Shown here: in pieces, positions 1 through 64,000 of the stretch
Layout: each line of letters starts with the position of its first letter
Numbering within the stretch: the first letter of the stretch is position 1
Assembly (NCBI GenBank): GCA_902569055.1
Contig: CACFSU010000001.1
Coordinates: forward strand, 43,919-107,918
Length of the DNA stretch: 64,000 nt
Direction: 5' to 3'
Source of the DNA: an uncultured Pelagibacteraceae bacterium
GTDB lineage: Bacteria > Pseudomonadota > Alphaproteobacteria > Pelagibacterales > Pelagibacteraceae
Translations under genes and position numbers: made by a program
Notes under the pieces: model-generated
The model's database searches: none
The model's input: only the letters and a program-made list of their open reading frames with translations
Told to the model about the DNA's origin: nothing

Positions 1-938
1 GAAAATTGGCCACCCTCTCTCCACATATAAGCATATTTTTTTACTTCATTATTAAAGTATCTTTTACTTGGAGAACCAATATCAAAGTTATTTTTGTATT
101 TACCAGATAAGATATTATCATATTTGAGAAGTTTTAACTGATCCTCTGTCAAAGGTGGATTTGGAAACAGCTGAAAAGTTTTTGCTGAAACTTTTGCTAA
201 TAGAAATGGAAAAGGAACCAAAAATCTTTTTTTATCTATTAAGATTAATAATCTCTGTAATATTTCTTTAAATGTGATCACCTCAGGTCCTACACACTCA
301 ATTATTTTTGAATTAATATTATTAGAAATGATATGATAAATAGTATCGGTTAAATCAGTACAATGAATTGGAGTAAACTTGGTTTTTCCAAAATAATATA
401 ATGGAAAAAAAGGCAATCTATTTAACAAGGTCATGAAGTTAGTCGTAAAATTATCATCAACTGAATAAACTACTGAGGGCCTAAGTATTGTGGCTAAAGG
501 AAAATTTTTTATAATATTTTTTTCTCCTTCAAGTTTACTTTTTGCATAGTTGCTGTCTATAGCTTCATTAATGCCTAAGGCTGATAAATGAATAAAATTT
601 TTTAATTTATATTCCTTTGAAAGTTTCGACAAAATAGAAGGAAATAAAGTGTGAATATTATAAAAAGTATTTCCTCTACGTTTTTCATATAAAATACCAA
701 CTAAATTTATACATAAATCCGCTTTTTCAAAAAGTGTTCTAATTTTCTCCTCTTCATAAATATTAGTTTCTACTATATCTATATATCCAGCATTTCCTTG
801 AGTTTTAATTATGTAGCTTTTTTGATGAATACTTCTTGTTACTATAGTAACCTTGATATTATTTTGTGTTAATTTTCTAATTAAGTGTCTTCCTATTTGG
901 CCGCTGCCACCAAAAATTAGACAATTTTTAGGTTTCAT
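1..938 (-). CDS. NDUFA9-like NAD(P)-binding SDR-family protein (C-terminus cut by window edge)
   Basis: This reading frame is absent from the ORF track because it runs off the left edge. The start ATG is at 938 and 312 codons are readable. The protein opens with a Rossmann dinucleotide-binding loop (LIFGGSGQIGRHL). It carries the short-chain dehydrogenase/epimerase Tyr-xxx-Lys pair in NYAKSKLEGE near residue 140. Near residue 270 it has PPLTEDQLKLLKYDN, which resembles the tail signature of alphaproteobacterial homologues of the complex I accessory subunit NDUFA9/39 kDa. The family is usually about 320 aa, so little is missing. It may support respiratory complex I assembly or quinone metabolism, but that is inferred from family. 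It is divergent from the RNase D gene, whose start lies only 16 bases away. Confidence 0.8.
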   Translation of the reverse strand, partial: MKPKNCLIFGGSGQIGRHLIRKLTQNNIKVTIVTRSIHQKSYIIKTQGNAGYIDIVETNIYEEEKIRTLFEKADLCINLVGILYEKRRGNTFYNIHTLFPSILSKLSKEYKLKNFIHLSALGINEAIDSNYAKSKLEGEKNIIKNFPLATILRPSVVYSVDDNFTTNFMTLLNRLPFFPLYYFGKTKFTPIHCTDLTDTIYHIISNNINSKIIECVGPEVITFKEILQRLLILIDKKRFLVPFPFLLAKVSAKTFQLFPNPPLTEDQLKLLKYDNILSGKYKNNFDIGSPSKRYFNNEVKKYAYMWREGGQF

Positions 939-954
939 ATATATATATTTAAAA

Positions 955-1566
955 ATGAATATTGATATTAAACTTTACAAAAGTGATTTACCAGATGCTT
1001 TGGATTTAGGCAATTTAATAGCTGTAGATGGAGAATTCATGGGTTTAAATGTAAAAAGAGATCCTCTTTGTTTAGTACAAATATCTAGCGGGAACTCTGA
1101 CGCTCACATAATTCAACTAGATAGATCTACTTATAAAGCACCTAATTTAGTGAAAATTTTATCTGATGAGAAAATTACAAAAATTTTTCATTTTGGAAGA
1201 GCAGATATGGCACATATTAAATACTATTTAAAAACTGACACAAATAATATACTCGATACAAAAATAGCATCAAAGTTAGCAAGATCTTATTCGGATAGTC
1301 ATTCTTTAAAAACTTTGATTAAAGAATTTATTAACATTGATATTAGCAAACAATTTCAAAATTCAGACTTTGGGGGAGAATTAACTACAGCTCAGTTAAA
1401 ATATTGTGCGAATGATGTAATATATCTTCATAAAATTCATGATGAATTAATTAAAATTCTTGATAGAGAAAATAGAACTGAACTTTATAAAAAATGTCTA
1501 AAATTTTTAAAAACAAGAATAGATCTTGATCTTGCATTATTTAAAGATGATATCTGGGCACATTAA
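955..1566 (+). CDS. rnd: Ribonuclease D-like 3'-5' exonuclease
   Basis: A DEDD-superfamily 3'-5' exonuclease, probably acting on tRNA precursors and other structured RNA in the cytoplasm. Exo I is seen as VDGEFMGL (catalytic Asp and Glu), Exo II as IFHFGRADMAHI, and Exo III as YCANDVIYL, whose Tyr/Asp spacing fits the DEDDy subtype. The track ORF begins at 853, but its first 34 residues are unlike the family and read through the divergent neighbour. I therefore start at the internal ATG at 955, giving 203 aa. This is the short form without the HRDC domains of E. coli RNase D, as in many alphaproteobacteria. It is followed after 2 bases by kdsD and probably begins an operon that runs to aroA. 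Confidence 0.88.
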   Translation: MNIDIKLYKSDLPDALDLGNLIAVDGEFMGLNVKRDPLCLVQISSGNSDAHIIQLDRSTYKAPNLVKILSDEKITKIFHFGRADMAHIKYYLKTDTNNILDTKIASKLARSYSDSHSLKTLIKEFINIDISKQFQNSDFGGELTTAQLKYCANDVIYLHKIHDELIKILDRENRTELYKKCLKFLKTRIDLDLALFKDDIWAH

Positions 1567-1568
1567 AA

Positions 1569-2534
1569 ATGATAAATGAAATTAATGAAATAGGAAAAAA
1601 TGTAATTGATTTACAAATCAAGGCTTTAAAAAAATTAAAAAACTCTCTAGATAAACCTTTTAACGATGCCGTTAGAGCAATTATAAAATGTAAGTCTAAA
1701 ATCATAATTTGTGGTGTTGGAAAAAGTGGGATAATAGCATCTAAAATATCAGCAACTTTATCATCAATTGGCACTCCATCTTTTTCTCTCTCGGCAAATG
1801 ATTGTTCTCATGGAGATCTCGGAAGAATTTCAAGTCAAGATATATTAATATTAATAAGTTATTCAGGTAAAACTGATGAATTAAAGAATATAATTAAATA
1901 TGCAAAGTCTAACAAAATTTTTTTAATCGGTATTGTTTCAAACAAAAATTCGAATCTATATAAATCTTCAAATATTAAACTTTTAATACCTGAGGTTAAA
2001 GAATCGGGATATGGAATAGTTCCTACATCTAGCACAACCTCTCAGTTAGCTTTAGGTGATGCTTTATCAATAGCATTAATGAAAAAGAAAAAATTTGGAA
2101 AACTAGATTTTAAAAAATTTCATCCAGCGGGCAATTTAGGTAATAAATTAAAAACAGCAGGTGATATAATGCTAATAAAAAAAAAAATTCCTTTTGTAAA
2201 TGAAAATGAATTAATGAAAAAAGCTCTAAAAATTCTAAATTTAAAAAAATTAGGCTTTTTAGTAGTAATAAACAATCAAGGTTTAAATGTAGGAATTTTC
2301 ACTGACGGTGACTTGAAAAGATTAATGCAAAAAAAACAAAAAATTGAAAATTTGAAAATTAAATCTTTTATGACTAAAAAACCTTATACTGTAGAAGAAA
2401 ATACCTTGGCTACAGAAATCCTTTCTCAAATGAATAAAAGAAAAATTACAAATGTGTGTGTTTATAAAAATAATAATAAAAAGAAAACTATTGGAGTAAT
2501 ACACATTCATAATCTTTTAAGTGTTTTGAAATGA
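1569..2534 (+). CDS. kdsD: Arabinose-5-phosphate isomerase (KpsF/GutQ family)
   Basis: Interconverts ribulose-5-phosphate and arabinose-5-phosphate, the first committed step to Kdo for lipopolysaccharide. An N-terminal SIS sugar-isomerase domain is clear from GVGKSGIIASKISATLSSIGTP and the SHGDLG motif (about residues 40-90). Two CBS domains follow (about 200-320, including FTDGDLKRL). Length 321 aa matches the family. It lies 2 bases after rnd and 12 bases before lptC, so Kdo precursor synthesis sits with the LPS export genes. I see no unusual residues. Confidence 0.93.
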   Translation: MINEINEIGKNVIDLQIKALKKLKNSLDKPFNDAVRAIIKCKSKIIICGVGKSGIIASKISATLSSIGTPSFSLSANDCSHGDLGRISSQDILILISYSGKTDELKNIIKYAKSNKIFLIGIVSNKNSNLYKSSNIKLLIPEVKESGYGIVPTSSTTSQLALGDALSIALMKKKKFGKLDFKKFHPAGNLGNKLKTAGDIMLIKKKIPFVNENELMKKALKILNLKKLGFLVVINNQGLNVGIFTDGDLKRLMQKKQKIENLKIKSFMTKKPYTVEENTLATEILSQMNKRKITNVCVYKNNNKKKTIGVIHIHNLLSVLK

Positions 2535-2546
2535 TTTAATAAAAAA

Positions 2547-3122
2547 ATGAAAAAAGTTATACAGTCAATTCTTTTTTTATTTTTGATAATAATTTCAATA
2601 ATTTTTTATAAAACTTATTTTGGAGAAGAAAAAAAACAAATAGTAAAAATCGATGAGTCTGAGGATCAATCAAAAGTTAATTTCGAAAACAATTTAATTA
2701 AAAATCTAAAATATGATGTAATCATAGATCAGAACAATCAATATATAATTACTGCAGATTTAAGTGAAATAACTTATCAAAATGGCATTGAAGTAGTGAA
2801 TATGAGAAAAGTTGTTGCAATGTTTATTGATAAAACAAACATTCCATTAACAATTACCTCTGATCAAGCAATTTATAATAATTCAAATCATAATACTAAA
2901 TTTAGTCAAAAAGTTCGTATAGAGTATTTAGATAACATCATATTGTCAGATAAAATGGATCTTAATTTCAATAATAAAATAATAATGATTTATGAAAATG
3001 TAGAATATGATGGAATACAAGGTGCTATTACCGCAGATAATGTAAAAATAGATTTAATCACAAAAAAAATTGAAATATATATGGATAACGCTAACTCTAA
3101 TGTGGAAGTTACTACTAAATAA
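2547..3122 (+). CDS. lptC: LPS export system periplasmic protein LptC
   Basis: A bitopic inner-membrane protein of the Lpt lipopolysaccharide export bridge. One N-terminal transmembrane helix (about residues 5-21, rich in Ile/Leu/Phe) is followed by a roughly 165-residue periplasmic beta-rich domain with the repeated pattern of the LptC/OstA fold (for example AITADNVKIDL). At 191 aa it has LptC length. Identification rests mainly on this topology and on lptB, which starts 2 bases after the stop; sequence conservation in the family is low. No separate lptA (OstA) reading frame lies between lptC and lptB here, unlike the common lptC-lptA-lptB order. Confidence 0.78.
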   Translation: MKKVIQSILFLFLIIISIIFYKTYFGEEKKQIVKIDESEDQSKVNFENNLIKNLKYDVIIDQNNQYIITADLSEITYQNGIEVVNMRKVVAMFIDKTNIPLTITSDQAIYNNSNHNTKFSQKVRIEYLDNIILSDKMDLNFNNKIIMIYENVEYDGIQGAITADNVKIDLITKKIEIYMDNANSNVEVTTK

Positions 3123-3124
3123 TA

Positions 3125-3901
3125 ATGTCTAATATAAAAAAATTTAGAATAAAATCTTTTAAAAATAAAAGCTCAATTTTAAAACTTGATAAGATTTCAT
3201 TGAAATATGGTCGAAAAATTATTTTAGATAATATAAATCTACAATTAAATAATGGACAAATATTAGGATTACTTGGACCCAACGGTGTTGGGAAATCAAC
3301 AATATTTAATTTGATCACTGGCTTGGTTTATCCTGATTTTGGTTCAATTATAATAAACTCTGAAAAAGTAAATAAGTACCCGATCTATCAAAGAACTCTA
3401 AAATTTAAAATTGGCTTTGTTCCTCAAAATGGAGGATACTTTCATGACTTAACAGTTTATCAAAACCTTAAAGCTATAGCTGAGATAACAATTAAAAATT
3501 TAAGTTATAGAGAAGAAAAAATAAATTCTTTAATTTCAAAATTTGAATTAGACCCTATTAGAGATATTAAAGCTGATTTATTATCTGGAGGTCAAAAAAA
3601 AAAATTAGTAATTGCTCTTGCATTGGTTTCTGATCCAAAAATACTTCTGCTAGATGAACCTTTTGCTGCTTTAGACTTAATGACAATTAAAACACTTCAA
3701 GAAATAATTGTTGATTTACAAAGTAGTAATAACATATCTGTAATTTTGTGTGATCATCAAGCAAGAGACCTGTTGGCATGTGTAGATACAGCAGCCATAA
3801 TCCATAATGGTAAAGTAGTTGCGCAAGGCACGCCGACTAATTTAATTCAAAATATTGATGCTAAAAAAGCTTATTTTGGTGAGTCTTTTAAAATTAGTTA
3901 A
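3125..3901 (+). CDS. lptB: LPS export ABC transporter ATP-binding protein LptB
   Basis: The ATPase that powers lipopolysaccharide extraction from the inner membrane by LptFG. Visible motifs are Walker A GPNGVGKST (about residue 52), the signature LSGGQKKK, Walker B ILLLDEPFAALDL, and the H-loop in ILCDHQ. Length 258 aa is slightly longer than the usual 240, owing to an N-terminal extension of about 15 basic residues ahead of the first strand. It lies 2 bases after lptC. LptB in other alphaproteobacteria is often followed by rpoN; here aroA follows after 10 bases. Confidence 0.92.
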   Translation: MSNIKKFRIKSFKNKSSILKLDKISLKYGRKIILDNINLQLNNGQILGLLGPNGVGKSTIFNLITGLVYPDFGSIIINSEKVNKYPIYQRTLKFKIGFVPQNGGYFHDLTVYQNLKAIAEITIKNLSYREEKINSLISKFELDPIRDIKADLLSGGQKKKLVIALALVSDPKILLLDEPFAALDLMTIKTLQEIIVDLQSSNNISVILCDHQARDLLACVDTAAIIHNGKVVAQGTPTNLIQNIDAKKAYFGESFKIS

Positions 3902-3911
3902 TTAAAATTTA

Positions 3912-5237
3912 ATGTTAAACACAATTAAAATAAATAGTATTATTAAACCTTACAATAAAGTTTTAAAAATTGAGGGTGATAAAAGTTTATCTATTAGATG
4001 GGCTTTGCTAGCTTCTCAAGCTAAAGGAAAATCAAAATCCTTAAATCTTTTAAAATCAGAAGATGTATTAAACACTCTCGATTGTCTAAAAAAACTTGGT
4101 ACAAAAATAAAATTAAAAAAAAATATTTGTGAAATAAATGGATTAGGTCTTAACGGATACAAATATAAAAAAAATATCACGCTTAATGCTGGTAATTCTG
4201 GAACTTTAGCTAGATTAATCATGGGATTACTAATTCATACAAAAAATAAAATTAAAATAGTAGGTGATAAAAGTTTATCAAAAAGAGATTTTTACAGAAT
4301 AACTATACCTTTAGAAAAATTTGGAGCAAAATTTAAAACCAATTCTGGAAAGTTACCAATTATAATTAAAGGCACTAACTCACCCAGATCAATAAATTAC
4401 AAAGAAACAAAGGGTTCGGCTCAATGCAAAAGTGCAGTTATGTTGGCAGCATTAAATACTAACGGAGAAACTATCATTAGAGCTAAAAAATCAAGAGATC
4501 ATAGTGAACTATTGTTCAAACACTTAAAATTAAGAATAATTGTTAATAAAAAAGAAAATATTGACTTTATAAGAGTTAAAGGAAAGAAAGAAATTAAACC
4601 ACTTAACTATAAAATTCCATCTGATATTAGCTCTGGCGCTTTTTTTATAGTTTTAACAGCTCTATCTAAAAATTCAAAATTAAAAATTAAAAACATAAAT
4701 ATTAACCCTTCTCGTATTGGTATTATTAAAATCTTAAGGTTAATGGGAGCTAAAATAAATTTTAAAAACATTAAAAATTATAAAGGAGAAAAAATTGCAG
4801 ATCTTATAATTGAAAGTACAAAATCACTTAAACCAATTAATTGCCCTTCAAAATTAAATTCTAAGGCAATTGATGAACTTTTACTAATTTTTTTAGTTGC
4901 GGCTAAAGCAAATGGAATATCTACCTTTAGAAATTTATCAGAACTTAATCAAAAAGAAAGTCCAAGGCTATTATGGGGATCAAAGATTTTATCAATGATG
5001 GGAGTTAAAAATATTATTACTAAAGATAGTTTAAAGATATACGGTAATCCAAATTTAAGAATAAAAAAAAAAATTACTATTAAAAAATTTTTAAAAGATC
5101 ACAGAGTATTTATGACAAGCACAATTGCAGCTCTTATTTTTGGAGGAAAATGGCAAATACATAATAAAGAAGCAATTAAAACTTCTTTTCCATCATTTTT
5201 AAAAAAAATAAGATTTTTAGGTGCCAAAATCCAATAA
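3912..5237 (+). CDS. aroA: 3-phosphoshikimate 1-carboxyvinyltransferase (EPSP synthase)
   Basis: Transfers enolpyruvate from PEP to shikimate-3-phosphate, step six of the shikimate pathway. The N-terminal EGDKSLSIRWALL holds the substrate Lys/Ser pair. GNSGTLARL is the glycine-rich PEP loop, and KGSAQCKSAVMLAAL and RDHSELLF are recognisable family blocks. Length 441 aa is normal. The usual His of SxSHR is replaced by Ile in SLSIR. It follows lptB by 10 bases. Other shikimate genes in the window are aroK and aroB near 37-38 kb. Confidence 0.93.
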   Translation: MLNTIKINSIIKPYNKVLKIEGDKSLSIRWALLASQAKGKSKSLNLLKSEDVLNTLDCLKKLGTKIKLKKNICEINGLGLNGYKYKKNITLNAGNSGTLARLIMGLLIHTKNKIKIVGDKSLSKRDFYRITIPLEKFGAKFKTNSGKLPIIIKGTNSPRSINYKETKGSAQCKSAVMLAALNTNGETIIRAKKSRDHSELLFKHLKLRIIVNKKENIDFIRVKGKKEIKPLNYKIPSDISSGAFFIVLTALSKNSKLKIKNININPSRIGIIKILRLMGAKINFKNIKNYKGEKIADLIIESTKSLKPINCPSKLNSKAIDELLLIFLVAAKANGISTFRNLSELNQKESPRLLWGSKILSMMGVKNIITKDSLKIYGNPNLRIKKKITIKKFLKDHRVFMTSTIAALIFGGKWQIHNKEAIKTSFPSFLKKIRFLGAKIQ

Positions 5238-5359
5238 ATCCAAATAATAGCAGCAAATTTAGACAATATTTAAGATTCGGTATTGATAAAAAGATTAATT
5301 TTAACTAAAAAAGCTCAGTTTTTTATAAAAATAAAAACAAAAATAGAAAAATATTATTA
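5238..5359 (+). other. aroA-rpsA intergenic region, no gene seen
   Basis: This 122-base gap holds no credible reading frame. In many alphaproteobacteria cytidylate kinase (cmk) sits between aroA and rpsA; no cmk-like sequence is present. A short stem made only of A/T pairs (TAAAAAA-GCTCAG-TTTTTTA, near 5306-5325) may act as a weak terminator or leader element ahead of rpsA. That is only a suggestion. Confidence 0.4.
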
Positions 5360-7084
5360 ATGGAAATATATAAAGATCTTTCAACTCCAGCTTCACAAGA
5401 ATTTGAAAAATTACTAAATAGCCAACTTTCAAAAGCAAGCATAGAAGAAGGAAAGATAATTGAGGGTAAAATTAATAAGATTACTGAAAAATTTGTATTT
5501 CTGTTTGTAGAAGGGCTTAAAAGTGAACCAGTTTTAGATATAAATGAATTAAAAAGCTTGGGCTTAACCGACAAAATAAAAGTTGGCGAAACAATCTCTG
5601 TATTGCTAGAAAAAATTGAAGATAAAAATGGTGAAATTCTTGTATCAGCAATCAAAGCACAAAAAATTAAGGGTTGGAATAAATTAGTTGAAGCCTATGA
5701 AAAAAATGAACCCGTTATAGGTAAAATTACATCAAAATGTAAAGGTGGTTGCATTGTCGAACATGTTGATACAGGTTCATTAATGTTCTTACCAGGATCT
5801 CAAATAAGTGACAAACCTCTTAAAGATATTAGTCACTTAATGAATGAGCCTCAAAAATTTGCTTTAATAAAATTAGATAAAATTAGAGGCAACGCTTGTG
5901 TTTCAAGAAAAGAAATTATTTCCTCATTTAAAAAAGAAGATAAAGCAAAAATAATAGAGAAATATAAAATTGGAGATATAATTAAAGGTGCAGAAGTGAA
6001 AGGTTATAGTTCTTTTGGATGCTTTTTTAATGTAAATAACGAGCTTGATGTATTAGTTCACTTACAGGAAATTTCATATTCTAGAGTAAATCACCCAGAT
6101 GAAGTATTCAATATCGGAGAAAAACATAATTTAAAAGTTATATCTGTTGATAAAGAAAAACTACAAGTTGGTTGTTCTGTAAAACAATTATCTCCAGATC
6201 CTTTTGAGCATATTGAAAACTATAAGCTTAATAAAATTTATAAAGCTAAAGTAGTTAAAATTATGGATTTTGGTGCTTTTTGTGAATTAGAACCTGGTTT
6301 AACAACTTTACTTCATTCAAGTGAACTAAGCTGGACTAAAAAAAATATTACAGCTAAAAAAATGTTTAAAATAGGAGATGAAATAGATTGTATAATTACT
6401 GAAATAGATAAAGATAAGAGAAGAGTTGCTATTTCCCACAGACTAACACAAGAAAATCCATATGAAACCTTTGAAAAAAAATATCCAGTTGAAACAATAG
6501 TTGAAGGTGAAGTAGTTAATAAAAATGAATATTCATTATTTGTTAAAGTAAAAGATTTAGATATAGATGCTTTCTTACATTGTAATGACTTAACCTATCT
6601 AGATAATGGCGAGGAAGAGTTAGCAAAATATAAAAAAGGTGACAAAATAAAAGTCAAAGTTTTAGAGATTAAAGTTTCTGATCAAAAAATAAGAGTAGGT
6701 TTAAGACAAACACAGCTAGATCCATTGGATTGGTTTAAAGATAAAAAGGTTAATCAAATAATTACTGTTAAAATTATCTCAACTGATAACAAAGGTTTAA
6801 CTGTAAGACCTGAAGGTTGCGAAATGGACTTCCAAATTAAAAAGTCTCAAATAGCAATTAATGCTGCAGATGCAAGACCTTCAAGGTTTACAGGTGGTGA
6901 AAGAATAGATTGTGCTATAGCAGAATTAAATTTAGATAAAAGAAAAGTAACTTTAAGTATAAGACTCCTTGAAGAACTGGCTAAAAAAGAAGCTTTAGAA
7001 AAATATGGAGCAGAAGACTCTGGTAAAAACTTACCTTTCTCCTCTTTATCTGAAGATTTGAAAAAAAAAGAGGACAAAGACTAA
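5360..7084 (+). CDS. rpsA: 30S ribosomal protein S1
   Basis: Binds mRNA on the small subunit and promotes initiation on weakly structured or SD-poor messages. Six S1/OB repeats are visible in order, starting with IEGKINKITEKFVFLFV, VIGKITSKCKGGCIV, IKGAEVKGYSSFGCFF, YKAKVVKIMDFGAFCEL, VEGEVVNKNEYSLFVKV and ITVKIISTDNKGLTV. Length 574 aa fits the six-repeat proteobacterial form. Repeat 3 reads FGCFFNVNNELDVLVH, somewhat off the usual YGAFVDLGGVDGLLH consensus. It heads the run ihfB-pyrF-trpFBA-accD-folC. Confidence 0.95.
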   Translation: MEIYKDLSTPASQEFEKLLNSQLSKASIEEGKIIEGKINKITEKFVFLFVEGLKSEPVLDINELKSLGLTDKIKVGETISVLLEKIEDKNGEILVSAIKAQKIKGWNKLVEAYEKNEPVIGKITSKCKGGCIVEHVDTGSLMFLPGSQISDKPLKDISHLMNEPQKFALIKLDKIRGNACVSRKEIISSFKKEDKAKIIEKYKIGDIIKGAEVKGYSSFGCFFNVNNELDVLVHLQEISYSRVNHPDEVFNIGEKHNLKVISVDKEKLQVGCSVKQLSPDPFEHIENYKLNKIYKAKVVKIMDFGAFCELEPGLTTLLHSSELSWTKKNITAKKMFKIGDEIDCIITEIDKDKRRVAISHRLTQENPYETFEKKYPVETIVEGEVVNKNEYSLFVKVKDLDIDAFLHCNDLTYLDNGEEELAKYKKGDKIKVKVLEIKVSDQKIRVGLRQTQLDPLDWFKDKKVNQIITVKIISTDNKGLTVRPEGCEMDFQIKKSQIAINAADARPSRFTGGERIDCAIAELNLDKRKVTLSIRLLEELAKKEALEKYGAEDSGKNLPFSSLSEDLKKKEDKD

Positions 7085-7106
7085 TTACTAATTAAAGAAG
7101 AATAAA

Positions 7107-7397
7107 TTGGCTATTGTAAAATCAAAGCTTTTAAGACAACTCTCTCAAAATTATCCTAATTTTTTAAAAAAAGATCTCGAAAAACTTACTGACATCATTT
7201 TAAAAGAAATCAAAAAAACACTTAAAAGAAAAGAAAGGGTTGAGCTTAGAGGTTTTGGAATATTTTCAACAAAAACTCAAAAGGCAAGAATATCTAGAAA
7301 CCCCAAAACTGGAGAAAAAGTTAATACCCCAGAAAAGAAAATAATTCACTTCAAAATGGCTAAAGACTTGTTTAAAAAATTAAATAATAATGAATAA
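7107..7397 (+). CDS. ihfB: Integration host factor subunit beta
   Basis: A DNA-bending nucleoid protein of the HU/IHF family. ELRGFGIF and ARISRNPKTGEKVNTPEKKIIHFKM are the arm and DNA-contact segments typical of IHF beta, including the RNP intercalating tip. Length 96 aa is normal. The start codon is TTG at 7107, with a purine-rich AAAGAAG a few bases upstream. No ATG fits, and the protein aligns from the first residues (AIVKSKLL). Its position directly after rpsA is the classical rpsA-ihfB arrangement. The 3' end overlaps pyrF by 8 bases. Confidence 0.93.
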   Translation: MAIVKSKLLRQLSQNYPNFLKKDLEKLTDIILKEIKKTLKRKERVELRGFGIFSTKTQKARISRNPKTGEKVNTPEKKIIHFKMAKDLFKKLNNNE

Positions 7398-8064
7398 AAA
7401 TATTTTTGTTGCTTGTGATGTTTCAAGTCAAAAAGAAATTTTAGATTTGCTATCTAAAATACATGAAGATATTTCTGGAATTAAAATAGGTCTTCAATAT
7501 ATAACAAAACATTCACCTGAAGAAATTAGAGAATTAAGTAAATTCAATAAGCCTATTTTTTACGATGGTAAATTTTTTGATATCAAAAATACACTGATTA
7601 AATCTATTAAATCTCTTAAAGAATTAAATATAAACTATGCTTCAGTTCATATATTGAATGGTTTAGACGCCCTAAAAGCTGCTAATAAAGTATCTAATGA
7701 AATAAATATTAAACTTCTTGGTGTATCTGTTTTAACAAGTTTTGATAATACAGAATTAGCTCAAATGGGATTTAAAGATCATGTGGAAAAACAAGTTTCA
7801 AGACTAATAAAGATTGCTTATCAAGCGGGTTTATATGGTGTTATTTGTAGTCCTCTTGAAATTAAAATGATTAAAAAAATTGCTCCAAATATTAAATGTT
7901 TTACTCCAGGAATTAGACAGGATGAAAATAAAAATGATCAGAAAAGAACTATGAATGCAAAACAAGCTCTAAAAGAAGGAAGTGATTGCTTAATAATAGG
8001 TAGACCAATTACAATTGGTAATCCAAAAATGAATATTAAGAAAATTTTATCATCTTTAAATTAG
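7390..8064 (+). CDS. pyrF: Orotidine 5'-phosphate decarboxylase
   Basis: Converts OMP to UMP, the last step of de novo pyrimidine synthesis. Motifs: VACDVSSQKE at the N-terminus, IKIGLQY, the catalytic Asp-Lys-Asp array in FYDGKFFDIKNT (about residues 56-67), and the phosphate-binding CFTPGIRQD near residue 175. Length 224 aa is normal for the short bacterial group. It overlaps ihfB by 8 bases, and its TAG stop is followed immediately by the trpF ATG, suggesting translational coupling. Confidence 0.92.
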   Translation: MNKNIFVACDVSSQKEILDLLSKIHEDISGIKIGLQYITKHSPEEIRELSKFNKPIFYDGKFFDIKNTLIKSIKSLKELNINYASVHILNGLDALKAANKVSNEINIKLLGVSVLTSFDNTELAQMGFKDHVEKQVSRLIKIAYQAGLYGVICSPLEIKMIKKIAPNIKCFTPGIRQDENKNDQKRTMNAKQALKEGSDCLIIGRPITIGNPKMNIKKILSSLN

Positions 8065-8688
8065 ATGAAATCTAAAATTTGTGGAATTTCTGATACAAAA
8101 ACTTTAAAGTTTTTGACTAACCATCCTTATCCGCCAGAATTTATAGGTTTTATAGTTAATTATCCTAAATCAAGAAGATATGTGGATTTCCAAAAGTTAA
8201 AAAAATTATTATCTATTAATAAAAAAAAATCATTATACGTTGCAGTTTTAGTTAAACCTAATTTAGATATTTTAGAAAAAATTAAAAATTTACCTTTTGA
8301 TTATTATCAAATTTATGATTGCAAACCAAATCAAATAAAAACATTAAAAAAAAAATATAATAAAAAAATTATAGTTGCATTTACAATTAAAAATTTTGAA
8401 GATATTAAAAAATACTCATCATACAAAAACATCTCAGATATTTATCTTTTTGATAGCAAGGGATACGAAAAAAGCCTATCTTTTGATCATTCTCTAATTA
8501 AAAATATCAAATTAGATAAAGAAGTTATGTTGGCAGGTAATATTAAGATCTATGATAATCTTGAAAATTTTAAAAAAATAGCAGATATTATTGATATATC
8601 TGGTGGAGTGGAAACTTCTGGATTAAAAGATATATCCAAAATAGAAATTTTTTTAAAAAAAATTAAAAAATTAAATGATAAAACTTAA
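8065..8688 (+). CDS. trpF: Phosphoribosylanthranilate isomerase
   Basis: Third step from anthranilate in tryptophan synthesis (Amadori rearrangement). KICGISD near the N-terminus contains the catalytic Cys. IGFIVNYPKSRRYV, LFDSKG, and the C-terminal IDISGGVETSGLKD phosphate-binding block are recognisable. Length 207 aa fits. Several usual consensus positions differ: the family VQLHG region reads YYQIYDCKP and LAGGL reads LAGNI. The divergence of this operon is therefore not confined to trpA and trpB. It abuts pyrF and overlaps trpB by 14 bases. Confidence 0.87.
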   Translation: MKSKICGISDTKTLKFLTNHPYPPEFIGFIVNYPKSRRYVDFQKLKKLLSINKKKSLYVAVLVKPNLDILEKIKNLPFDYYQIYDCKPNQIKTLKKKYNKKIIVAFTIKNFEDIKKYSSYKNISDIYLFDSKGYEKSLSFDHSLIKNIKLDKEVMLAGNIKIYDNLENFKKIADIIDISGGVETSGLKDISKIEIFLKKIKKLNDKT

Positions 8689-9913
8689 AAAAAATATCCC
8701 ATTAATAGATCAGCATAATAAACTAGGTTTTTGGGGCGGAAAATTTGGTGGAAGTTTTATCCCTGAAACTTTAAAAAAACCTATTGAAGATCTAACAAAA
8801 GAATTCCAAAAACTTAGAAAAGATAAAAAATTTGTTAAAAAAAGAGACTTCTATTTCAAAAACTATGTTGGTTCTCCCACTTCTTTAGTAAAATTAAAAA
8901 ATTTATCTAAACATCTAAAAGGAGCTCAGATATGGGCAAAAGTTGTATCTGAAGCTAACGGTGGCGCCCATAAAATCTACAACGCCACTGTCCATGCTTT
9001 AATTTGTAAAGCTATGGGTAAAAAATATATAGTTGGAGATACTGGAGCTGGTTATGCGGGAAAAATGTTGAGTATGGCTGCAAAAAAGTTTGATCTAAAG
9101 TGTAAAATTTTTATGGGCGCAAAGGATATTAAAAGGCAAAAGCCAAATTGTGATGCTATGAGGAAAAATGGAGCAGAGATTGTACCAGTTTATTCTGGAA
9201 GTCAAACTTTAGTTGATGCAGTAAGTGAATGTATGAGATACTGGGTTTCTAATTGTGATAATACTCATATGTGTGTTGGTTCAACGGTTGGGCCAAATAT
9301 CTTTGTTAAAATTTGTGGATGGAGCACTGCTCAAATCTCAAGAGAACTTAAATCTCAAATTAGAAAAGAATTCAAAAAAATACCTAAAAGGATTAAATTA
9401 ATAAATTGTGTAGGAGGTGGTAGTTCAGCGTATGGTTTTTGGAGTGAATTTATTGATTACGATAAAAAACAAATTGAACTTATTGGTGTAGAGGCAGATG
9501 GTCCTAAAAAATCAAAACTTCATGCAGCTCCTTTAAGTAGAAATTCAAAAATTGGAATATTACATGGTGCAGCTTCATATGTTTGTCAAAATAATGAAGG
9601 TCAAATTAAAGAAACTGAGTCGATAAGTGCCGGGTTAGATTATCCTGGAGTAAGTCCTATCCATTGTTTTTTAAAAGATACTAAAAGAGCAAGATATACC
9701 AATGCTACTGATGAAGAGGCATTAAATGCATATAAAATAGTTACAAAATTTGAAAAACTAAACCCAAGTTTAGAACCTTGTCATGCATTTGCAGAAGCAA
9801 TCAAAATTGCTCCTAAACTTAGTAGAGACACTATTATCATAGTTAATTCATGTGGAGATGCCAAGAAAGATAGAGATATTTTAAAACAAAGGTTGGAAAA
9901 AGATAATGACTAA
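8675..9913 (+). CDS. trpB: Tryptophan synthase beta chain (divergent active site)
   Basis: A PLP fold-type II enzyme expected to condense indole with serine. The PLP lysine is in GGAHKIYNA, the phosphate loop is CVGGGSSAYG, and SAGLDYPGVSPIH and PSLEPCHAFAEA match the family. Length 412 aa is normal. Several near-invariant positions differ. The ETGAGQHG loop reads DTGAGYAG, so the catalytic Glu (beta Glu109 in the Salmonella enzyme) is Asp. GTAAGPHPYP reads GSTVGPNIFV. SGRGDKD reads SCGDAKKD, placing Cys where the Ser contacting the pyridine nitrogen usually lies. Operon position between trpF and trpA argues for tryptophan synthesis, but a shifted activity is possible. Confidence 0.85.
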   Translation: MIKLKKNIPLIDQHNKLGFWGGKFGGSFIPETLKKPIEDLTKEFQKLRKDKKFVKKRDFYFKNYVGSPTSLVKLKNLSKHLKGAQIWAKVVSEANGGAHKIYNATVHALICKAMGKKYIVGDTGAGYAGKMLSMAAKKFDLKCKIFMGAKDIKRQKPNCDAMRKNGAEIVPVYSGSQTLVDAVSECMRYWVSNCDNTHMCVGSTVGPNIFVKICGWSTAQISRELKSQIRKEFKKIPKRIKLINCVGGGSSAYGFWSEFIDYDKKQIELIGVEADGPKKSKLHAAPLSRNSKIGILHGAASYVCQNNEGQIKETESISAGLDYPGVSPIHCFLKDTKRARYTNATDEEALNAYKIVTKFEKLNPSLEPCHAFAEAIKIAPKLSRDTIIIVNSCGDAKKDRDILKQRLEKDND

Positions 9914-10709
9914 CTCATTAATTTGGCAATCATTTAAAAAAACAAGAAATGAAAATAGACCTGCCCTTTTGACCTATACAGTTGCAGGGGACAATACCAA
10001 AAAGAAATCATTAGAAATTTTAAAATCAATTTCAAATCATGCAGATATCTGTGAGCTAGGTTTTCCTCACAATACACCAATTGCTGATGGAGGTCAGATA
10101 CAAACAAGTGCTTACAGAGCAATAAAAAATGGTATTAAAATTAAAAATGTATTTTCAATAGTAAGTCAATTTAAAAAAACTAAAAAAAATAAACCAATTA
10201 TTTTGATGGGTTATTATAATATAGTTTATCAATATGGTGAAAATAAATTTATTCAAAAATGTAAAAAAACAAAGGTGGATGGGTTAATTATTGTTGACCT
10301 GCCCCATCCAGAAAATAAACTTTTTGCTTCTAAATGTAAAAAAAAAGGAATTAATTTTATACAATTAGTATCTCCAACAACTTCTAACAATAGACTAAAG
10401 CAAATTATTAAAGACTCACATGATATGATTTATTATATCTCTATGCTTTCAATAACTGGTCAAAAGTTAAAAGTGTCTCCAAAAAATATAATTAGAAGAT
10501 ACAATAAAATTAAAGCTTTAGATAAATCAAAAAATATTGTCATTGGATTTGGAATAACTGAAAAAACTATAAAATCTTTAAAAAAAGCAGATGGATTAGT
10601 AGTAGGAAGTGCTATTTGCAAGGAAATTACTAAGTCTATTATTAAGAGACAAAATATTGTCACAAATGTTACTAATATAGTTAGAAGATTAAAAAATAAA
10701 ATTAAATGA
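9906..10709 (+). CDS. trpA: Tryptophan synthase alpha chain (divergent interface loops)
   Basis: A TIM-barrel lyase that releases indole from indole-3-glycerol phosphate. The catalytic Glu and Asp of the family are present in CELGFPHNTPIADG (about residues 45-57). YISMLSITG is loop 6, and FGITEK and VVGSAICKE close the phosphate site. Length 267 aa is normal. Loop 2 normally reads PFSDPLADG, and the Asp of FSDP contacts the beta chain; here it reads PHNTPIADG. SRAGVTG is SMLSITG. These changes accompany changes in the neighbouring TrpB. The gene overlaps trpB by 8 bases and accD by 4 (ATGA). Confidence 0.9.
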   Translation: MTNSLIWQSFKKTRNENRPALLTYTVAGDNTKKKSLEILKSISNHADICELGFPHNTPIADGGQIQTSAYRAIKNGIKIKNVFSIVSQFKKTKKNKPIILMGYYNIVYQYGENKFIQKCKKTKVDGLIIVDLPHPENKLFASKCKKKGINFIQLVSPTTSNNRLKQIIKDSHDMIYYISMLSITGQKLKVSPKNIIRRYNKIKALDKSKNIVIGFGITEKTIKSLKKADGLVVGSAICKEITKSIIKRQNIVTNVTNIVRRLKNKIK

Positions 10710-11635
10710 ATTGGATAACAAAAATTATTAAAGCTGGAGAAAAAATAAAAACTGCTTTTCACAAAAGAGCAACTAAAGAAGAAATAGAAAAAAGTGATTG
10801 GACATCATGTTGTAAAGGTCCAATATTAAAAAAAGATTTAGAAAAAAATTTGTGGGTTTGTCCTGATTGCAACAAACACCATAGAATTAAACCTAACCAA
10901 AGATTTGATATTTTATTTGGTCAAAACAATTATAGAACATTAAAAACCCCAATTCCTAAAGATGATCCTTTAAACTGGACTGACTCAAAATCTTATAAAG
11001 ATAGATTAAAAAATGCTCGTAAAAAAACTGGTTTAGATTGCGGAATGATGGTCGTCTGCGGAAACATCAACAAGATTGAAGTTACTGCAGTTGCTTCAGA
11101 TTTTGATTTTTTGGGAGCCTCTATGGCATCTGCAGAAGGAGAAGCTTTTCTATATGGAGTTCAGCATGCAATCGAACATCAAACTCCATTTATTTGTATA
11201 AGTGCTGGTGGAGGAATGAGAATGATGGAAAGTTTGATTTCTTTATCTCAAATGACAAGAACCACTCTCGCAATTAATGAGTTAAAAAGTAATAAGTTGC
11301 CATATATAGTTCTAATTACTGATCCCACAGCTGGTGGAATTACAGCTTCATATGCTATGTTAGGAGATATCCATTTGGCTGAGCCTGGCTCATTAATAGC
11401 ATTTGCTGGAAAACGAGTAATTCAAGGAACTGTTAAAGAAGAATTACCAGAAAATTTTCAAACCAGTGAGTACGTCCAGAAAACTGGATTTGTTGATTTA
11501 ATTGTAGAAAGAAAAGATTTAGTCAAAAAAATTGGAACTTTATTATCAATATTGTTAAAGAAAAATTCTGCTATAAACACTGAAGAAAATGAAACTTCAG
11601 AAGATAATCAATCGCTTACAAAAACTGCATCCTAA
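10706..11635 (+). CDS. accD: Acetyl-CoA carboxylase carboxyltransferase subunit beta
   Basis: With AccA it transfers the carboxyl group from biotin to acetyl-CoA, committing carbon to fatty acids. The carboxyltransferase core is clear from DFDFLGASMASAEGE, ISAGGGMRMMES, TDPTAGGITASYAMLGD and GKRVIQGT. The N-terminal zinc ribbon is unusual: the expected CxxC-x15-CxxC reads CC-x15-CxxC (TSCCKGPI ... VCPDC), so the first Cys is displaced next to the second. The C-terminal tail overlaps folC by 47 bases. Length 309 aa is in the normal range. The order trpB-trpA-accD-folC is common in proteobacteria. Confidence 0.93.
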   Translation: MNWITKIIKAGEKIKTAFHKRATKEEIEKSDWTSCCKGPILKKDLEKNLWVCPDCNKHHRIKPNQRFDILFGQNNYRTLKTPIPKDDPLNWTDSKSYKDRLKNARKKTGLDCGMMVVCGNINKIEVTAVASDFDFLGASMASAEGEAFLYGVQHAIEHQTPFICISAGGGMRMMESLISLSQMTRTTLAINELKSNKLPYIVLITDPTAGGITASYAMLGDIHLAEPGSLIAFAGKRVIQGTVKEELPENFQTSEYVQKTGFVDLIVERKDLVKKIGTLLSILLKKNSAINTEENETSEDNQSLTKTAS

Positions 11636-12857
11636 AGAAATAGATCTTTCTCTAGATCGAATAAAAAATCTTTGTAATAAATTAGATAATCCACAAGACA
11701 AAATTAATTCAATTTCAGTTGTTGGAACAAATGGAAAATATTCAACAATTCAAGCTATGTACGCAATTTTAAAGGAAGCAAATTATAAATGTAATATTTA
11801 TACCAGTCCACATATTAAAAAAATTAACGAAAGATTTGTATTTAATAATCAAGAATTAAATGATGATGAGCTAGCTAATCTTCTAGAAAAAATCGAAAGA
11901 GTAAATGAAAATCTACCAATTACCTTTTTTGAAATACTAACTTCTGCTTATTTCTATAAAGCTGCCGAATTTCCCCAAAATATCAACCTTATAGAAACTG
12001 GTTTATTTCATCGTTTTGATGCAACAAATATATTAAAAAAAAACCTTGCTAGTGTTGTAACCTCAATTGGCTTAGACCACTTAGATTGGCTGCCTAAGAA
12101 TGAAAAAACAATTACAAGAATAATATTTGAAAAAACTTCGACCCTTTTAAATTCTAATATCATTATTGCAAGTCAAAGCACTAATGAAATTTCTAATCAA
12201 ATTAAGGAAGTGATTTTAAACAACTCTTCTAAAAAATTCTTTTTTAATGAAGACTATAATTGTTCACTAAGTGAAAATAATTTTCATTATTACGAAGATA
12301 AACGTGGTGGAATTAAACTTCCCACACCAAATGTTTATGGTCAATTTCAACTTGAAAATATTTCAACTGCAATTGCAACATTAAGATCTATAGAGCTGTT
12401 AAATATAAATGAAGACTGCATTAAAAAAGGAATAACTAAAATAAACAATATTGCACGATTACAAGAAATAACTAAAGGTAATCTTAAAGATTTAGTTAAA
12501 AATAATAGGTTATTCGTAGATGGAGCTCATAATCAACTTGGTGCAAAAGTTTTAAATAAATTTTTAGAAAGTTTCAATTGTGATAAACATATAATTCTTG
12601 GAATGATGGCTAACAAAGATCACCAAAAATTTATGAGTTACTTTAAAAATATCTCTACCTTAACCACTATAGATATTCCAAATCAGCCTAACTCAATTAA
12701 TGGAAAAGAATTAAAAGATAAGCTGAATATTTTCAAAAATATTCAATATAAAGAAAACATTTTTAATGCTATCAAGTCAATTCCGGTCAAAGAAAATGAT
12801 ATGATATTAATTACAGGATCTTTATATCTAGCTGGAGAAATTTTAAATTTAAATTAA
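11589..12857 (+). CDS. folC: Folylpolyglutamate / dihydrofolate synthase
   Basis: A Mur-ligase-like ATP enzyme that adds glutamate to dihydropteroate and to folates. SVVGTNGKYST is the P-loop (about residues 44-54). Central blocks include IETGLFHRFDATN and VTSIGLDHLDWL, and the C-terminal domain shows FVDGAHNQ and ILGMMANKDH. Length 422 aa is normal. The ATG at 11589 lies inside the accD tail (47-base overlap in another frame), but the first residues (LQKLHPKEIDLSLDRI) look like genuine FolC sequence, so I keep this start. Its stop shares TTAA with the convergent trxA stop. Confidence 0.93.
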   Translation: MKLQKIINRLQKLHPKEIDLSLDRIKNLCNKLDNPQDKINSISVVGTNGKYSTIQAMYAILKEANYKCNIYTSPHIKKINERFVFNNQELNDDELANLLEKIERVNENLPITFFEILTSAYFYKAAEFPQNINLIETGLFHRFDATNILKKNLASVVTSIGLDHLDWLPKNEKTITRIIFEKTSTLLNSNIIIASQSTNEISNQIKEVILNNSSKKFFFNEDYNCSLSENNFHYYEDKRGGIKLPTPNVYGQFQLENISTAIATLRSIELLNINEDCIKKGITKINNIARLQEITKGNLKDLVKNNRLFVDGAHNQLGAKVLNKFLESFNCDKHIILGMMANKDHQKFMSYFKNISTLTTIDIPNQPNSINGKELKDKLNIFKNIQYKENIFNAIKSIPVKENDMILITGSLYLAGEILNLN

Positions 12858-13171
12858 ATGTTTTTATCTAAAAATTCTTTCATATGTCCTTCGGGAACTC
12901 CTCCAACTTTTCTATCAACTTCAACACCTTTTTTATAAACAATTACAGTAGGTACGCCTCTAATTCCTGCTGCACTTCCAGTGTTAATTCCTCCATCCTC
13001 TATATCAGCATAATAAAAACCAGCTTTTTCTTTATACTCGTCAGATAGTTTATCCATCACAGGTTTTAATGCCTTGCATGGGCCACACCATTCTGCTGAA
13101 AATTGAATTACAGATACATTTTCATTCTTGATTTTATTTTCGAAATCTTCATCTTTAAAGTCTATAAGCAT
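12854..13171 (-). CDS. trxA: Thioredoxin
   Basis: A small cytoplasmic disulfide reductase. The active site is SAEWCGPCKALKP (WCGPC, about residues 27-31), and the cis-proline loop is IRGVPTVIVYKKG. Length 105 aa is typical. It is convergent with folC and shares the TTAA stop tetramer. Upstream it is preceded by the co-directional exonuclease genes with a 34-base gap containing the palindrome ACTTTAAAGT. Confidence 0.95.
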   Translation of the reverse strand: MLIDFKDEDFENKIKNENVSVIQFSAEWCGPCKALKPVMDKLSDEYKEKAGFYYADIEDGGINTGSAAGIRGVPTVIVYKKGVEVDRKVGGVPEGHMKEFLDKNI

Positions 13172-13205
13172 GAATACTTTCTATAAATTAAAACTTTAAA
13201 GTCAA

Positions 13206-14642
13206 CTATGCAATTTCATATTTTTTTTCGATAGACATGATAAATTCATTAATGTCATCTAATTTTTTTAGTTCTTCCTTATCATCCCTATTGTCTGCTT
13301 GGTCTCTAAGTGTATCAATTTCATTATAGGCCATCCCAACTGTTTGCCATTTTTCTTTATTTTTGCTTAAAATTCTTCTAGCAATTTCGCTCTTTATATT
13401 TTTATATAAATCTGAGGGTAAAATGTCAGGTGCTTCCTGATAAATAATTTTTTGACCAAACCAACTACATCTTTTATCATGAAATTTATCTAATAATTTC
13501 AACTTATCCTCCCATGAAGAACTATGCCATATTTTAAATAAAGCAGTATCTTTATTGGGAATAAATTTTTCATAAAGAGTTTCCTCAGGTAATAAATCTT
13601 CTTGCGTTTGAGTTTGTGCTTTCTCTTCTGCAGCCTCTCTATTAATAATTTGAATATTCTTACAAAAATTTTTACTACTCCTTATTAATTCTGCTCTTTT
13701 TTGAATTGTTTCCAAATCAAGATTTAAATATGCTTTTTCTTTTAATGCAAATTTTTTATCTAACACTACAGGAGCTTTATTAGTTTTAATTACACGAAGC
13801 GCTTTAGGACTTAACTTTTTTAAATTTGCCTTAAGGTCCTTAACTGACATCTCTAACAGAGGCTCAGGATCTCGTCTTAAATCAAATAAATATCCCCAAG
13901 ATGAATAAGATGGATGAAAACAATGTTCTGGATGTAGAGTGCAAACAAGGTACATCATATTTTTTCCTTTTACATTTTCAAAAATTGTATATATACCCTC
14001 ATTTTTTAAAATAGTTTCAACACTATTCTTTGTTGAAGTTCTTAAAAAATTTTCCCAATTTTCTTTATGTTTATCTTTGATTATCCTTAGAACTTTTAAA
14101 CTAGTATATGCATCATGAAATGCTGTATGCTGTTGAGAAGTATCAAATCCTTGCATTCTAGCAATGCTTTCTAAGGCTAAACTTGTATTACCAGCTTCAG
14201 TAAGTTCAGTTTTTAAAGTTTCAGAATTCAAAGTATGAGCAGCTCGCGCAATATGCAAACCATCATGCTCTGTATTTGGTGAAGAATGTGTAATATAAGG
14301 ATATCTATTTCCCTTAAAAAAATTAAAATGGAACATGCGTCTATCAAAATTAAGATTACTCCAACCTATAAACATCGCAGGTGCAGCTTTAGAAAAGAAA
14401 TGCTCTACTGCACCTAAAAAATCATAATGTGAATAATTACCTTTAGTAAGTAAATCAATATTAGTCGAATTTACTAACAATGCCTTAGCACTTGGCACTT
14501 CTCCTTCTGGCATTCTACCTCTTATATTTAATTTTGAAATTTCGTTTAAATTTTTATCAACAACTACTGCACCAACTTCAATTATTGAGCCCCAAATAGT
14601 ACTATTTGTTGTTTCTGTATCGTAGATTACTATTTTATCCAT
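13206..14642 (-). CDS. sbcB: Exonuclease I-like DEDDh 3'-5' DNA exonuclease (SbcB family)
   Basis: Probably degrades single-stranded DNA 3'-5' in recombination and repair. The DEDDh catalytic set is visible: YDTETT (Asp, Glu), IGWSNLNFDRRMF (Asp, about residue 100), and AFHDAYTSLKVL (His, Asp). Beyond the nuclease core, YLFDLRRDPEPLLEM and the C-terminal KDTALFKIWHSSSWEDKL...FHDKR block resemble the SH3-like and helical ExoI domains. Full length, 478 aa, matches E. coli ExoI at about 475. A glutamine/glutamate-rich linker (EEKAQTQTQEDLL) lies near residue 345. It is co-directional with the MGME1-like nuclease 18 bases upstream. Confidence 0.85.
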   Translation of the reverse strand: MDKIVIYDTETTNSTIWGSIIEVGAVVVDKNLNEISKLNIRGRMPEGEVPSAKALLVNSTNIDLLTKGNYSHYDFLGAVEHFFSKAAPAMFIGWSNLNFDRRMFHFNFFKGNRYPYITHSSPNTEHDGLHIARAAHTLNSETLKTELTEAGNTSLALESIARMQGFDTSQQHTAFHDAYTSLKVLRIIKDKHKENWENFLRTSTKNSVETILKNEGIYTIFENVKGKNMMYLVCTLHPEHCFHPSYSSWGYLFDLRRDPEPLLEMSVKDLKANLKKLSPKALRVIKTNKAPVVLDKKFALKEKAYLNLDLETIQKRAELIRSSKNFCKNIQIINREAAEEKAQTQTQEDLLPEETLYEKFIPNKDTALFKIWHSSSWEDKLKLLDKFHDKRCSWFGQKIIYQEAPDILPSDLYKNIKSEIARRILSKNKEKWQTVGMAYNEIDTLRDQADNRDDKEELKKLDDINEFIMSIEKKYEIA

Positions 14643-14660
14643 TATTTTTTATATAATTAC

Positions 14661-15347
14661 TTATGTTAAATTTGAAAGTTCATTAAATTTTTTTAATCTT
14701 CCAAGAAACAAATTTTGATAAATAATTAAATCGTGCCCTTGAATTTTAAATTCTTGGAATAAGTTATTTACTGTGCAAACAAGTATTACGCAAGACGAGA
14801 TATTTGAGTTATACACAATATTATGAGCTAAAGAATACGCACTTGTTTGCAACAACCAAGTGTCAATATATTGAATTTTTTTTGGTTTATTGCTTTGTTT
14901 AAAATCAATTATTGTCTCTTTTCCCTCATAAACTCCAACACAATCAGCGGTGCCTGCATATTTTTCTGGATAGTAAAGAGTACATTCTGTTCCCCATATT
15001 TCTTCTAATCTATTTGTTAATCCTTTATCAATTATCTCTTTAGCCATTAATTTATATTGCTCACTATCATCAAAAAAACTTAAATTTTCTCTGCCTAAAA
15101 GATAAGATTCCAAATAATTGTGCATTTGTGAACCTCTGCTACTTGCCGCTTTTGTTATTGCCTCTGCTTCTTTTTCACCAGTTCTCTCACGCCAATTTGC
15201 TAATGCTGCTTTATCTTCCTCAGATTTAGTTGCATCAAGAATTGAAGTGACACTAGGTAATTTTTTTTCTCCCAATAAATATCTTCTAATTCCATCTACA
15301 GTTGCTCTTGAAGATGTTGGATAATCATATTTTTTATTCCACTTCAT
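14661..15347 (-). CDS. PD-(D/E)XK exonuclease resembling MGME1
   Basis: A RecB-type nuclease-fold protein of 228 aa whose motif order matches mitochondrial genome maintenance exonuclease 1 and related phage exonucleases. It has LPSVTSILDATK near residue 29, RGSQMHNYLES (His of motif I), YAGTADCVGVYEGK (catalytic Asp), ETIIDFKQSNKPKK (the D-x-K pair) and LLQTSAYSLAHN (motif IV). MGME1 cleaves single-stranded DNA with free ends, and a DNA-end-processing role is inferred here. It is transcribed with the ExoI gene and is divergent from rmuC across a 72-base gap. A Cas4-like or generic RecB-domain assignment is the alternative, but the SVTxIL...G..H..LE block favours the MGME1 group. Confidence 0.8.
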   Translation of the reverse strand: MKWNKKYDYPTSSRATVDGIRRYLLGEKKLPSVTSILDATKSEEDKAALANWRERTGEKEAEAITKAASSRGSQMHNYLESYLLGRENLSFFDDSEQYKLMAKEIIDKGLTNRLEEIWGTECTLYYPEKYAGTADCVGVYEGKETIIDFKQSNKPKKIQYIDTWLLQTSAYSLAHNIVYNSNISSCVILVCTVNNLFQEFKIQGHDLIIYQNLFLGRLKKFNELSNLT

Positions 15348-15419
15348 TCTTTTCTTTTATATTATCATTTCTTGAACTTTAAAGTTTAATCATTACCTGT
15401 TAGTAAGATAAAATAAATT
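15348..15419. promoter_or_regulatory. Divergent promoter region between MGME1-like nuclease gene and rmuC
   Basis: These 72 bases separate two divergently transcribed DNA-processing genes and must hold both promoters. The centre contains a perfect 12-base palindrome, AACTTTAAAGTT (15375-15386). I cannot assign -35/-10 boxes with confidence in such AT-rich sequence. Confidence 0.4.
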
Positions 15420-16589
15420 ATGGAAGCAATTTTAGGAGTAATAATAGGTTTTATTATATTTAGTGTTATTTGGTTTTTTCTATTAAGACCAAAAAATAAT
15501 CAAGCACCTGCTGATGAATTAAAAATTAAGGAAGAAGAATTAAAAAAATTTCAAATAGATTTGGCAACAAGAGATGCTGAGGTAAAAGCTGCTGAAGAAG
15601 CAAAACAAGACCTTTCAAATCAAATAAAAGAAAAAAAAGATGAAGTAAAAGATCTTTATGACAAAGTTGACGAAATTACCAAAGGTGTGACTGAATATAA
15701 ATCAATATCTGAAAAAGCAATTAATAAACATGATCAAGCAGTAGCGCGACATACAAATTGGTGGGAAAAACTAACAACTAACATCACATACCAAGGAAAG
15801 TTTAATCAAGAAATTTTGGAAAATCTTTTAACTAGTGCAAATCTTGTAAAAGATAGAGATTTTTTTCCTCAAAAAAAACAAACTACTTATGATGTAGATG
15901 AAAATAAAGATAGAGATGTAATTCCTGATATGCTGCTAAAATTTCCTGAGAGAAATTATATTATTGATGCCAAAGTATCTTTAACTCATTGGACTAAATA
16001 TATTAACGAAAAAGATGATAATCAAAAAAAACAGTATCTTAAAGATCATATTGCATCTGTAAGAAACCACTTGTTTGGACCAAAAGGTCTGAATAAGAAA
16101 AATTATAATAAACTGTATGGAATAAAATCTTTACAATCTGTTATTGTCTTTTTTCCAGCACCTAGCTTGTATTCTATAACACTTGATGCTGATAAAACTC
16201 TTCAAACAGAAGCTCTAAAAGCAAACTTTATTTTATCATCCCCCACTGAACTATTAAATATGATTAAGATTTTTGAACAAATAAAAAGTGAAAGGAAACA
16301 AATTGAAAATATTAGCAAAATCATAACCTCAGCTAGTAAGATATTTGACAAATATTCTGATGTTAAAACCGCTATTAAAGGAGCACTGCAGTCATATAAA
16401 ACTCATGCTAACCAATTACAAAGTCTAATTACAAAATCTTGGGGTTCACAAGGATTAGAAAAACAAATTAAAAAGCTTGAGGATGAACATGGTGTAATAC
16501 CTGGTAAACAAATTCCTGAAATACCACCTGAGCAAGCAACTATTACGGATGTTTCCGATCCCGAAGAAGATAAGGATAAATTGAATTAG
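15420..16589 (+). CDS. rmuC: DNA recombination protein RmuC
   Basis: A membrane-anchored protein that limits inversions and rearrangements at repeats and contains a nuclease-like domain. An N-terminal helix (about residues 3-22) is followed by a coiled coil (about 35-110, rich in Glu/Lys). The conserved RmuC core follows, with DVIPDMLLKFPERNYIIDAKVSLTHWTKYI, corresponding to the PD-(D/E)XK-like block, and a helical tail. Length 389 aa fits. It stands divergent from the MGME1-like gene and convergent with hisG, 34 bases apart. In many alphaproteobacteria rmuC is beside def; here def is about 18 kb away. Confidence 0.92.
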   Translation: MEAILGVIIGFIIFSVIWFFLLRPKNNQAPADELKIKEEELKKFQIDLATRDAEVKAAEEAKQDLSNQIKEKKDEVKDLYDKVDEITKGVTEYKSISEKAINKHDQAVARHTNWWEKLTTNITYQGKFNQEILENLLTSANLVKDRDFFPQKKQTTYDVDENKDRDVIPDMLLKFPERNYIIDAKVSLTHWTKYINEKDDNQKKQYLKDHIASVRNHLFGPKGLNKKNYNKLYGIKSLQSVIVFFPAPSLYSITLDADKTLQTEALKANFILSSPTELLNMIKIFEQIKSERKQIENISKIITSASKIFDKYSDVKTAIKGALQSYKTHANQLQSLITKSWGSQGLEKQIKKLEDEHGVIPGKQIPEIPPEQATITDVSDPEEDKDKLN

Positions 16590-16623
16590 ACAAAAAATGT
16601 AATCTGATATGACTATTTATAAG

Positions 16624-17304
16624 TTATTTAGAAAGTAATCTAATTAAATTTTTTAATCCTTTTTTTTTTAAATTTTTTTTAGAAGTAAAAATACATGCTT
16701 GAGATTTTAAAATATGACCGTCTTTAAGCACACGTAAGTTATTTACTTTAAGAGTTTCACCTGTAGAAGTTATATCTGTGATTAATTCTGCAGACCCTGT
16801 AAAAGGATAAGCTTCCGTGGCTCCTAAGCTACTAACTAATCTAAATTGAGTTACACCTTTTGAAAATAAAAATTCTCTAGTCAAATTTGGGTATTTAGTT
16901 GCAACTCTCAATCTCTTTTTCTTTTTATCTCTAAATTCAAATGCAATTTCTTCTAAATCAGCTATTGTCTGAACATCAATCCAAGGATCAGGAATAGCAA
17001 CAACTAAATTTGCTTTACCAAATTCATATTTTTTTAGTACATTAATTTTTTTTTGAGTATTAATTTCACTCTCTTTAAATAGGTCAAATCCAGAAAAACC
17101 AAGATCTAAAGAACCATCTCCTAACCTTTCAATAATTTCCCTTGCATGTAAATATAGAATTTTTATATTTGATTTATTTTTTACTGAACCAATTAATTCT
17201 CTTCTTTCTGAAATAAGTTTTAATTTTTTCTTACTAAAGATATTTAAAACGTCTTTTCTTAATCTACCTTTGCTTGGAATTCCTATATTAATTATATTTT
17301 TCAT
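16624..17304 (-). CDS. hisG: ATP phosphoribosyltransferase, short form
   Basis: Catalyses the first step of histidine synthesis, ATP plus PRPP. It is the short catalytic form (226 aa, no C-terminal ACT domain), which requires HisZ; hisZ lies directly upstream. IGIPSKGRLRKD opens the protein, LDLGFSGFDLF and LVVAIPDPW are in the core, and TGSAELITDITSTGETL (about residues 150-166) is the PRPP site. The track start at 17310 is TTG. I prefer the ATG at 17304, two codons later and just past the hisZ stop; both are possible. Confidence 0.93.
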   Translation of the reverse strand: MKNIINIGIPSKGRLRKDVLNIFSKKKLKLISERRELIGSVKNKSNIKILYLHAREIIERLGDGSLDLGFSGFDLFKESEINTQKKINVLKKYEFGKANLVVAIPDPWIDVQTIADLEEIAFEFRDKKKKRLRVATKYPNLTREFLFSKGVTQFRLVSSLGATEAYPFTGSAELITDITSTGETLKVNNLRVLKDGHILKSQACIFTSKKNLKKKGLKNLIRLLSK

Positions 17305-17306
17305 AA

Positions 17307-18359
17307 TCAATAATTTAAATTTAATGCAGCTCCTACTGCTGATACTTGTTTTTTTGAACCTAGGTCAGAAATTAATTGGTCATATCTTCCACCGTTAACA
17401 ACATTTTTTATTTTATTATTTGATTTAATTTCAATTTTAAAAACCATTCCTGTATAATATTCGAGCTGTCTTCCAAAAGAAGTTGAAAAAAAAACATTAA
17501 GTTTTAAAATTCTATTTGATGATGTTGGAAAATATCTTTGATCAACTGCTAAATTTATTTGATATTTTTTAAAAAATTTATTTAATACTTTTGCAGCTTT
17601 GTTAATAGGACATTTAATCTTCAAAAATTCTTTTATAATTTTTGATACATTTCTTCCTTTGCTTAATCGTCTTGGATCTTTTATCTTTTTATCAAATCGC
17701 TTTAAAATTTCTTCAACTGTTCTTCCTACAACAATAGATGCTTTATCTTCTTTTAACATTTTTAAATAACGCCTTTTATCTATTTCTACAATAGTTGGAT
17801 CAACATCTGAGTTTGTCTCCAATCTTTTTAATAAATCAGTGAAATATTCTTCTCTCCAAAAATGTCTAGAGAGTCTTAATTTCCATCTTTTCGGAATATC
17901 TAATTTAGATATTAAGATATTAAATATTTCAACATTACCAAGCGTTAAAGTTCCTGATGAATATTTTAAATCTTTTAACGATTTTAAAGATGTATTTATT
18001 ATTTCTTTATCATCATTTTTTTCATCTTTAGAACCAATAATTTCAAATCCAATTTGATCTCTGATAATTGAATCTTTTTTATTTTGAGATTTTCTATAAG
18101 CCTGTCCACTGTAAGATATTTTTTCTTTACCCTTCAAATTGTTTTCTAAATATCTGAGACATGAGACAATTGTTAAATCAGGACGTAAGCACAACTCACT
18201 TCCATTTTGATCAACAAATGAAAAAATAAACTTTCTAAAATTCTCTCCTGATCTTTGAACAATGTGATTTGCCTCAATTACTGAAGGTAATTCAATATAC
18301 TTAAATCCTTTAGCTTTTACAGACTTAAGAATTTTTTCAGATAAATTTTTTGATTTCAT
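17307..18359 (-). CDS. hisZ: ATP phosphoribosyltransferase regulatory subunit
   Basis: A HisRS-like protein without tRNA charging activity that activates and feedback-regulates short HisG. The class II synthetase-like fold is seen in LCLRPDLTIVSCLRYL (motif 2 like), SGQAYR, and the C-terminal NVVNGGRYDQLISDLG (motif 3 like). Length 350 aa fits HisZ. It overlaps the upstream hisS by 23 bases in another frame and precedes hisG. HisRS, its paralogue HisZ and the HisZ partner are therefore co-transcribed. Confidence 0.9.
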   Translation of the reverse strand: MKSKNLSEKILKSVKAKGFKYIELPSVIEANHIVQRSGENFRKFIFSFVDQNGSELCLRPDLTIVSCLRYLENNLKGKEKISYSGQAYRKSQNKKDSIIRDQIGFEIIGSKDEKNDDKEIINTSLKSLKDLKYSSGTLTLGNVEIFNILISKLDIPKRWKLRLSRHFWREEYFTDLLKRLETNSDVDPTIVEIDKRRYLKMLKEDKASIVVGRTVEEILKRFDKKIKDPRRLSKGRNVSKIIKEFLKIKCPINKAAKVLNKFFKKYQINLAVDQRYFPTSSNRILKLNVFFSTSFGRQLEYYTGMVFKIEIKSNNKIKNVVNGGRYDQLISDLGSKKQVSAVGAALNLNY

Positions 18360-19734
18360 TAATTAAATTTTCTTTTGGAATAGTAATTTGATTATTTTCA
18401 CCTTTAACTCCTAATAAATTTTTTAAAGTGATTGTATTTTCTTTAAATTCATTATCCCCACAAATTACTGCTACGGGACATTCCCTTTTATTAGCGTAAG
18501 TTAATTGTTTTCCTAGATTTTTTTTACTATCTAAAAAAATTTCAGAATTAATATTATTGTCTCTTAAAATTTTTAAAATTTCATAATAATTTTTTAAGTA
18601 TTTTTCAGCCATGACACATACAATAACTGGTTTTTGTTCATCAATTTTAACTTGATCCAACTGCAACATAGCAAACAATAATCGATCAACTCCAATGCTT
18701 ACTCCTGTACCTGGAATATCCACTCCTTTAAATCTTGAGATTAATTTATTATATTGGCCTCCAGAACAAATACTGCCAATATCAACTTCTTTGCCTTTAC
18801 TGTTTTTTGCTTTAAAGTTAAGATTAGTTTCAACACAAAATCCATCATAATAGTCAAGACCTCTCACAATAGTAAAATTTGTTTTAACTTGTTCAGTAAA
18901 ATCTCCGTAACTTAAAATTCCATATAATTCCTCAATCTCTTTAATGCCCTCTTGGGTAAGTGAATTTTTAAAATTTTGTTTTAGTTCTTTAATATCCTTA
19001 ATTTTTAAAAAATTAATAATTTGAGATGCTTGATCGTCATTTAAATTAGCGCCTTTTGTAATTGCACCACTTTTATCTTTTCTTTCTTTTTTTAATAAAT
19101 CCTCAACACCTTTTAATCCAAAACCTGATTTATCAAGTTTATCAATAGCTCTCATAACTTTAATCTGTTTATCGTTTGATATTTTTAATTCCTCAATTAA
19201 ACCTTGAACAATTTTACGATTACTAACATTAATAACAAATTGATCTTTTTGAAGGCCACATTCAATTAATGTATTTGCAATTAAATTGCACAACTCTGCA
19301 TTTGCTTGAGCAGGATTGACATTTCCAATTATATCACAATCTGCTTGAGTAAATTCTCTATAACGAGCATTACCAGCCTTTTCATTTCTAAATACATTTT
19401 GAATAGCATATCTTTTATATACTGAAGGAAGTTCTTGATTATTCTGGGCAACAAATCTTGCCAAAGGACTAGATAAATCATATCTAAGAGTAATGTTTTT
19501 ATCACCATCTTCAAATGAGAAGATATCAGACATAGAATTACTATCGTCCTCTGCAATAAAGGATCCTATATTTTCGCTAATCTCAAATGATGGAGTTTCT
19601 AAGGGATCAAACCCAAATCTAACAAAATTATCTTCAATAGCTTTTAAAAGCTTTTTTTTAAGAAGTAATTTTTTATTCCATCTATCTTCAAATCCTGAAG
19701 GTAATCCAGGAATTAATTTGTTTTCTTTATTCAT
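18337..19734 (-). CDS. hisS: Histidyl-tRNA synthetase
   Basis: Charges tRNA-His. Class II motifs: FEDGDKNITLRYDLSSPLARFV, the motif 2 loop YRNEKAGNARYREFTQADCDIIG, and the HisRS-specific IVRGLDYYDGFCVE and GSICSGGQYNKLI. A C-terminal anticodon domain follows (KPVIVCVM...). The track ORF begins at a TTG inside tRNA-His; its first 16 residues are tRNA sequence. The real start is the ATG at 19734 (465 aa), only four bases after the CCA of tRNA-His. There is no room for a Shine-Dalgarno site outside the tRNA. The 3' end overlaps hisZ by 23 bases. Confidence 0.93.
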   Translation of the reverse strand: MNKENKLIPGLPSGFEDRWNKKLLLKKKLLKAIEDNFVRFGFDPLETPSFEISENIGSFIAEDDSNSMSDIFSFEDGDKNITLRYDLSSPLARFVAQNNQELPSVYKRYAIQNVFRNEKAGNARYREFTQADCDIIGNVNPAQANAELCNLIANTLIECGLQKDQFVINVSNRKIVQGLIEELKISNDKQIKVMRAIDKLDKSGFGLKGVEDLLKKERKDKSGAITKGANLNDDQASQIINFLKIKDIKELKQNFKNSLTQEGIKEIEELYGILSYGDFTEQVKTNFTIVRGLDYYDGFCVETNLNFKAKNSKGKEVDIGSICSGGQYNKLISRFKGVDIPGTGVSIGVDRLLFAMLQLDQVKIDEQKPVIVCVMAEKYLKNYYEILKILRDNNINSEIFLDSKKNLGKQLTYANKRECPVAVICGDNEFKENTITLKNLLGVKGENNQITIPKENLINEIKKFI

Positions 19735-19738
19735 TTTT

Positions 19739-19813
19739 TGGTACCCGGGCTGAGAGTCGAACTCAAACTTAAAGTTCCACAAACTTCCGTGCTAACCATT
19801 ACACCACCCGGGC
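19739..19813 (-). tRNA. tRNA-His (GTG)
   Basis: A 75-base cloverleaf reads on the minus strand. The acceptor is GCCCGGG/CCCGGGT, the D stem GTGT/GCAC, the anticodon stem GAAGT/ACTTT with loop TTGTGGA (anticodon GTG), and the T stem TTGAG/CTCAG with loop TTCGACT. CCA is encoded. The first acceptor pair is G1-U72 and the discriminator is A73. There is no G-1:C73 pair, the state known from a large alphaproteobacterial group with a matching HisRS. It sits four bases upstream of hisS. Confidence 0.95.
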
Positions 19814-19873
19814 TTATCCTTTTTGTTTTTATCTTATTTTGTGTGGATTTAAAATTATATTATAAATGATTAA

Positions 19874-19893
19874 ATGCTAGCTTTAGCTAGCAT
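19874..19893 (-). terminator. Perfect 8-bp hairpin, possible terminator
   Basis: ATGCTAGC-TTTA-GCTAGCAT forms a perfect 8-bp stem with a 4-base loop, one of the most GC-containing palindromes in the local AT background. On the minus strand it is followed by TTTAATCATTTATAAT, which has T-tracts but no clean U-run. It could terminate the small-ORF transcript or bind a regulator ahead of tRNA-His. Confidence 0.4.
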
Positions 19894-19984
19894 GGAAATG
19901 ACTGTGCACACCTCTATTATTTCCTCTTGGAATAATTTTCAGAGTACTTGTAATTATATTTCTGTTGGTCGCTTTAATAATCAT
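19883..19984 (-). CDS. Candidate small basic protein, 33 aa
   Basis: Too short for the ORF track. The ATG at 19984 is preceded by AAAAGG seven bases upstream, a plausible Shine-Dalgarno sequence. The peptide (MIIKATNRNIITSTLKIIPR... ending HSHFHAS) is basic in the middle and His-rich at the end. I do not recognise it. The stop falls inside the loop of a perfect 8-bp hairpin (19874-19893). It occupies most of an otherwise empty 270-base gap between cspA and tRNA-His, on the strand of both. It may be a real small gene or chance. Confidence 0.45.
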   Translation of the reverse strand: MIIKATNRNIITSTLKIIPRGNNRGVHSHFHAS

Positions 19985-20024
19985 GAACAACCTTTTAGAC
20001 AAATAATAAAATTATTCAAGCCTT

Positions 20025-20066
20025 AAAAAGGACGTTTACCAAATTTTCTTAGATAAAACGCCCTTT
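20025..20066 (-). terminator. Rho-independent terminator after cspA
   Basis: Read on the minus strand, AAAGGGCGUUU pairs with AAACGUCCUUU (11 bp including one G-U), with an 18-base loop and a run of five U at the 3' end (plus-strand 20025-20029). It begins 18 bases after the cspA stop. This is the clearest terminator in the window. Confidence 0.7.
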
Positions 20067-20083
20067 ACAATTTTCTCAAATAA

Positions 20084-20296
20084 TTAGTCTAATTTTTTTA
20101 GATTTATAGCAGAGGGACCTTTGGGACCGTCTTCTAATGTAAACTCTAGTTTGTCTCCTTCGTTTAAATACCTCATCCCAGCTGCTTTTACTGCTGATGC
20201 GTGAACGAATGCATCTTTTTCTTTATCATCTCTTTCGATAAATCCGTAACCCTTTTTACCGTTAAACCATTTTACTTTACCATGTAGTGTACTCAT
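20084..20296 (-). CDS. cspA: Cold shock domain protein
   Basis: A single OB-fold CSD protein that binds single-stranded nucleic acid and melts RNA structure. RNP1 is KGYGFIE (about residues 16-22) and RNP2 is [17 protein letters not shown] opens the domain. Length 70 aa is standard. It has its own terminator downstream and an AT-rich 79-base leader upstream, so it is probably transcribed on its own. Not all CSD proteins are cold-induced. Confidence 0.94.
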
Positions 20297-20375
20297 CTTA
20301 TTTCTTAGTCCTTTTTGTTATTTATTATGACTGGAAGTTAAATTTTTTTTAAATTTTTTTCAAGATTAAAAGTGG
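20297..20375 (-). promoter_or_regulatory. cspA upstream region
   Basis: These 79 bases between the tRNA-Phe CCA and the cspA ATG probably contain the cspA promoter and leader. AAAGGA lies about 14 bases before the start codon. No distinct promoter boxes can be chosen in the A/T-rich tract. Confidence 0.35.
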
Positions 20376-20450
20376 TGGTGGCTGAGGAAGGATTCGCACC
20401 TCCGACACAAGCCTTTTCAGGGCTCTGCTCTACTCCTGAGCTACTCAGCC
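20376..20450 (-). tRNA. tRNA-Phe (GAA)
   Basis: A complete cloverleaf with encoded CCA. The acceptor is GGCTGAG/CTCAGCC, the anticodon stem GAGCC/GGCTT with loop CTGAAAA (anticodon GAA), and A73. It begins only six bases after the infA stop codon on the same strand, so it is probably released from the infA transcript by RNase P. Confidence 0.95.
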
Positions 20451-20456
20451 TTAAGA

Positions 20457-20672
20457 TTAACCTCTAAAGATTATTCTACCTTTAGTAAGATCGTAAGGGG
20501 TCATTTCTACTGTAACATTATCGCCTTGCAGGACTCTAATTCTATTTTTTCTGAGCTTTCCTGCAGTATGAGCCGTAACTGTATGACCATTTTCTAATTG
20601 AACTCTAAACATAGCATTAGGTAACAAATCTGTTACTGTGCCCTTAAATTCAAGTAGATCTTGTTTTGACAA
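20457..20672 (-). CDS. infA: Translation initiation factor IF-1
   Basis: A small OB-fold factor that blocks the ribosomal A site during initiation. The sequence is textbook: [47 protein letters not shown]. Length 71 aa. The start codon is TTG at 20672, with AGGAG 8 bases upstream deciding it. It follows hisD by 2 bases and precedes tRNA-Phe by 6. Confidence 0.96.
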
Positions 20673-20674
20673 AT

Positions 20675-21958
20675 TTATTTTCTCCTAATTCTTTTTTTTA
20701 CTGAGTAAGCATGTCCTGCTAAACCCTCATAATTTGCAAGAGTTATAACTGATGGCCCAAGACTTTCAATACCCTTTTTCGATAAGTTAATATAAGAAAT
20801 TCTTTTATAAAATTCGTTAACGCTTAATCCACTGGAATATTTTGCCGAACCATTTGTTGGTAATACATGGTTTGAACCTACATTATAATCTGTCATTGCC
20901 ATTACTGCATATTTTCCTAAACAAATTGACCCAGCATTATTAATTTTTTTTACTAAGGATTTATAGTTTTTAACATTTAACTCCAAGTGTTCTGGTGCAA
21001 TTTTATTTATTAAATCTATAATTTTTTTATCTGAACTAATATGAATTAAAATCCCATTATTAATTAAACTTTTTTTAGCTATAAAATTTCTTGGAATTTT
21101 TTTTAATTGTTTAAAAATTTCTATTTTTACTTTTTCAATAAATCTTATATCTTTCGAAATTAGAATACATTGAGCTAATGAATCATGTTCTGCTTGTCCA
21201 ACTAAATCACTTGCAACCCATTCTGGATTAGAAAACTTATCACATACAATTGTTATTTCAGATGGTCCAGCAGTCATCCCTTCTATACCTACATCTCCGA
21301 ATACCTCTTTTTTTGCTGCAGCAACATAAGCGTTACCCGGTCCTACAATTTTATTTACTTTTTTTATTTTTTTAGTTCCATACGCAACAGCTGCAATTGC
21401 AGATGGTCCACCTATTGAATAAATTTCTTTGATTTTACATTTTCTTGCAGCGTATAAAACTGCAGAATTTTGTTTTCCTTTTGGCCCAGGATTAATCATC
21501 ACTATTCTTTTAACACCTGCTACTAAAGCAGGTATCGCATTCATTAAAACACTTGAAGGATATGACGCAGTTGAACCAGGAACATAAATTGCGACTGATT
21601 CTACGGGTAAATACTTATATTCAAGTTTGTTACCTAATATATCTTTATAGGAAATATTTTTAAATTTCTGGAGAGAGTGAAATTTATAAATTCTATTATA
21701 AGCAATATCAATTGCTCTTTTTACTTCTTTTTCTAAGCTTGCAATTGAATTTGATATTTGTTTTGTAGAGGGAAATATTCTTGAATTTTTGTTAAATCTT
21801 TTCTCATATTTAATTAAAGCTTTATCACCATTTTTCTTAACATCCCTAATTATATCTGAAACAGAAATTTGGCCAGATTGAATCTTATTTTTTCTTTTTA
21901 ATAATAATTTATCTAAAATTCGATCAAAATTTTTACTATTACTATTTAATATATTCAT
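20675..21958 (-). CDS. hisD: Histidinol dehydrogenase
   Basis: Oxidises histidinol to histidine in two NAD-dependent steps. [16 protein letters not shown] and [11 protein letters not shown] are family blocks. AEHDSLAQ carries metal ligands and the substrate region, and the tail has [23 protein letters not shown]. The track start at 21961 is TTG; the ATG at 21958 is the better choice (427 aa). It sits in a murA-DUF2948-hisD-infA run, the usual alphaproteobacterial order, and is separate from hisG/hisZ, about 4 kb away. Confidence 0.94.
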
Positions 21959-21961
21959 CAA

Positions 21962-22357
21962 TTATTTAATTTCATTTTGGTCTTCTAATCTTACTTCAAT
22001 TGTTTCCGTTTTTAGTGAAATATGAGCATTGTCATTAAACATTAAATTAATCTCATAATCATCATTATTTTTTAAATAATCAATACCAATCAATTCTAAA
22101 ACTAATTCTTTATTATTTTGATCAATATTTTTTGATTTTACCCGATCTACAAAATCGAATTTACATATACTATTAATTTTTTTATCTTCTTGATTAGTCT
22201 CTACCTTTATTCTTTCAATTGAAATCAAAAATATTTTATTTGTTTTTAGAAATTTAATATCAGATATTTTAACTCTTGCCCCAGCACAACAAGCAGAAAT
22301 CATTTGTAAACCCTCATTTTCAGTTGCAATAATTTTTGCTAAATACTTTTTATCCAT
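21962..22357 (-). CDS. DUF2948 family protein
   Basis: Function unknown. The 131-aa sequence and its position exactly between murA and hisD match the alphaproteobacterial DUF2948 family. ENEGLQMISACCAGARVKISDIKF is the conserved N-terminal part, and a strand-rich C-terminus ends ISLKTETIEVRLED. No signal peptide or transmembrane segment is seen. The track start at 22360 is TTG. I prefer the ATG at 22357, which overlaps the last base of the murA stop (TGATG) and suggests coupled translation. Confidence 0.8.
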   Translation of the reverse strand: MDKKYLAKIIATENEGLQMISACCAGARVKISDIKFLKTNKIFLISIERIKVETNQEDKKINSICKFDFVDRVKSKNIDQNNKELVLELIGIDYLKNNDDYEINLMFNDNAHISLKTETIEVRLEDQNEIK

Positions 22358-23610
22358 CAATTGACTCTTCTAATTTTAGCACCTACTTTTTTCAATTTTT
22401 TTTCTATATTCTCATATCCTCTATCTAAATGATAAATTCTATTAATAACTGATTTTCCTTTAGCTGTTAATGCTGCTAAAATTAAAGAAACCGATGCTCT
22501 AAGGTCAGTAGCCATCAATTCAGCAGGTGCAAAGCTAATTTTTCCTTTAACAATAGCCTTGTTTCCTTTAGTTAAAATTTTTGCTCCCATTCTATTTAAT
22601 TCTGAGACATGCATAAATCTATTTTCAAAAATGTTTTCTTGTATAACCGAACTTTTGTTAGCTTTACACAATAATACCATTATCTGAGCCTGCAAATCAG
22701 TTGGGAAACCAGGGTAAGGAGCTGTTTTAATTTTCATGCTTTTTATTTTCTTATTTCCAATAATTTGAATTCCATTTTTTTTTAAAATTATTTTTGAACC
22801 AATCTTTTTTAAAATATCTATTTCAGTTTTAATTACTTTAGGAATTATATTATTAATTTTTAAATTACCTTCAGTTAAAGCCCCTGCAACCAAGTAAGTT
22901 CCAGCTTCAATTCTATCAAACATTACTGAATAACTTGTTTCGTTAACTTCACTAATTCCAATAATTTTAATTGTTCTTTTTGATGTCCACTCTATTTGAC
23001 ATCCCATTTTATTTAAAAAATTTATTAAATCTTTTATTTCTGGTTCGATCGCACAATTAGATAAAATAGTAGTGCCTCTCGCAAAACTAGAGGCAATAAT
23101 TAAATTTTCAGTTGCTCCGACTGATATTTTTGAAAATCTAATATTGTTTCCCTTTAAGCCTTTTGGTGCATTCGCAATCACATAGCCCTGATCAATTTTG
23201 TATTTAACTCCTAGTTTTGATAATGCTTTTAAATGAACATCAATTGGTCTTGTCCCTATTGCACATCCGCCTGGTAAAGATACTTTTGCTGACCTAAATT
23301 TTGCAAGTAGAGGGCCTAAAACAAGTATTCCTGCTCGCATAGTTTTAACTAGACTATAAGACACAAATTTTTTTCTTTGTTTTGTATTATCAATTATAGT
23401 TTTATTTTTTTTAATTTTTACTTTAGATCCCAACGACACTAACAAAGAAAGCATTGTTTCAATATCTCTTACTTTAGGTAAGTTTTTTAGATAAATTTTT
23501 TTATTAGATAAAATAGTTGCTGCTAAAATTGGCAAAGAAGCATTCTTTGAGCCAGATATTTTAATTTGTCCTTTGAGCTTATTTGCTCCAAAGACTTCTA
23601 ATTTTTGCAT
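22357..23610 (-). CDS. murA: UDP-N-acetylglucosamine 1-carboxyvinyltransferase
   Basis: First committed step of peptidoglycan synthesis. KGQIKISGSKNASLPILAATIL starts the fold. The catalytic Cys is in LPGGCAIGTRPIDVH (about residue 116), and PYPGFPTDLQAQ and MATDLRASVSLILA are conserved. Length 417 aa is normal. It is a structural relative of AroA, also in this window. It lies 2 bases after dcd on the same strand. Confidence 0.95.
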   Translation of the reverse strand: MQKLEVFGANKLKGQIKISGSKNASLPILAATILSNKKIYLKNLPKVRDIETMLSLLVSLGSKVKIKKNKTIIDNTKQRKKFVSYSLVKTMRAGILVLGPLLAKFRSAKVSLPGGCAIGTRPIDVHLKALSKLGVKYKIDQGYVIANAPKGLKGNNIRFSKISVGATENLIIASSFARGTTILSNCAIEPEIKDLINFLNKMGCQIEWTSKRTIKIIGISEVNETSYSVMFDRIEAGTYLVAGALTEGNLKINNIIPKVIKTEIDILKKIGSKIILKKNGIQIIGNKKIKSMKIKTAPYPGFPTDLQAQIMVLLCKANKSSVIQENIFENRFMHVSELNRMGAKILTKGNKAIVKGKISFAPAELMATDLRASVSLILAALTAKGKSVINRIYHLDRGYENIEKKLKKVGAKIRRVN

Positions 23611-23612
23611 GA

Positions 23613-24167
23613 TTAAACTTTAGGTAATGTGACGCCAGTTTGACCCATATATTTACCATTTCGATCAGCATAAGTAACATCTGGTTTTTCATTTCCTTTA
23701 AGGAAAATAAATTGAGCAACCCCTTCATTTGCATAAATTTTTGCTGGTAAGGGAGTTGTGTTAGAAAATTCTAAAGTAACATAGCCTTCCCAACCTGGTT
23801 CCAAAGGGGTAACATTCACAATAATTCCACATCTTGCATATGTTGATTTTCCTAGACAAATAACAAGCACATCGTTTGGTATTTTAAACTTCTCAACTGT
23901 TCTGGCCAATACAAAAGAATTTGGAGGAATAATGCACTCAGAATTATTTTTTGTTACAAAATTAGTAGGTTTAAAGTTTTTAGGATCTACTATTTCAGAA
24001 TTTACATTTGTAAAAATTTTAAACTCATCTGAAACTCTTGCATCATAACCAAATGAGGATAAACCGTAAGAAATACTATCACCTCGAATTTGTTTTTCTT
24101 CAAATGGACTAATCATCCCTTTTTCCTTAGACATTTTTCTAATCCACTTATCTGAAAGAACTGACAT
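23613..24167 (-). CDS. dcd: dCTP deaminase
   Basis: Makes dUTP from dCTP for thymidylate synthesis. [59 protein letters not shown] and the C-terminal [12 protein letters not shown] are diagnostic; the Glu of TLEFSN is the expected catalytic base. Length 184 aa is typical. The upstream gap to the small lysine-rich ORF is 3 bases. Confidence 0.94.
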
Positions 24168-24170
24168 TAA

Positions 24171-24266
24171 TTACTTTTTTTTATTTTTTTTTTTAAAAAA
24201 CTTTCTTTTTTTTAAATTTCTCCTTAAGGCTAATTCTAGTCTCTCATCTTTTTTTTTATTACTCAT
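24171..24266 (-). CDS. Small lysine-rich protein, 31 aa (conserved alphaproteobacterial type)
   Basis: Not in the ORF track. ATG at 24266 overlaps the stop of the preceding 65-aa gene as ATGA, and the TAA lies 3 bases before the dcd start. The peptide reads MSNKKKDERLELALRRNLKKR followed by a Lys-rich tail. The RLExALRxNLKRRK pattern recalls a tiny uncharacterised protein common in Alphaproteobacteria. That link is from memory and unverified. The exact fit between two genes with a 4-base overlap supports a real coding sequence. Confidence 0.65.
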   Translation of the reverse strand: MSNKKKDERLELALRRNLKKRKFFKKKNKKK

Positions 24267-24460
24267 TCTTTGTCAGGATTAGTTAAAAAATCTAAAGTAA
24301 TTGGCTTAGAAGAATCTAGGGCTGAAGCTTTCTCTTCTTTTTTGGGACCTTCTTTGGCTAGTCGCTTCGCTTTTTTTTCAGCAAGCTTTCTTTCCCTCTT
24401 AGCTTGCTTCTCCATTAGCTTAGCACTTTTAGTTGATTTATAATCATAATGAATGCCCAT
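24263..24460 (-). CDS. Uncharacterised small lysine-rich protein
   Basis: A 65-aa protein I do not recognise. The N-terminus MGIHYDYKSTKSAKLMEKQ is followed by a Lys/Glu/Ala helix of about 25 residues (KRERKLAEKKAKRLAKEG) and a C-terminal LDSSKPITLDFLTNPDKE. It has no membrane segment. It is coupled by ATGA to the 31-aa ORF downstream and faces tRNA-Thr across a 100-base gap. Basic helix plus acidic tail suggests nucleic acid or ribosome association, but that is only a guess. Confidence 0.65.
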   Translation of the reverse strand: MGIHYDYKSTKSAKLMEKQAKRERKLAEKKAKRLAKEGPKKEEKASALDSSKPITLDFLTNPDKE

Positions 24461-24560
24461 AAAAAATCCTCACGTTTGTATAAAGCATATTAATAAAAAA
24501 ATTAAGGCAATAATTTGAAAAAAATGCTTTATTATCAATCAAATATAATTGAAAATAACT
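24461..24560. promoter_or_regulatory. Divergent promoter region with TATAAT for tRNA-Thr
   Basis: A consensus -10 box TATAAT lies at 24544-24549, 12 bases before the mature 5' end of tRNA-Thr, and no good -35 is seen. A pair of 9-base inverted arms, ATAAAGCAT (24480-24488) and ATGCTTTAT (24524-24532), spans the region; the separation of 35 bases is too wide for a terminator. Confidence 0.45.
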
Positions 24561-24634
24561 GCTCTTGTAGTTAAATGGCATAACAAGTCATTGGTAATGA
24601 CTAGTTCCCTGGTCAGTACAGGGTGGGAGCACCA
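24561..24634 (+). tRNA. tRNA-Thr (GGT) with unusual T-loop
   Basis: A cloverleaf with encoded CCA. The acceptor is GCTCTTG/TGGGAGC, with several G-U pairs. The D stem is GTTA/TAAC, the anticodon stem AGTCA/TGACT with loop TTGGTAA (anticodon GGT), the T stem CCCTG/CAGGG, and A73. The T-loop reads GTCAGTA instead of TTCRANY, so the usual T54-A58 pair is G/G, although T55 and C56 are kept. The D loop is short but retains GG. Confidence 0.85.
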
Positions 24635-24636
24635 TC

Positions 24637-25359
24637 TTATTTTTTGTAAAATAACTTTCTTAAAAAAATTGTAATAATAATTAATATTAAAAATATTCCT
24701 AAGGGAAAATAAATATTCGGTGAAGATACTATATCCATTATTCCTGGAGGTTCTAAGTTTTGATTTATTACTGTTTCTAATCCACTTCCAATAGAAACAA
24801 CTAAAAAAATTTGTGGTATAATTCCTATAAGAGATGCAAAGAAAAAGTTTACCACTTTTACATTAAATAAAGTTGGCAAAATACATGAAAGTTGCCAAGG
24901 AATCCCCCCAGCTATCCTATAGATCAATAAATAAAAAAATTCTGATTTTTTAAATTTCTGCTCTAAATTTTGAAATTTGCTTAAAAATTTTTCTCTTATG
25001 AGATCTTTTAAAAAAAAATTACTAAAAATATATAAAAATGTTGCACCTATACTTAATCCTAAAACTACTATAAACGTACCTAACCATTTACCTAAAATAA
25101 AACCACCCAATAAAGCAACTGGTAATCCAAAACCTAAAAAAGGAAATACCCAAAAAATTGTAAATAATAAAAAAAAAATAGATAAAAAAAATAAATTAGA
25201 TTTTTTTATATTAGAAAAGTAATCAACATTATCTTTAATAAATTCATACGAAGTTAATTGCTGTAAACTAAATTTTGAGAACAAATAATATAAAAACAGT
25301 CCTAAAATAGTTATATAAAATAAACCAATAAATAATTTAATTTTTTTAGTTTTTTCCAT
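24637..25359 (-). CDS. TVP38/TMEM64-type (VTT domain) inner-membrane protein
   Basis: A 240-aa polytopic membrane protein with about five or six hydrophobic helices. The VTT/SNARE-associated (DedA-related) signature is seen in FLGFGLPVALLGGFILGKWLGTF and LIYRIAGGIPWQLSCILPTLFNV (about residues 75-170). Related proteins are proposed lipid scramblases or undecaprenyl-phosphate transporters; the role here is inferred. It converges on tRNA-Thr with a 2-base gap and is divergent from rpmH. Confidence 0.82.
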   Translation of the reverse strand: MEKTKKIKLFIGLFYITILGLFLYYLFSKFSLQQLTSYEFIKDNVDYFSNIKKSNLFFLSIFFLLFTIFWVFPFLGFGLPVALLGGFILGKWLGTFIVVLGLSIGATFLYIFSNFFLKDLIREKFLSKFQNLEQKFKKSEFFYLLIYRIAGGIPWQLSCILPTLFNVKVVNFFFASLIGIIPQIFLVVSIGSGLETVINQNLEPPGIMDIVSSPNIYFPLGIFLILIIITIFLRKLFYKK

Positions 25360-25452
25360 TAATATGAATGTTAATAATAAAATCTTATATTTGCTATTTA
25401 TATATTTAGTTAATATAAAGAGCGAAATTTAATAAAAATTTAACCAAAATTT
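25360..25452. promoter_or_regulatory. Divergent promoter region upstream of rpmH
   Basis: 93 very AT-rich bases between the VTT membrane protein and rpmH must drive the rpmH-rnpA-yidD-yidC operon. A TATAAAG-like -10 is possible near 25420, but many alternatives exist, so no box is assigned. Confidence 0.35.
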
Positions 25453-25614
25453 ATGAAAAGAACTTACCAACCAAAAAAAGGCAAAAGATTAAAAAAACAT
25501 GGATTTCGATCAAAAATGAAAACTAAAGGTGGTCGAAAACTTTTGAAAAGAAGAAGAGCTAGAGGAAGAAAAAATCTTACTGTATCTTCTACTGTTAAAA
25601 GAAAAAGAAAATAA
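25453..25614 (+). CDS. rpmH: 50S ribosomal protein L34
   Basis: Too short for the ORF track. ATG at 25453 to TAA at 25614, 53 aa. [43 protein letters not shown] is unmistakable L34. The C-terminus carries a short extra basic tail (TVKRKRK) beyond the usual 44-47 residues. rnpA follows after 11 bases, the near-universal rpmH-rnpA pairing. Confidence 0.96.
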
Positions 25615-25625
25615 TTCTTTTTTAG

Positions 25626-25967
25626 ATGAAAAGCAAACTTCTTGCTCTTTCAAAAAATGAGGACTTTAAAAGTCTCATTAAACAAAAAAAAATATCAAAT
25701 AAATACGTTACTATTTTTTTTGGTCATTTGAACAATAAAAATAAAAAAATATTCAATATCAGTTTTGTAACTAAGAAAAAAATTGGAAATGCGGTCAAAA
25801 GAAATAAAATTAAGAGACGATTAAGAAATATAGCTAATGATGCCGTAAAAAAAATATCAATAAATTTAAATTATTCATATCTTGTTATTGCCAAGCCAAC
25901 TATGTTAAACAACGATTATACAATAATAAAAGAAACATTATTTCAAGATTTTGAAAGAATACGATAA
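25626..25967 (+). CDS. rnpA: Ribonuclease P protein component
   Basis: Protein cofactor of RNase P for tRNA 5' maturation. The RNR motif region reads [21 protein letters not shown] (about residues 54-74). Length 113 aa is typical. Its TAA overlaps the yidD ATG (TAATG). The RNase P RNA gene is not in this window. Confidence 0.92.
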
Positions 25968-26218
25968 TGAAAATTTTCACATTAATTTTAATAAATTTTA
26001 TTAAAGGATATCGCTATCTGATAAGTCCTTTACTAGGTCATAGTTGTAGATATTTACCAACATGTTCTGAATATAGTATTGAAGCTTTAAAAAAATTTGG
26101 ATTTTTAAAAGGAGTATTTGTAAGTATAAAAAGAATTCTTTCCTGTCATCCGGTTAAATTCTTAGGTGGTGGAGAGGGATTTGATCCTGTAAATAAAAAT
26201 ATAAAAATCAAAAAATAA
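25967..26218 (+). CDS. yidD: Membrane protein insertion efficiency factor YidD
   Basis: A small peripheral membrane protein that assists YidC/Sec insertion. [49 protein letters not shown] is the complete family core, with the conserved Cys pattern. The tail GGGEGFDPV is also typical. Length 83 aa. It overlaps both rnpA and yidC by one base. Confidence 0.94.
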
Positions 26219-27897
26219 TGGATACAAGAAACGTAATTGCAGCAATCTCATTATCAGCAGCAGTGATAATTTTATACTCATTGTTTTTTATGCCTGAACC
26301 TCAAATCACTAAACAAGATTTGGTTGACAATAAAAAAGTTGAGCAAAATACAGACACTCCAAGTTTAGAACAAAAAGAAAATGAGTTTCAAATTTCAAGA
26401 GATGAAGCATTAAATCAAAATGATAGAGTACAATTTGAAAACCAAAATGTAATTGGTTCAATTTCATTAAAAGGTGCAACAATAGATGATCTAACTTTTA
26501 AAAAATACAATATAAGCTTAGATAGTAATGAAAGAGTTACACTATTAGGTCCAAGAAATATTAAAGAAGGCTATTTAGTAGAAAGTGGCTTTGTTACTAC
26601 GGATAAAAATATTGATATTCCAAACTCTGAAACTTTCTGGTCAATTAATGGAAATAATAAATTAACTAATCAATCTCCCATAAAATTATCCTGGACAAAT
26701 GATCAAGGAATAACATTTAAAAAAGAAATATCATTAGATGATAAATTTTTATTCACTATTAAACAAAAAATAATTAATACTACTGATAAAAAATATGATT
26801 TTTATTCTTATGGGCAGATCATAAGAAATAAAATCCCTGAAATATCAAATTTTTATATTCTTCATGAAGGTTTGATTGCTACGTTAGATGATGAACTAAT
26901 TGAAGAGGATTACGATGATATACAAGATAAAAAATTTAGTAAGACTGCCCAAAAAGGATGGTTGGGGATAGGAGATAAATACTGGATAACATCATTAATA
27001 CCTCCTAGAGATAAAGAATTTAAAACGACATTCGATTATAAAAACAAATTTAGAGCAAATTTTATTACCACCGAACCTCTTGAATTAAAAGAAAATGGTA
27101 ACATTGAGGAGGAACTGCAAATTATTATAGCTGCAAAAAGAGTAGATGTAATTGATGGTTATTCTAAATCTCTAAACATAGATAAATTTGATTTAGTAAT
27201 TGACTGGGGTTTCTTATACTTCATTACAAAACCATTATTTTTTGGAATTGATTACTTCTTTAAACTCTTAGGTAATTATGGATTAGCTATTATTGCTATT
27301 ACAATTTGTATTCGTTTAGCCTTTTTTCCACTAGCTAATTTTTCTTTTAGAAGTATGGCTAAAATGAAAGCACTCCAGCCTGAAATGGTAAGACTTAAAG
27401 AGCTTCACAAAAATGACAAAATGAAATTACAGCAAGAAATGATGGCACTTTATAAAAAAGAAAAAGTAAATCCAATGTCAGGGTGTTTACCAATTTTAGT
27501 ACAAATTCCGGTATTTTTTGCTTTATACAAAGTATTATTTGTAACAATTGAAATGAGACAAATGCCATTCTATGGTTGGATACAAGATTTGTCAGAAAGA
27601 GACCCTACATCAATCTTTAATTTATTTGGATTATTGCCTTACGATGTTCCATCCTTCTTGATCATTGGTGCTTGGCCTGTAGCTATGGGTGTTTCTATGT
27701 GGATACAACAAAAATTAAATCCAGCACCTACTGACCCTATGCAAGCAAAAATATTTATGTTCTTTCCGCTTTTCTTGACAGTAATATTGGCACCATTTCC
27801 GGCAGGATTAGTAATTTATTGGACTGTTAATAATATTTTAACTATGGCTCAGCAAATATTTATAATGAAGAGAACAACAGTTAAAACTACAACATAG
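26218..27897 (+). CDS. yidC: Membrane protein insertase YidC
   Basis: Inserts and folds inner-membrane proteins, alone or with SecYEG. The N-terminal helix (about residues 6-25) is followed by a large periplasmic P1 domain of about 300 residues. The conserved five-helix core comes next, with YGLAIIAITICIRLAFFPLANFSFRSMAKMKALQP (holding the groove Arg), NPMSGCLPILVQIPVFFALYKVL and GLVIYWTVNNILTMAQQ. Length 559 aa is normal for Gram-negative YidC. argB follows after a 28-base gap; in many relatives the GTPase gene engB (yihA) is here. Confidence 0.95.
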   Translation: MDTRNVIAAISLSAAVIILYSLFFMPEPQITKQDLVDNKKVEQNTDTPSLEQKENEFQISRDEALNQNDRVQFENQNVIGSISLKGATIDDLTFKKYNISLDSNERVTLLGPRNIKEGYLVESGFVTTDKNIDIPNSETFWSINGNNKLTNQSPIKLSWTNDQGITFKKEISLDDKFLFTIKQKIINTTDKKYDFYSYGQIIRNKIPEISNFYILHEGLIATLDDELIEEDYDDIQDKKFSKTAQKGWLGIGDKYWITSLIPPRDKEFKTTFDYKNKFRANFITTEPLELKENGNIEEELQIIIAAKRVDVIDGYSKSLNIDKFDLVIDWGFLYFITKPLFFGIDYFFKLLGNYGLAIIAITICIRLAFFPLANFSFRSMAKMKALQPEMVRLKELHKNDKMKLQQEMMALYKKEKVNPMSGCLPILVQIPVFFALYKVLFVTIEMRQMPFYGWIQDLSERDPTSIFNLFGLLPYDVPSFLIIGAWPVAMGVSMWIQQKLNPAPTDPMQAKIFMFFPLFLTVILAPFPAGLVIYWTVNNILTMAQQIFIMKRTTVKTTT

Positions 27898-27925
27898 ACC
27901 TAAAAAATTATTCAAAAAGAAATTA

Positions 27926-28777
27926 ATGGATTTAAAAAAAGTACTACCTAAAAATGGGCCACCGATAGAAGAAGTTTCCAAATATATTGAAAAATATAAA
28001 AATGATTTAATTGTTATAAAATATGGTGGAAACGTTTTTATTGATAGAAATATTTTTAACAATTTTATAGCAGATATTAAAATATTAAATAAATTAGGAC
28101 TTTCAATTGTAGTAGTACATGGAGGTGGTCCAAGAATTAAAAGAGAACTGGATAAATCAAATATCAAATCAAAATTTATTAAAGGTTTAAGAGTAACAGA
28201 TAAAAGAATAGTAAATATAGTTAAAAATGTATTAATTGATTTTAACAATGATATTGTTAATTCTTTGAACAAAGAAAAAGTCCTGGCAGTTTCAATAAAT
28301 ACAAAAAATAATAATGTTATTGAAATAATTCCCGAGGATGAGGAGCTCGGTTATGTAGGAATACCTAATAAAATAAACACTAGTATCATAGAAAATATAA
28401 TTAAAAAAAATTTAATTCCTATAATTTCACCTTTGGGCTTAGGAAAAAATAACCAAACTTATAACATAAATGGAGATACAGCTGCTGGAGCAATCGCAAA
28501 ATCTTTAAAATCTAGAAGATTGTTTTTGATGACGAATGTAGAAGGAGTTTTAGACAAAGAAAAAAAACTAATTGAAGAAATTTCCTCGAAAGAAATTTTA
28601 GAAATGATCAAAAATGGAACTATCACGGAAGGTATGATTCCTAAAATTAATACTTGCTTAGATGCTGTAAATAATGGAGTTGCAGCAGTTGGTATTATAG
28701 ATGGAAGAAAACAACATTCTATATTATTTGAAATATTCTCAGATAAAGGCAGTGGAACACTTATCAGAAGAAAATGA
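27926..28777 (+). CDS. argB: N-acetylglutamate kinase
   Basis: Second step of arginine synthesis. IVIKYGGNVFID (phosphate-binding Lys and glycines), VVVHGGGPRIKREL, YNINGDTAAGAIAKSL and ITEGMIPKINTCLDAV are the expected amino-acid kinase blocks. Length 283 aa is normal. It overlaps the HAD phosphatase gene by 4 bases (ATGA). Confidence 0.94.
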   Translation: MDLKKVLPKNGPPIEEVSKYIEKYKNDLIVIKYGGNVFIDRNIFNNFIADIKILNKLGLSIVVVHGGGPRIKRELDKSNIKSKFIKGLRVTDKRIVNIVKNVLIDFNNDIVNSLNKEKVLAVSINTKNNNVIEIIPEDEELGYVGIPNKINTSIIENIIKKNLIPIISPLGLGKNNQTYNINGDTAAGAIAKSLKSRRLFLMTNVEGVLDKEKKLIEEISSKEILEMIKNGTITEGMIPKINTCLDAVNNGVAAVGIIDGRKQHSILFEIFSDKGSGTLIRRK

Positions 28778-29466
28778 AAAACATAAAAGAAATGAAATAT
28801 CTTCTATTAGATCTAGATGGTGTTTGTTATGGCAAACATAATAATTACTCTTTGGAAAAAGTATTTGGTCAAGTATCAAAAAGAATGACAAAATTTATTT
28901 CAGAAAAACTTAATATAGATTTAGAAAAAGCTAAAGAATTACAAACTAATTATTTTTATAAATATAATACAAGTTTAAATGGTCTTATGATACACCATGA
29001 TATTCAAGCAGAAGAGTTTTTAAAATATGTTCACACCATAGATCTTTCATTTATGAAAGAGGACAAAGTAATGAGAAATGAGCTTGAAAAATTAGATATG
29101 GAAAAATTTATTTATACCAATGGTAGTGCAGAACATGCTAAAAATATATTAACTCACCTTGGTGTATATGATCTCTTTGGAAGAGATAAGATTTTTGATA
29201 TTAAAGATGGAGGATATGTACCTAAACCTGAGGCACAAACTTTTGATTTGATGGTTAAAAAATTTGGTATAAATCCTAAAAAAACTATTTACATAGAAGA
29301 TATAGCTAAAAATCTCAGTATTGGATATGAAAGAGGCTGTACAACTGTTTGGCTAATTAATAATGAACATTTTGGAAAGATAGACTCTGATAAAGATTAT
29401 ATTTCTCACAAAATTGAAAATCTATCTTTATTTCTAAAAGAAATGAGGCTATTAAAAAGTAAGTAA
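28774..29466 (+). CDS. HAD-family hydrolase, probable pyrimidine 5'-nucleotidase type
   Basis: Motif I is LLLDLDGVCYG with the nucleophile and acid Asp, motif II is YTNGSAEHA, the motif III Lys is in VPKPEAQTF, and motif IV is IYIEDIAKN. A helical cap follows motif I. Order and length (230 aa) match the Sdt1/YjjG-like pyrimidine 5'-nucleotidase group, often found beside argB in alphaproteobacteria. The substrate cannot be fixed from sequence. It overlaps argB by 4 bases and lies 3 bases before dapD. Confidence 0.82.
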   Translation: MKNIKEMKYLLLDLDGVCYGKHNNYSLEKVFGQVSKRMTKFISEKLNIDLEKAKELQTNYFYKYNTSLNGLMIHHDIQAEEFLKYVHTIDLSFMKEDKVMRNELEKLDMEKFIYTNGSAEHAKNILTHLGVYDLFGRDKIFDIKDGGYVPKPEAQTFDLMVKKFGINPKKTIYIEDIAKNLSIGYERGCTTVWLINNEHFGKIDSDKDYISHKIENLSLFLKEMRLLKSK

Positions 29467-29469
29467 ATT

Positions 29470-30297
29470 ATGTCTTTAGAAAAAATTATAAATGATGCTT
29501 GGAAAAATAAAGACCAAGTCAACTCTAGCTCTAACCAGTATTTAAAAGATGCTATTAATCAAGTAATTGAAGATTTAGATAGTGGCAAATCAAGAGTTGC
29601 AGAAAAAATTAATGGTGAATGGGTTACTCATCAACACCTTAAAAAAGCAATCATGCTAAGCTTTAAAATCTACCCAATGGAAAATTTAAATGGACCATAC
29701 TCTAGTTGGTTTGACAAAGCACATTTACTTAAAGGCAAAACAGCAGGATGGACTAAAGAACAGCATGAAGCCGCGGGTTTTAGAATGGTTCCTAATAGTC
29801 CAGTTAGAAAAGGATCCTTTGTGGGAAAAAATGCAGTTCTAATGCCATGCTATGTAAACATTGGTGCCTACATAGATGAGGGTACAATGATTGATACATT
29901 TGCAAGAGCTGGTAGTTGTTGTCAAATTGGAAAGAATTGTCATATATCAGCAGGTAGTGGTGTTGGTGGAGTTCTTGAGCCAGCTCAAGCATTACCTACA
30001 ATTATAGAGGATAATGTATTTTTAGGAGCAATGTCTGAGGTGGTAGAAGGAGTTATAGTTGGAGAAGGTTCAGTGTTAAGCATGGGAATGTTAATTACTC
30101 AATCTACAAAAATAGTAAATAGGTCAACTGGTGAGATTTCGTATGGAAAAATCCCCCCATATTCTGTAGTTGTACCAGGTTCTCTTCCTGATAAAAAAAA
30201 TCCATCCGCGCCATCACTAAGTTGTGCAGTAATTATTAAACAAGTTGACGAGAAAACTAGATCAAAGACCTCAATTAACGATCTTTTAAGAGAATAG
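29470..30297 (+). CDS. dapD: Tetrahydrodipicolinate N-succinyltransferase
   Basis: Succinylates tetrahydrodipicolinate in the DAP/lysine pathway. A left-handed beta-helix is evident from hexapeptide repeats (VRKGSFVGKNAVLMPCYVNIGAYIDEGTMIDTFARAGSCCQIGKNCHISAG). GGVLEPAQALPTIIEDNVFLGAMSEVVEG is diagnostic. Length 275 aa is normal. dapE follows after 4 bases, giving a two-step lysine module. Confidence 0.95.
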   Translation: MSLEKIINDAWKNKDQVNSSSNQYLKDAINQVIEDLDSGKSRVAEKINGEWVTHQHLKKAIMLSFKIYPMENLNGPYSSWFDKAHLLKGKTAGWTKEQHEAAGFRMVPNSPVRKGSFVGKNAVLMPCYVNIGAYIDEGTMIDTFARAGSCCQIGKNCHISAGSGVGGVLEPAQALPTIIEDNVFLGAMSEVVEGVIVGEGSVLSMGMLITQSTKIVNRSTGEISYGKIPPYSVVVPGSLPDKKNPSAPSLSCAVIIKQVDEKTRSKTSINDLLRE

Positions 30298-30301
30298 ATT
30301 A

Positions 30302-31441
30302 ATGAAAACTTATAATGAAGTAAAGTTAGCTCAAGAGCTAATAAGATTTCCAACAATTAAAACTGAGGATAAAGGTATAATGAAATTCTTATCAAAAAAA
30401 CTTTCCTCAATTGGTTTTAAATGTAAAGTTATTAAATCAAAAGGAACTGGAACAAAATCAGCATTAAATTTATATGCAAGATTTGGTAAATCAAAACCTC
30501 ACATAAATTTTTTAGGACATACTGATGTGGTTGCTAACCTTAATAACTGGAAAATTCCTCCATTTAGAGGAGTTGTAAAAAAAGGATATTTAAACGGCAG
30601 AGGATCTCAAGATATGAAGGGTGGAGTAGCTTGCTGGATAAGTGCAGCTAGTAATTTTATTAAAAAAAAAAAATTTAAAGGATCTATTTCAATTATCATT
30701 TCAGCTGATGAAGAAACGACAGGTTATGGATGTCCAGCAGTTATAAAATACCTTAAAAGAAAAGGTGAAAAAATTGATTTTTCTATAGTAGGAGAACCAT
30801 CTTCAAATAAATCAGTTGGGGATGAAATAAGAATTGGAAGACGCGGTTCTATGAATGGAATTATAAACATATACGGAAAAAGTGGTCACTCAGCATTTGC
30901 TGGGTCATATATCAATCCATGTACAGCCTTGGCTAAAATAATAACAAAATTAAAAAGTTCATCTTTAGATAATGGTACTAAATTTATGCCTCCATCTAAT
31001 CTAGAATTTACAAAAATGAACGTAAATAATTTATCTGAAAATGTAGTACCTCAGTCAGCTAGTGCAAAATTCAATGTTAGATTTAATTCTAAACATAAAT
31101 CATCCTCTCTAAAAAAAAAGTTAAGTAAAATAATTAATGCAATAGCTAAAAAGGAAAAATGTAAAGCTAAAATTGAATATAAAGTTAGTGGTGAGGCTTT
31201 TTATACTAAACCAAATAAACAAATTTATATGGTTAAAAAAATTGTTAAAAAAGTTACTGGCAACTCAGCGAAATTAAATTGCAGAGGTGGTACAAGTGAT
31301 AGTAGATTTTTAGGCTCAATCCCAAGATTAGAATTAGGATTAAGAAATAGTACTATTCACATGGTTGATGAAAGATCTCCAATTTCGGATTTGAAAATAT
31401 TAACTAGAATATATAATAGTATTTTAGAAAATTATTTTTAA
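30302..31441 (+). CDS. dapE: Succinyl-diaminopimelate desuccinylase
   Basis: A di-zinc M20 amidohydrolase that releases LL-diaminopimelate. Metal and catalytic residues are visible: NFLGHTDVV (His, Asp), GRGSQDMKGG (bridging Asp), SADEETTGYG (Glu-Glu) and VGEPSSNK. NCRGGTSDSRF near the C-terminus fits the family. Length 379 aa. Its stop overlaps the next ATG by one base. Confidence 0.94.
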   Translation: MKTYNEVKLAQELIRFPTIKTEDKGIMKFLSKKLSSIGFKCKVIKSKGTGTKSALNLYARFGKSKPHINFLGHTDVVANLNNWKIPPFRGVVKKGYLNGRGSQDMKGGVACWISAASNFIKKKKFKGSISIIISADEETTGYGCPAVIKYLKRKGEKIDFSIVGEPSSNKSVGDEIRIGRRGSMNGIINIYGKSGHSAFAGSYINPCTALAKIITKLKSSSLDNGTKFMPPSNLEFTKMNVNNLSENVVPQSASAKFNVRFNSKHKSSSLKKKLSKIINAIAKKEKCKAKIEYKVSGEAFYTKPNKQIYMVKKIVKKVTGNSAKLNCRGGTSDSRFLGSIPRLELGLRNSTIHMVDERSPISDLKILTRIYNSILENYF

Positions 31442-32364
31442 TGAAAACAGCAATAATTACATCAAAATCTTCTTTAGATCACAATACTGGTTCTGGACAT
31501 CCTGAGAACATCTCAAGGGTTACTTCTATACTCGAAACATTAAAAAAAAATAAAAAGTTAATTTGGAAAAAACCAGTTAGTTTCGATAAAGAGATTATAA
31601 AACAAGCACATTCCTCTAATTATTTAGATACAGTTGAAAATGCTTTTCCTGAAAAAGGTTTTGTATTTCTAGATGGTGATACAGTTGTTTCGCCAGGTAG
31701 TAAAGATGCAACTTTTGATGCAGTTGGTTCGATAATCACTGCGATTGATGGAGTTGAAAATAAAGAATTTGGAGCCGCTCATTGTGTTACAAGACCTCCG
31801 GGCCATCACGCTGAAAAAAGTAAAGCTATGGGTTTTTGTGTAATAAATAATATTAGTGTTGCAGCAAATTATTTAATTTCAAAATATAAATATAAAAGAG
31901 TAGCGGTTTTAGATTGGGATTGTCACTTTGGAAATGGAACTTATGATATTCTTAAATCAAATAAAAATGTTTTTTTTTCGAGCTTACACCAATATCCATA
32001 CTATCCAGGTGGTGGAACAGAACATGAAAAGGGTAATCATAATAATGCTTTGAATATTCCATTATCTGCAGGCACAAATTCTAGAGAATATTTTGATGCA
32101 TATGAACATATGCTTAAAAGACTAAAAGAATTTAGACCAGAGTTTGTATTGATGTCAGCAGGTTTTGACGCTCATAAGGATGATCCTTTATGTCAGTTAA
32201 ACTTAGAGTCTAAAGATTATTACGAAATAACTAAAAGAGCCTTAGAGACAACTAAAGAATTTAGTAATGGAAAAGTAGTATCTATACTTGAAGGTGGATA
32301 TGATTTGAATGCTTTAGCTGAAAGTGCCAATGAACATGTTAACGCACTATTAGAATTTAATTGA
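31441..32364 (+). CDS. Histone deacetylase-like zinc amidohydrolase
   Basis: A class II HDAC/acetoin-utilisation-like deacetylase fold. TRPPGHHAEKSKAMGFCVINN carries the paired His, VLDWDCHFGNGT the Asp/His zinc ligands, SAGFDAHKDDPL another ligand Asp, and LEGGYDLNAL the catalytic Tyr. Length 307 aa. Bacterial members act on acetylated lysines, polyamines or small amides, so the substrate is unknown. The gene follows dapE by a one-base overlap and is followed 30 bases later by a SET-domain gene. Confidence 0.88.
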   Translation: MKTAIITSKSSLDHNTGSGHPENISRVTSILETLKKNKKLIWKKPVSFDKEIIKQAHSSNYLDTVENAFPEKGFVFLDGDTVVSPGSKDATFDAVGSIITAIDGVENKEFGAAHCVTRPPGHHAEKSKAMGFCVINNISVAANYLISKYKYKRVAVLDWDCHFGNGTYDILKSNKNVFFSSLHQYPYYPGGGTEHEKGNHNNALNIPLSAGTNSREYFDAYEHMLKRLKEFRPEFVLMSAGFDAHKDDPLCQLNLESKDYYEITKRALETTKEFSNGKVVSILEGGYDLNALAESANEHVNALLEFN

Positions 32365-32394
32365 TAAAAATCTAATTCATTATAAATAGCCTAC

Positions 32395-32889
32395 ATGAAA
32401 TTATACAGAATTAAAAAATCCAATATTGATAATAAAGGTCGAGGACTTTACGCTACTAAAAATATTAAAGAAGGAACAAAAATTATTGATTATGTAGGAA
32501 AAATTATAACAAACAGGCAAGTAGATGAATCTGATAAATATGACAATAAAAAACCAATATACTTATTTACTCTAAATAAAAAATACACGCTAGATGGTGA
32601 TTTTTCCTGGAATACGGCTGGATTAATTAATCACAGTTGTGATCCCAACTCTCAATATGATGGTAAAGGTCTAAAAATATGGGTAACAGCTATAAAAGAT
32701 ATTAATCAAGGAGAAGAGTTTACCTGCGATTACGGGTTCAGCTTTGAAAAAGATGATTACAAACAATTTCCCTGTAAATGTGGTGCTAAAAACTGTTGTG
32801 GATATATAGTTCGGGAAGAGTCAAGATGGAGACTAAATAAAAAATTTGCAATGAGTAACAAAAAAAAATTAATAAATAATTCTAGATAA
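32395..32889 (+). CDS. SET-domain protein (putative protein lysine methyltransferase)
   Basis: A compact SET domain: KGRGLYATKNIKEGT opens it. GLINHSCDPNSQYD and GEEFTCDYGFSF supply the SAM/active-site pseudoknot and the Tyr. A post-SET zinc motif CKCGAKNCCGYI follows. Length 164 aa. Bacterial SET proteins are usually of uncertain substrate; a ribosomal or nucleoid protein target is possible. It neighbours the deacetylase-like gene. Its last 21 bases overlap the convergent truA. Confidence 0.9.
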   Translation: MKLYRIKKSNIDNKGRGLYATKNIKEGTKIIDYVGKIITNRQVDESDKYDNKKPIYLFTLNKKYTLDGDFSWNTAGLINHSCDPNSQYDGKGLKIWVTAIKDINQGEEFTCDYGFSFEKDDYKQFPCKCGAKNCCGYIVREESRWRLNKKFAMSNKKKLINNSR

Positions 32890-33609
32890 ATAAAGTCCTT
32901 CTGGTGGTGCAGGAGGAGCGCATAAAATTCTTTTTTTTGACTTCATAATGCCCTCAAACTTTTTTAATGACCATTTTTTTTCTCCAACATATTTTAAACA
33001 ACCAACCATTGAACGCACTTGTTGTTGCAAAAATGATTGAGATCTAAATTCAATTTCAATTTTATCTTTAAAGGATTTAATTTTAGCCATTTTCATAGTT
33101 TTAAATGGACTTTTTGCCCTACAACTAGAGGATCTAAAAATGGAAAAATCTTTTCTTCCAATTAATTTTTTTGCAGCTTTTTTCATAGATATTAGATCAA
33201 GCTTTTTCATAATGTGCCAACCTCTATTCTTCTCTAGAACTGGTACACTTAATCGGTTAATAATTATATATTTATATATCCTCATTTTAGCTGAAAACCT
33301 TGCATGAAAATTTTTATTTCTTTTTCTTATTTTAAGAATCACAACTGCATCTTTATTTAAAAAATGATTGATTGATTTTAAAAATCTATCAATTTGAGTT
33401 ATTTTAGTTTTAGTATCAAAGTGAGCAGATTGTTCAATTGCATGTACACCTGTGTCTGTTCTTCCTGATCCAAATAATATTATTTTTTCTTTTAAAAGTT
33501 TCGAAATTTTCTCTTGAATAATTCCCTGAATAGTTTTTCCTTTTTTTTGAATTTGCCAACCTCTAAAATTAGTACCAACGTACTCAATCAATATTTGATA
33601 TCTAAACAT
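32869..33609 (-). CDS. truA: tRNA pseudouridine synthase A
   Basis: Forms pseudouridine at tRNA positions 38-40. The catalytic Asp is in LFGSGRTDTGVHAIEQSAHF (about residue 52). RYQILIEYVGTNFRGWQIQ opens the family, and FLQQQVRSMVGCL is conserved near residue 200. The track start at 33645 adds 12 non-family residues, so I use the ATG at 33609 (246 aa), which overlaps the fmt stop by 8 bases. The def-fmt-truA order is a common translation-maturation operon. Confidence 0.93.
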   Translation of the reverse strand: MFRYQILIEYVGTNFRGWQIQKKGKTIQGIIQEKISKLLKEKIILFGSGRTDTGVHAIEQSAHFDTKTKITQIDRFLKSINHFLNKDAVVILKIRKRNKNFHARFSAKMRIYKYIIINRLSVPVLEKNRGWHIMKKLDLISMKKAAKKLIGRKDFSIFRSSSCRAKSPFKTMKMAKIKSFKDKIEIEFRSQSFLQQQVRSMVGCLKYVGEKKWSLKKFEGIMKSKKRILCAPPAPPEGLYLSRIIY

Positions 33610-34534
33610 TAGATAATATTGAACCCTTTTTAATTTGCGATCCAAGCATAAATTCTCCTATTTTTTGGGGTTTTTTTCCTTGTCTTTGAATTTCAAGAAT
33701 CTTGATAGATTGATTATTACTACAAGCAATTTCTAGCTTTTCAGATAAAACTTCACCAACTTTACCTATGCTGTTTCCAATTTCAGCTTTCAAAATTTTA
33801 TATCTTTCTCCTTTAAAACTAAAAAAAGCACCAGGTCTAGGATTTAAGCCATTTATCTTTCCAATGATTCTTGGTGCTTCAGTGTTCCAATCAATCTGTC
33901 CTTCTTTTTTATCTATTTTTTTTGCGTAAGTTGCTTTTGAGTGATCTTGTTGAACAAATTTTACCTTATCTTCCAATATATTATCTATATTTTCTAAAAT
34001 TTTTTCTGCCGCAAGAATAGATAATTTTTCTGAGATTTCTTGAGTATTATTATTTCGCTCTATTTTTATCTTATAGATATTGCTAACAGGTCCACTATCT
34101 AATTCTTCTACAATTTTCATGATACTTATTCCAGTTTCATCATCTAAATTCATAATCGATCTTTGAATGGGTGCAGCTCCTCTCAATTTAGGAAGTATAG
34201 ATCCATGAATGTTTATAAAACCTTTTTTAGTTAGTTTTAAAAAATTTTTAGGAATCAAATTTCCGTACGCAACAACTAATGCTAAATCAGCATCTAATTT
34301 TTTTATAAATTCATATTCCTCATTATTATCTTTTAAAGTTTGAGGTACTCTAAAATCTAAATTTAACGTTTCTGAAATGCCCTGAATTGGTGACTTATTT
34401 ATCTTTTGGCCTCTTTGGGATTTTTTTGGAGGTTGAGTATAAACAACTGAAATTGGATATCCATTTTGATATAAGGATTTTAATATTGGAACAGCAAACA
34501 TTGGTGTGCCCATAAAAATAATTTTTTTAGGCAT
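33602..34534 (-). CDS. fmt: Methionyl-tRNA formyltransferase
   Basis: Formylates initiator Met-tRNA. KIIFMGTPMFAVPIL begins the formyl-folate domain. INIHGSILPKLRGAAPIQRSIM holds the catalytic His and SLLP-type loop (about residues 107-128), and GISIMKIVEELDSGP carries the catalytic Asp. A C-terminal OB domain follows (about 205-310). Length 310 aa. def lies 6 bases upstream, coupling formylation with deformylation. Confidence 0.95.
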   Translation of the reverse strand: MPKKIIFMGTPMFAVPILKSLYQNGYPISVVYTQPPKKSQRGQKINKSPIQGISETLNLDFRVPQTLKDNNEEYEFIKKLDADLALVVAYGNLIPKNFLKLTKKGFINIHGSILPKLRGAAPIQRSIMNLDDETGISIMKIVEELDSGPVSNIYKIKIERNNNTQEISEKLSILAAEKILENIDNILEDKVKFVQQDHSKATYAKKIDKKEGQIDWNTEAPRIIGKINGLNPRPGAFFSFKGERYKILKAEIGNSIGKVGEVLSEKLEIACSNNQSIKILEIQRQGKKPQKIGEFMLGSQIKKGSILSNV

Positions 34535-34540
34535 TTTAAA

Positions 34541-35059
34541 TTAAATAACTATCTGGTTTGATTTAAGTTTTGATAGTTTTTTAATAATCATGGATTTTTT
34601 TAATTTTGACAAATGATCAATAAAAAGTATGCCTTCAAGGTGATCCATTTCATGTTGTATACAAGTAGCTAGCAATCCCTCAGCATGCAAAGTTTGTTTT
34701 TTTCCATAATAATCTAAATATTGAACATCGCATGAACTTGGTCTATCAATCTCAGCAAATTGATTTGGGACAGATAAACACCCTTCTTCATAAGTAGCTT
34801 TTTCAGAATTTTTATTTTGAATTACTGGATTAACAAAATATCTTGGTTCCTTTTTTTCTTTATCTCGACTTAAATCCATAACAATGATTCTTTTTGGAAC
34901 TCCTATTTGAATTGCAGCAAGACCTATTCCATTAGCTGCATACATGGTTTCCAACATATCATCCATTAGACTCTGCTCTTCTTTATCTACTTTCTCTACT
35001 GATTTAGATACTCTTCGCAAAAGTTTATTTGGTTCAGTTAAAATTGATTTTACTGTCAT
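34541..35059 (-). CDS. def: Peptide deformylase
   Basis: Removes the N-formyl group from new proteins. The three family motifs are present: GIGLAAIQIGV, EEGCLSVP (metal Cys) and QHEMDHLEGILF (HExxH). Length 172 aa. It is the first gene of def-fmt-truA, 24 bases after the large secreted-protein gene on the same strand. Confidence 0.96.
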   Translation of the reverse strand: MTVKSILTEPNKLLRRVSKSVEKVDKEEQSLMDDMLETMYAANGIGLAAIQIGVPKRIIVMDLSRDKEKKEPRYFVNPVIQNKNSEKATYEEGCLSVPNQFAEIDRPSSCDVQYLDYYGKKQTLHAEGLLATCIQHEMDHLEGILFIDHLSKLKKSMIIKKLSKLKSNQIVI

Positions 35060-35083
35060 AATAAGTTTATTTTAGTTTATTTT

Positions 35084-36850
35084 TTAAACTTTTAAAGGCA
35101 GAACTTTTAATAAAATTTTATTTCTAATATAATCAATATCTAATTGATTAAGAGCACTAACAATAAAATACAAGGTATCCTCGTCAAGTGCTTCGAGTTT
35201 ATCTTGTCCAATTACTTGAATTATTCTTAAAACTGCTGTTCCAATTTCATTATTATTTATCATTACTTGAATATCAGCTGGAATTTCTGACTCATTTATT
35301 TCATAAAGATCTTCATATTTTTTGGAAATTTTAATTCCATCAGATCGAATTGACTCAATTAAAATTATATCTTTTTTTGTAACTTTGTACTTTTTATCTT
35401 TTTTAATTTTTTTTAAAAAACCATTTAAATCCTTTTCAATTTTAGATTTTGCATAATCTCCATTAAAATAATTGACCAATCTCGATTGATGAAGGATATC
35501 TTTATTAAATCTTATATCTTTTTTTTGTTCTTCTTTATTTTTTAAATTATTAAAATAAAATGTTGTAAAATTTGAAGGTACTTCTTCAGGATTTATATTT
35601 TCTAGTAATACGACTAATTGTTCATCAAATGCTTTGCTGTGATTATCTTTAATGAATAATTCTTTTAGTATTTTTATTAATTCAAGTTTATTATTTGTAT
35701 CAGACTCTAAAAGTATTTTTTGATAAATCAATGCTTTTGCTTCTACATTAGATAAAGTTTTATAAGCTTCAAAAGCATTCAAAAGTTGATTAATATTAAA
35801 TTGGAACCTTTTATATATTTCAAATAAATCATTTTCTGAATAATTTTTGTCATGAGTAGCTTTTTCAATTAAAGAAATCTTATCGAAATCATCTATTTCT
35901 ATTTCATCTATATTATATAGTAAATTAGCTGAAGCCAAATATTTCCAAATTATTTTTTTAGTGTTTTCATTGGGCTCAAAAATAAAATCTGGATTAGTTC
36001 TATGGGCTAAATGAAAATCTAAAATATTTTTTTCTGAAATCAAAAGTTCAGATTTATTAGTATATCCAAATAAAAAGTTTAATTTCTTTTCAAAATATTC
36101 ATCCTTAAATCCTAGTTCTTTTTTTAAATCAAAAATTAATTGCGCTTCTTCATTCCTTCCATCATTAATTAAGCAATATAAGTTAAATTTAGAAAGGTAT
36201 TCATCATTTATAACTTCAGTATTTTTAGAAAATATTTCACAAGCCTTAGTGACATTTGACTCTGACAAATACTGATCAACTAAATATCTACTAAGTTTAG
36301 GGTGCAAGTTAATTATTTGATTTTTAATTAAATACTCTTCAATCAAATCTCTATCTTTACTTTTAATTAACCAATCTGATTTAAATTTTAAAAACTCTTC
36401 TTCTTTTATATTAATATTTGGATAATAAGCATTAGTTAATAAAGCAATATTCATTATATCTGATGCGTCATCAGATAAATTTATTTTTGATAAATTTGAA
36501 AAAAGGTATTTAAGCTGATCACCATTTGAATTTGACCACATATCAATTTTTAAATCATAGTCTTCAGGATCATAAAGTCCTATAATTTTCAGTTCTTTAG
36601 AATTTAAAGTTGAGTCTACTTCTACTTTTTCAATTTTTTTATTTGACTGCATATCATAAATGCTTGGTTCCAAAACTTTATCGTCCTCAATTTCAACCAA
36701 AGAGTTGTTTGATGTTTCTTGTTCTATATTTTGCTTATCAATATTCCAAATATCAATTGGTTCTTCTTCTGCATTAACAGGTAAACCAAGAAAGGAAATA
36801 ACAAATATAATTGATAAATATTTTTTATTTAACAATTTTAAAGTTTTCAT
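35084..36850 (-). CDS. Uncharacterised large secreted/periplasmic protein
   Basis: A 588-aa protein I do not recognise as a named family. A clear signal peptide (MKTLKLLNKKYLSIIFVISFLGLPVNA, cleavage probably after NA) precedes an acidic, Asn/Lys/Glu/Leu-rich chain. Secondary structure looks mostly helical, with repeated short Leu-spaced segments (for example LSRYLVDQYLSESNVTKACEIF and LNQLDIDYIRNKILLKVLPL), so a TPR/SEL-like helical repeat scaffold is possible. It is preceded by, and overlaps, a 59-aa membrane protein gene. Occurrence beside def is a context clue only. Confidence 0.75.
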   Translation of the reverse strand: MKTLKLLNKKYLSIIFVISFLGLPVNAEEEPIDIWNIDKQNIEQETSNNSLVEIEDDKVLEPSIYDMQSNKKIEKVEVDSTLNSKELKIIGLYDPEDYDLKIDMWSNSNGDQLKYLFSNLSKINLSDDASDIMNIALLTNAYYPNINIKEEEFLKFKSDWLIKSKDRDLIEEYLIKNQIINLHPKLSRYLVDQYLSESNVTKACEIFSKNTEVINDEYLSKFNLYCLINDGRNEEAQLIFDLKKELGFKDEYFEKKLNFLFGYTNKSELLISEKNILDFHLAHRTNPDFIFEPNENTKKIIWKYLASANLLYNIDEIEIDDFDKISLIEKATHDKNYSENDLFEIYKRFQFNINQLLNAFEAYKTLSNVEAKALIYQKILLESDTNNKLELIKILKELFIKDNHSKAFDEQLVVLLENINPEEVPSNFTTFYFNNLKNKEEQKKDIRFNKDILHQSRLVNYFNGDYAKSKIEKDLNGFLKKIKKDKKYKVTKKDIILIESIRSDGIKISKKYEDLYEINESEIPADIQVMINNNEIGTAVLRIIQVIGQDKLEALDEDTLYFIVSALNQLDIDYIRNKILLKVLPLKV

Positions 36851-37004
36851 TAGGGATAATTTTTTCTATTTCTTTTTTAGGAGCGGGAAAATCTATTTTA
36901 TTTAGAAGAAAAATTACTCCTATAACAATAACTAAAATTAAACCTAACTTAATGGTCAAACCTAGAATGCTACTGCTTAAACTTGTTTTTTTAGTAAATT
37001 GCAT
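36825..37004 (-). CDS. Small single-pass membrane protein, 59 aa
   Basis: Not in the ORF track (only a plus-strand shadow is listed there). ATG at 37004, TAA at 36825-36827. The peptide begins MQFTKKTSLSSSILGLTIK, has a strong transmembrane stretch (GLILVIVIGVIFLL, about residues 21-34), and ends PAPKKEIEKIIPNENFKIVK. It overlaps the start of the 588-aa secreted protein by 26 bases on the same strand, consistent with an operon. Topology suggests a short cytoplasmic N-terminus and a periplasmic tail. Function unknown. Confidence 0.68.
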   Translation of the reverse strand: MQFTKKTSLSSSILGLTIKLGLILVIVIGVIFLLNKIDFPAPKKEIEKIIPNENFKIVK

Positions 37005-37061
37005 ATAACTTTGATTAAATTCAAATTAAGACATATTTGTGTTTTTTCAACACAGAAACTT

Positions 37062-37574
37062 ATGAAATCAAAAAAAAATTTAGTTTTTTTAGGTATGATG
37101 GGATCAGGAAAGTCCTCTATAGGCTTAATTGTATCAAAAAAACTTAATATTGAATTTATAGATATTGATTACGAAATTGAAAAAAAACTAGGAATGAAAA
37201 TTTCAAAAATTTTTGAAAATAAAGGAGAAAAATATTTTAGAGAAATTGAGGAAGAAATAACATTAAAAATTTTAAAAAACAAAAAAAAAATAATTTCTTT
37301 AGGAGGTGGAGCCTTTTTAAATAAAAAAATTAGTAAGGAGATTTTAGACAACCATATATCTTTTTGGCTAAATTGGGATAATAAAACTCTAATAAATAGA
37401 ATTAAAAATAGTCAAAAAAGACCTAAAGCATTTAAATTATCTAAAAATGAGTTAATACAATTAATAAATGAACGATCTATTTTATATTCTAAAGCCCTCT
37501 ATAAAATTAATTGTGAAAACCTTTCAAAAACTGAAATAGCTAATAATATATTGAGAATATATGAAACCTATTAA
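37062..37574 (+). CDS. aroK: Shikimate kinase
   Basis: Phosphorylates shikimate, step five of the pathway. LVFLGMMGSGKSSIG is the P-loop, FIDIDYEIEKKLGMKISKIFENKGEKYFREIEEE the shikimate-binding and switch region, and ISLGGGAFL follows. The track ORF starts at 36999, but its 21 extra residues are not family-like; I use the ATG at 37062 (170 aa). It overlaps aroB by 14 bases, the classical aroK-aroB pair. Confidence 0.93.
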   Translation: MKSKKNLVFLGMMGSGKSSIGLIVSKKLNIEFIDIDYEIEKKLGMKISKIFENKGEKYFREIEEEITLKILKNKKKIISLGGGAFLNKKISKEILDNHISFWLNWDNKTLINRIKNSQKRPKAFKLSKNELIQLINERSILYSKALYKINCENLSKTEIANNILRIYETY

Positions 37575-38667
37575 ACTTACTGTTAAAACTAAATCTGAAA
37601 CTTATCCAATTATTATTGGTTACAATCTAGTTCAAGATCTCTCAAAGATATTAAAAAAAAACTCAATAAATTTTAGTCAATGTTTGCTTGTAATTGATAA
37701 AAAAATACCAAAAAAAATAATTTCTAAAGTTACAAAATCTTTAAAAAAAAAAAAGATTTTTAAATATTATTTTGAAGCTAGTGAAAAAAATAAAAATCTA
37801 AACAAAATTAATGAAATATTAAAAATTTTACTAAACAAAAATTTTTTAAGACAAGATTGTTTAATAACTATTGGTGGTGGAATTACAGGAGATGTTGGGG
37901 GTTTTGCTGCAAGCTTATATAAAAGAGGTTTGCAATTCATAAATTTACCTACAACCTTACTATCTCAAGTAGATTCATCTGTTGGGGGTAAAACAGGAAT
38001 AAATACAAAACAAGGTAAAAATCTTATTGGAAGTTTTTATCAGCCAAAATTAGTGATAAGTGATAGTTCATTTTTAAAATCACTTCCTTATAGAGAGATT
38101 GTATGTGGTTATGCTGAAATTTTAAAACATTCTATAATAAAAAATAAAAATTTTTATAATTATCTTAATAAAAATGCCTCACAAATTTTAAAACTTAAAT
38201 CAACTTTTATAGAAAAGGCTATTTATAAAAGCTGTAAAATCAAAAAAGATGTGGTTGAAAAAGATGAAAAAGAAAAAGGAGTTAGAAAAATTCTAAACTT
38301 TGGCCACACTTTCGCCCATGCTTATGAGGCTGCTTTAGGATATTCAAAAAAATTAAATCATGGAGAAGCGGTTTTTTTAGGAATGAATAGCGCTCTTAAA
38401 TTTTCATTAGATAATAAATTGATGAAAAAAAATGATTATCTGTCTATTATTTCACATATTAATAAACTGAAACTACCTTTAGATATTAGAGAGTATTTTT
38501 CAATTTACAATTTAAATAAGATTCTCTCCTTTATGATCAAAGATAAAAAAAATAAAACAAAAAAAATAAATCTTATTTTATTAAAAAAAATAGGTTCAAC
38601 AATTATCAACAATCATTATGAAACAAAAAAAATAAAAAAATTTTTAAGAAGAGAACTAATTAATTAA
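37561..38667 (+). CDS. aroB: 3-dehydroquinate synthase
   Basis: NAD- and metal-dependent cyclisation of DAHP, step two of the shikimate pathway. IGGGITGDVGGFAASLYKRGLQFINLPTTLLSQVDSSVGGKTGIN is the diagnostic NAD/substrate block. ILKHSIIK and LNFGHTFAHAYEAA supply metal ligands. Length 368 aa. It is translationally linked to aroK, and its 3' end overlaps the convergent bolA by 12 bases. Confidence 0.95.
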   Translation: MKPIKLTVKTKSETYPIIIGYNLVQDLSKILKKNSINFSQCLLVIDKKIPKKIISKVTKSLKKKKIFKYYFEASEKNKNLNKINEILKILLNKNFLRQDCLITIGGGITGDVGGFAASLYKRGLQFINLPTTLLSQVDSSVGGKTGINTKQGKNLIGSFYQPKLVISDSSFLKSLPYREIVCGYAEILKHSIIKNKNFYNYLNKNASQILKLKSTFIEKAIYKSCKIKKDVVEKDEKEKGVRKILNFGHTFAHAYEAALGYSKKLNHGEAVFLGMNSALKFSLDNKLMKKNDYLSIISHINKLKLPLDIREYFSIYNLNKILSFMIKDKKNKTKKINLILLKKIGSTIINNHYETKKIKKFLRRELIN

Positions 38668-38916
38668 AATTTGAATAGAATGAATATATTCTTTTAATTC
38701 TTTATTCAAAACCTTATAAATCTTTTTATTACTTTCTATGCGACTATATTTTCTTAATTCCTCTGAATTGATATTTAATTTTAAATGAAACTTTCCGGGT
38801 TCATTGCTGGCATGACTTTTATGAAGAAAAGATTTATCTTCAATTATAACCTTTTCTATTTTAAAATTATCCTCTAACTTTTTTTTTACAATTGAAATTA
38901 AGTAATTTATATTCAT
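38656..38916 (-). CDS. bolA: BolA family protein
   Basis: A small stress/iron-sulfur associated protein that pairs with monothiol glutaredoxins. EKVIIEDKSFLHKSHASNEPGKFHLKLNI carries the conserved His pattern. The track ORF from 39039 has 41 non-family residues at its N-terminus overlapping the divergent J-protein gene. The ATG at 38916 gives an 86-aa protein of normal size. bolA beside J-protein/cobS/cobT is a recurrent alphaproteobacterial neighbourhood. Confidence 0.9.
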   Translation of the reverse strand: MNINYLISIVKKKLEDNFKIEKVIIEDKSFLHKSHASNEPGKFHLKLNINSEELRKYSRIESNKKIYKVLNKELKEYIHSIQILIN

Positions 38917-38934
38917 AAATAATATTACTATATC

Positions 38935-39462
38935 ATGAAAAATATTTGTGACTGGAATAATTGTAAAGAAGTTGCTGAATATAAAGCTCCTGTTGAAAAA
39001 GATAATAGCAGAAAATATAGAATGCTTTGCTTGGAACATGTAAAAGAATTTAATAAAAACTGGAATTATTTTTCAGGAATGAACGATGAACAAATAATTG
39101 ATTTTTTAAAATCAGACATGACATGGCATAAACCAACACAAAGCTTCACTTCATCAGATAATTTCTTTAAAGTTTTGTGGAATGACACTCTTAAAGATGA
39201 ATTTGATAAAGATAGATTTAAAAGCGAATATAATCACATGCGACAATTCAAATTTGACCATAAAGATATTAAAGCTTTTGGAATTTTAGGAATTTCTGTG
39301 GGTTTAAAATGGAAAAAAATTCAAGAAAAATTTAAAACCCTTGTCAAAAAATTCCACCCGGATATAAATGCAGGAAATAAAAAATATGAAGAAAAGCTGA
39401 AACAAATTACTTTAGCATATACTCAATTAAAAAATACATACAGGGAAAAAATTGACACCTAA
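38935..39462 (+). CDS. J-domain (DnaJ-like) protein
   Basis: A co-chaperone-like protein of 175 aa with a C-terminal J domain (about residues 115-172: [30 protein letters not shown]), holding the HPD tripeptide needed to stimulate Hsp70. The N-terminal half has CDWNNC and CLEH, a possible zinc-binding pair (CxxxxC/CxxH). This architecture beside cobS is typical of alphaproteobacteria. It overlaps cobS by 11 bases. Which Hsp70 it serves is unknown. Confidence 0.88.
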
Positions 39463-40426
39463 TATTAACTTAAAACCAGACATAAAAGTTTCTGTTAAAC
39501 AAACTTTTGGATTAGACACCAACATGGAAGTTGATGCATTCTCACAAAAAAGTGAATATGTTCCAGAAATTGATAAAAATTATAAATTCGATAGAGATAC
39601 TTCTCTTGCTATTATTTCAGGATTTGCATTCAATAAAAGAGTTTTAGTCCAGGGCTATCATGGTACAGGTAAATCTACTCATATTGAACAAATTGCTGCA
39701 AGATTAAACTGGCCTTGTATCAGAGTAAATCTAGATAGCCACATTAGTCGTATAGATCTAATTGGTAAAGATGCAATAGTTTTAAAAGATGGAAAACAAG
39801 TAACTCAATTCAATGAAGGAATTTTACCTTGGTCAATTCAAAACCCTGTTGCACTTGTTTTTGATGAATACGATGCAGGAAGACCAGATGTAATGTTTGT
39901 TATTCAAAGAATATTAGAAGCTGAAGGAAATTTTACTCTTCTTGATAAAAACAAAGTAATTAAACAGAATAAATATTTTAGATTATTTGCAACCTCAAAT
40001 ACTGTCGGTTTAGGAGATACAACTGGTCTTTACCATGGTACTCAGCAAATCAACCAAGGACAAATGGATAGATGGAACATTTTAACAACTTTGAATTATC
40101 TTAATCTAGAAGCTGAAATGGAAATCATTCTAGCAAAAAACAAAAATTTAAATAATTCAAAAGGAAAAGAAAAAGTTGCAAACATGATTAAGGTTGCTTC
40201 TTTGACTAGAAAGGGCTTTATGGCTGGTGATATTTCAACTGTTATGAGTCCAAGAACAGTTTTACATTGGGCAGAAAATGCTGAGATTTTTAAAGATACA
40301 GGATACGCTTTTAGAGTAACCTTTTTGAATAAATGTGATGAATTAGAAAAAAATACTATTGCAGAATATTATCAAAGATGTTTTGGAGAAGATCTTCCAG
40401 AATCTTTGGTAAATATTCAAATCTAA
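39452..40426 (+). CDS. cobS: CobS-type MoxR AAA+ ATPase
   Basis: AAA+ subunit of the aerobic cobaltochelatase family. Walker A is [13 protein letters not shown] (about residue 73), Walker [12 protein letters not shown], sensor 1 FATSNTVG and the arginine region [10 protein letters not shown]. Length 324 aa. The start is TTG at 39452, with AGGG 6-10 bases upstream; no suitable ATG precedes the conserved N-terminus ([18 protein letters not shown]). cobT overlaps the stop by one base. No cobN or other cobalamin gene is in the window, so a chaperone-like role is possible. Confidence 0.92.
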
Positions 40427-42225
40427 TGAGTAAAGAAACAAATCTGAAGGAAAAATTAAGACAGGCTCTTGCTTCAACAATTAGAGTAATTTCTGATGAT
40501 TTAGAAATTAAAAAAAAACCTGAAGATAACAAAAGTTCAAAAAAATTTAATTTTTTTGAATTAGATAATATAAATAATAAAAGTGACTTTATTAAAGCTA
40601 GGGCGGAGGCAGATTCAGCTGCATTAAAAAAAAAGTTTTCTAATGATGCAATATATCAAAAAAATTCACCTAATAATTCTAATTGTAAATCTCTTTACTC
40701 CATAACAGAAAAAATTAGATATGAAAGTCTAGGTGGTAAAATGCTTAAAGGAATAAAAAAAAATTTTAAAGATAATTACAATCAATTAATTCATTTAAAA
40801 AGAAAAGATCAGCTAAAAACAAAAGATGATGTTCCTGTTGTTGAAGCTTTTGAGCTTTATATGCTTAAAAATTTTCATAATATTAAATTAAATTCTTTAA
40901 CTTCTAAAATGTTAAGTTTTTGGGAAAAAGATTTTAATCAATCGATTGAAGAACACTTAAAATTTTTAAAAGATAATTTAGAAGATCAAAACAAATATAG
41001 CTCAAAATTTTCAGAAATACTTCAAAATTTAGATATCCTGCAAACTGAAGATGAAAATGAGTCAAACGAAGAAAACCAGGATAATAGTCAAGATAATCCG
41101 TCTAATGATGATCAAGAAAATGAAAATAAAGATCAAAAGGATCAAAGAAAAGAAGAAGAAAACGAGGCAAGTTTAGATTCAGACTATGATATTGATGAAT
41201 ATAAAATGGATGAACAGCTAGTAGATACAGACTCTGAAAAACAAAGTTCTGAACAAGTGATACAAAAAAGAAATCTAAATGATCTCAATCTAAATTATAA
41301 TATCTATACAAATCAATATGATGAAATAGTTAAAGCTGAAAATTTAGAAAATACAGATGAAGCTAATAAACTTAGAAAAACATTAGACCAACAACTAATT
41401 GGCTTTCAAGATGTTGTAACTAAACTCGCAAATAAACTACAGAGGCAACTTCTAGCAAAACAAAATAGAACATGGGAATTTGATTTAGAGGAGGGTCTTT
41501 TAGATAGCTCAAAACTACCTAGAATAATTATTGATCCGTACAATTCTTTGTCATTTAAAAAAGAAAAGGATTTGGAATTTAAAGATACAATTGTAACCTT
41601 ATTGATAGATAACTCTGGTTCAATGAGAGGAAGACCAATTACTATTGCAGCAATTTGTGCAGATATTTTATCAAGAACTTTAGAGCGTTGTTCAGTAAAA
41701 GTAGAAATTTTAGGTTTTACTACAAAAAATTGGAAAGGAGGTCAGAGTAGAGAGTTTTGGAATAAAGAAGGTAAACCAAAAAAACCTGGTAGATTAAATG
41801 ATTTAAGACACATAATTTATAAAAGTGCAGATACCCATTGGAGACAAGCTAAAAATAACCTAGGTTTAATGTTAAAAGAAGGCCTACTTAAAGAAAATAT
41901 CGATGGAGAAGCAATCAATTGGGCTTTTACTAGATTAAAAAAACGTAAAGAGGAAAGAAAAATTTTAATGGTAATTTCTGATGGAGCACCAGTTGATGAT
42001 TCAACTTTATCAGTGAACTCAGGTGATTTTTTAGAAAAACATTTAAAAAAAACAGTTAAATTAATTGAAGAAAAAACCGAAATAGAAATATTAGCAATTG
42101 GAATTGGTCATGATGTTTCAAGATACTATAATCGAGCAATTAAAATTACTGATGTAAATGAACTTGGTGATGTTATGATTTCTCAACTAAGCTCCTTATT
42201 TGATAATAAAAAAAGATTACATTAA
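40426..42225 (+). CDS. cobT: CobT-type von Willebrand factor A protein
   Basis: Partner of CobS in the cobaltochelatase/MoxR-vWA family. The C-terminal vWA domain has a MIDAS DxSxS in [14 protein letters not shown] (about residue 391), plus [13 protein letters not shown]. The middle (about 215-290) is a highly acidic low-complexity linker ([19 protein letters not shown]), characteristic of CobT. The N-terminal half is helical. The track start at 40378 is inside cobS; the ATG at 40426, sharing a base with the cobS stop, gives 599 aa. The stop shares TTAA with convergent regB. Confidence 0.92.
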
Positions 42226-43502
42226 ATATTAAACAAATTATTATTTTTCCATCTAATTGAAACTTTAACTCCACTTCTTGTTATTGAATTTCTACAATCA
42301 ACTGTAGCAAAATTTTTTTCTAATAAGATTTTTCCGATAAAAAGACCCAAACCTAAACCAGTATTAGATTTTTGATTTATATTTAAACCTTTTAGATAAG
42401 GCTCTCCAATTTTTGATAAAATATCACTTGGATATCCAGAACCATCATCTTCTATGATTATTTCTGTGAGTTCACTATCACTTTTTAAAGTGATATAGAT
42501 ATTATCTTTTGAAAATTTATTAGAATTACCTATAAAATTTCTTAAACCATAAATAATTTCTAAAGATTTAGTTATTTTTTTTGAATTCAGATCCTGGTCA
42601 AAATTAAGAATAAAATTTTTTTTACTAATTTCTTTAAATGATGAAACTATTTCTATTAAATAATCTCTAATAGTTATGTCTTTATCGATAAAATCATCTT
42701 CTTCTATTGGATTTAAAGTTAAACGTTTTAAAATTTTATTACACCTTTCTACTTGGCTAGATAATAATTCTAAATCTTTTTTAAACTCTTTTTTACCTTT
42801 AAATTGTTTTGTTAATTCATTAGTGATCACTTTTATTGTTGAAAGCGGAGTTCCCAAAGAATGAGCAGCGGCAGCGGCTTGTCCACCTAGAGATAGAAGT
42901 TCATGTTCCTTAGCCATTACTTCTTCCATTTTAGCTAATGCTTCTTTTCTTAGCCGAGATTGTTTTCCAAATATCATTGCAAAATAATTTAAAAAAACTA
43001 AAGCGATTATCAAAGCAATTGGTATAGAATAATAATAATAAGAACTTACATGAAAATGATCACTTAATGGTGCTGGCAAATTTTCAGAGTAAAAAGTTAA
43101 AAATATAATAAAGCTTATAGTTAATAAAACTAATAAAATATTTGTTTTAAAACTTAAATTAGATGACGAAAAAACACTTGGAATTAATATAAAAATTATA
43201 AAAGGATTAATGATACCTCCCGTCAAATAAAGTAATATACCTAATTGGAAAATATCAATTACTAAAAATATAAAAGCCGATTTATCAGATAATTGAGTCT
43301 TTTTATGTATTATAATTAGATAAACATTACTTAATATTCCTAAAAATATTACTAGGTTTGATAGAATATAATTAAATTCAAAATTTAAAATAAAATATAC
43401 TAAATTAACTGCTATAAACTGACCTAAAATTGCGATCCATCTTAAAGTTATGTAAGTTGATTTTTTAAATGAATGATATTTTGAAGTTTCAAAAAACTTC
43501 AT
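42222..43502 (-). CDS. regB: RegB/PrrB-type redox sensor histidine kinase
   Basis: A membrane histidine kinase of the global redox-control family. Six hydrophobic helices span about residues 15-190. The quinone-site motif GGIINPF (GGxxNPF) lies near residue 97. The H-box is [21 protein letters not shown] (about residue 217), and the redox Cys is in [11 protein letters not shown]. ATPase boxes [10 protein letters not shown] and [10 protein letters not shown] follow. Length 426 aa fits. The residue after the phospho-His is Ser rather than the usual Glu (HELGTPL). No regA response regulator is in the window. Confidence 0.9.
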
Positions 43503-43504
43503 TA

Positions 43505-45622
<2,118 letters not shown>

Positions 45623-45683
45623 TTATATTTTTTAAGAAATACTTATATCGTTAAATTATAGTTGAAATATAAGGCTTATTTCA

Positions 45684-45773
45684 TGGCGGAGAGAATGGGA
45701 TTCGAACCCATGAAAGGATTGCTCCTTTACACGCTTTCCAAGCGTGCGCCTTCAACCACTCGGCCACCTCTCC
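45684..45773 (-). tRNA. tRNA-Ser (GGA)
   Basis: A class II tRNA with a long variable arm and encoded CCA. It opens GGAGAGGTGGCCGAGTGGTT, has the anticodon stem CACGC/GCGTG with loop TTGGAAA (anticodon GGA), and the T-loop is GTTCGAATC. Its 5' end lies one base after the stop codon of the GT17 gene on the same strand, so it either matures from that transcript or uses a promoter inside that gene. Confidence 0.95.
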
Positions 45774-45774
45774 T

Positions 45775-46590
45775 TTAAGATGGAATAATAAATTCCTTAA
45801 ATTTATCTAAATTATTTAAAATATAATCAGGAAATCTTTTATCTAAACTTACTTGTTTATATGTATGACCTCGATTATATAAATCAGATTTTTGATTTAT
45901 TTTATTCCTAATAATTTCAACAGATGAAAACTTATCTTGAGAAAATTCAGTATGTGCAAAAGTTTTTAATTTTAAAGAAATATTTTCTGGCGTCATTAAA
46001 TTATTAAAATGCCATCCTCCATTTTTGAACAATTCTATACTTTTTTCTTTATCAATTCTAAAAAAATTATAATTTAAATTTTTGGATTTAACTTTTTGCC
46101 TCATAAAATCTATAGAATGTAAATTCTTTTTTTTTGCTACTCTTGTTCCTTCCCATGGACTTTCATAAGGATTAAATAAATTAAATTTATAATTAAAACA
46201 ATCCTGTAAAAAAATTCCATATTTTTTTTTTAAATAAAAATTAATTAAAATTTTTGGATTTGGAATTTCATCTGGATCAGAAAAAAAAATATAATCTTCT
46301 TTATCAATAAAATTAAGACTTTCTAACAAAAACTCTCTTTGAATCGCTTGATTTTTCCATGGGTTATTATTTTTTGGAAATGGTTTTTCTAAAAAAAAAT
46401 ACTTTATTTTTTTTTGATCATAATAATTTAATAGTTTAAAGTTTTTATTTTTTTGAATACCTTTATGATTAAATTGAGATTCACATATAACAAAATAATC
46501 AACATAATCTTTTAAAATGTTGTATCTAATTTCAAACATAAAATTATTGTCAAAAAAAGTTATACAATCAATAATTTTACTTTTATTCAT
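45775..46590 (-). CDS. Glycosyltransferase family 17 protein
   Basis: Resembles beta-1,4-N-acetylglucosaminyltransferase-like GT17 enzymes. [22 protein letters not shown] starts the domain, [12 protein letters not shown] follows, [14 protein letters not shown] carries the Asp-rich metal motif (about residues 103-112), and GGWHFNNL and [11 protein letters not shown] are conserved. Length 271 aa. Probably decorates a surface glycan; the acceptor is unknown. It overlaps the upstream oxidoreductase gene by 8 bases and abuts tRNA-Ser. Lys/Asn/Phe content is extreme even for this window. Confidence 0.82.
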
Positions 46591-47611
46591 TTAACCAGCT
46601 TTCTATTATCTTAGTATTTAATATAGTTTCTCTAAAGCTCATCCCTGGATGGCTTATCTTTTTAATTCCATTAATTAAATTTTTGCTAATTGTTTCTATC
46701 TGATATGAATAAATATTTTTATTATTATCAAAATTTATTAATTTATCATTTTTATTGTTAAATTTTATGTTTAGATTGTTGCCTTTCCACGTATCATTTA
46801 AAATAACTGTCCCTTTATCGCCTTTTATTATACTTAAACTACCTAAATTTTTTTTAAAAGATGAATATATCTTTGAATTAAATCCATTCTCAAAAACTAG
46901 CTCAGCACTTGAATTTATATCAATTCCTGTTTCTCCTATTTCTTTTGAAGCATTAATTATATTAAAATTACCAAATCTATTTTCATCTATAATTGAGCTT
47001 ATCATCAAGCTAAAAGAGGAGGGATAACAACCTAAATCATAGATACAACCTCCTCCTAATTGTTTGTTAAATTTTCTATCTTCTGGATTAATTCTTTTTT
47101 TTTTGTTTAAGAAAAAGAATTTTTTTTTAGTTATAAGATTCATTCCAAAACAAGATTTCATTGAAAATATATTGCCAATTTCATGGTTTTTTAATATGTT
47201 AATTACTTCCTTTATTTGAGGAAGATATCTATACATAAATGCTTCCCCAAAAAAAATGTCCTTATTAATTAAGTTATTATTAATATCTTTTATTTCAGAT
47301 AACTTCAGAGTTGCAGGTTTTTCCACCAAAGTGTTTTTTTTATTTTCAATACTTTTTATAACCCAATAATAATGCAGTGAATTTGGTAGAGCTATATAAA
47401 CTATATCTACTTCACTACAATTAATTAGATCTTCATAATTTTCAAATAAAAACTTGTTTTCTATATTATAAAGATTTTTAAATTTATTTAGTTTAAATTT
47501 GTCTTTACTAGATACCGCTAATAATTTTGCATTTTTTATATCTAAAAAAGCTTCAGAAAAGCTTTCAGCAATTCTTCCTAAACCTATAATTCCCCAATTA
47601 AGTTTTTCCAT
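46583..47611 (-). CDS. Gfo/Idh/MocA-family NAD(P)-dependent oxidoreductase
   Basis: A Rossmann sugar-dehydrogenase-like protein. WGIIGLGRIAESFSEAF is the dinucleotide loop. VDIVYIALPNSLHYYWVIKSIENKKNTLVEKPATL holds the EKP signature with the active Lys (about residue 98), and GGGCIYDLGCYPSSF is the typical GG..D.G.Y block with the catalytic His replaced by Cys-Tyr context. Length 342 aa. It probably modifies a sugar for the adjacent GT17 enzyme. It follows lepA by 3 bases. Confidence 0.88.
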   Translation of the reverse strand: MEKLNWGIIGLGRIAESFSEAFLDIKNAKLLAVSSKDKFKLNKFKNLYNIENKFLFENYEDLINCSEVDIVYIALPNSLHYYWVIKSIENKKNTLVEKPATLKLSEIKDINNNLINKDIFFGEAFMYRYLPQIKEVINILKNHEIGNIFSMKSCFGMNLITKKKFFFLNKKKRINPEDRKFNKQLGGGCIYDLGCYPSSFSLMISSIIDENRFGNFNIINASKEIGETGIDINSSAELVFENGFNSKIYSSFKKNLGSLSIIKGDKGTVILNDTWKGNNLNIKFNNKNDKLINFDNNKNIYSYQIETISKNLINGIKKISHPGMSFRETILNTKIIESWLNE

Positions 47612-47614
47612 AAA

Positions 47615-49420
47615 TCATTCTTTTTGAATTTTCAAAACTCCAATAAATGCTTCTTGAGGAATTTCTACATGGCCAAACTGTTTTGATCTAGCTTTCCCTT
47701 TTTTTTGTTTTTCTAAAAGTTTTCTTTTTCTATCAGTGGCTCCTCCACCATGAATTTTCGTTAAAACATCTTTTTTGAAACCTTTTATAGTCTCTCTTGC
47801 AATAATTTTTCCTCCTATTGCAGCTTGAACAGGTATCATAAAATTATGTCTAGGAATTAAATCTTTTAACTTTTCACACACTTCTCTTCCTATCCTTTGA
47901 GCAAAATCTTTGTGTATCATCATTGCAAGTGCATCAACTGGTTCACCATTTACTAAGATACCCAATTTTACCAAATCACCTTCTTTGTAAGCTTCTATCT
48001 CATAATCAAAACTTGCATATCCACTTGTCATTGATTTAATTCTATCATTAAAATCAAACACAACTTCATTTAAAGGAAGTTCATATGTTAAAACTGCTCT
48101 ATTCCCTGAGTAAGTTAAATTTATTTGTATTCCTCTTTTATCTTGACATAATTTAATAATTGACCCTAAATATTGATCAGGAGTTATTACTGTTGCTTTA
48201 ATCCAAGGTTCTTCGATAGATTTTATTAGAGTAGGATCTGGAACGCTTGAAGGATTTTGTAAATCAATAATTTTACCATTGTTTAAATTCACCTTATAAA
48301 CCACTCCAGGTGTAGTAGTTATGAGATTAATATCAAATTCTCTTTCTAATCTTTCTGTTATAATTTCAAGATGCAGCAACCCCAAAAAACCACATCTAAA
48401 CCCTAGCCCCAGTGCAGATGAAGACTCTGCTTCATAAGAAAAACTTGCATCATTTAATTGTAATTTAGCTAAACCATCTTTTAACTTTTGGTATTCTGAA
48501 CTATCAACTGGAAAGAGGCCACAAAATACAACTGGTTTACTAGGTTTAAATCCTGGTAAAGCCTTTACATTTGTTTTTACTGCATCGCAAATAGTATCTC
48601 CAACTTTAGTATCGGATAAAGCTTTTATACCTGTCGTAATAAATCCAATTTCTCCTGTGTTTAATTCACTTATATCTTTTGGTTTAGGAGTAAAAACACC
48701 TACTTTTTCAACTATATAATCTTGATTAGTTGAAAGCATTTTAATTTTCATATTTCTAGTCAATTTTCCATTTATAACTCTTACTAAAATGACCACTCCA
48801 AGATAAGTGTCATACCAACTATCAACAAGTAAACATTTAAGATCAGAAGAAATATCTCCTTTTGGACCTGGCAAAATATTAACAATTTTTTCTAAAATAT
48901 CCTCGATCCCTTCGCCTGTTTTACCAGAACAAGGAATAGCATTATCTGTTTCTATGCCAATAACATCTTCAATTTGAATTTTTGTTCTTTCTACATCTGA
49001 TGCCGGTAAATCTATTTTATTTAAAACAGGAATAATCTCATGATTAATATCTAAAGCTTGATACACATTAGCTAAAGTTTGAGCTTCAACTCCTTGAGTA
49101 CTATCAACGATTAATATTGATCCCTCACAAGCATATAAGGATCTGCTAACTTCATAACTAAAATCAACATGCCCAGGAGTATCTATAATATTTAAAATAT
49201 AATTTTTACCATTTTTTGCTTTGTAACTAAGTTTAACTGTTTGGGCTTTAATTGTTATTCCTCTTTCTCTTTCAATATCCATTGAATCTAGGACTTGAGC
49301 TTTCATTTCCCTATCAGTAAGACCACCACACTTATGTATTATTCTATCAGCTATAGTTGATTTACCGTGATCTATATGAGCTATAATTGCAAAATTTCTA
49401 ATGTGATCAATAGTGCTCAT
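47615..49420 (-). CDS. lepA: Elongation factor 4 (LepA)
   Basis: A translational GTPase linked to initiation/back-translocation under stress. G1 is [14 protein letters not shown]2 is in [11 protein letters not shown]3 is [12 protein letters not shown], and G4 is NKIDLP. The LepA-specific C-terminus includes [25 protein letters not shown]. Length 601 aa is standard. It lies 5 bases after pheT. Confidence 0.96.
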
Positions 49421-49425
49421 AATTT

Positions 49426-51828
49426 TTATGATCTTATTTTAGCACCAGTTTTATTTTCTACAGTTTTAATTATTAGACTATTTATTTGTTCAAGATCTTG
49501 ATCTTTTAAAGTTTTTTCAGAAGATTGAATAGTAACATTAATTGCAATAGATTGTTTGTCTTTAGGTATATTTTCACCTTGATAAACATCAAAAATTTTT
49601 ACTTCTTTAACTAGATTCTTATCTACACTAGAAATTATTTCTATAAGTTCTTGGGATTTAAAATCTTTATCAATGATAAAAGCAAAATCTCTTTCTGACT
49701 TTTGGAAATCAGAAATTTTATATATAGTTTTTTGATCTTTTAAACTTTTCTTAGGTAACAATAGCCTATCTTTAAAAATTTCAAATCCGACTAAACTTTC
49801 AACTTTAATATCTAATTTTTTAATAATATTTGGATTTAACTCACCAAAATATGCAACCACTCTATCTTTGCCCTTGTTTAAAAAAATACGCCCAGATTTT
49901 CCAGGATGGTAATAATTAGGTGTTTCATCATCTATAAATAATTTCGAGGGGTTAAATCCTGCTTCCTCTAAAGATTGAATTACATCTTTTTTAATGTCAA
50001 AAACATCAACATTTCTGGATTTCTCTAACCATGAAAGCCTTGATACTTTCCCCGAACGAAATCCACCCAATACTGTTTCTTGTTCACCAGGCTCTGAACC
50101 AGAAAAAACAGGTCCAATCTCAAATAAAGAAATATCTTTAAAGCCTCTATCTATGTTTTTACTTAAATATATAGACAAATTTGAAAAAATTGAATTTCTT
50201 AAAACGTTTAAATCGGAACTGATTGGGTTTACAATTTCTATTGATTTTATTTTCTCTCTAAATAAATCATTTATTTTTGAATCTGTAAAAGACCATGTAA
50301 TCGTCTCTAAATACCCTTTAGTGGCTACTGATCTTTGTAAAAAATGAAATAACCTCTGAGATTGTGTTAACGTTTGTTTTTTTCTAGTTTTAATAGGTTC
50401 AATTATTTTAACTTTATCATACCCATAAATTCTCACCAATTCCTCTACAATATCGATTTCTTGATTTATATCTGGTCTCCAAGAAGGTATTTGAAGTTTT
50501 AAATTAGATTTATGTGATTTAACTTCAAATCCTAAATTTTTTAAAATTTTTATCATCTCTTTACTAGAGATTTTAAATCCAGAAATTTTTTCAAATAATT
50601 TTGTATCAAATTTTATTATTTTTTTTTTTAATTGATCTATTCTTTGAATATCTATTTTACTAATTTTCCCTCCACATATTTCTTTAATCAATTTTACAGC
50701 TCTATTTAAACCTAACTCAATCGACATAGGATCAATTCCTCTTTCAAATCTATATTTTGCTTCAGTGTCTATGTTTAAAATATTTGATGTTTTTCTAATT
50801 GATCTTGGGTCGAAATATGCTGCTTCAATTAAAACATTTTTAGTATCTATTTCTGTACCAGTTCTAGTGCCACCTATAATCCCACCTAAACCTAAAACGC
50901 CCATTTCATCAGCAATAATACACATTCCTTCTTCTAATAAATACTCTTTGTTATCTAGAGCAGTAAATTTTTCTCCTTTTTTTGAATTTCTAACAATTAA
51001 TCCTTTAACAATTTTATCAGCATCATATGCATGTAATGGTCTATTAAGATCTAACATTACATAATTTGTAATATCTACAACAGCGGAAATAGATTTTTGA
51101 CCAACAGAAATTAATTTATTTTTTAGCCATTCAGGACTTTCACAATTCTTTATTCCTGTAATAAGACAACTACCAAAAGCTATACATCCTTGATTTTTAT
51201 CTTTTGTAATTTTAACATTAATTTTTTGTTTTAACTTTGAACTAATTTTTTTTTCTTTAAAATCTACAATCTTACCAAAACCAGTAGAAGCAAGATCTCT
51301 AGCAATCCCCCTAACACCTAAACAATCTGCTCGATTAGGAGTTATTGATAAATCGATTAAATTACTTTGTTTTTTGGAAAAAAATTTTTTTCCAACTTTA
51401 TTTTTAAATTTTTTATTATCTAACTCTATAATTCCAGAACTTTCATTAGATAAATTAAGTTCAGACTCTGAACATAACATTCCGTAAGATGTTACTCCTC
51501 TAATTTTTGATACAGTTAGTTTAATTTGATTTTTAGGCACTATTGCTCCTGGAGGGGCATAAATGGTTAAAATGCCCTTTCTGGCATTTAATGCTCCACA
51601 AACAACCTTTTTTAACTCTCCTCCAATATCTACATCACAAACTTTTAAACGATCTGCATTAGGGTGTTTTTCAGATTTAATTATTCTAGAAACTATAAAG
51701 CTATCTAAACCAGAAGAAGCTTCAACACTTTCTACTTCTAAACCAATATCAGTTAATTTTTCAATTAACTTATTTTCATTTGATTTTGTTTTTAAATGAT
51801 CTTTCAACCAATCAAAAGTTATTTTCAT
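49426..51828 (-). CDS. pheT: Phenylalanyl-tRNA synthetase beta subunit
   Basis: Large subunit of the heterotetrameric Phe[14 protein letters not shown] starts the family. An EMAP/tRNA-binding domain follows ([13 protein letters not shown], about residues 55-150). B3/B4 editing and B5 domains lie in the middle ([24 protein letters not shown]), and an FDX-ACB anticodon domain closes it ([35 protein letters not shown]). Length 800 aa is normal. It overlaps pheS by 4 bases. Confidence 0.96.
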
Positions 51829-52892
51829 CTACTTAAACCTCTATAGTTTGTTGGTACATCCAGTGGATCAAAGCCAAAATGATTTAACCATCTATAATCA
51901 CAATCAAAAAAAGATCTTAAGTCATTAATTCCATACTTAAGCATAGCTAATCTATCTATACCTATACCAAATGCATAACCCTGATAAGTTTTAGTATCAA
52001 TTTTTACATTTTTAAGAACATTTGGATGAACCATTCCACAACCTAAAATTTCTAACCATTTTTCACCTTCTCCTATAATAATTTTTTCATTTTTAATTTC
52101 ATAACCAATATCAACTTCAGCAGACGGTTCAGTAAATGGAAAATGACTTGGTCTAAATCTCATTCTAATTTTATCTACTTCAAAAAATTCCTTTATGAAA
52201 TAATTCAAACAACCTTTTAAATGTCCCATATTGATGTCTTTATCGATATTTAATCCTTCAACTTGATGAAACATAGGAGAATGTGTTTGATCACTGTCTG
52301 ATCTATATGTTCTCCCTGGGGCAATTATTTTAAAAGGAGGTTTGTCTTTTAACATAGTTCTAATTTGTACTGGTGATGTATGCGTTCTTAAAAGTTTATG
52401 TTTATTTCTATCTAAATAAAAAGTATCATGCATATCTCTTGCAGGATGATTATCGGGAGTGTTTAAAGCAGTAAAATTATTGTATTCATTTTCAACATCA
52501 GGACCTTCTTCTACACTAAATCCTATTTCAGAAAAAATTGAGGAAATTTCATCTATTGTCTGTGAAACTGGATGAATTTTTCCTTTAATATAAGGTCTAG
52601 AAGGTAATGTTATATCAATTTTTTCTTTGATAAGTTTTTCATTAATTTCAGCATTTTGAATTTCATTAATTTTTGAATCAATACGTTCTTGTAGTTCTTC
52701 TTTTACTTCATTTAATTGAACTGCAAATTTTTTTCTATTGTTTTCATCAACTTGACTAATTTTTTTAAATTCAGATGAAATCAAACCTTTTTTTCCAAAT
52801 AGATCTGTCTTTATTTGATTAACTTCACTTATAGTTAATTGATTTTTTAATTTAGATAAGAATTCGTCTTTAATTTTTTTAATATCAGACAT
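51825..52892 (-). CDS. pheS: Phenylalanyl-tRNA synthetase alpha subunit
   Basis: The catalytic class II subunit. It has an N-terminal coiled coil (about residues 1-95), then [91 protein letters not shown] and [15 protein letters not shown]-like [13 protein letters not shown] (motif 3). Length 355 aa. It lies 43 bases after rplT; no attenuator-like leader peptide is evident in that gap. Confidence 0.96.
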
Positions 52893-52935
52893 GAATACAG
52901 ATTATTTCTTAAAGAAATAAAAACAATAGAGAAGA

Positions 52936-53292
52936 TTAATTTAATGCAGATTGAGCTTTTTGAACTATAGTTTTAAAAGCTTCTGGGCTATCATAAGCAA
53001 TTTCTGCTAAAATTTTTCTATCTATTTTTATTCCACATTTGCTTAATCCATTGATAAACTTAGAATAGGTTAAACCTTCTGCTCTCACGCCTGCATTGAT
53101 TCTTTGTATCCAAAGAGATTTAAAATCTCTTTTTTTATTTCTTCGATCTCTGTAGGCATATTGCATAGCTTTCTCCATTGCTTGCTTTGCAACTCTTATG
53201 GTATTTTTTCTTCTACCCCATTGTCCTTTGACAGCTTTTAATACTTTTTTATGTTTAGCTCGGCTAGTTACACCTCTTTTAACTCTTGCCAT
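52936..53292 (-). CDS. rplT: 50S ribosomal protein L20
   Basis: Binds 23S rRNA early in assembly. [68 protein letters not shown] is textbook L20. Length 118 aa. Separated from rpmI by one base in the conserved infC-rpmI-rplT operon, which continues to pheS-pheT. Confidence 0.97.
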
Positions 53293-53293
53293 T

Positions 53294-53500
53294 TTATCCT
53301 CTTAAACTGTAAGGCATATACGATTTAACAATTTTACTATCTTGTTTGGACATCGTGGTTGTGCCTCTTAATTTGCGTATTTGTGAATTTGTTCTTTTAA
53401 TCATGCCGTGTCTTTTACCTGCTTGAGCAGTTATTACCTTACCCTTAGCAGATATCTTAAATCTTTTTTTTGCTGAGCTTTTAGTTTTAAGTTTCGGCAT
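53294..53500 (-). CDS. rpmI: 50S ribosomal protein L35
   Basis: [22 protein letters not shown] and [18 protein letters not shown] identify L35. Length 68 aa. It lies 53 bases after infC and one base before rplT. The gap after infC shows no conserved leader structure that I can recognise. Confidence 0.96.
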
Positions 53501-53553
53501 AATTCTGCGAGGTTATACAAAGAAAGGTTTAAATTTACAACCTTAATTAAAGC

Positions 53554-54099
53554 TTATAATGGCTGAATTACCATGATCATTTGTTTACCATCAAACCTTG
53601 GTTGCAATTCTACCTTACCCACATCTTTCATGTCTTCTTTGATTTTGCTCATTAATTCATTACCTAAATGTGAATGCTGAAGTTCTCTACCCTTAAATCT
53701 AATAGTAAATTTTACTTTATCACCTTTTGAAATAAATTTTTTTGCATTCTTTACTTTAAATTCATAATCATGAGTTTCAGTAACAGGTCTCATTTTAATT
53801 TCTTTTAATAAAATTATTTTTTGTTTCTTTTTTGCAAGATTGGCTTTTTTTTGAGCATCATATTTATACTTACCCATATCCATAATTTTACATACTGGTG
53901 GCTTTGCATTCGGTGCAATTTCAATTAAATCTAAACCTTGGTTTTTAGCGATTGATACAGCTTCATTAGTGCTAAGAATTCCTAAATTCTCGCCATCATT
54001 ATTTATCACCTGAACATCTGGAGATGAAATTCTATTATTTGACCTTGGGCCTCTGGCCTTAGTTCTTTTTTGAAAATAATTTTGTTTAAAATCTGCCAC
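53554..54099 (-). CDS. infC: Translation initiation factor IF-3
   Basis: Prevents subunit joining and proofreads start-codon selection. SNNRISSPDVQVINNDGENLGILSTNEA is the N-domain, and VNFTIRFKGRE-type VKFTIRFKGRELQHSHLGNELM is in the C-domain. Length 181 aa. The start is GTG at 54099, directly after the thrS stop; IF-3 genes often use a non-AUG start for autoregulation. thrS-infC-rpmI-rplT-pheST is a conserved translation operon. Confidence 0.95.
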   Translation of the reverse strand: MADFKQNYFQKRTKARGPRSNNRISSPDVQVINNDGENLGILSTNEAVSIAKNQGLDLIEIAPNAKPPVCKIMDMGKYKYDAQKKANLAKKKQKIILLKEIKMRPVTETHDYEFKVKNAKKFISKGDKVKFTIRFKGRELQHSHLGNELMSKIKEDMKDVGKVELQPRFDGKQMIMVIQPL

Positions 54100-56016
54100 T
54101 TAATTTGAAGATGCTTTATTTAAAGCGGAGAAAGTTTTTAGAAATAAATTTAAATCCATATTTTCTTGTTTATTAGAGTCCAACTTTCTAATCGTTACTG
54201 AGTTGGAGTCAACTTCTTTTTTACCACAAATTAATAAAAGAGGTATCTTTGCAAGTGAATGATCTCTAATTTTATAGTTTAAGTTATGTTTTTTTAAGTC
54301 AACAACAGAACTTATTCCTGATTGTTTTATCTTTTTTGAAACTTCAATTGCATAATTATTAAAATCTTCTGAAATTGGAATTACAACAGTTTGAAGAGGT
54401 GAAATCCAAAAAGGAAATTTGCCAGCATAATGTTCTATAAGAATTCCAATAAATCTCTCTAATGAACCAAATAATGCTCTATGTAGCATTACAGGAACTT
54501 TTTTTGTACCATCTTTATCCACATAAGAGGCATTTAATCTTCCAGGTAAATTAAAATCAACTTGAAGGGTTCCACATTGCCAATCTCTTCCAATTGCATC
54601 TCTTAAAACAAATTCAATTTTTGGACCATAAAAAGCGCCCTCTCCCTTATTAATACTGTATTCTAATTTTGATGCTTTAACAGCTTCTAATAAAGATGCT
54701 TCAGCCTTATCCCATACTTCATCATTACCAACTCTAATTTTTGGTCGATCAGCATATTTTAGTATTACATTTTCAAAACCTAAATCTCTATAAATATCTA
54801 AAATTAAATTTGTAACATTTAAACATTCACTAGTAATTTGATCTTCAGAACAAAAAATATGTGCATCATCTTGGGTAAATGCTCTAACTCTTAATAAACC
54901 ATGTATTGCTCCTGAAGGTTCATATCTATGAACTTTGCCAAACTCAGTAATTCTTAATGGTAGGTCTCGATAACTTTTTAACCCTTGATTAAAAATCTGT
55001 ATATGACCGGGACAGTTCATAGGTTTTATGGCAAAAACTTTTTCATCTGGCGTTTCAGATGTATACATGTTTTCTCCATATTTTTCCCAATGACCAGACT
55101 TTTCCCATAACTGACGATCTAATACTTCAGGAGTATTTACTTCTTTATAGCTGGCAGCATCTTGTCTAGCCCTCATATAGTTAATTAGTTTTTGAAAAAG
55201 AGCCCATCCTTTTTCATGCCAAAAAACAGAACCTGGGCTTTCTTCTCTAAAATGAAAAAGATCCATCTCTTTGCCTAATTTTCTATGATCTCTTTTTTCA
55301 GCCTCTTCAATACGTTTTAAATACACATCAAGATCTTTTTGAGTTGCCCAACTTGTTCCATAAATTCTTTGAAGCATTTCATTGTTTGAATCTCCTCTCC
55401 AATAAGCACCTGAAACTTTCATTAATTTAAAATATTTTCCAATTTTTCCAGTAGAAGATAAATGTGGTCCTCTACAAAGATCATGCCATTCACCATGAAA
55501 ATAAATTGACACTTCCTCTCCTTCAGGAATGCTTTTAATTAGTTCAGATTTATAATGCTCTCCCTTTCTCTTAAAATGTTTAATTGCTTTATCCCTATCC
55601 CAGACCTCTCTTTTAGTAACCTCATCACGATCTACAATTTCTTTCATTTTATCTTCAATATTTTTCAAATCATCTTCTGTAAAAGGCTCTTGTCTTGCAA
55701 AATCATAATAAAAACCATTCTCAATTACTGGGCCTATAGTAACTTGGGTTCCAGGAAATAACTCTTGAACTGCCATTGCTAAAATGTGAGCTGTATCATG
55801 TCTTATAGTGTCAAGGCCTTCCTCATTTTTAGAGGTAAAAATTTTTACTGAGCAGTCTTTATCTATTACATAATCTAAATCTTTCAATTGACCATCAACT
55901 CCAATTACAATAGCTTGTTTTGCTAAAGACTTACTAATTTTTTCAGCAATTTGTAATCCAGTAACTTTATTTGGAAAATCTAGATTATTTCCGTCAGGTA
56001 ATGTAATAGTAGGCAT
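54100..56016 (-). CDS. thrS: Threonyl-tRNA synthetase
   Basis: Charges tRNA-Thr. An N-terminal TGS domain (about residues 1-60) precedes an editing domain (HDTAHILAMAVQELFPG ... HDLCRGPHLSSTGKIG, with the zinc-like His/Cys set). The class II core follows, with AIKPMNCPGHIQIF, RITEFGKVHRYEPSGAIHGLLRVRAFTQDDAHIF and VMLHRALFGSLERFIGIL. An anticodon-binding domain is at the C-terminus. Length 638 aa is normal. Adjacent genes on both sides leave no spacing. Confidence 0.96.
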   Translation of the reverse strand: MPTITLPDGNNLDFPNKVTGLQIAEKISKSLAKQAIVIGVDGQLKDLDYVIDKDCSVKIFTSKNEEGLDTIRHDTAHILAMAVQELFPGTQVTIGPVIENGFYYDFARQEPFTEDDLKNIEDKMKEIVDRDEVTKREVWDRDKAIKHFKRKGEHYKSELIKSIPEGEEVSIYFHGEWHDLCRGPHLSSTGKIGKYFKLMKVSGAYWRGDSNNEMLQRIYGTSWATQKDLDVYLKRIEEAEKRDHRKLGKEMDLFHFREESPGSVFWHEKGWALFQKLINYMRARQDAASYKEVNTPEVLDRQLWEKSGHWEKYGENMYTSETPDEKVFAIKPMNCPGHIQIFNQGLKSYRDLPLRITEFGKVHRYEPSGAIHGLLRVRAFTQDDAHIFCSEDQITSECLNVTNLILDIYRDLGFENVILKYADRPKIRVGNDEVWDKAEASLLEAVKASKLEYSINKGEGAFYGPKIEFVLRDAIGRDWQCGTLQVDFNLPGRLNASYVDKDGTKKVPVMLHRALFGSLERFIGILIEHYAGKFPFWISPLQTVVIPISEDFNNYAIEVSKKIKQSGISSVVDLKKHNLNYKIRDHSLAKIPLLLICGKKEVDSNSVTIRKLDSNKQENMDLNLFLKTFSALNKASSN

Positions 56017-57171
56017 TTAGTTTATCAATTTTTTGTATTCTGAATATGTAGAAAAACACATTTTTTCAACATTAAATTTATGAACTATATTTTTTCTACC
56101 CTCTACGCCCATGGATTTCAATGCTATTTCATCTAGGCTTAAAGCTTTAAGAATTTTTTCGCTTAAAGATTTAGGATCACCAGATTTGAATAAATAGCCA
56201 GTTTTTCCCTCCTTAATTGTCTCATTTGATCCACCTATAGCACTTGCAATTATTATTTTTTCCATAGATTGCGCCTCAACAGATACTCTACCAAAAGCTT
56301 CTGGCTCTATAGACGCTGATATTACAATATCAGCCACTTTATATGCCAAAGCCATATCCTTACAATGATCTATAAATTTTACTTGTTTTGTCATTCTAAA
56401 TTGTTCACTCAATCGAATTAATTTTTTTTTATATAAATCACGACCTTGATCACTTCCTAATATAACGGCATAAAAGGCTTCATAACCTAGTTGAGTATTT
56501 ACAATATTTAAAGCCTCTAAAAATAACTCTTGACCCTTCCAGGTTGTTAAACGTCCTGGCATAAGAATTATTTTTTTGTTTTCATTAATTTCCCAACTAT
56601 TCAATAATTTATTTTCTTCAATTTCTATTTTTGTAGTAGCATCAAAATAATCAACATTAATTCCTCTAAAGATAACTAAAAGTTTTTTCTTAACATTTAA
56701 AAACTCTGAATAATTCTCTTTTATATGAGAAAATATAAAATTAGAACCAGCTATTATTAAATCTGATCTAACCATAATCGAATTATAAAATTTTTTTAAT
56801 TTATTGTTAAAATTATAAGTACCATGAAAAGTTGTAACAAATTTTCTTCTAGTTATTTTAGTTGCTAACAAACATGACCAGCCTGGTGCTCTACTTCGTG
56901 CATGCACTATAGATATATTGTGAAAAATAATAATTGCAATTAGAGCAATTGCATTAAATAAAATTAATAATGGGTTTTTACTATGAACGGGGAGTCTAAT
57001 TAATTTTACTTTTTCTTTATTTATAAATTTGATTAACTCTCCACCGCTTGTAACTAAAAAAGATTCACAATTATTCTCTGGTAAATAATGTGCAATATCA
57101 TAACAACCTGTTTCTGCACCTCCATAACCAAGTTTTGGAATTACCTGTAGAACTTTTAAATTAGATGACAT
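56017..57171 (-). CDS. Glycosyltransferase family 4 protein
   Basis: A GT-B fold retaining glycosyltransferase, 384 aa. LQVIPKLGYGGAETGCYDIAHYL begins the acceptor domain, and ILMPGRLTTWKGQELFLEAL starts the donor domain. The E-x7-E motif lies in PEAFGRVSVEAQSMEKIIIAS (about residues 285-305). Probably adds a sugar to LPS or another surface glycan; donor and acceptor are unknown. A short hydrophobic stretch near residue 75 (LLILFNAIALIAIIIF) may associate with the membrane. It runs directly into thrS with no gap. Confidence 0.9.
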   Translation of the reverse strand: MSSNLKVLQVIPKLGYGGAETGCYDIAHYLPENNCESFLVTSGGELIKFINKEKVKLIRLPVHSKNPLLILFNAIALIAIIIFHNISIVHARSRAPGWSCLLATKITRRKFVTTFHGTYNFNNKLKKFYNSIMVRSDLIIAGSNFIFSHIKENYSEFLNVKKKLLVIFRGINVDYFDATTKIEIEENKLLNSWEINENKKIILMPGRLTTWKGQELFLEALNIVNTQLGYEAFYAVILGSDQGRDLYKKKLIRLSEQFRMTKQVKFIDHCKDMALAYKVADIVISASIEPEAFGRVSVEAQSMEKIIIASAIGGSNETIKEGKTGYLFKSGDPKSLSEKILKALSLDEIALKSMGVEGRKNIVHKFNVEKMCFSTYSEYKKLIN

Positions 57172-57213
57172 CTGTTATGATTATATATTATTAGAATTAA
57201 CTATGAAACTCTT

Positions 57214-57957
57214 ATGATAAAATTCAATTACCTTAAATTATCAAATTTTAAAAAAATTAGATATTTGATAAACTATAAAAAAGACAGTACTTACATTATT
57301 TTTCTTCATGGTTTTATGTCTAATCTAGAGGGAAAAAAACCGAAAGCCTTTTTAAATTTTGCAAAAAAAAATAAACTTGGATTTCTAGCTTTTGAATACT
57401 CAGGTCATGGAAAATCATCTGGTAAATTCACTAATGGAAATATTTCAAAATGGAGTAAAGAAGCCGAGATAGTTATCAAAAAATTAATTAAAAAAAATAA
57501 AATAATTTTAATTGGATCAAGTATGGGCTCCTGGATATCACTTAATATGTTTAAAATTTTTAATAAACAAATTAAAGGTTTTTTAGGTATTGGGTCTGCT
57601 CCAGAATTTTTAGAGAACTTAATGTGGAAAAAATTTCCAAGAGAAATGAAAAAGGAAATTATTAAAAAAGAGATTATTAATTTAAAACATGGTGAACATG
57701 AATATCCAATAACGTATCAATTAATTAAAGATGGAAGAAAAAATAAAATTTTAAATAAAACTATTTTAAAAAAAATAAAAGTTACAATGATTCATGGCGA
57801 ACAAGATAAGTCTGTTCCACCGAATTATTCAAAAAAAGTTTTAAAAATTTTTAAAAAAGCAAAAAAGAAATTAGTTATTATTAAAAATGGTGATCATAGC
57901 CTCTCTTCAAAAAAATGGCTAAAAAGATTAATTAAAGAATTAAGTTATATTATTTAA
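57214..57957 (+). CDS. Alpha/beta hydrolase
   Basis: A serine hydrolase fold of 247 aa. IIFLHGFMSNLEGKK gives the oxyanion HG motif, and LAFEYSGHGKSSGKF is a typical second block. The nucleophile elbow is IGSSMGSWISL (GxSxG, about residue 110). The acid Asp is probably in HGEQDKSVPP and the His in NGDHSLSS. This pattern resembles ABHD10-like thioesterases common in alphaproteobacteria. The substrate is unknown. It is divergent from the GT4 gene, and its stop shares TTAA with convergent gltB. Confidence 0.88.
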   Translation: MIKFNYLKLSNFKKIRYLINYKKDSTYIIFLHGFMSNLEGKKPKAFLNFAKKNKLGFLAFEYSGHGKSSGKFTNGNISKWSKEAEIVIKKLIKKNKIILIGSSMGSWISLNMFKIFNKQIKGFLGIGSAPEFLENLMWKKFPREMKKEIIKKEIINLKHGEHEYPITYQLIKDGRKNKILNKTILKKIKVTMIHGEQDKSVPPNYSKKVLKIFKKAKKKLVIIKNGDHSLSSKKWLKRLIKELSYII

Positions 57958-60900
57958 CTAACTTCTTTTATAATTTTATTTAAAGTTATTGGGTTTTCTA
58001 GTTTGTTCAGCATTTCTTTAGGACATACTTGAATAAAGTTTTCTATTTCTTTTTCAAAATTATCTAAAATTCTTTTTGATAATTGTGAATTGGTTTCTAA
58101 ATAATGTTCGTTTATTAATTTTTTTAAATAATTAATCCAATAATCTGTTTCTATTTGTTGCCATATTACTGAGTCTTCATTTACTTTTTTTTCAAAGTCT
58201 TTTGACTGTTCATAAATAAAAGCCATTCCACCTGTCATGCCAGCTGCAAAATTATCTCCTACATTTCCAAGTATTACTACAGTTCCACCAGTCATATATT
58301 CACAACCATTAGAGTCACATCCCTCTATGACCGTAGTTGCTCCAGAATTTCTAACTGCAAATCTTTCACCCGCTTGTCCTGCTGCAAAAAGTTTTCCAGA
58401 TGTAGCTCCATAAAGTACAGTATTTCCAATAATTGTATTTTCATTAGATAATAAATTGCTTTCATCAGATAGTTTAATTGATATTGTTGCACCAGAAAGG
58501 CCTTTCCCCACATAATCATTAGCATCACCTTTTAAAATTAATTTCAAACCTTTAGTAGAAAATGCACCAAAAGACTGACCTGCAGAACCTTTAAAATTTA
58601 ATGTCAAAATCCCATCTATAAGATTTTCATATCCATATTTTTTATAAAGATGATGAGAAATTCTAGTTCCAACAGCTCTATTAATATTTTTTATTAAATA
58701 TTCTTTTTCAATTTTTTCAGACTTGTCTAAAGCATTTTCTATTTCTGGCCAAATCTTTTGATCTAGGGTATCTGGTACTGCATTAATCTCTTGAACTTCA
58801 CAATATCTTTTATTCTCTCCTGAATCAGCTTGAACGAACAGAGGATTTAAATCTAGATCATCTAAATTTGGTGAAGCTTTGCTAACTTGCATCAAAAGAT
58901 CTGTTCTTCCTATTATTTCATTTAAAGATTTAAACCCTAATTCAGCTAAAATTTCTCTTACTTCGGTTGCTATAAAAGTAAATAAATTTACAATTTTTTC
59001 AGGAGTTCCTTCAAATTTTTCCCTTAATTTTTCATCTTGGGTACAAACTCCGACAGGACAAGTATTAGAATGACATTGTCTAACCATAATGCATCCCATT
59101 GCAACTAATGCCGTAGTTGCAACTCCATATTCTTCTGCTCCCATCATAGCTGCAATGACAACATCTCGACCAGTTTTTATTCCTCCATCAGTTCTTAGAG
59201 TAACTTTATGTCTTAGATTATTTAAAGTTAAAACTTGATTTGCTTCAGTAAGGCCCATTTCCCAAGGTATGCCAACATATTTAACGCTTGTTTGAGGAGT
59301 TGCTCCGGTACCTCCATTATGTCCTGAAATTAAAATAATGTCAGCTTTAGCTTTGGCTACACCTGCAGCAATTGTTCCTACCCCAGAAGATGCTACAAGT
59401 TTAACTCCAATTCTTGCATTAGGGTTTATTTGTTTAAGATCATAAATTAATTGAGCTAAATCTTCTATTGAATAAATATCATGATGTGGGGGAGGTGAAA
59501 TTAAAGTGACCCCTGGAGTAGAATGTCTTAATCTAGCAATTTCCTTTGTAACTTTAAAACCTGGTAACTGTCCACCTTCTCCAGGTTTGGCTCCCTGAGC
59601 TATTTTGATTTCAATTTCGTTGCAGTTATTTAAATAATTTATAGTTACACCAAATCTAGCAGAGGCAATTTGTTTTACTCTTGAATTTGCACTATCTCCA
59701 TTATCTTGACTTTTAAATCTAATTTCATCTTCTCCACCTTCTCCACTACAAGAAGCTCCTCTAATTCTATTCATTCCGATTGCCAGAGTTTCATGAGCTT
59801 CTTTTGATAAAGCTCCATGAGACATACTCCCACTACCAAAACGTCTTAATATTTCTTTAATTGGCTCAACTTCATTAACGTCTATTGAAGAGCCTAATTT
59901 TTTCTTTCTAAAATCAATTAAATCTCTTAAGTTTATTGGTGGTAAATTATAAATTCCTTCAACATATTTTTTATATGCATGATAAGAATTTGATCCTACA
60001 GCACTTTGTAATAAATGAATTAATTTTCCTTGATATTGATGTGTCTCACCATTTTTTCTATATCGGTAAATTCCACCTATAGGTAAAACAGTATCTGAAC
60101 TTTCAAATGCTTCTTTATGAATGGCTCTTATTTTTTTTTCAATACCCAGTAAACCAATTCCTGAAATTTTAGAAATTACCCCAGGGAAGAAATCATCGAC
60201 AATAGTTCTACTCAAACCTACTGTTTCAAAATTACAACCACCCCTGTAAGAACTTAACACAGAAATTCCCATCTTTGACATTATCTTTAATAAACCTGCG
60301 TTAACTGATTCAATATATCTTGCAACACATTCATCATAACTAAATTTACCAAATAATTTTTTTTCAAACCTTTGAAATAAACTATCAAAAGCCAAATAAG
60401 GATTGACTGTTGTAGCACCTACGCCAATTAAAGTTGCAAAGGAATGGGTATCTAGTGCATCACCAGATTGAACATTTATAGAAACATATCCTCTTAATTT
60501 TTTTTGAATTAAAAATGAGTTTACTGCTCCAACACATAATAAAATTGGAATTGGGAGTTTTTCTGATGATAAATTTTTATCACTTAATATTAATTGTGTA
60601 ATTCCTTGTCTAACTGCAATTTCAGCTTCTTTTTGTAAATTGTTAATTGCTGTTGTTAGTGTTTCTTTTTTAGAAAAAGTACAATCAATAATTATTGAAT
60701 TTTGTCCAAAAAAATTAATAAATTTTTCAAATTGTGTGTTTGATAATATTGGATTATTTAGTACATAAATATTTTCTTTTGTGAGGGTATCAAAATCTAA
60801 AATATTCCCAAGATTTCCAAATCTTGTCTTTAAACTCATCACTTTATTTTCTCTTAAGGAGTCAATTGGAGGATTCGTTACCTGACTAAAATTTTGTCTA

Positions 60901-62459
60901 AAAAAATGATATAAAGGCCTATATTTATCTGACAAAACAGCTAAAGGAGTATCGTCTCCCATAGAGCCCGTTGCCTCTTTAGCGTCTTCTGCCATAGGGT
61001 GTAATATCAATTCTAGATCCTCAAGACTAATACCAAAAGTATGTTGTCTTCTTCTCAAATCTTCACCTGAAAAGTTATTTTTTTCAGCAGAAATTACTAG
61101 CTTATCATCAAGATCAATAATCTGAGAATTAAAATGCTTATATTCCTTTGCTAAATAATCTTTTATTTTTTCATTTGTAAATACTTTTCCTTTTTCAATT
61201 CTTACTCCTATAATTTCACCTGGTCCTAATCTACCTTTTGTGATTATTTTTTTTTCATTTAATGCAATCATTCCTGTTTCTGAACCTGCAAATAAAAGTT
61301 TATCTTTAGTAATTGCATATCTCAGTGGTCTTAATCCATTTCTATCATTTGCTGCAATCACCCATTCATTATCTGTAGCAGCTATTGCTGCTGGTCCATC
61401 CCAAGGTTCCATTGTGCTATTTAAAAAATTAAATAACTGTTGGTGGCTTTTTGGAAGAGTTTTACTTTTTTTAGACCAAGCATCTGGAACTAACATCAGT
61501 TTTGCTAGAGGCGCTGGTTTACCAGATATATTTAATAATTCAAATACATTATCTAAAGCTGCAGAATCTGAGGCTCCCTTTTGAATTACTGGTTTAAGAT
61601 TATTTAAATCCTCAAACAAAGGACTATTCATCTCTTCCTCGTGAACTTTCATCCAATTTTTATTTCCTCTATAAGTATTTATTTCTCCATTATGAGCTAA
61701 GGCTCTAAATGGTTGAGCTAAGTTCCAACTTGGAGCTGTATTAGTAGAAAATCTTTGATGAAAAATTGCGTATCTAGATATAAATCTTTCATCTTTAAGA
61801 TCTAAGTAAAAATCAGCTATTCCCTCAGCCAAAAACATACCTTTGTAAATAATAGACTTAGAGCTTAATGAACAAATGTAAAAATTGTTAAGAGATAAAT
61901 TAAAGGCTTTATTTTCTATTTTTCTTCTAGTTTCATAAATTTTTCGTTCTAATTCTTTATTTAATAAATTTTTATTATTTGATTTAAAAAGCACCTGAAT
62001 AATCTCAGGCATTGTTTGAAAAGCTTTAACACCTAAAACTTTTGGATTTACAGGAACCTGTCTCCAACCAAAAATATTAAAATTATTTTTTGTCAATTCA
62101 CTTTCAACAATTGTCTTACAACTTTCTTGAGCAGTATAATCGTTTTTTGGTAAAAAAATCATCCCTACGCAAATCTCGCAATCATCATACTTGTGTCCAG
62201 TTACCTCTATTTTTTCAACGAAGAAATTTTTTGGAATCTCTAAATGAATTCCAGCACCATCGCCTGTTTTTCCGTCAGCATCTACTGCACCTCTATGCCA
62301 AACTGCTTTTAAAGCTTCAATTCCATATTCAACTACTTGTCTAGTTTTTATACCCATCGTAGATGCAATTAATCCAACTCCGCAAGCATCGTGTTCCATT
62401 TCCGAAGAGTAAACATGATTTTTCTCGAGTAATTTTAAATTTTTATAATATTTTTTCAT
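57954..62459 (-). CDS. gltB: Glutamate synthase (NADPH) large subunit
   Basis: Makes glutamate from glutamine and 2-oxoglutarate. A propeptide of about 26 residues precedes the catalytic N-terminal Cys (HDACGVGLIAS). The class II amidotransferase domain runs to about residue 430 (RFSTNTAPSWNLAQPFRALAHNGEINT). The FMN/synthase domain (about 820-1200) has PGEGGQLPG, ISGHNGGTGATP and the 3Fe-4S cysteines CIMVRQCHSNTCPVGVC. A C-terminal GXGXG beta-helix follows. Length 1501 aa is normal. The gltD stop overlaps its start by one base. Confidence 0.97.
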   Translation of the reverse strand: MKKYYKNLKLLEKNHVYSSEMEHDACGVGLIASTMGIKTRQVVEYGIEALKAVWHRGAVDADGKTGDGAGIHLEIPKNFFVEKIEVTGHKYDDCEICVGMIFLPKNDYTAQESCKTIVESELTKNNFNIFGWRQVPVNPKVLGVKAFQTMPEIIQVLFKSNNKNLLNKELERKIYETRRKIENKAFNLSLNNFYICSLSSKSIIYKGMFLAEGIADFYLDLKDERFISRYAIFHQRFSTNTAPSWNLAQPFRALAHNGEINTYRGNKNWMKVHEEEMNSPLFEDLNNLKPVIQKGASDSAALDNVFELLNISGKPAPLAKLMLVPDAWSKKSKTLPKSHQQLFNFLNSTMEPWDGPAAIAATDNEWVIAANDRNGLRPLRYAITKDKLLFAGSETGMIALNEKKIITKGRLGPGEIIGVRIEKGKVFTNEKIKDYLAKEYKHFNSQIIDLDDKLVISAEKNNFSGEDLRRRQHTFGISLEDLELILHPMAEDAKEATGSMGDDTPLAVLSDKYRPLYHFFRQNFSQVTNPPIDSLRENKVMSLKTRFGNLGNILDFDTLTKENIYVLNNPILSNTQFEKFINFFGQNSIIIDCTFSKKETLTTAINNLQKEAEIAVRQGITQLILSDKNLSSEKLPIPILLCVGAVNSFLIQKKLRGYVSINVQSGDALDTHSFATLIGVGATTVNPYLAFDSLFQRFEKKLFGKFSYDECVARYIESVNAGLLKIMSKMGISVLSSYRGGCNFETVGLSRTIVDDFFPGVISKISGIGLLGIEKKIRAIHKEAFESSDTVLPIGGIYRYRKNGETHQYQGKLIHLLQSAVGSNSYHAYKKYVEGIYNLPPINLRDLIDFRKKKLGSSIDVNEVEPIKEILRRFGSGSMSHGALSKEAHETLAIGMNRIRGASCSGEGGEDEIRFKSQDNGDSANSRVKQIASARFGVTINYLNNCNEIEIKIAQGAKPGEGGQLPGFKVTKEIARLRHSTPGVTLISPPPHHDIYSIEDLAQLIYDLKQINPNARIGVKLVASSGVGTIAAGVAKAKADIILISGHNGGTGATPQTSVKYVGIPWEMGLTEANQVLTLNNLRHKVTLRTDGGIKTGRDVVIAAMMGAEEYGVATTALVAMGCIMVRQCHSNTCPVGVCTQDEKLREKFEGTPEKIVNLFTFIATEVREILAELGFKSLNEIIGRTDLLMQVSKASPNLDDLDLNPLFVQADSGENKRYCEVQEINAVPDTLDQKIWPEIENALDKSEKIEKEYLIKNINRAVGTRISHHLYKKYGYENLIDGILTLNFKGSAGQSFGAFSTKGLKLILKGDANDYVGKGLSGATISIKLSDESNLLSNENTIIGNTVLYGATSGKLFAAGQAGERFAVRNSGATTVIEGCDSNGCEYMTGGTVVILGNVGDNFAAGMTGGMAFIYEQSKDFEKKVNEDSVIWQQIETDYWINYLKKLINEHYLETNSQLSKRILDNFEKEIENFIQVCPKEMLNKLENPITLNKIIKEVS

Positions 62460-63898
62460 TAAGCTACTTTTATCTTCTGATTTACTTTTGATTCTAAATA
62501 TTTTTTGATAGAAACTGCAGCTTCTCTTCCATCTTTAATTGCCCAAACTACTAAAGATGCTCCTCTAACTATATCCCCTGCAGCAAAAACACCTTTTAAA
62601 TTAGTTTCCATGGTATTGAAATCAGTTTTGATTGTCCCCCATTTTGAAACCTGTAATTCTTGAGAGTCAAATAAATTTGGTAAATCTTCAGGATCAAAAC
62701 CTAAAGCTTTAATAATCATATCGGCTTTAATTTCAAACTCTGACCCTTTTTTAATTTCTGGTCTTTTTCTTCCACTTTCATCAGGATCACCTAATTGAAT
62801 TTTATCTACAAGCAAACTTTCAATTTTATTTATACCATTAAATTTTTTTGGACTTGATAACCAAATAAATTCTACTCCTTCTTCTTCTGCATTTGCGACT
62901 TCTCTTGCCGAGCCTGGCATATTTTCTTTATCTCTTCTATATAAGCATTTTACTGATTTAGCTTTCTGTCTTATTGAAGTTCTGACACAATCCATCGCAG
63001 TATCACCACCACCTATTACAACCACATCTTTTCCTTCAGCATTTAAAACTCCTTTATCAAATAATTCAACTTCATCACCTAATCCTTTTTTATTAGAGGC
63101 AGTTAAAAATTCCATAGCTGGAAAAATATTATTCAAATCATTACCAGGTAAATCAACTTCTCTTGCTTTATAAACTCCAGTTGCTATCAACAAGGCATCA
63201 TGTTTTTTTCTTAATTGTTCTAAATTTGAATCTATTCCTACTTCAAAATTTTGAATAAATTCTATACCACTTGATTTTAAAAGTTTCGTTCTTCTCTCAA
63301 CTACAAATTTTTCTAATTTAAAATTAGGTATTCCATAAATTAAAAGACCTCCTGGACGATCATAACGATCATAAATAGTAATTTTATACCCACTTTTTCT
63401 TAACTGCTCTGCTGCTGCTAGACCAGCTGGACCTGCCCCTATAATTCCTACACTTTGTGATTTTTCAAATTCAATGTTTAATGGTTTAACCCATCCTTGT
63501 TCCCAAGCTTTATCAGTAATATACTTTTCTACGGAGCCGATAGTGACTGTTCCATGCCCAGATTGTTCTATTACACAGTTCCCTTCGCATAGTCTGTCTT
63601 GTGGACAAATTCTTCCACAAACTTCGGGCATATTATTAGTACTTTGAGATAATTCATATGCTTCTTGAATTCTTCCTTCAGCAGTTAATTTTAACCAATC
63701 AGGAATATTATTACTTAAAGGGCAATGAATTTGGCAAAATGGAACTCCACATTGAGAACATCTGCTTGCTTGTTCTTTTGCTTTATCTTTAATAAAATCT
63801 TCATATATTTCATTAAAATCAGATTTTCTTTTTTTAATTTCTCTTTTAGGTGGATTTTGTTGACCTATTTTTACAAATTTTAACATTTTATCAGTCAT
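62459..63898 (-). CDS. gltD: Glutamate synthase small subunit
   Basis: Passes electrons from NADPH via FAD and Fe-S clusters to GltB. The N-terminus has CSQCGVPFCQIHCPLSNNIPDWL and CGRICPQDRLCEGNC (4Fe-4S ligands). The FAD loop is VGIIGAGPAGLAAAEQL, the NADPH loop VVVIGGGDTAMDCVRTS, and GVFAAGDIVRGASLVVWAI closes the fold. Length 479 aa. The gltD-gltB operon is the main ammonia-assimilation outlet in the window. A palindrome lies about 59 bases upstream of its start. Confidence 0.97.
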   Translation of the reverse strand: MTDKMLKFVKIGQQNPPKREIKKRKSDFNEIYEDFIKDKAKEQASRCSQCGVPFCQIHCPLSNNIPDWLKLTAEGRIQEAYELSQSTNNMPEVCGRICPQDRLCEGNCVIEQSGHGTVTIGSVEKYITDKAWEQGWVKPLNIEFEKSQSVGIIGAGPAGLAAAEQLRKSGYKITIYDRYDRPGGLLIYGIPNFKLEKFVVERRTKLLKSSGIEFIQNFEVGIDSNLEQLRKKHDALLIATGVYKAREVDLPGNDLNNIFPAMEFLTASNKKGLGDEVELFDKGVLNAEGKDVVVIGGGDTAMDCVRTSIRQKAKSVKCLYRRDKENMPGSAREVANAEEEGVEFIWLSSPKKFNGINKIESLLVDKIQLGDPDESGRKRPEIKKGSEFEIKADMIIKALGFDPEDLPNLFDSQELQVSKWGTIKTDFNTMETNLKGVFAAGDIVRGASLVVWAIKDGREAAVSIKKYLESKVNQKIKVA

Positions 63899-63920
63899 AT
63901 TTTTTAAAAATTTTAGGTAA

Positions 63921-63926
63921 ATTATA
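63921..63926 (-). promoter_or_regulatory. gltD: Candidate -10 box of gltD-gltB
   Basis: CGTATAATTTACC on the minus strand contains TATAAT 23 bases before the gltD ATG. No strong -35 lies at the right distance (GGCTTT at about 17 bases), which would fit an activator-dependent promoter using the palindrome upstream. A second TATAAT exists at 63977-63982, so the promoter choice is uncertain. Confidence 0.35.
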
Positions 63927-63956
63927 CGTTGATTTACTTTAATAAAGCCTAAAATA

Positions 63957-63973
63957 AGTCAATAGTATTGACT
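63957..63973. promoter_or_regulatory. Perfect 17-base palindrome upstream of gltDB, candidate operator
   Basis: AGTCAATA-G-TATTGACT is a perfect 8+1+8 inverted repeat. It lies 59-75 bases upstream of the gltD start, with no coding sequence between. Size and symmetry are those of a dimeric transcription-factor site. The regulator cannot be named from this sequence. Confidence 0.5.
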
Positions 63974-64000
63974 AAAATTATATAGAAAATGGCTTTGTTA

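Follow-up and report, generated by a model that had tools for sequence, protein, structure and literature searches.

The trpB gene of the window analysed here (the whole stretch of 64,000 nucleotides of DNA, from an uncultured Pelagibacteraceae bacterium) encodes a tryptophan synthase β subunit in which the catalytic Glu109 is naturally replaced by Asp. Judging from its sequence relatives, this is a real, clade-wide variant of SAR11 with further changes in the active-site pocket and at the subunit interface, and it is very probably functional. More unexpected still, complete trpBA pairs have been swapped repeatedly at a single locus. We consider it highly likely that the gene encodes a working SAR11 β subunit with a variant active site and that trpBA is exchanged as a cassette.

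The window trpB gene and its clade

All features described below lie on the forward strand of the window. The D-type (Asp109) trpB gene (8675–9913) is an intact open reading frame of 412 amino acids in an operon with the gene order trpF-trpB-trpA. The upstream trpF (8065–8688) was identified with PF00697 (80.7 bits), and the start of the partner gene trpA (9906–10709), whose product scored 215.9 bits with TIGR00262 (cut-off 102.35), overlaps the end of trpB. The window TrpB scored 400.7 bits with the NCBIfam equivalog TIGR00263 (trpB), above the cut-off of 392.45, and 95.7 bits with the TrpB2 profile TIGR01415, below the cut-off of 518.85. Its nearest relatives are 88–92% identical, the named relatives at 86–92% identity are Pelagibacteraceae (SAR11), and the closest solved structures are LBCA-TrpB (5ey5) and PfTrpB (1v8z). 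On its sequence, the gene is filed as a TrpB1 variant, not as a canonical TrpB1, because Glu109, a hallmark of the characterised enzymes that lies outside the profile definition, is replaced. The initial annotation had advised a search for a second, canonical trpB; the source genome, which is 75% complete, encodes three PALP proteins, one of which is TrpB, and no second TrpB was detected in it. TrpC is also encoded. TrpB2 genes were observed away from trpFBA in some other SAR11 genomes (L040:5386-6747 and L041:4802-6193), with no trpA in the fetched flank.

A scan of 399 sampled Pseudomonadota genomes with an 83-base pattern (H-K...[D/E]-T-G-A-G, running from H86-K87 through positions 109–113) detected the Glu form in 379 genomes and the Asp form in just two, which both belong to SAR11. 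Across the order Pelagibacterales, D-type-like TrpB predominates in both families (eight of nine sampled genera, 118 genomes), and genome G700 also carries a D-type TrpB (86% identity). The ninth genus, of family f2, was represented by two genomes, one with a canonical TrpB (L035) and the other with a TrpB (L037) resembling the X type described below. In quick trees without bootstraps, D-type TrpB and TrpA each came out as one clade whose stem is long (1.15 and 1.25 changes per site, respectively). Asp109 is, as judged from these comparisons, a clade-wide property of SAR11 D-type TrpB and not a quirk of a single gene or a product of chance. The initial annotation had regarded its residues as unusual unless they proved common in the same clade; according to the alignment they are normal there, but the clade as a whole is the outlier among Pseudomonadota.

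Kagan et al. (2008; PMC2395257) had already described this group as a distinct, early-splitting SAR11 trpB1 cluster and judged it functional; the accessible text of that paper contains neither the catalytic residues, nor the interface changes, nor the in-place replacement by X and Y types. It was the only report found in a literature search for a natural E109D TrpB or for trpBA exchange in SAR11, and the catalytic residues of the cluster seem, as far as that text goes, to be unreported.

Active-site and interface residues

Residues are numbered here as in E. coli, by alignment. The D-type alignment comprised 126 rows, three of which are the window's own gene, and was compared with rows for E. 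coli, PfTrpB, LBCA, 14 alphaproteobacterial references, X, Y, and TrpB2. The roles of Glu109, His115, the Gln114-Asn145-Arg148 hydrogen-bond network, and the Arg141-Asp305 closure switch have been described previously (PMC9512447).

The replacement of Glu109, read by eye in the initial annotation, was borne out: the residue is D122 of the window protein (codon 9038–9040; alignment and pattern scan), and Asp was found in 126/126 D-type rows and in these only, with Glu in all reference, X, Y, and TrpB2 rows. It is accompanied in D-type TrpB by Q114Y/M and H115A/F in the indole/carboxylate loop (Y127-A128 of the window protein, 9053–9058), R148A/S at the hydrogen-bond partner of Q114 (A161, 9155–9157), N236S, K167V, and the further shared change N89Y. 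The window protein has D109, Y114, A115, A148, V167, S236, D379, A380, and K381 and keeps K87, R141, N145, G232-S235, D305, E350, K382, and D383. The alignment also confirmed that GPHPYP reads GPNIFV (9290–9307) and that the PLP lysine and phosphate loop are intact, as had been noted: the lysine (K100, E. coli K87; codon 8972–8974) is invariant in all alignment rows, and the phosphate loop retains GGGS, with Ser instead of Asn as the fifth residue (GGGSS, 9413–9427; canonical GGGSN). The claim of an altered SGRGDKD loop held only in part. In the corresponding SCGDAKKD segment (9848–9871; canonical LSGRGDKD), R379D, G380A, and D381K are unusual, with K382 and D383 kept, but S377C, considered as a mark of altered PLP chemistry, was rejected because Cys is common in the class (12/14 alphaproteobacterial references). 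N89Y, R148A, K167V, and N236S in TrpB, and D56T in TrpA, had escaped the initial annotation. AlphaFold on 29 close relatives yielded a mean pLDDT of 61, which is too poor to show the pocket.

In the Salmonella enzyme, βK167 and αD56 form an interface salt bridge that couples the subunits. Position β167 is Val in all D-type rows (V180 of the window protein, 9212–9214) and α56 is Thr, Cys, or Ala (T57 of the window TrpA, 10074–10076); therefore, both salt-bridge partners are gone. The α56-β167 pair is T with L in the Y type, E with K or R in the X type, and D with K in the references, and the salt-bridge argument thus counts only about two independent losses (D-type and Y-type). R141 and D305 (D322 of the window protein, 9638–9640), which make up the closure switch, are conserved in the D-type, and the window TrpA keeps both catalytic acids, E49 and D60.

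Compared with canonical TrpB1 of E. coli/Salmonella and P. furiosus, D-type TrpB shares the fold family, the PLP lysine, the G232-S235 loop, E350, R141-D305, and an operon with trpA; it differs by Asp in place of Glu109, by replacement of Q114, H115, R148, and N236, and by the absence of the K167-αD56 salt bridge.

Function of the D-type enzyme

Because it is the sole TrpB seen in the genome, because trpB is under strong purifying selection (dN/dS 0.04–0.05 against three relatives), and because Ca. P. ubique grows without tryptophan, the D-type protein is most likely a working, rebuilt tryptophan synthase, neither dead nor repurposed. The only trpB of Ca. P. ubique HTCC1062 falls in the SAR11 cluster, and Kagan et al. 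concluded that it has to be functional (PMC2395257). The culture medium of this strain is artificial seawater supplemented with glycine, glycine betaine, pyruvate, DMSP, and vitamins, and tryptophan is not among the listed components (PMC5069961). Tryptophan synthesis by the D-type enzyme is very likely, with indirect support from this prototrophy, and the enzyme may have a side activity as well.

The identical substitution has been made in the laboratory: βGlu109Asp alters the specificity and activity of the Salmonella enzyme, as stated in the title of the report (Brzovic et al., 1992, Biochemistry 31:1180). The pocket of that mutant was otherwise canonical, whereas the Asp of the D-type comes with other changes. 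By analogy, Asp may be costly unless compensated, and it is because of this altered specificity and activity that we propose compensation by the other pocket changes. The initial annotation had offered compensation as one reading, and the occurrence of Asp109 together with a constant group of changes in the pocket and at the interface argues for it.

We infer that Asp109 is catalytic, that the repacked pocket compensates for the change, and that the loss of the salt bridge has an effect. PLP on K100 would convert serine to the aminoacrylate, as it does in other TrpB, and Asp, replacing Glu, would supply the carboxylate that activates indole at N1. The pocket would be repacked around the shorter Asp side chain by Y/M114, A/F115, A/S148, and S236; the R141-D305 closure switch is retained, and the αD56-βK167 salt bridge is lost on both sides. 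This set of residues would have had a single origin, on the stem leading to the SAR11 D-type, and would then have been held by purifying selection. D-type trpB would travel together with its cognate trpA, the two forming a matched cassette that is moved by homologous exchange at one fixed position; in some genomes, two other trpBA types (X and Y) replace it.

It is improbable that the D-type is instead a repurposed β-replacing enzyme acting on a non-indole nucleophile, or mainly a serine deaminase. The title of Brzovic et al. (1992) speaks for a change of substrate specificity, and H115, Q114, and GPHPYP in the indole pocket have all been replaced, but only one TrpB was detected in the genome (75% complete), it lies between trpF and an intact trpA whose product scores well above its cut-off and has both catalytic acids, TrpC is present, and the host (Ca. 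P. ubique) grows without tryptophan; the new substrate suggested by the initial annotation thus found no support. A pseudoenzyme that would only activate TrpA to release indole is hardly credible: in the plant TSB-like proteins (PMC12727527) the same Glu of a TrpB homologue is changed, as in the D-type, but there to Ala, Ser, or Pro, so that the carboxylate is lost, and the protein is a paralogue that only activates TSA beside a canonical, working TSB, whereas in the D-type Asp retains the carboxylate, D305 is kept, and no second TrpB was found in the 75% complete genome.

Exchange of trpBA at one locus

We surveyed 300 genomes of the genus Pelagibacter and obtained a TrpB match (E ≤ 1e-20) in 258. 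The majority were of the D type; 12 were of an X type (34–39% identity) and 8 of a Y type (28–29%), and non-D trpBA thus make up ~8% of the surveyed TrpB-bearing Pelagibacter genomes. X and Y trpBA occupy the D-type locus, and its surroundings are shared: the cassette of D, X, and Y genomes alike is flanked on the left by rpsA (5360–7084 in the window), ihfB (7107–7397), and pyrF (7390–8064), together 5360–8064, and on the right by accD (10706–11635) and folC (11589–12857), together 10706–12857. TrpB and TrpA types were always matched (124 D-D, 11 X-X, and 9 Y-Y pairs, and no mixed ones). Certain X and D genomes are almost identical to either side of the cassette. When an X locus (L131) was compared with a D locus (L054), identity was 98% for rpsA, 94% for ihfB, 90% for pyrF, 60% for trpF, 35% for trpB, 29% for trpA, 97% for accD, 95% for folC, and 99% for trxA. 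The junctions are sharp: DNA identity falls from ~90 to ~50% between pyrF and trpB and returns to 80–95% at the start of accD. trpBA is therefore an exchangeable cassette, swapped as matched pairs between flanks that are up to 95–99% identical. This reminds us of gene displacement in situ in operons, in which foreign homologues replace genes with the gene order unchanged; here, however, the unit exchanged is a two-subunit enzyme whose catalytic residues differ, and the exchange recurs within one genus.

A quick rpsA tree of 58 loci, likewise without bootstraps, required 21 changes of trpB type, no fewer than the 20.7 obtained with shuffled labels. In the TrpB and TrpA trees the D and Y types are single clades and the X type is one group, with an X-like pair (L123/L037) beside it. 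In three of the tested pairs the dS of the X/Y cassettes is far below that of rpsA (0.06–0.33 versus 1.1–1.6): in two X pairs it is ~0.3 for trpB and 1.1–1.3 for rpsA, and in one Y pair 0.06 and 1.6. These cassettes therefore spread after the backbones had diverged. D-type trpB is 79–80% identical between genera whose rpsA is 38% identical, which is consistent with transfer among SAR11.

The other types have active-site peculiarities of their own. X-type TrpA has Glu at the position of the catalytic Asp60 in 11/11 cases (e.g., L036:6981-7799), and X-type TrpB lacks D305, with Gln, Thr, or Asn instead. The D60E change of X-type α is a mirror image of the D-type swap in the length of a catalytic acid; a divergent D-type, L034, has αE60 as well. 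In Y-type TrpB the loop is rebuilt, with S113, M114, and N or H115. X passes the TIGR00263 cut-off (406.6 bits) and Y fails it (314.2 bits), and the TrpA of both types passes its own. No donor was found for either type: X is at most 52% identical to the sampled alphaproteobacterial TrpB, and Y at most 39% identical to the sampled TrpB and 36.5% identical in plasmid records. Two records of the plasmid collection, NZ_CP119142.1 and NZ_CP119140.1, named Neisseria gonorrhoeae (2.17 million bases), are chromosome-like by size.

Loss of trpBA, and hence auxotrophy, was considered for the genomes with no TrpB match and was rejected: among 11 checked, eight also lack the neighbouring rpsA, and in the other three (L173, L174, and L175, from G024, G052, and G737) contigs end in the ihfB-pyrF-trpF stretch. 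The locus is therefore often absent from assemblies. In one draft locus, L153 (G076:C11:8000-19500), trpB, rpsA, and accD are all split by stop codons, which looks like sequencing error and not gene decay.

Several ancient, catalytically different trpBA of SAR11 might be kept as alleles at intermediate frequency by selection for alternative types, with a marine inhibitor or the toxin of a competitor, acting on tryptophan synthase, selecting for switching as an escape. The persistence of three deep types at one locus in one genus and the recent spread of X and Y cassettes (the dS values above) speak for such selection. So does the observation that, among pairs close in rpsA, trpBA drops under 45% identity much more frequently than the adjacent genes do, in a set of loci picked to include X and Y, whose replacement rates are thus not natural frequencies. 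However, folC, accD, pyrF, and trxA also have deep alleles among close SAR11 genomes (folC is below 45% identity in 7.6% of rpsA-close pairs of the same X- and Y-enriched sample). The stretch therefore recombines gene by gene, trpBA may not be unique in this respect, and general recombination combined with drift may be enough to explain the exchange. Neither an inhibitor nor a toxin nor a phage carrier came to light, and the virus search, in IMG/VR, gave no phage or virus carrying D, X, or Y trpB. We regard selection of this kind as unlikely. Assembly chimerism of the X and Y loci, to which the many draft single-cell and metagenome assemblies and the contigs often ending in the locus might point, is scarcely believable given that 12 X and 8 Y genomes were found independently in the survey, that X-type G012 is on a single contig of 1,343,202 bases and G171 in three contigs, and that trpB and trpA types are never mixed.

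Glu109 is a textbook catalytic residue, and a very large natural lineage, SAR11, the most abundant bacteria of the ocean, does without it. SAR11 has apparently reworked the pocket and the subunit interface jointly, which makes the D-type enzyme a natural test of rebuilding an allosteric enzyme and offers fresh points of departure to TrpB engineering. Because trpBA pairs with different catalytic residues are exchanged at one locus, one can also ask why competing forms of a core biosynthetic enzyme stay in circulation among ocean bacteria.
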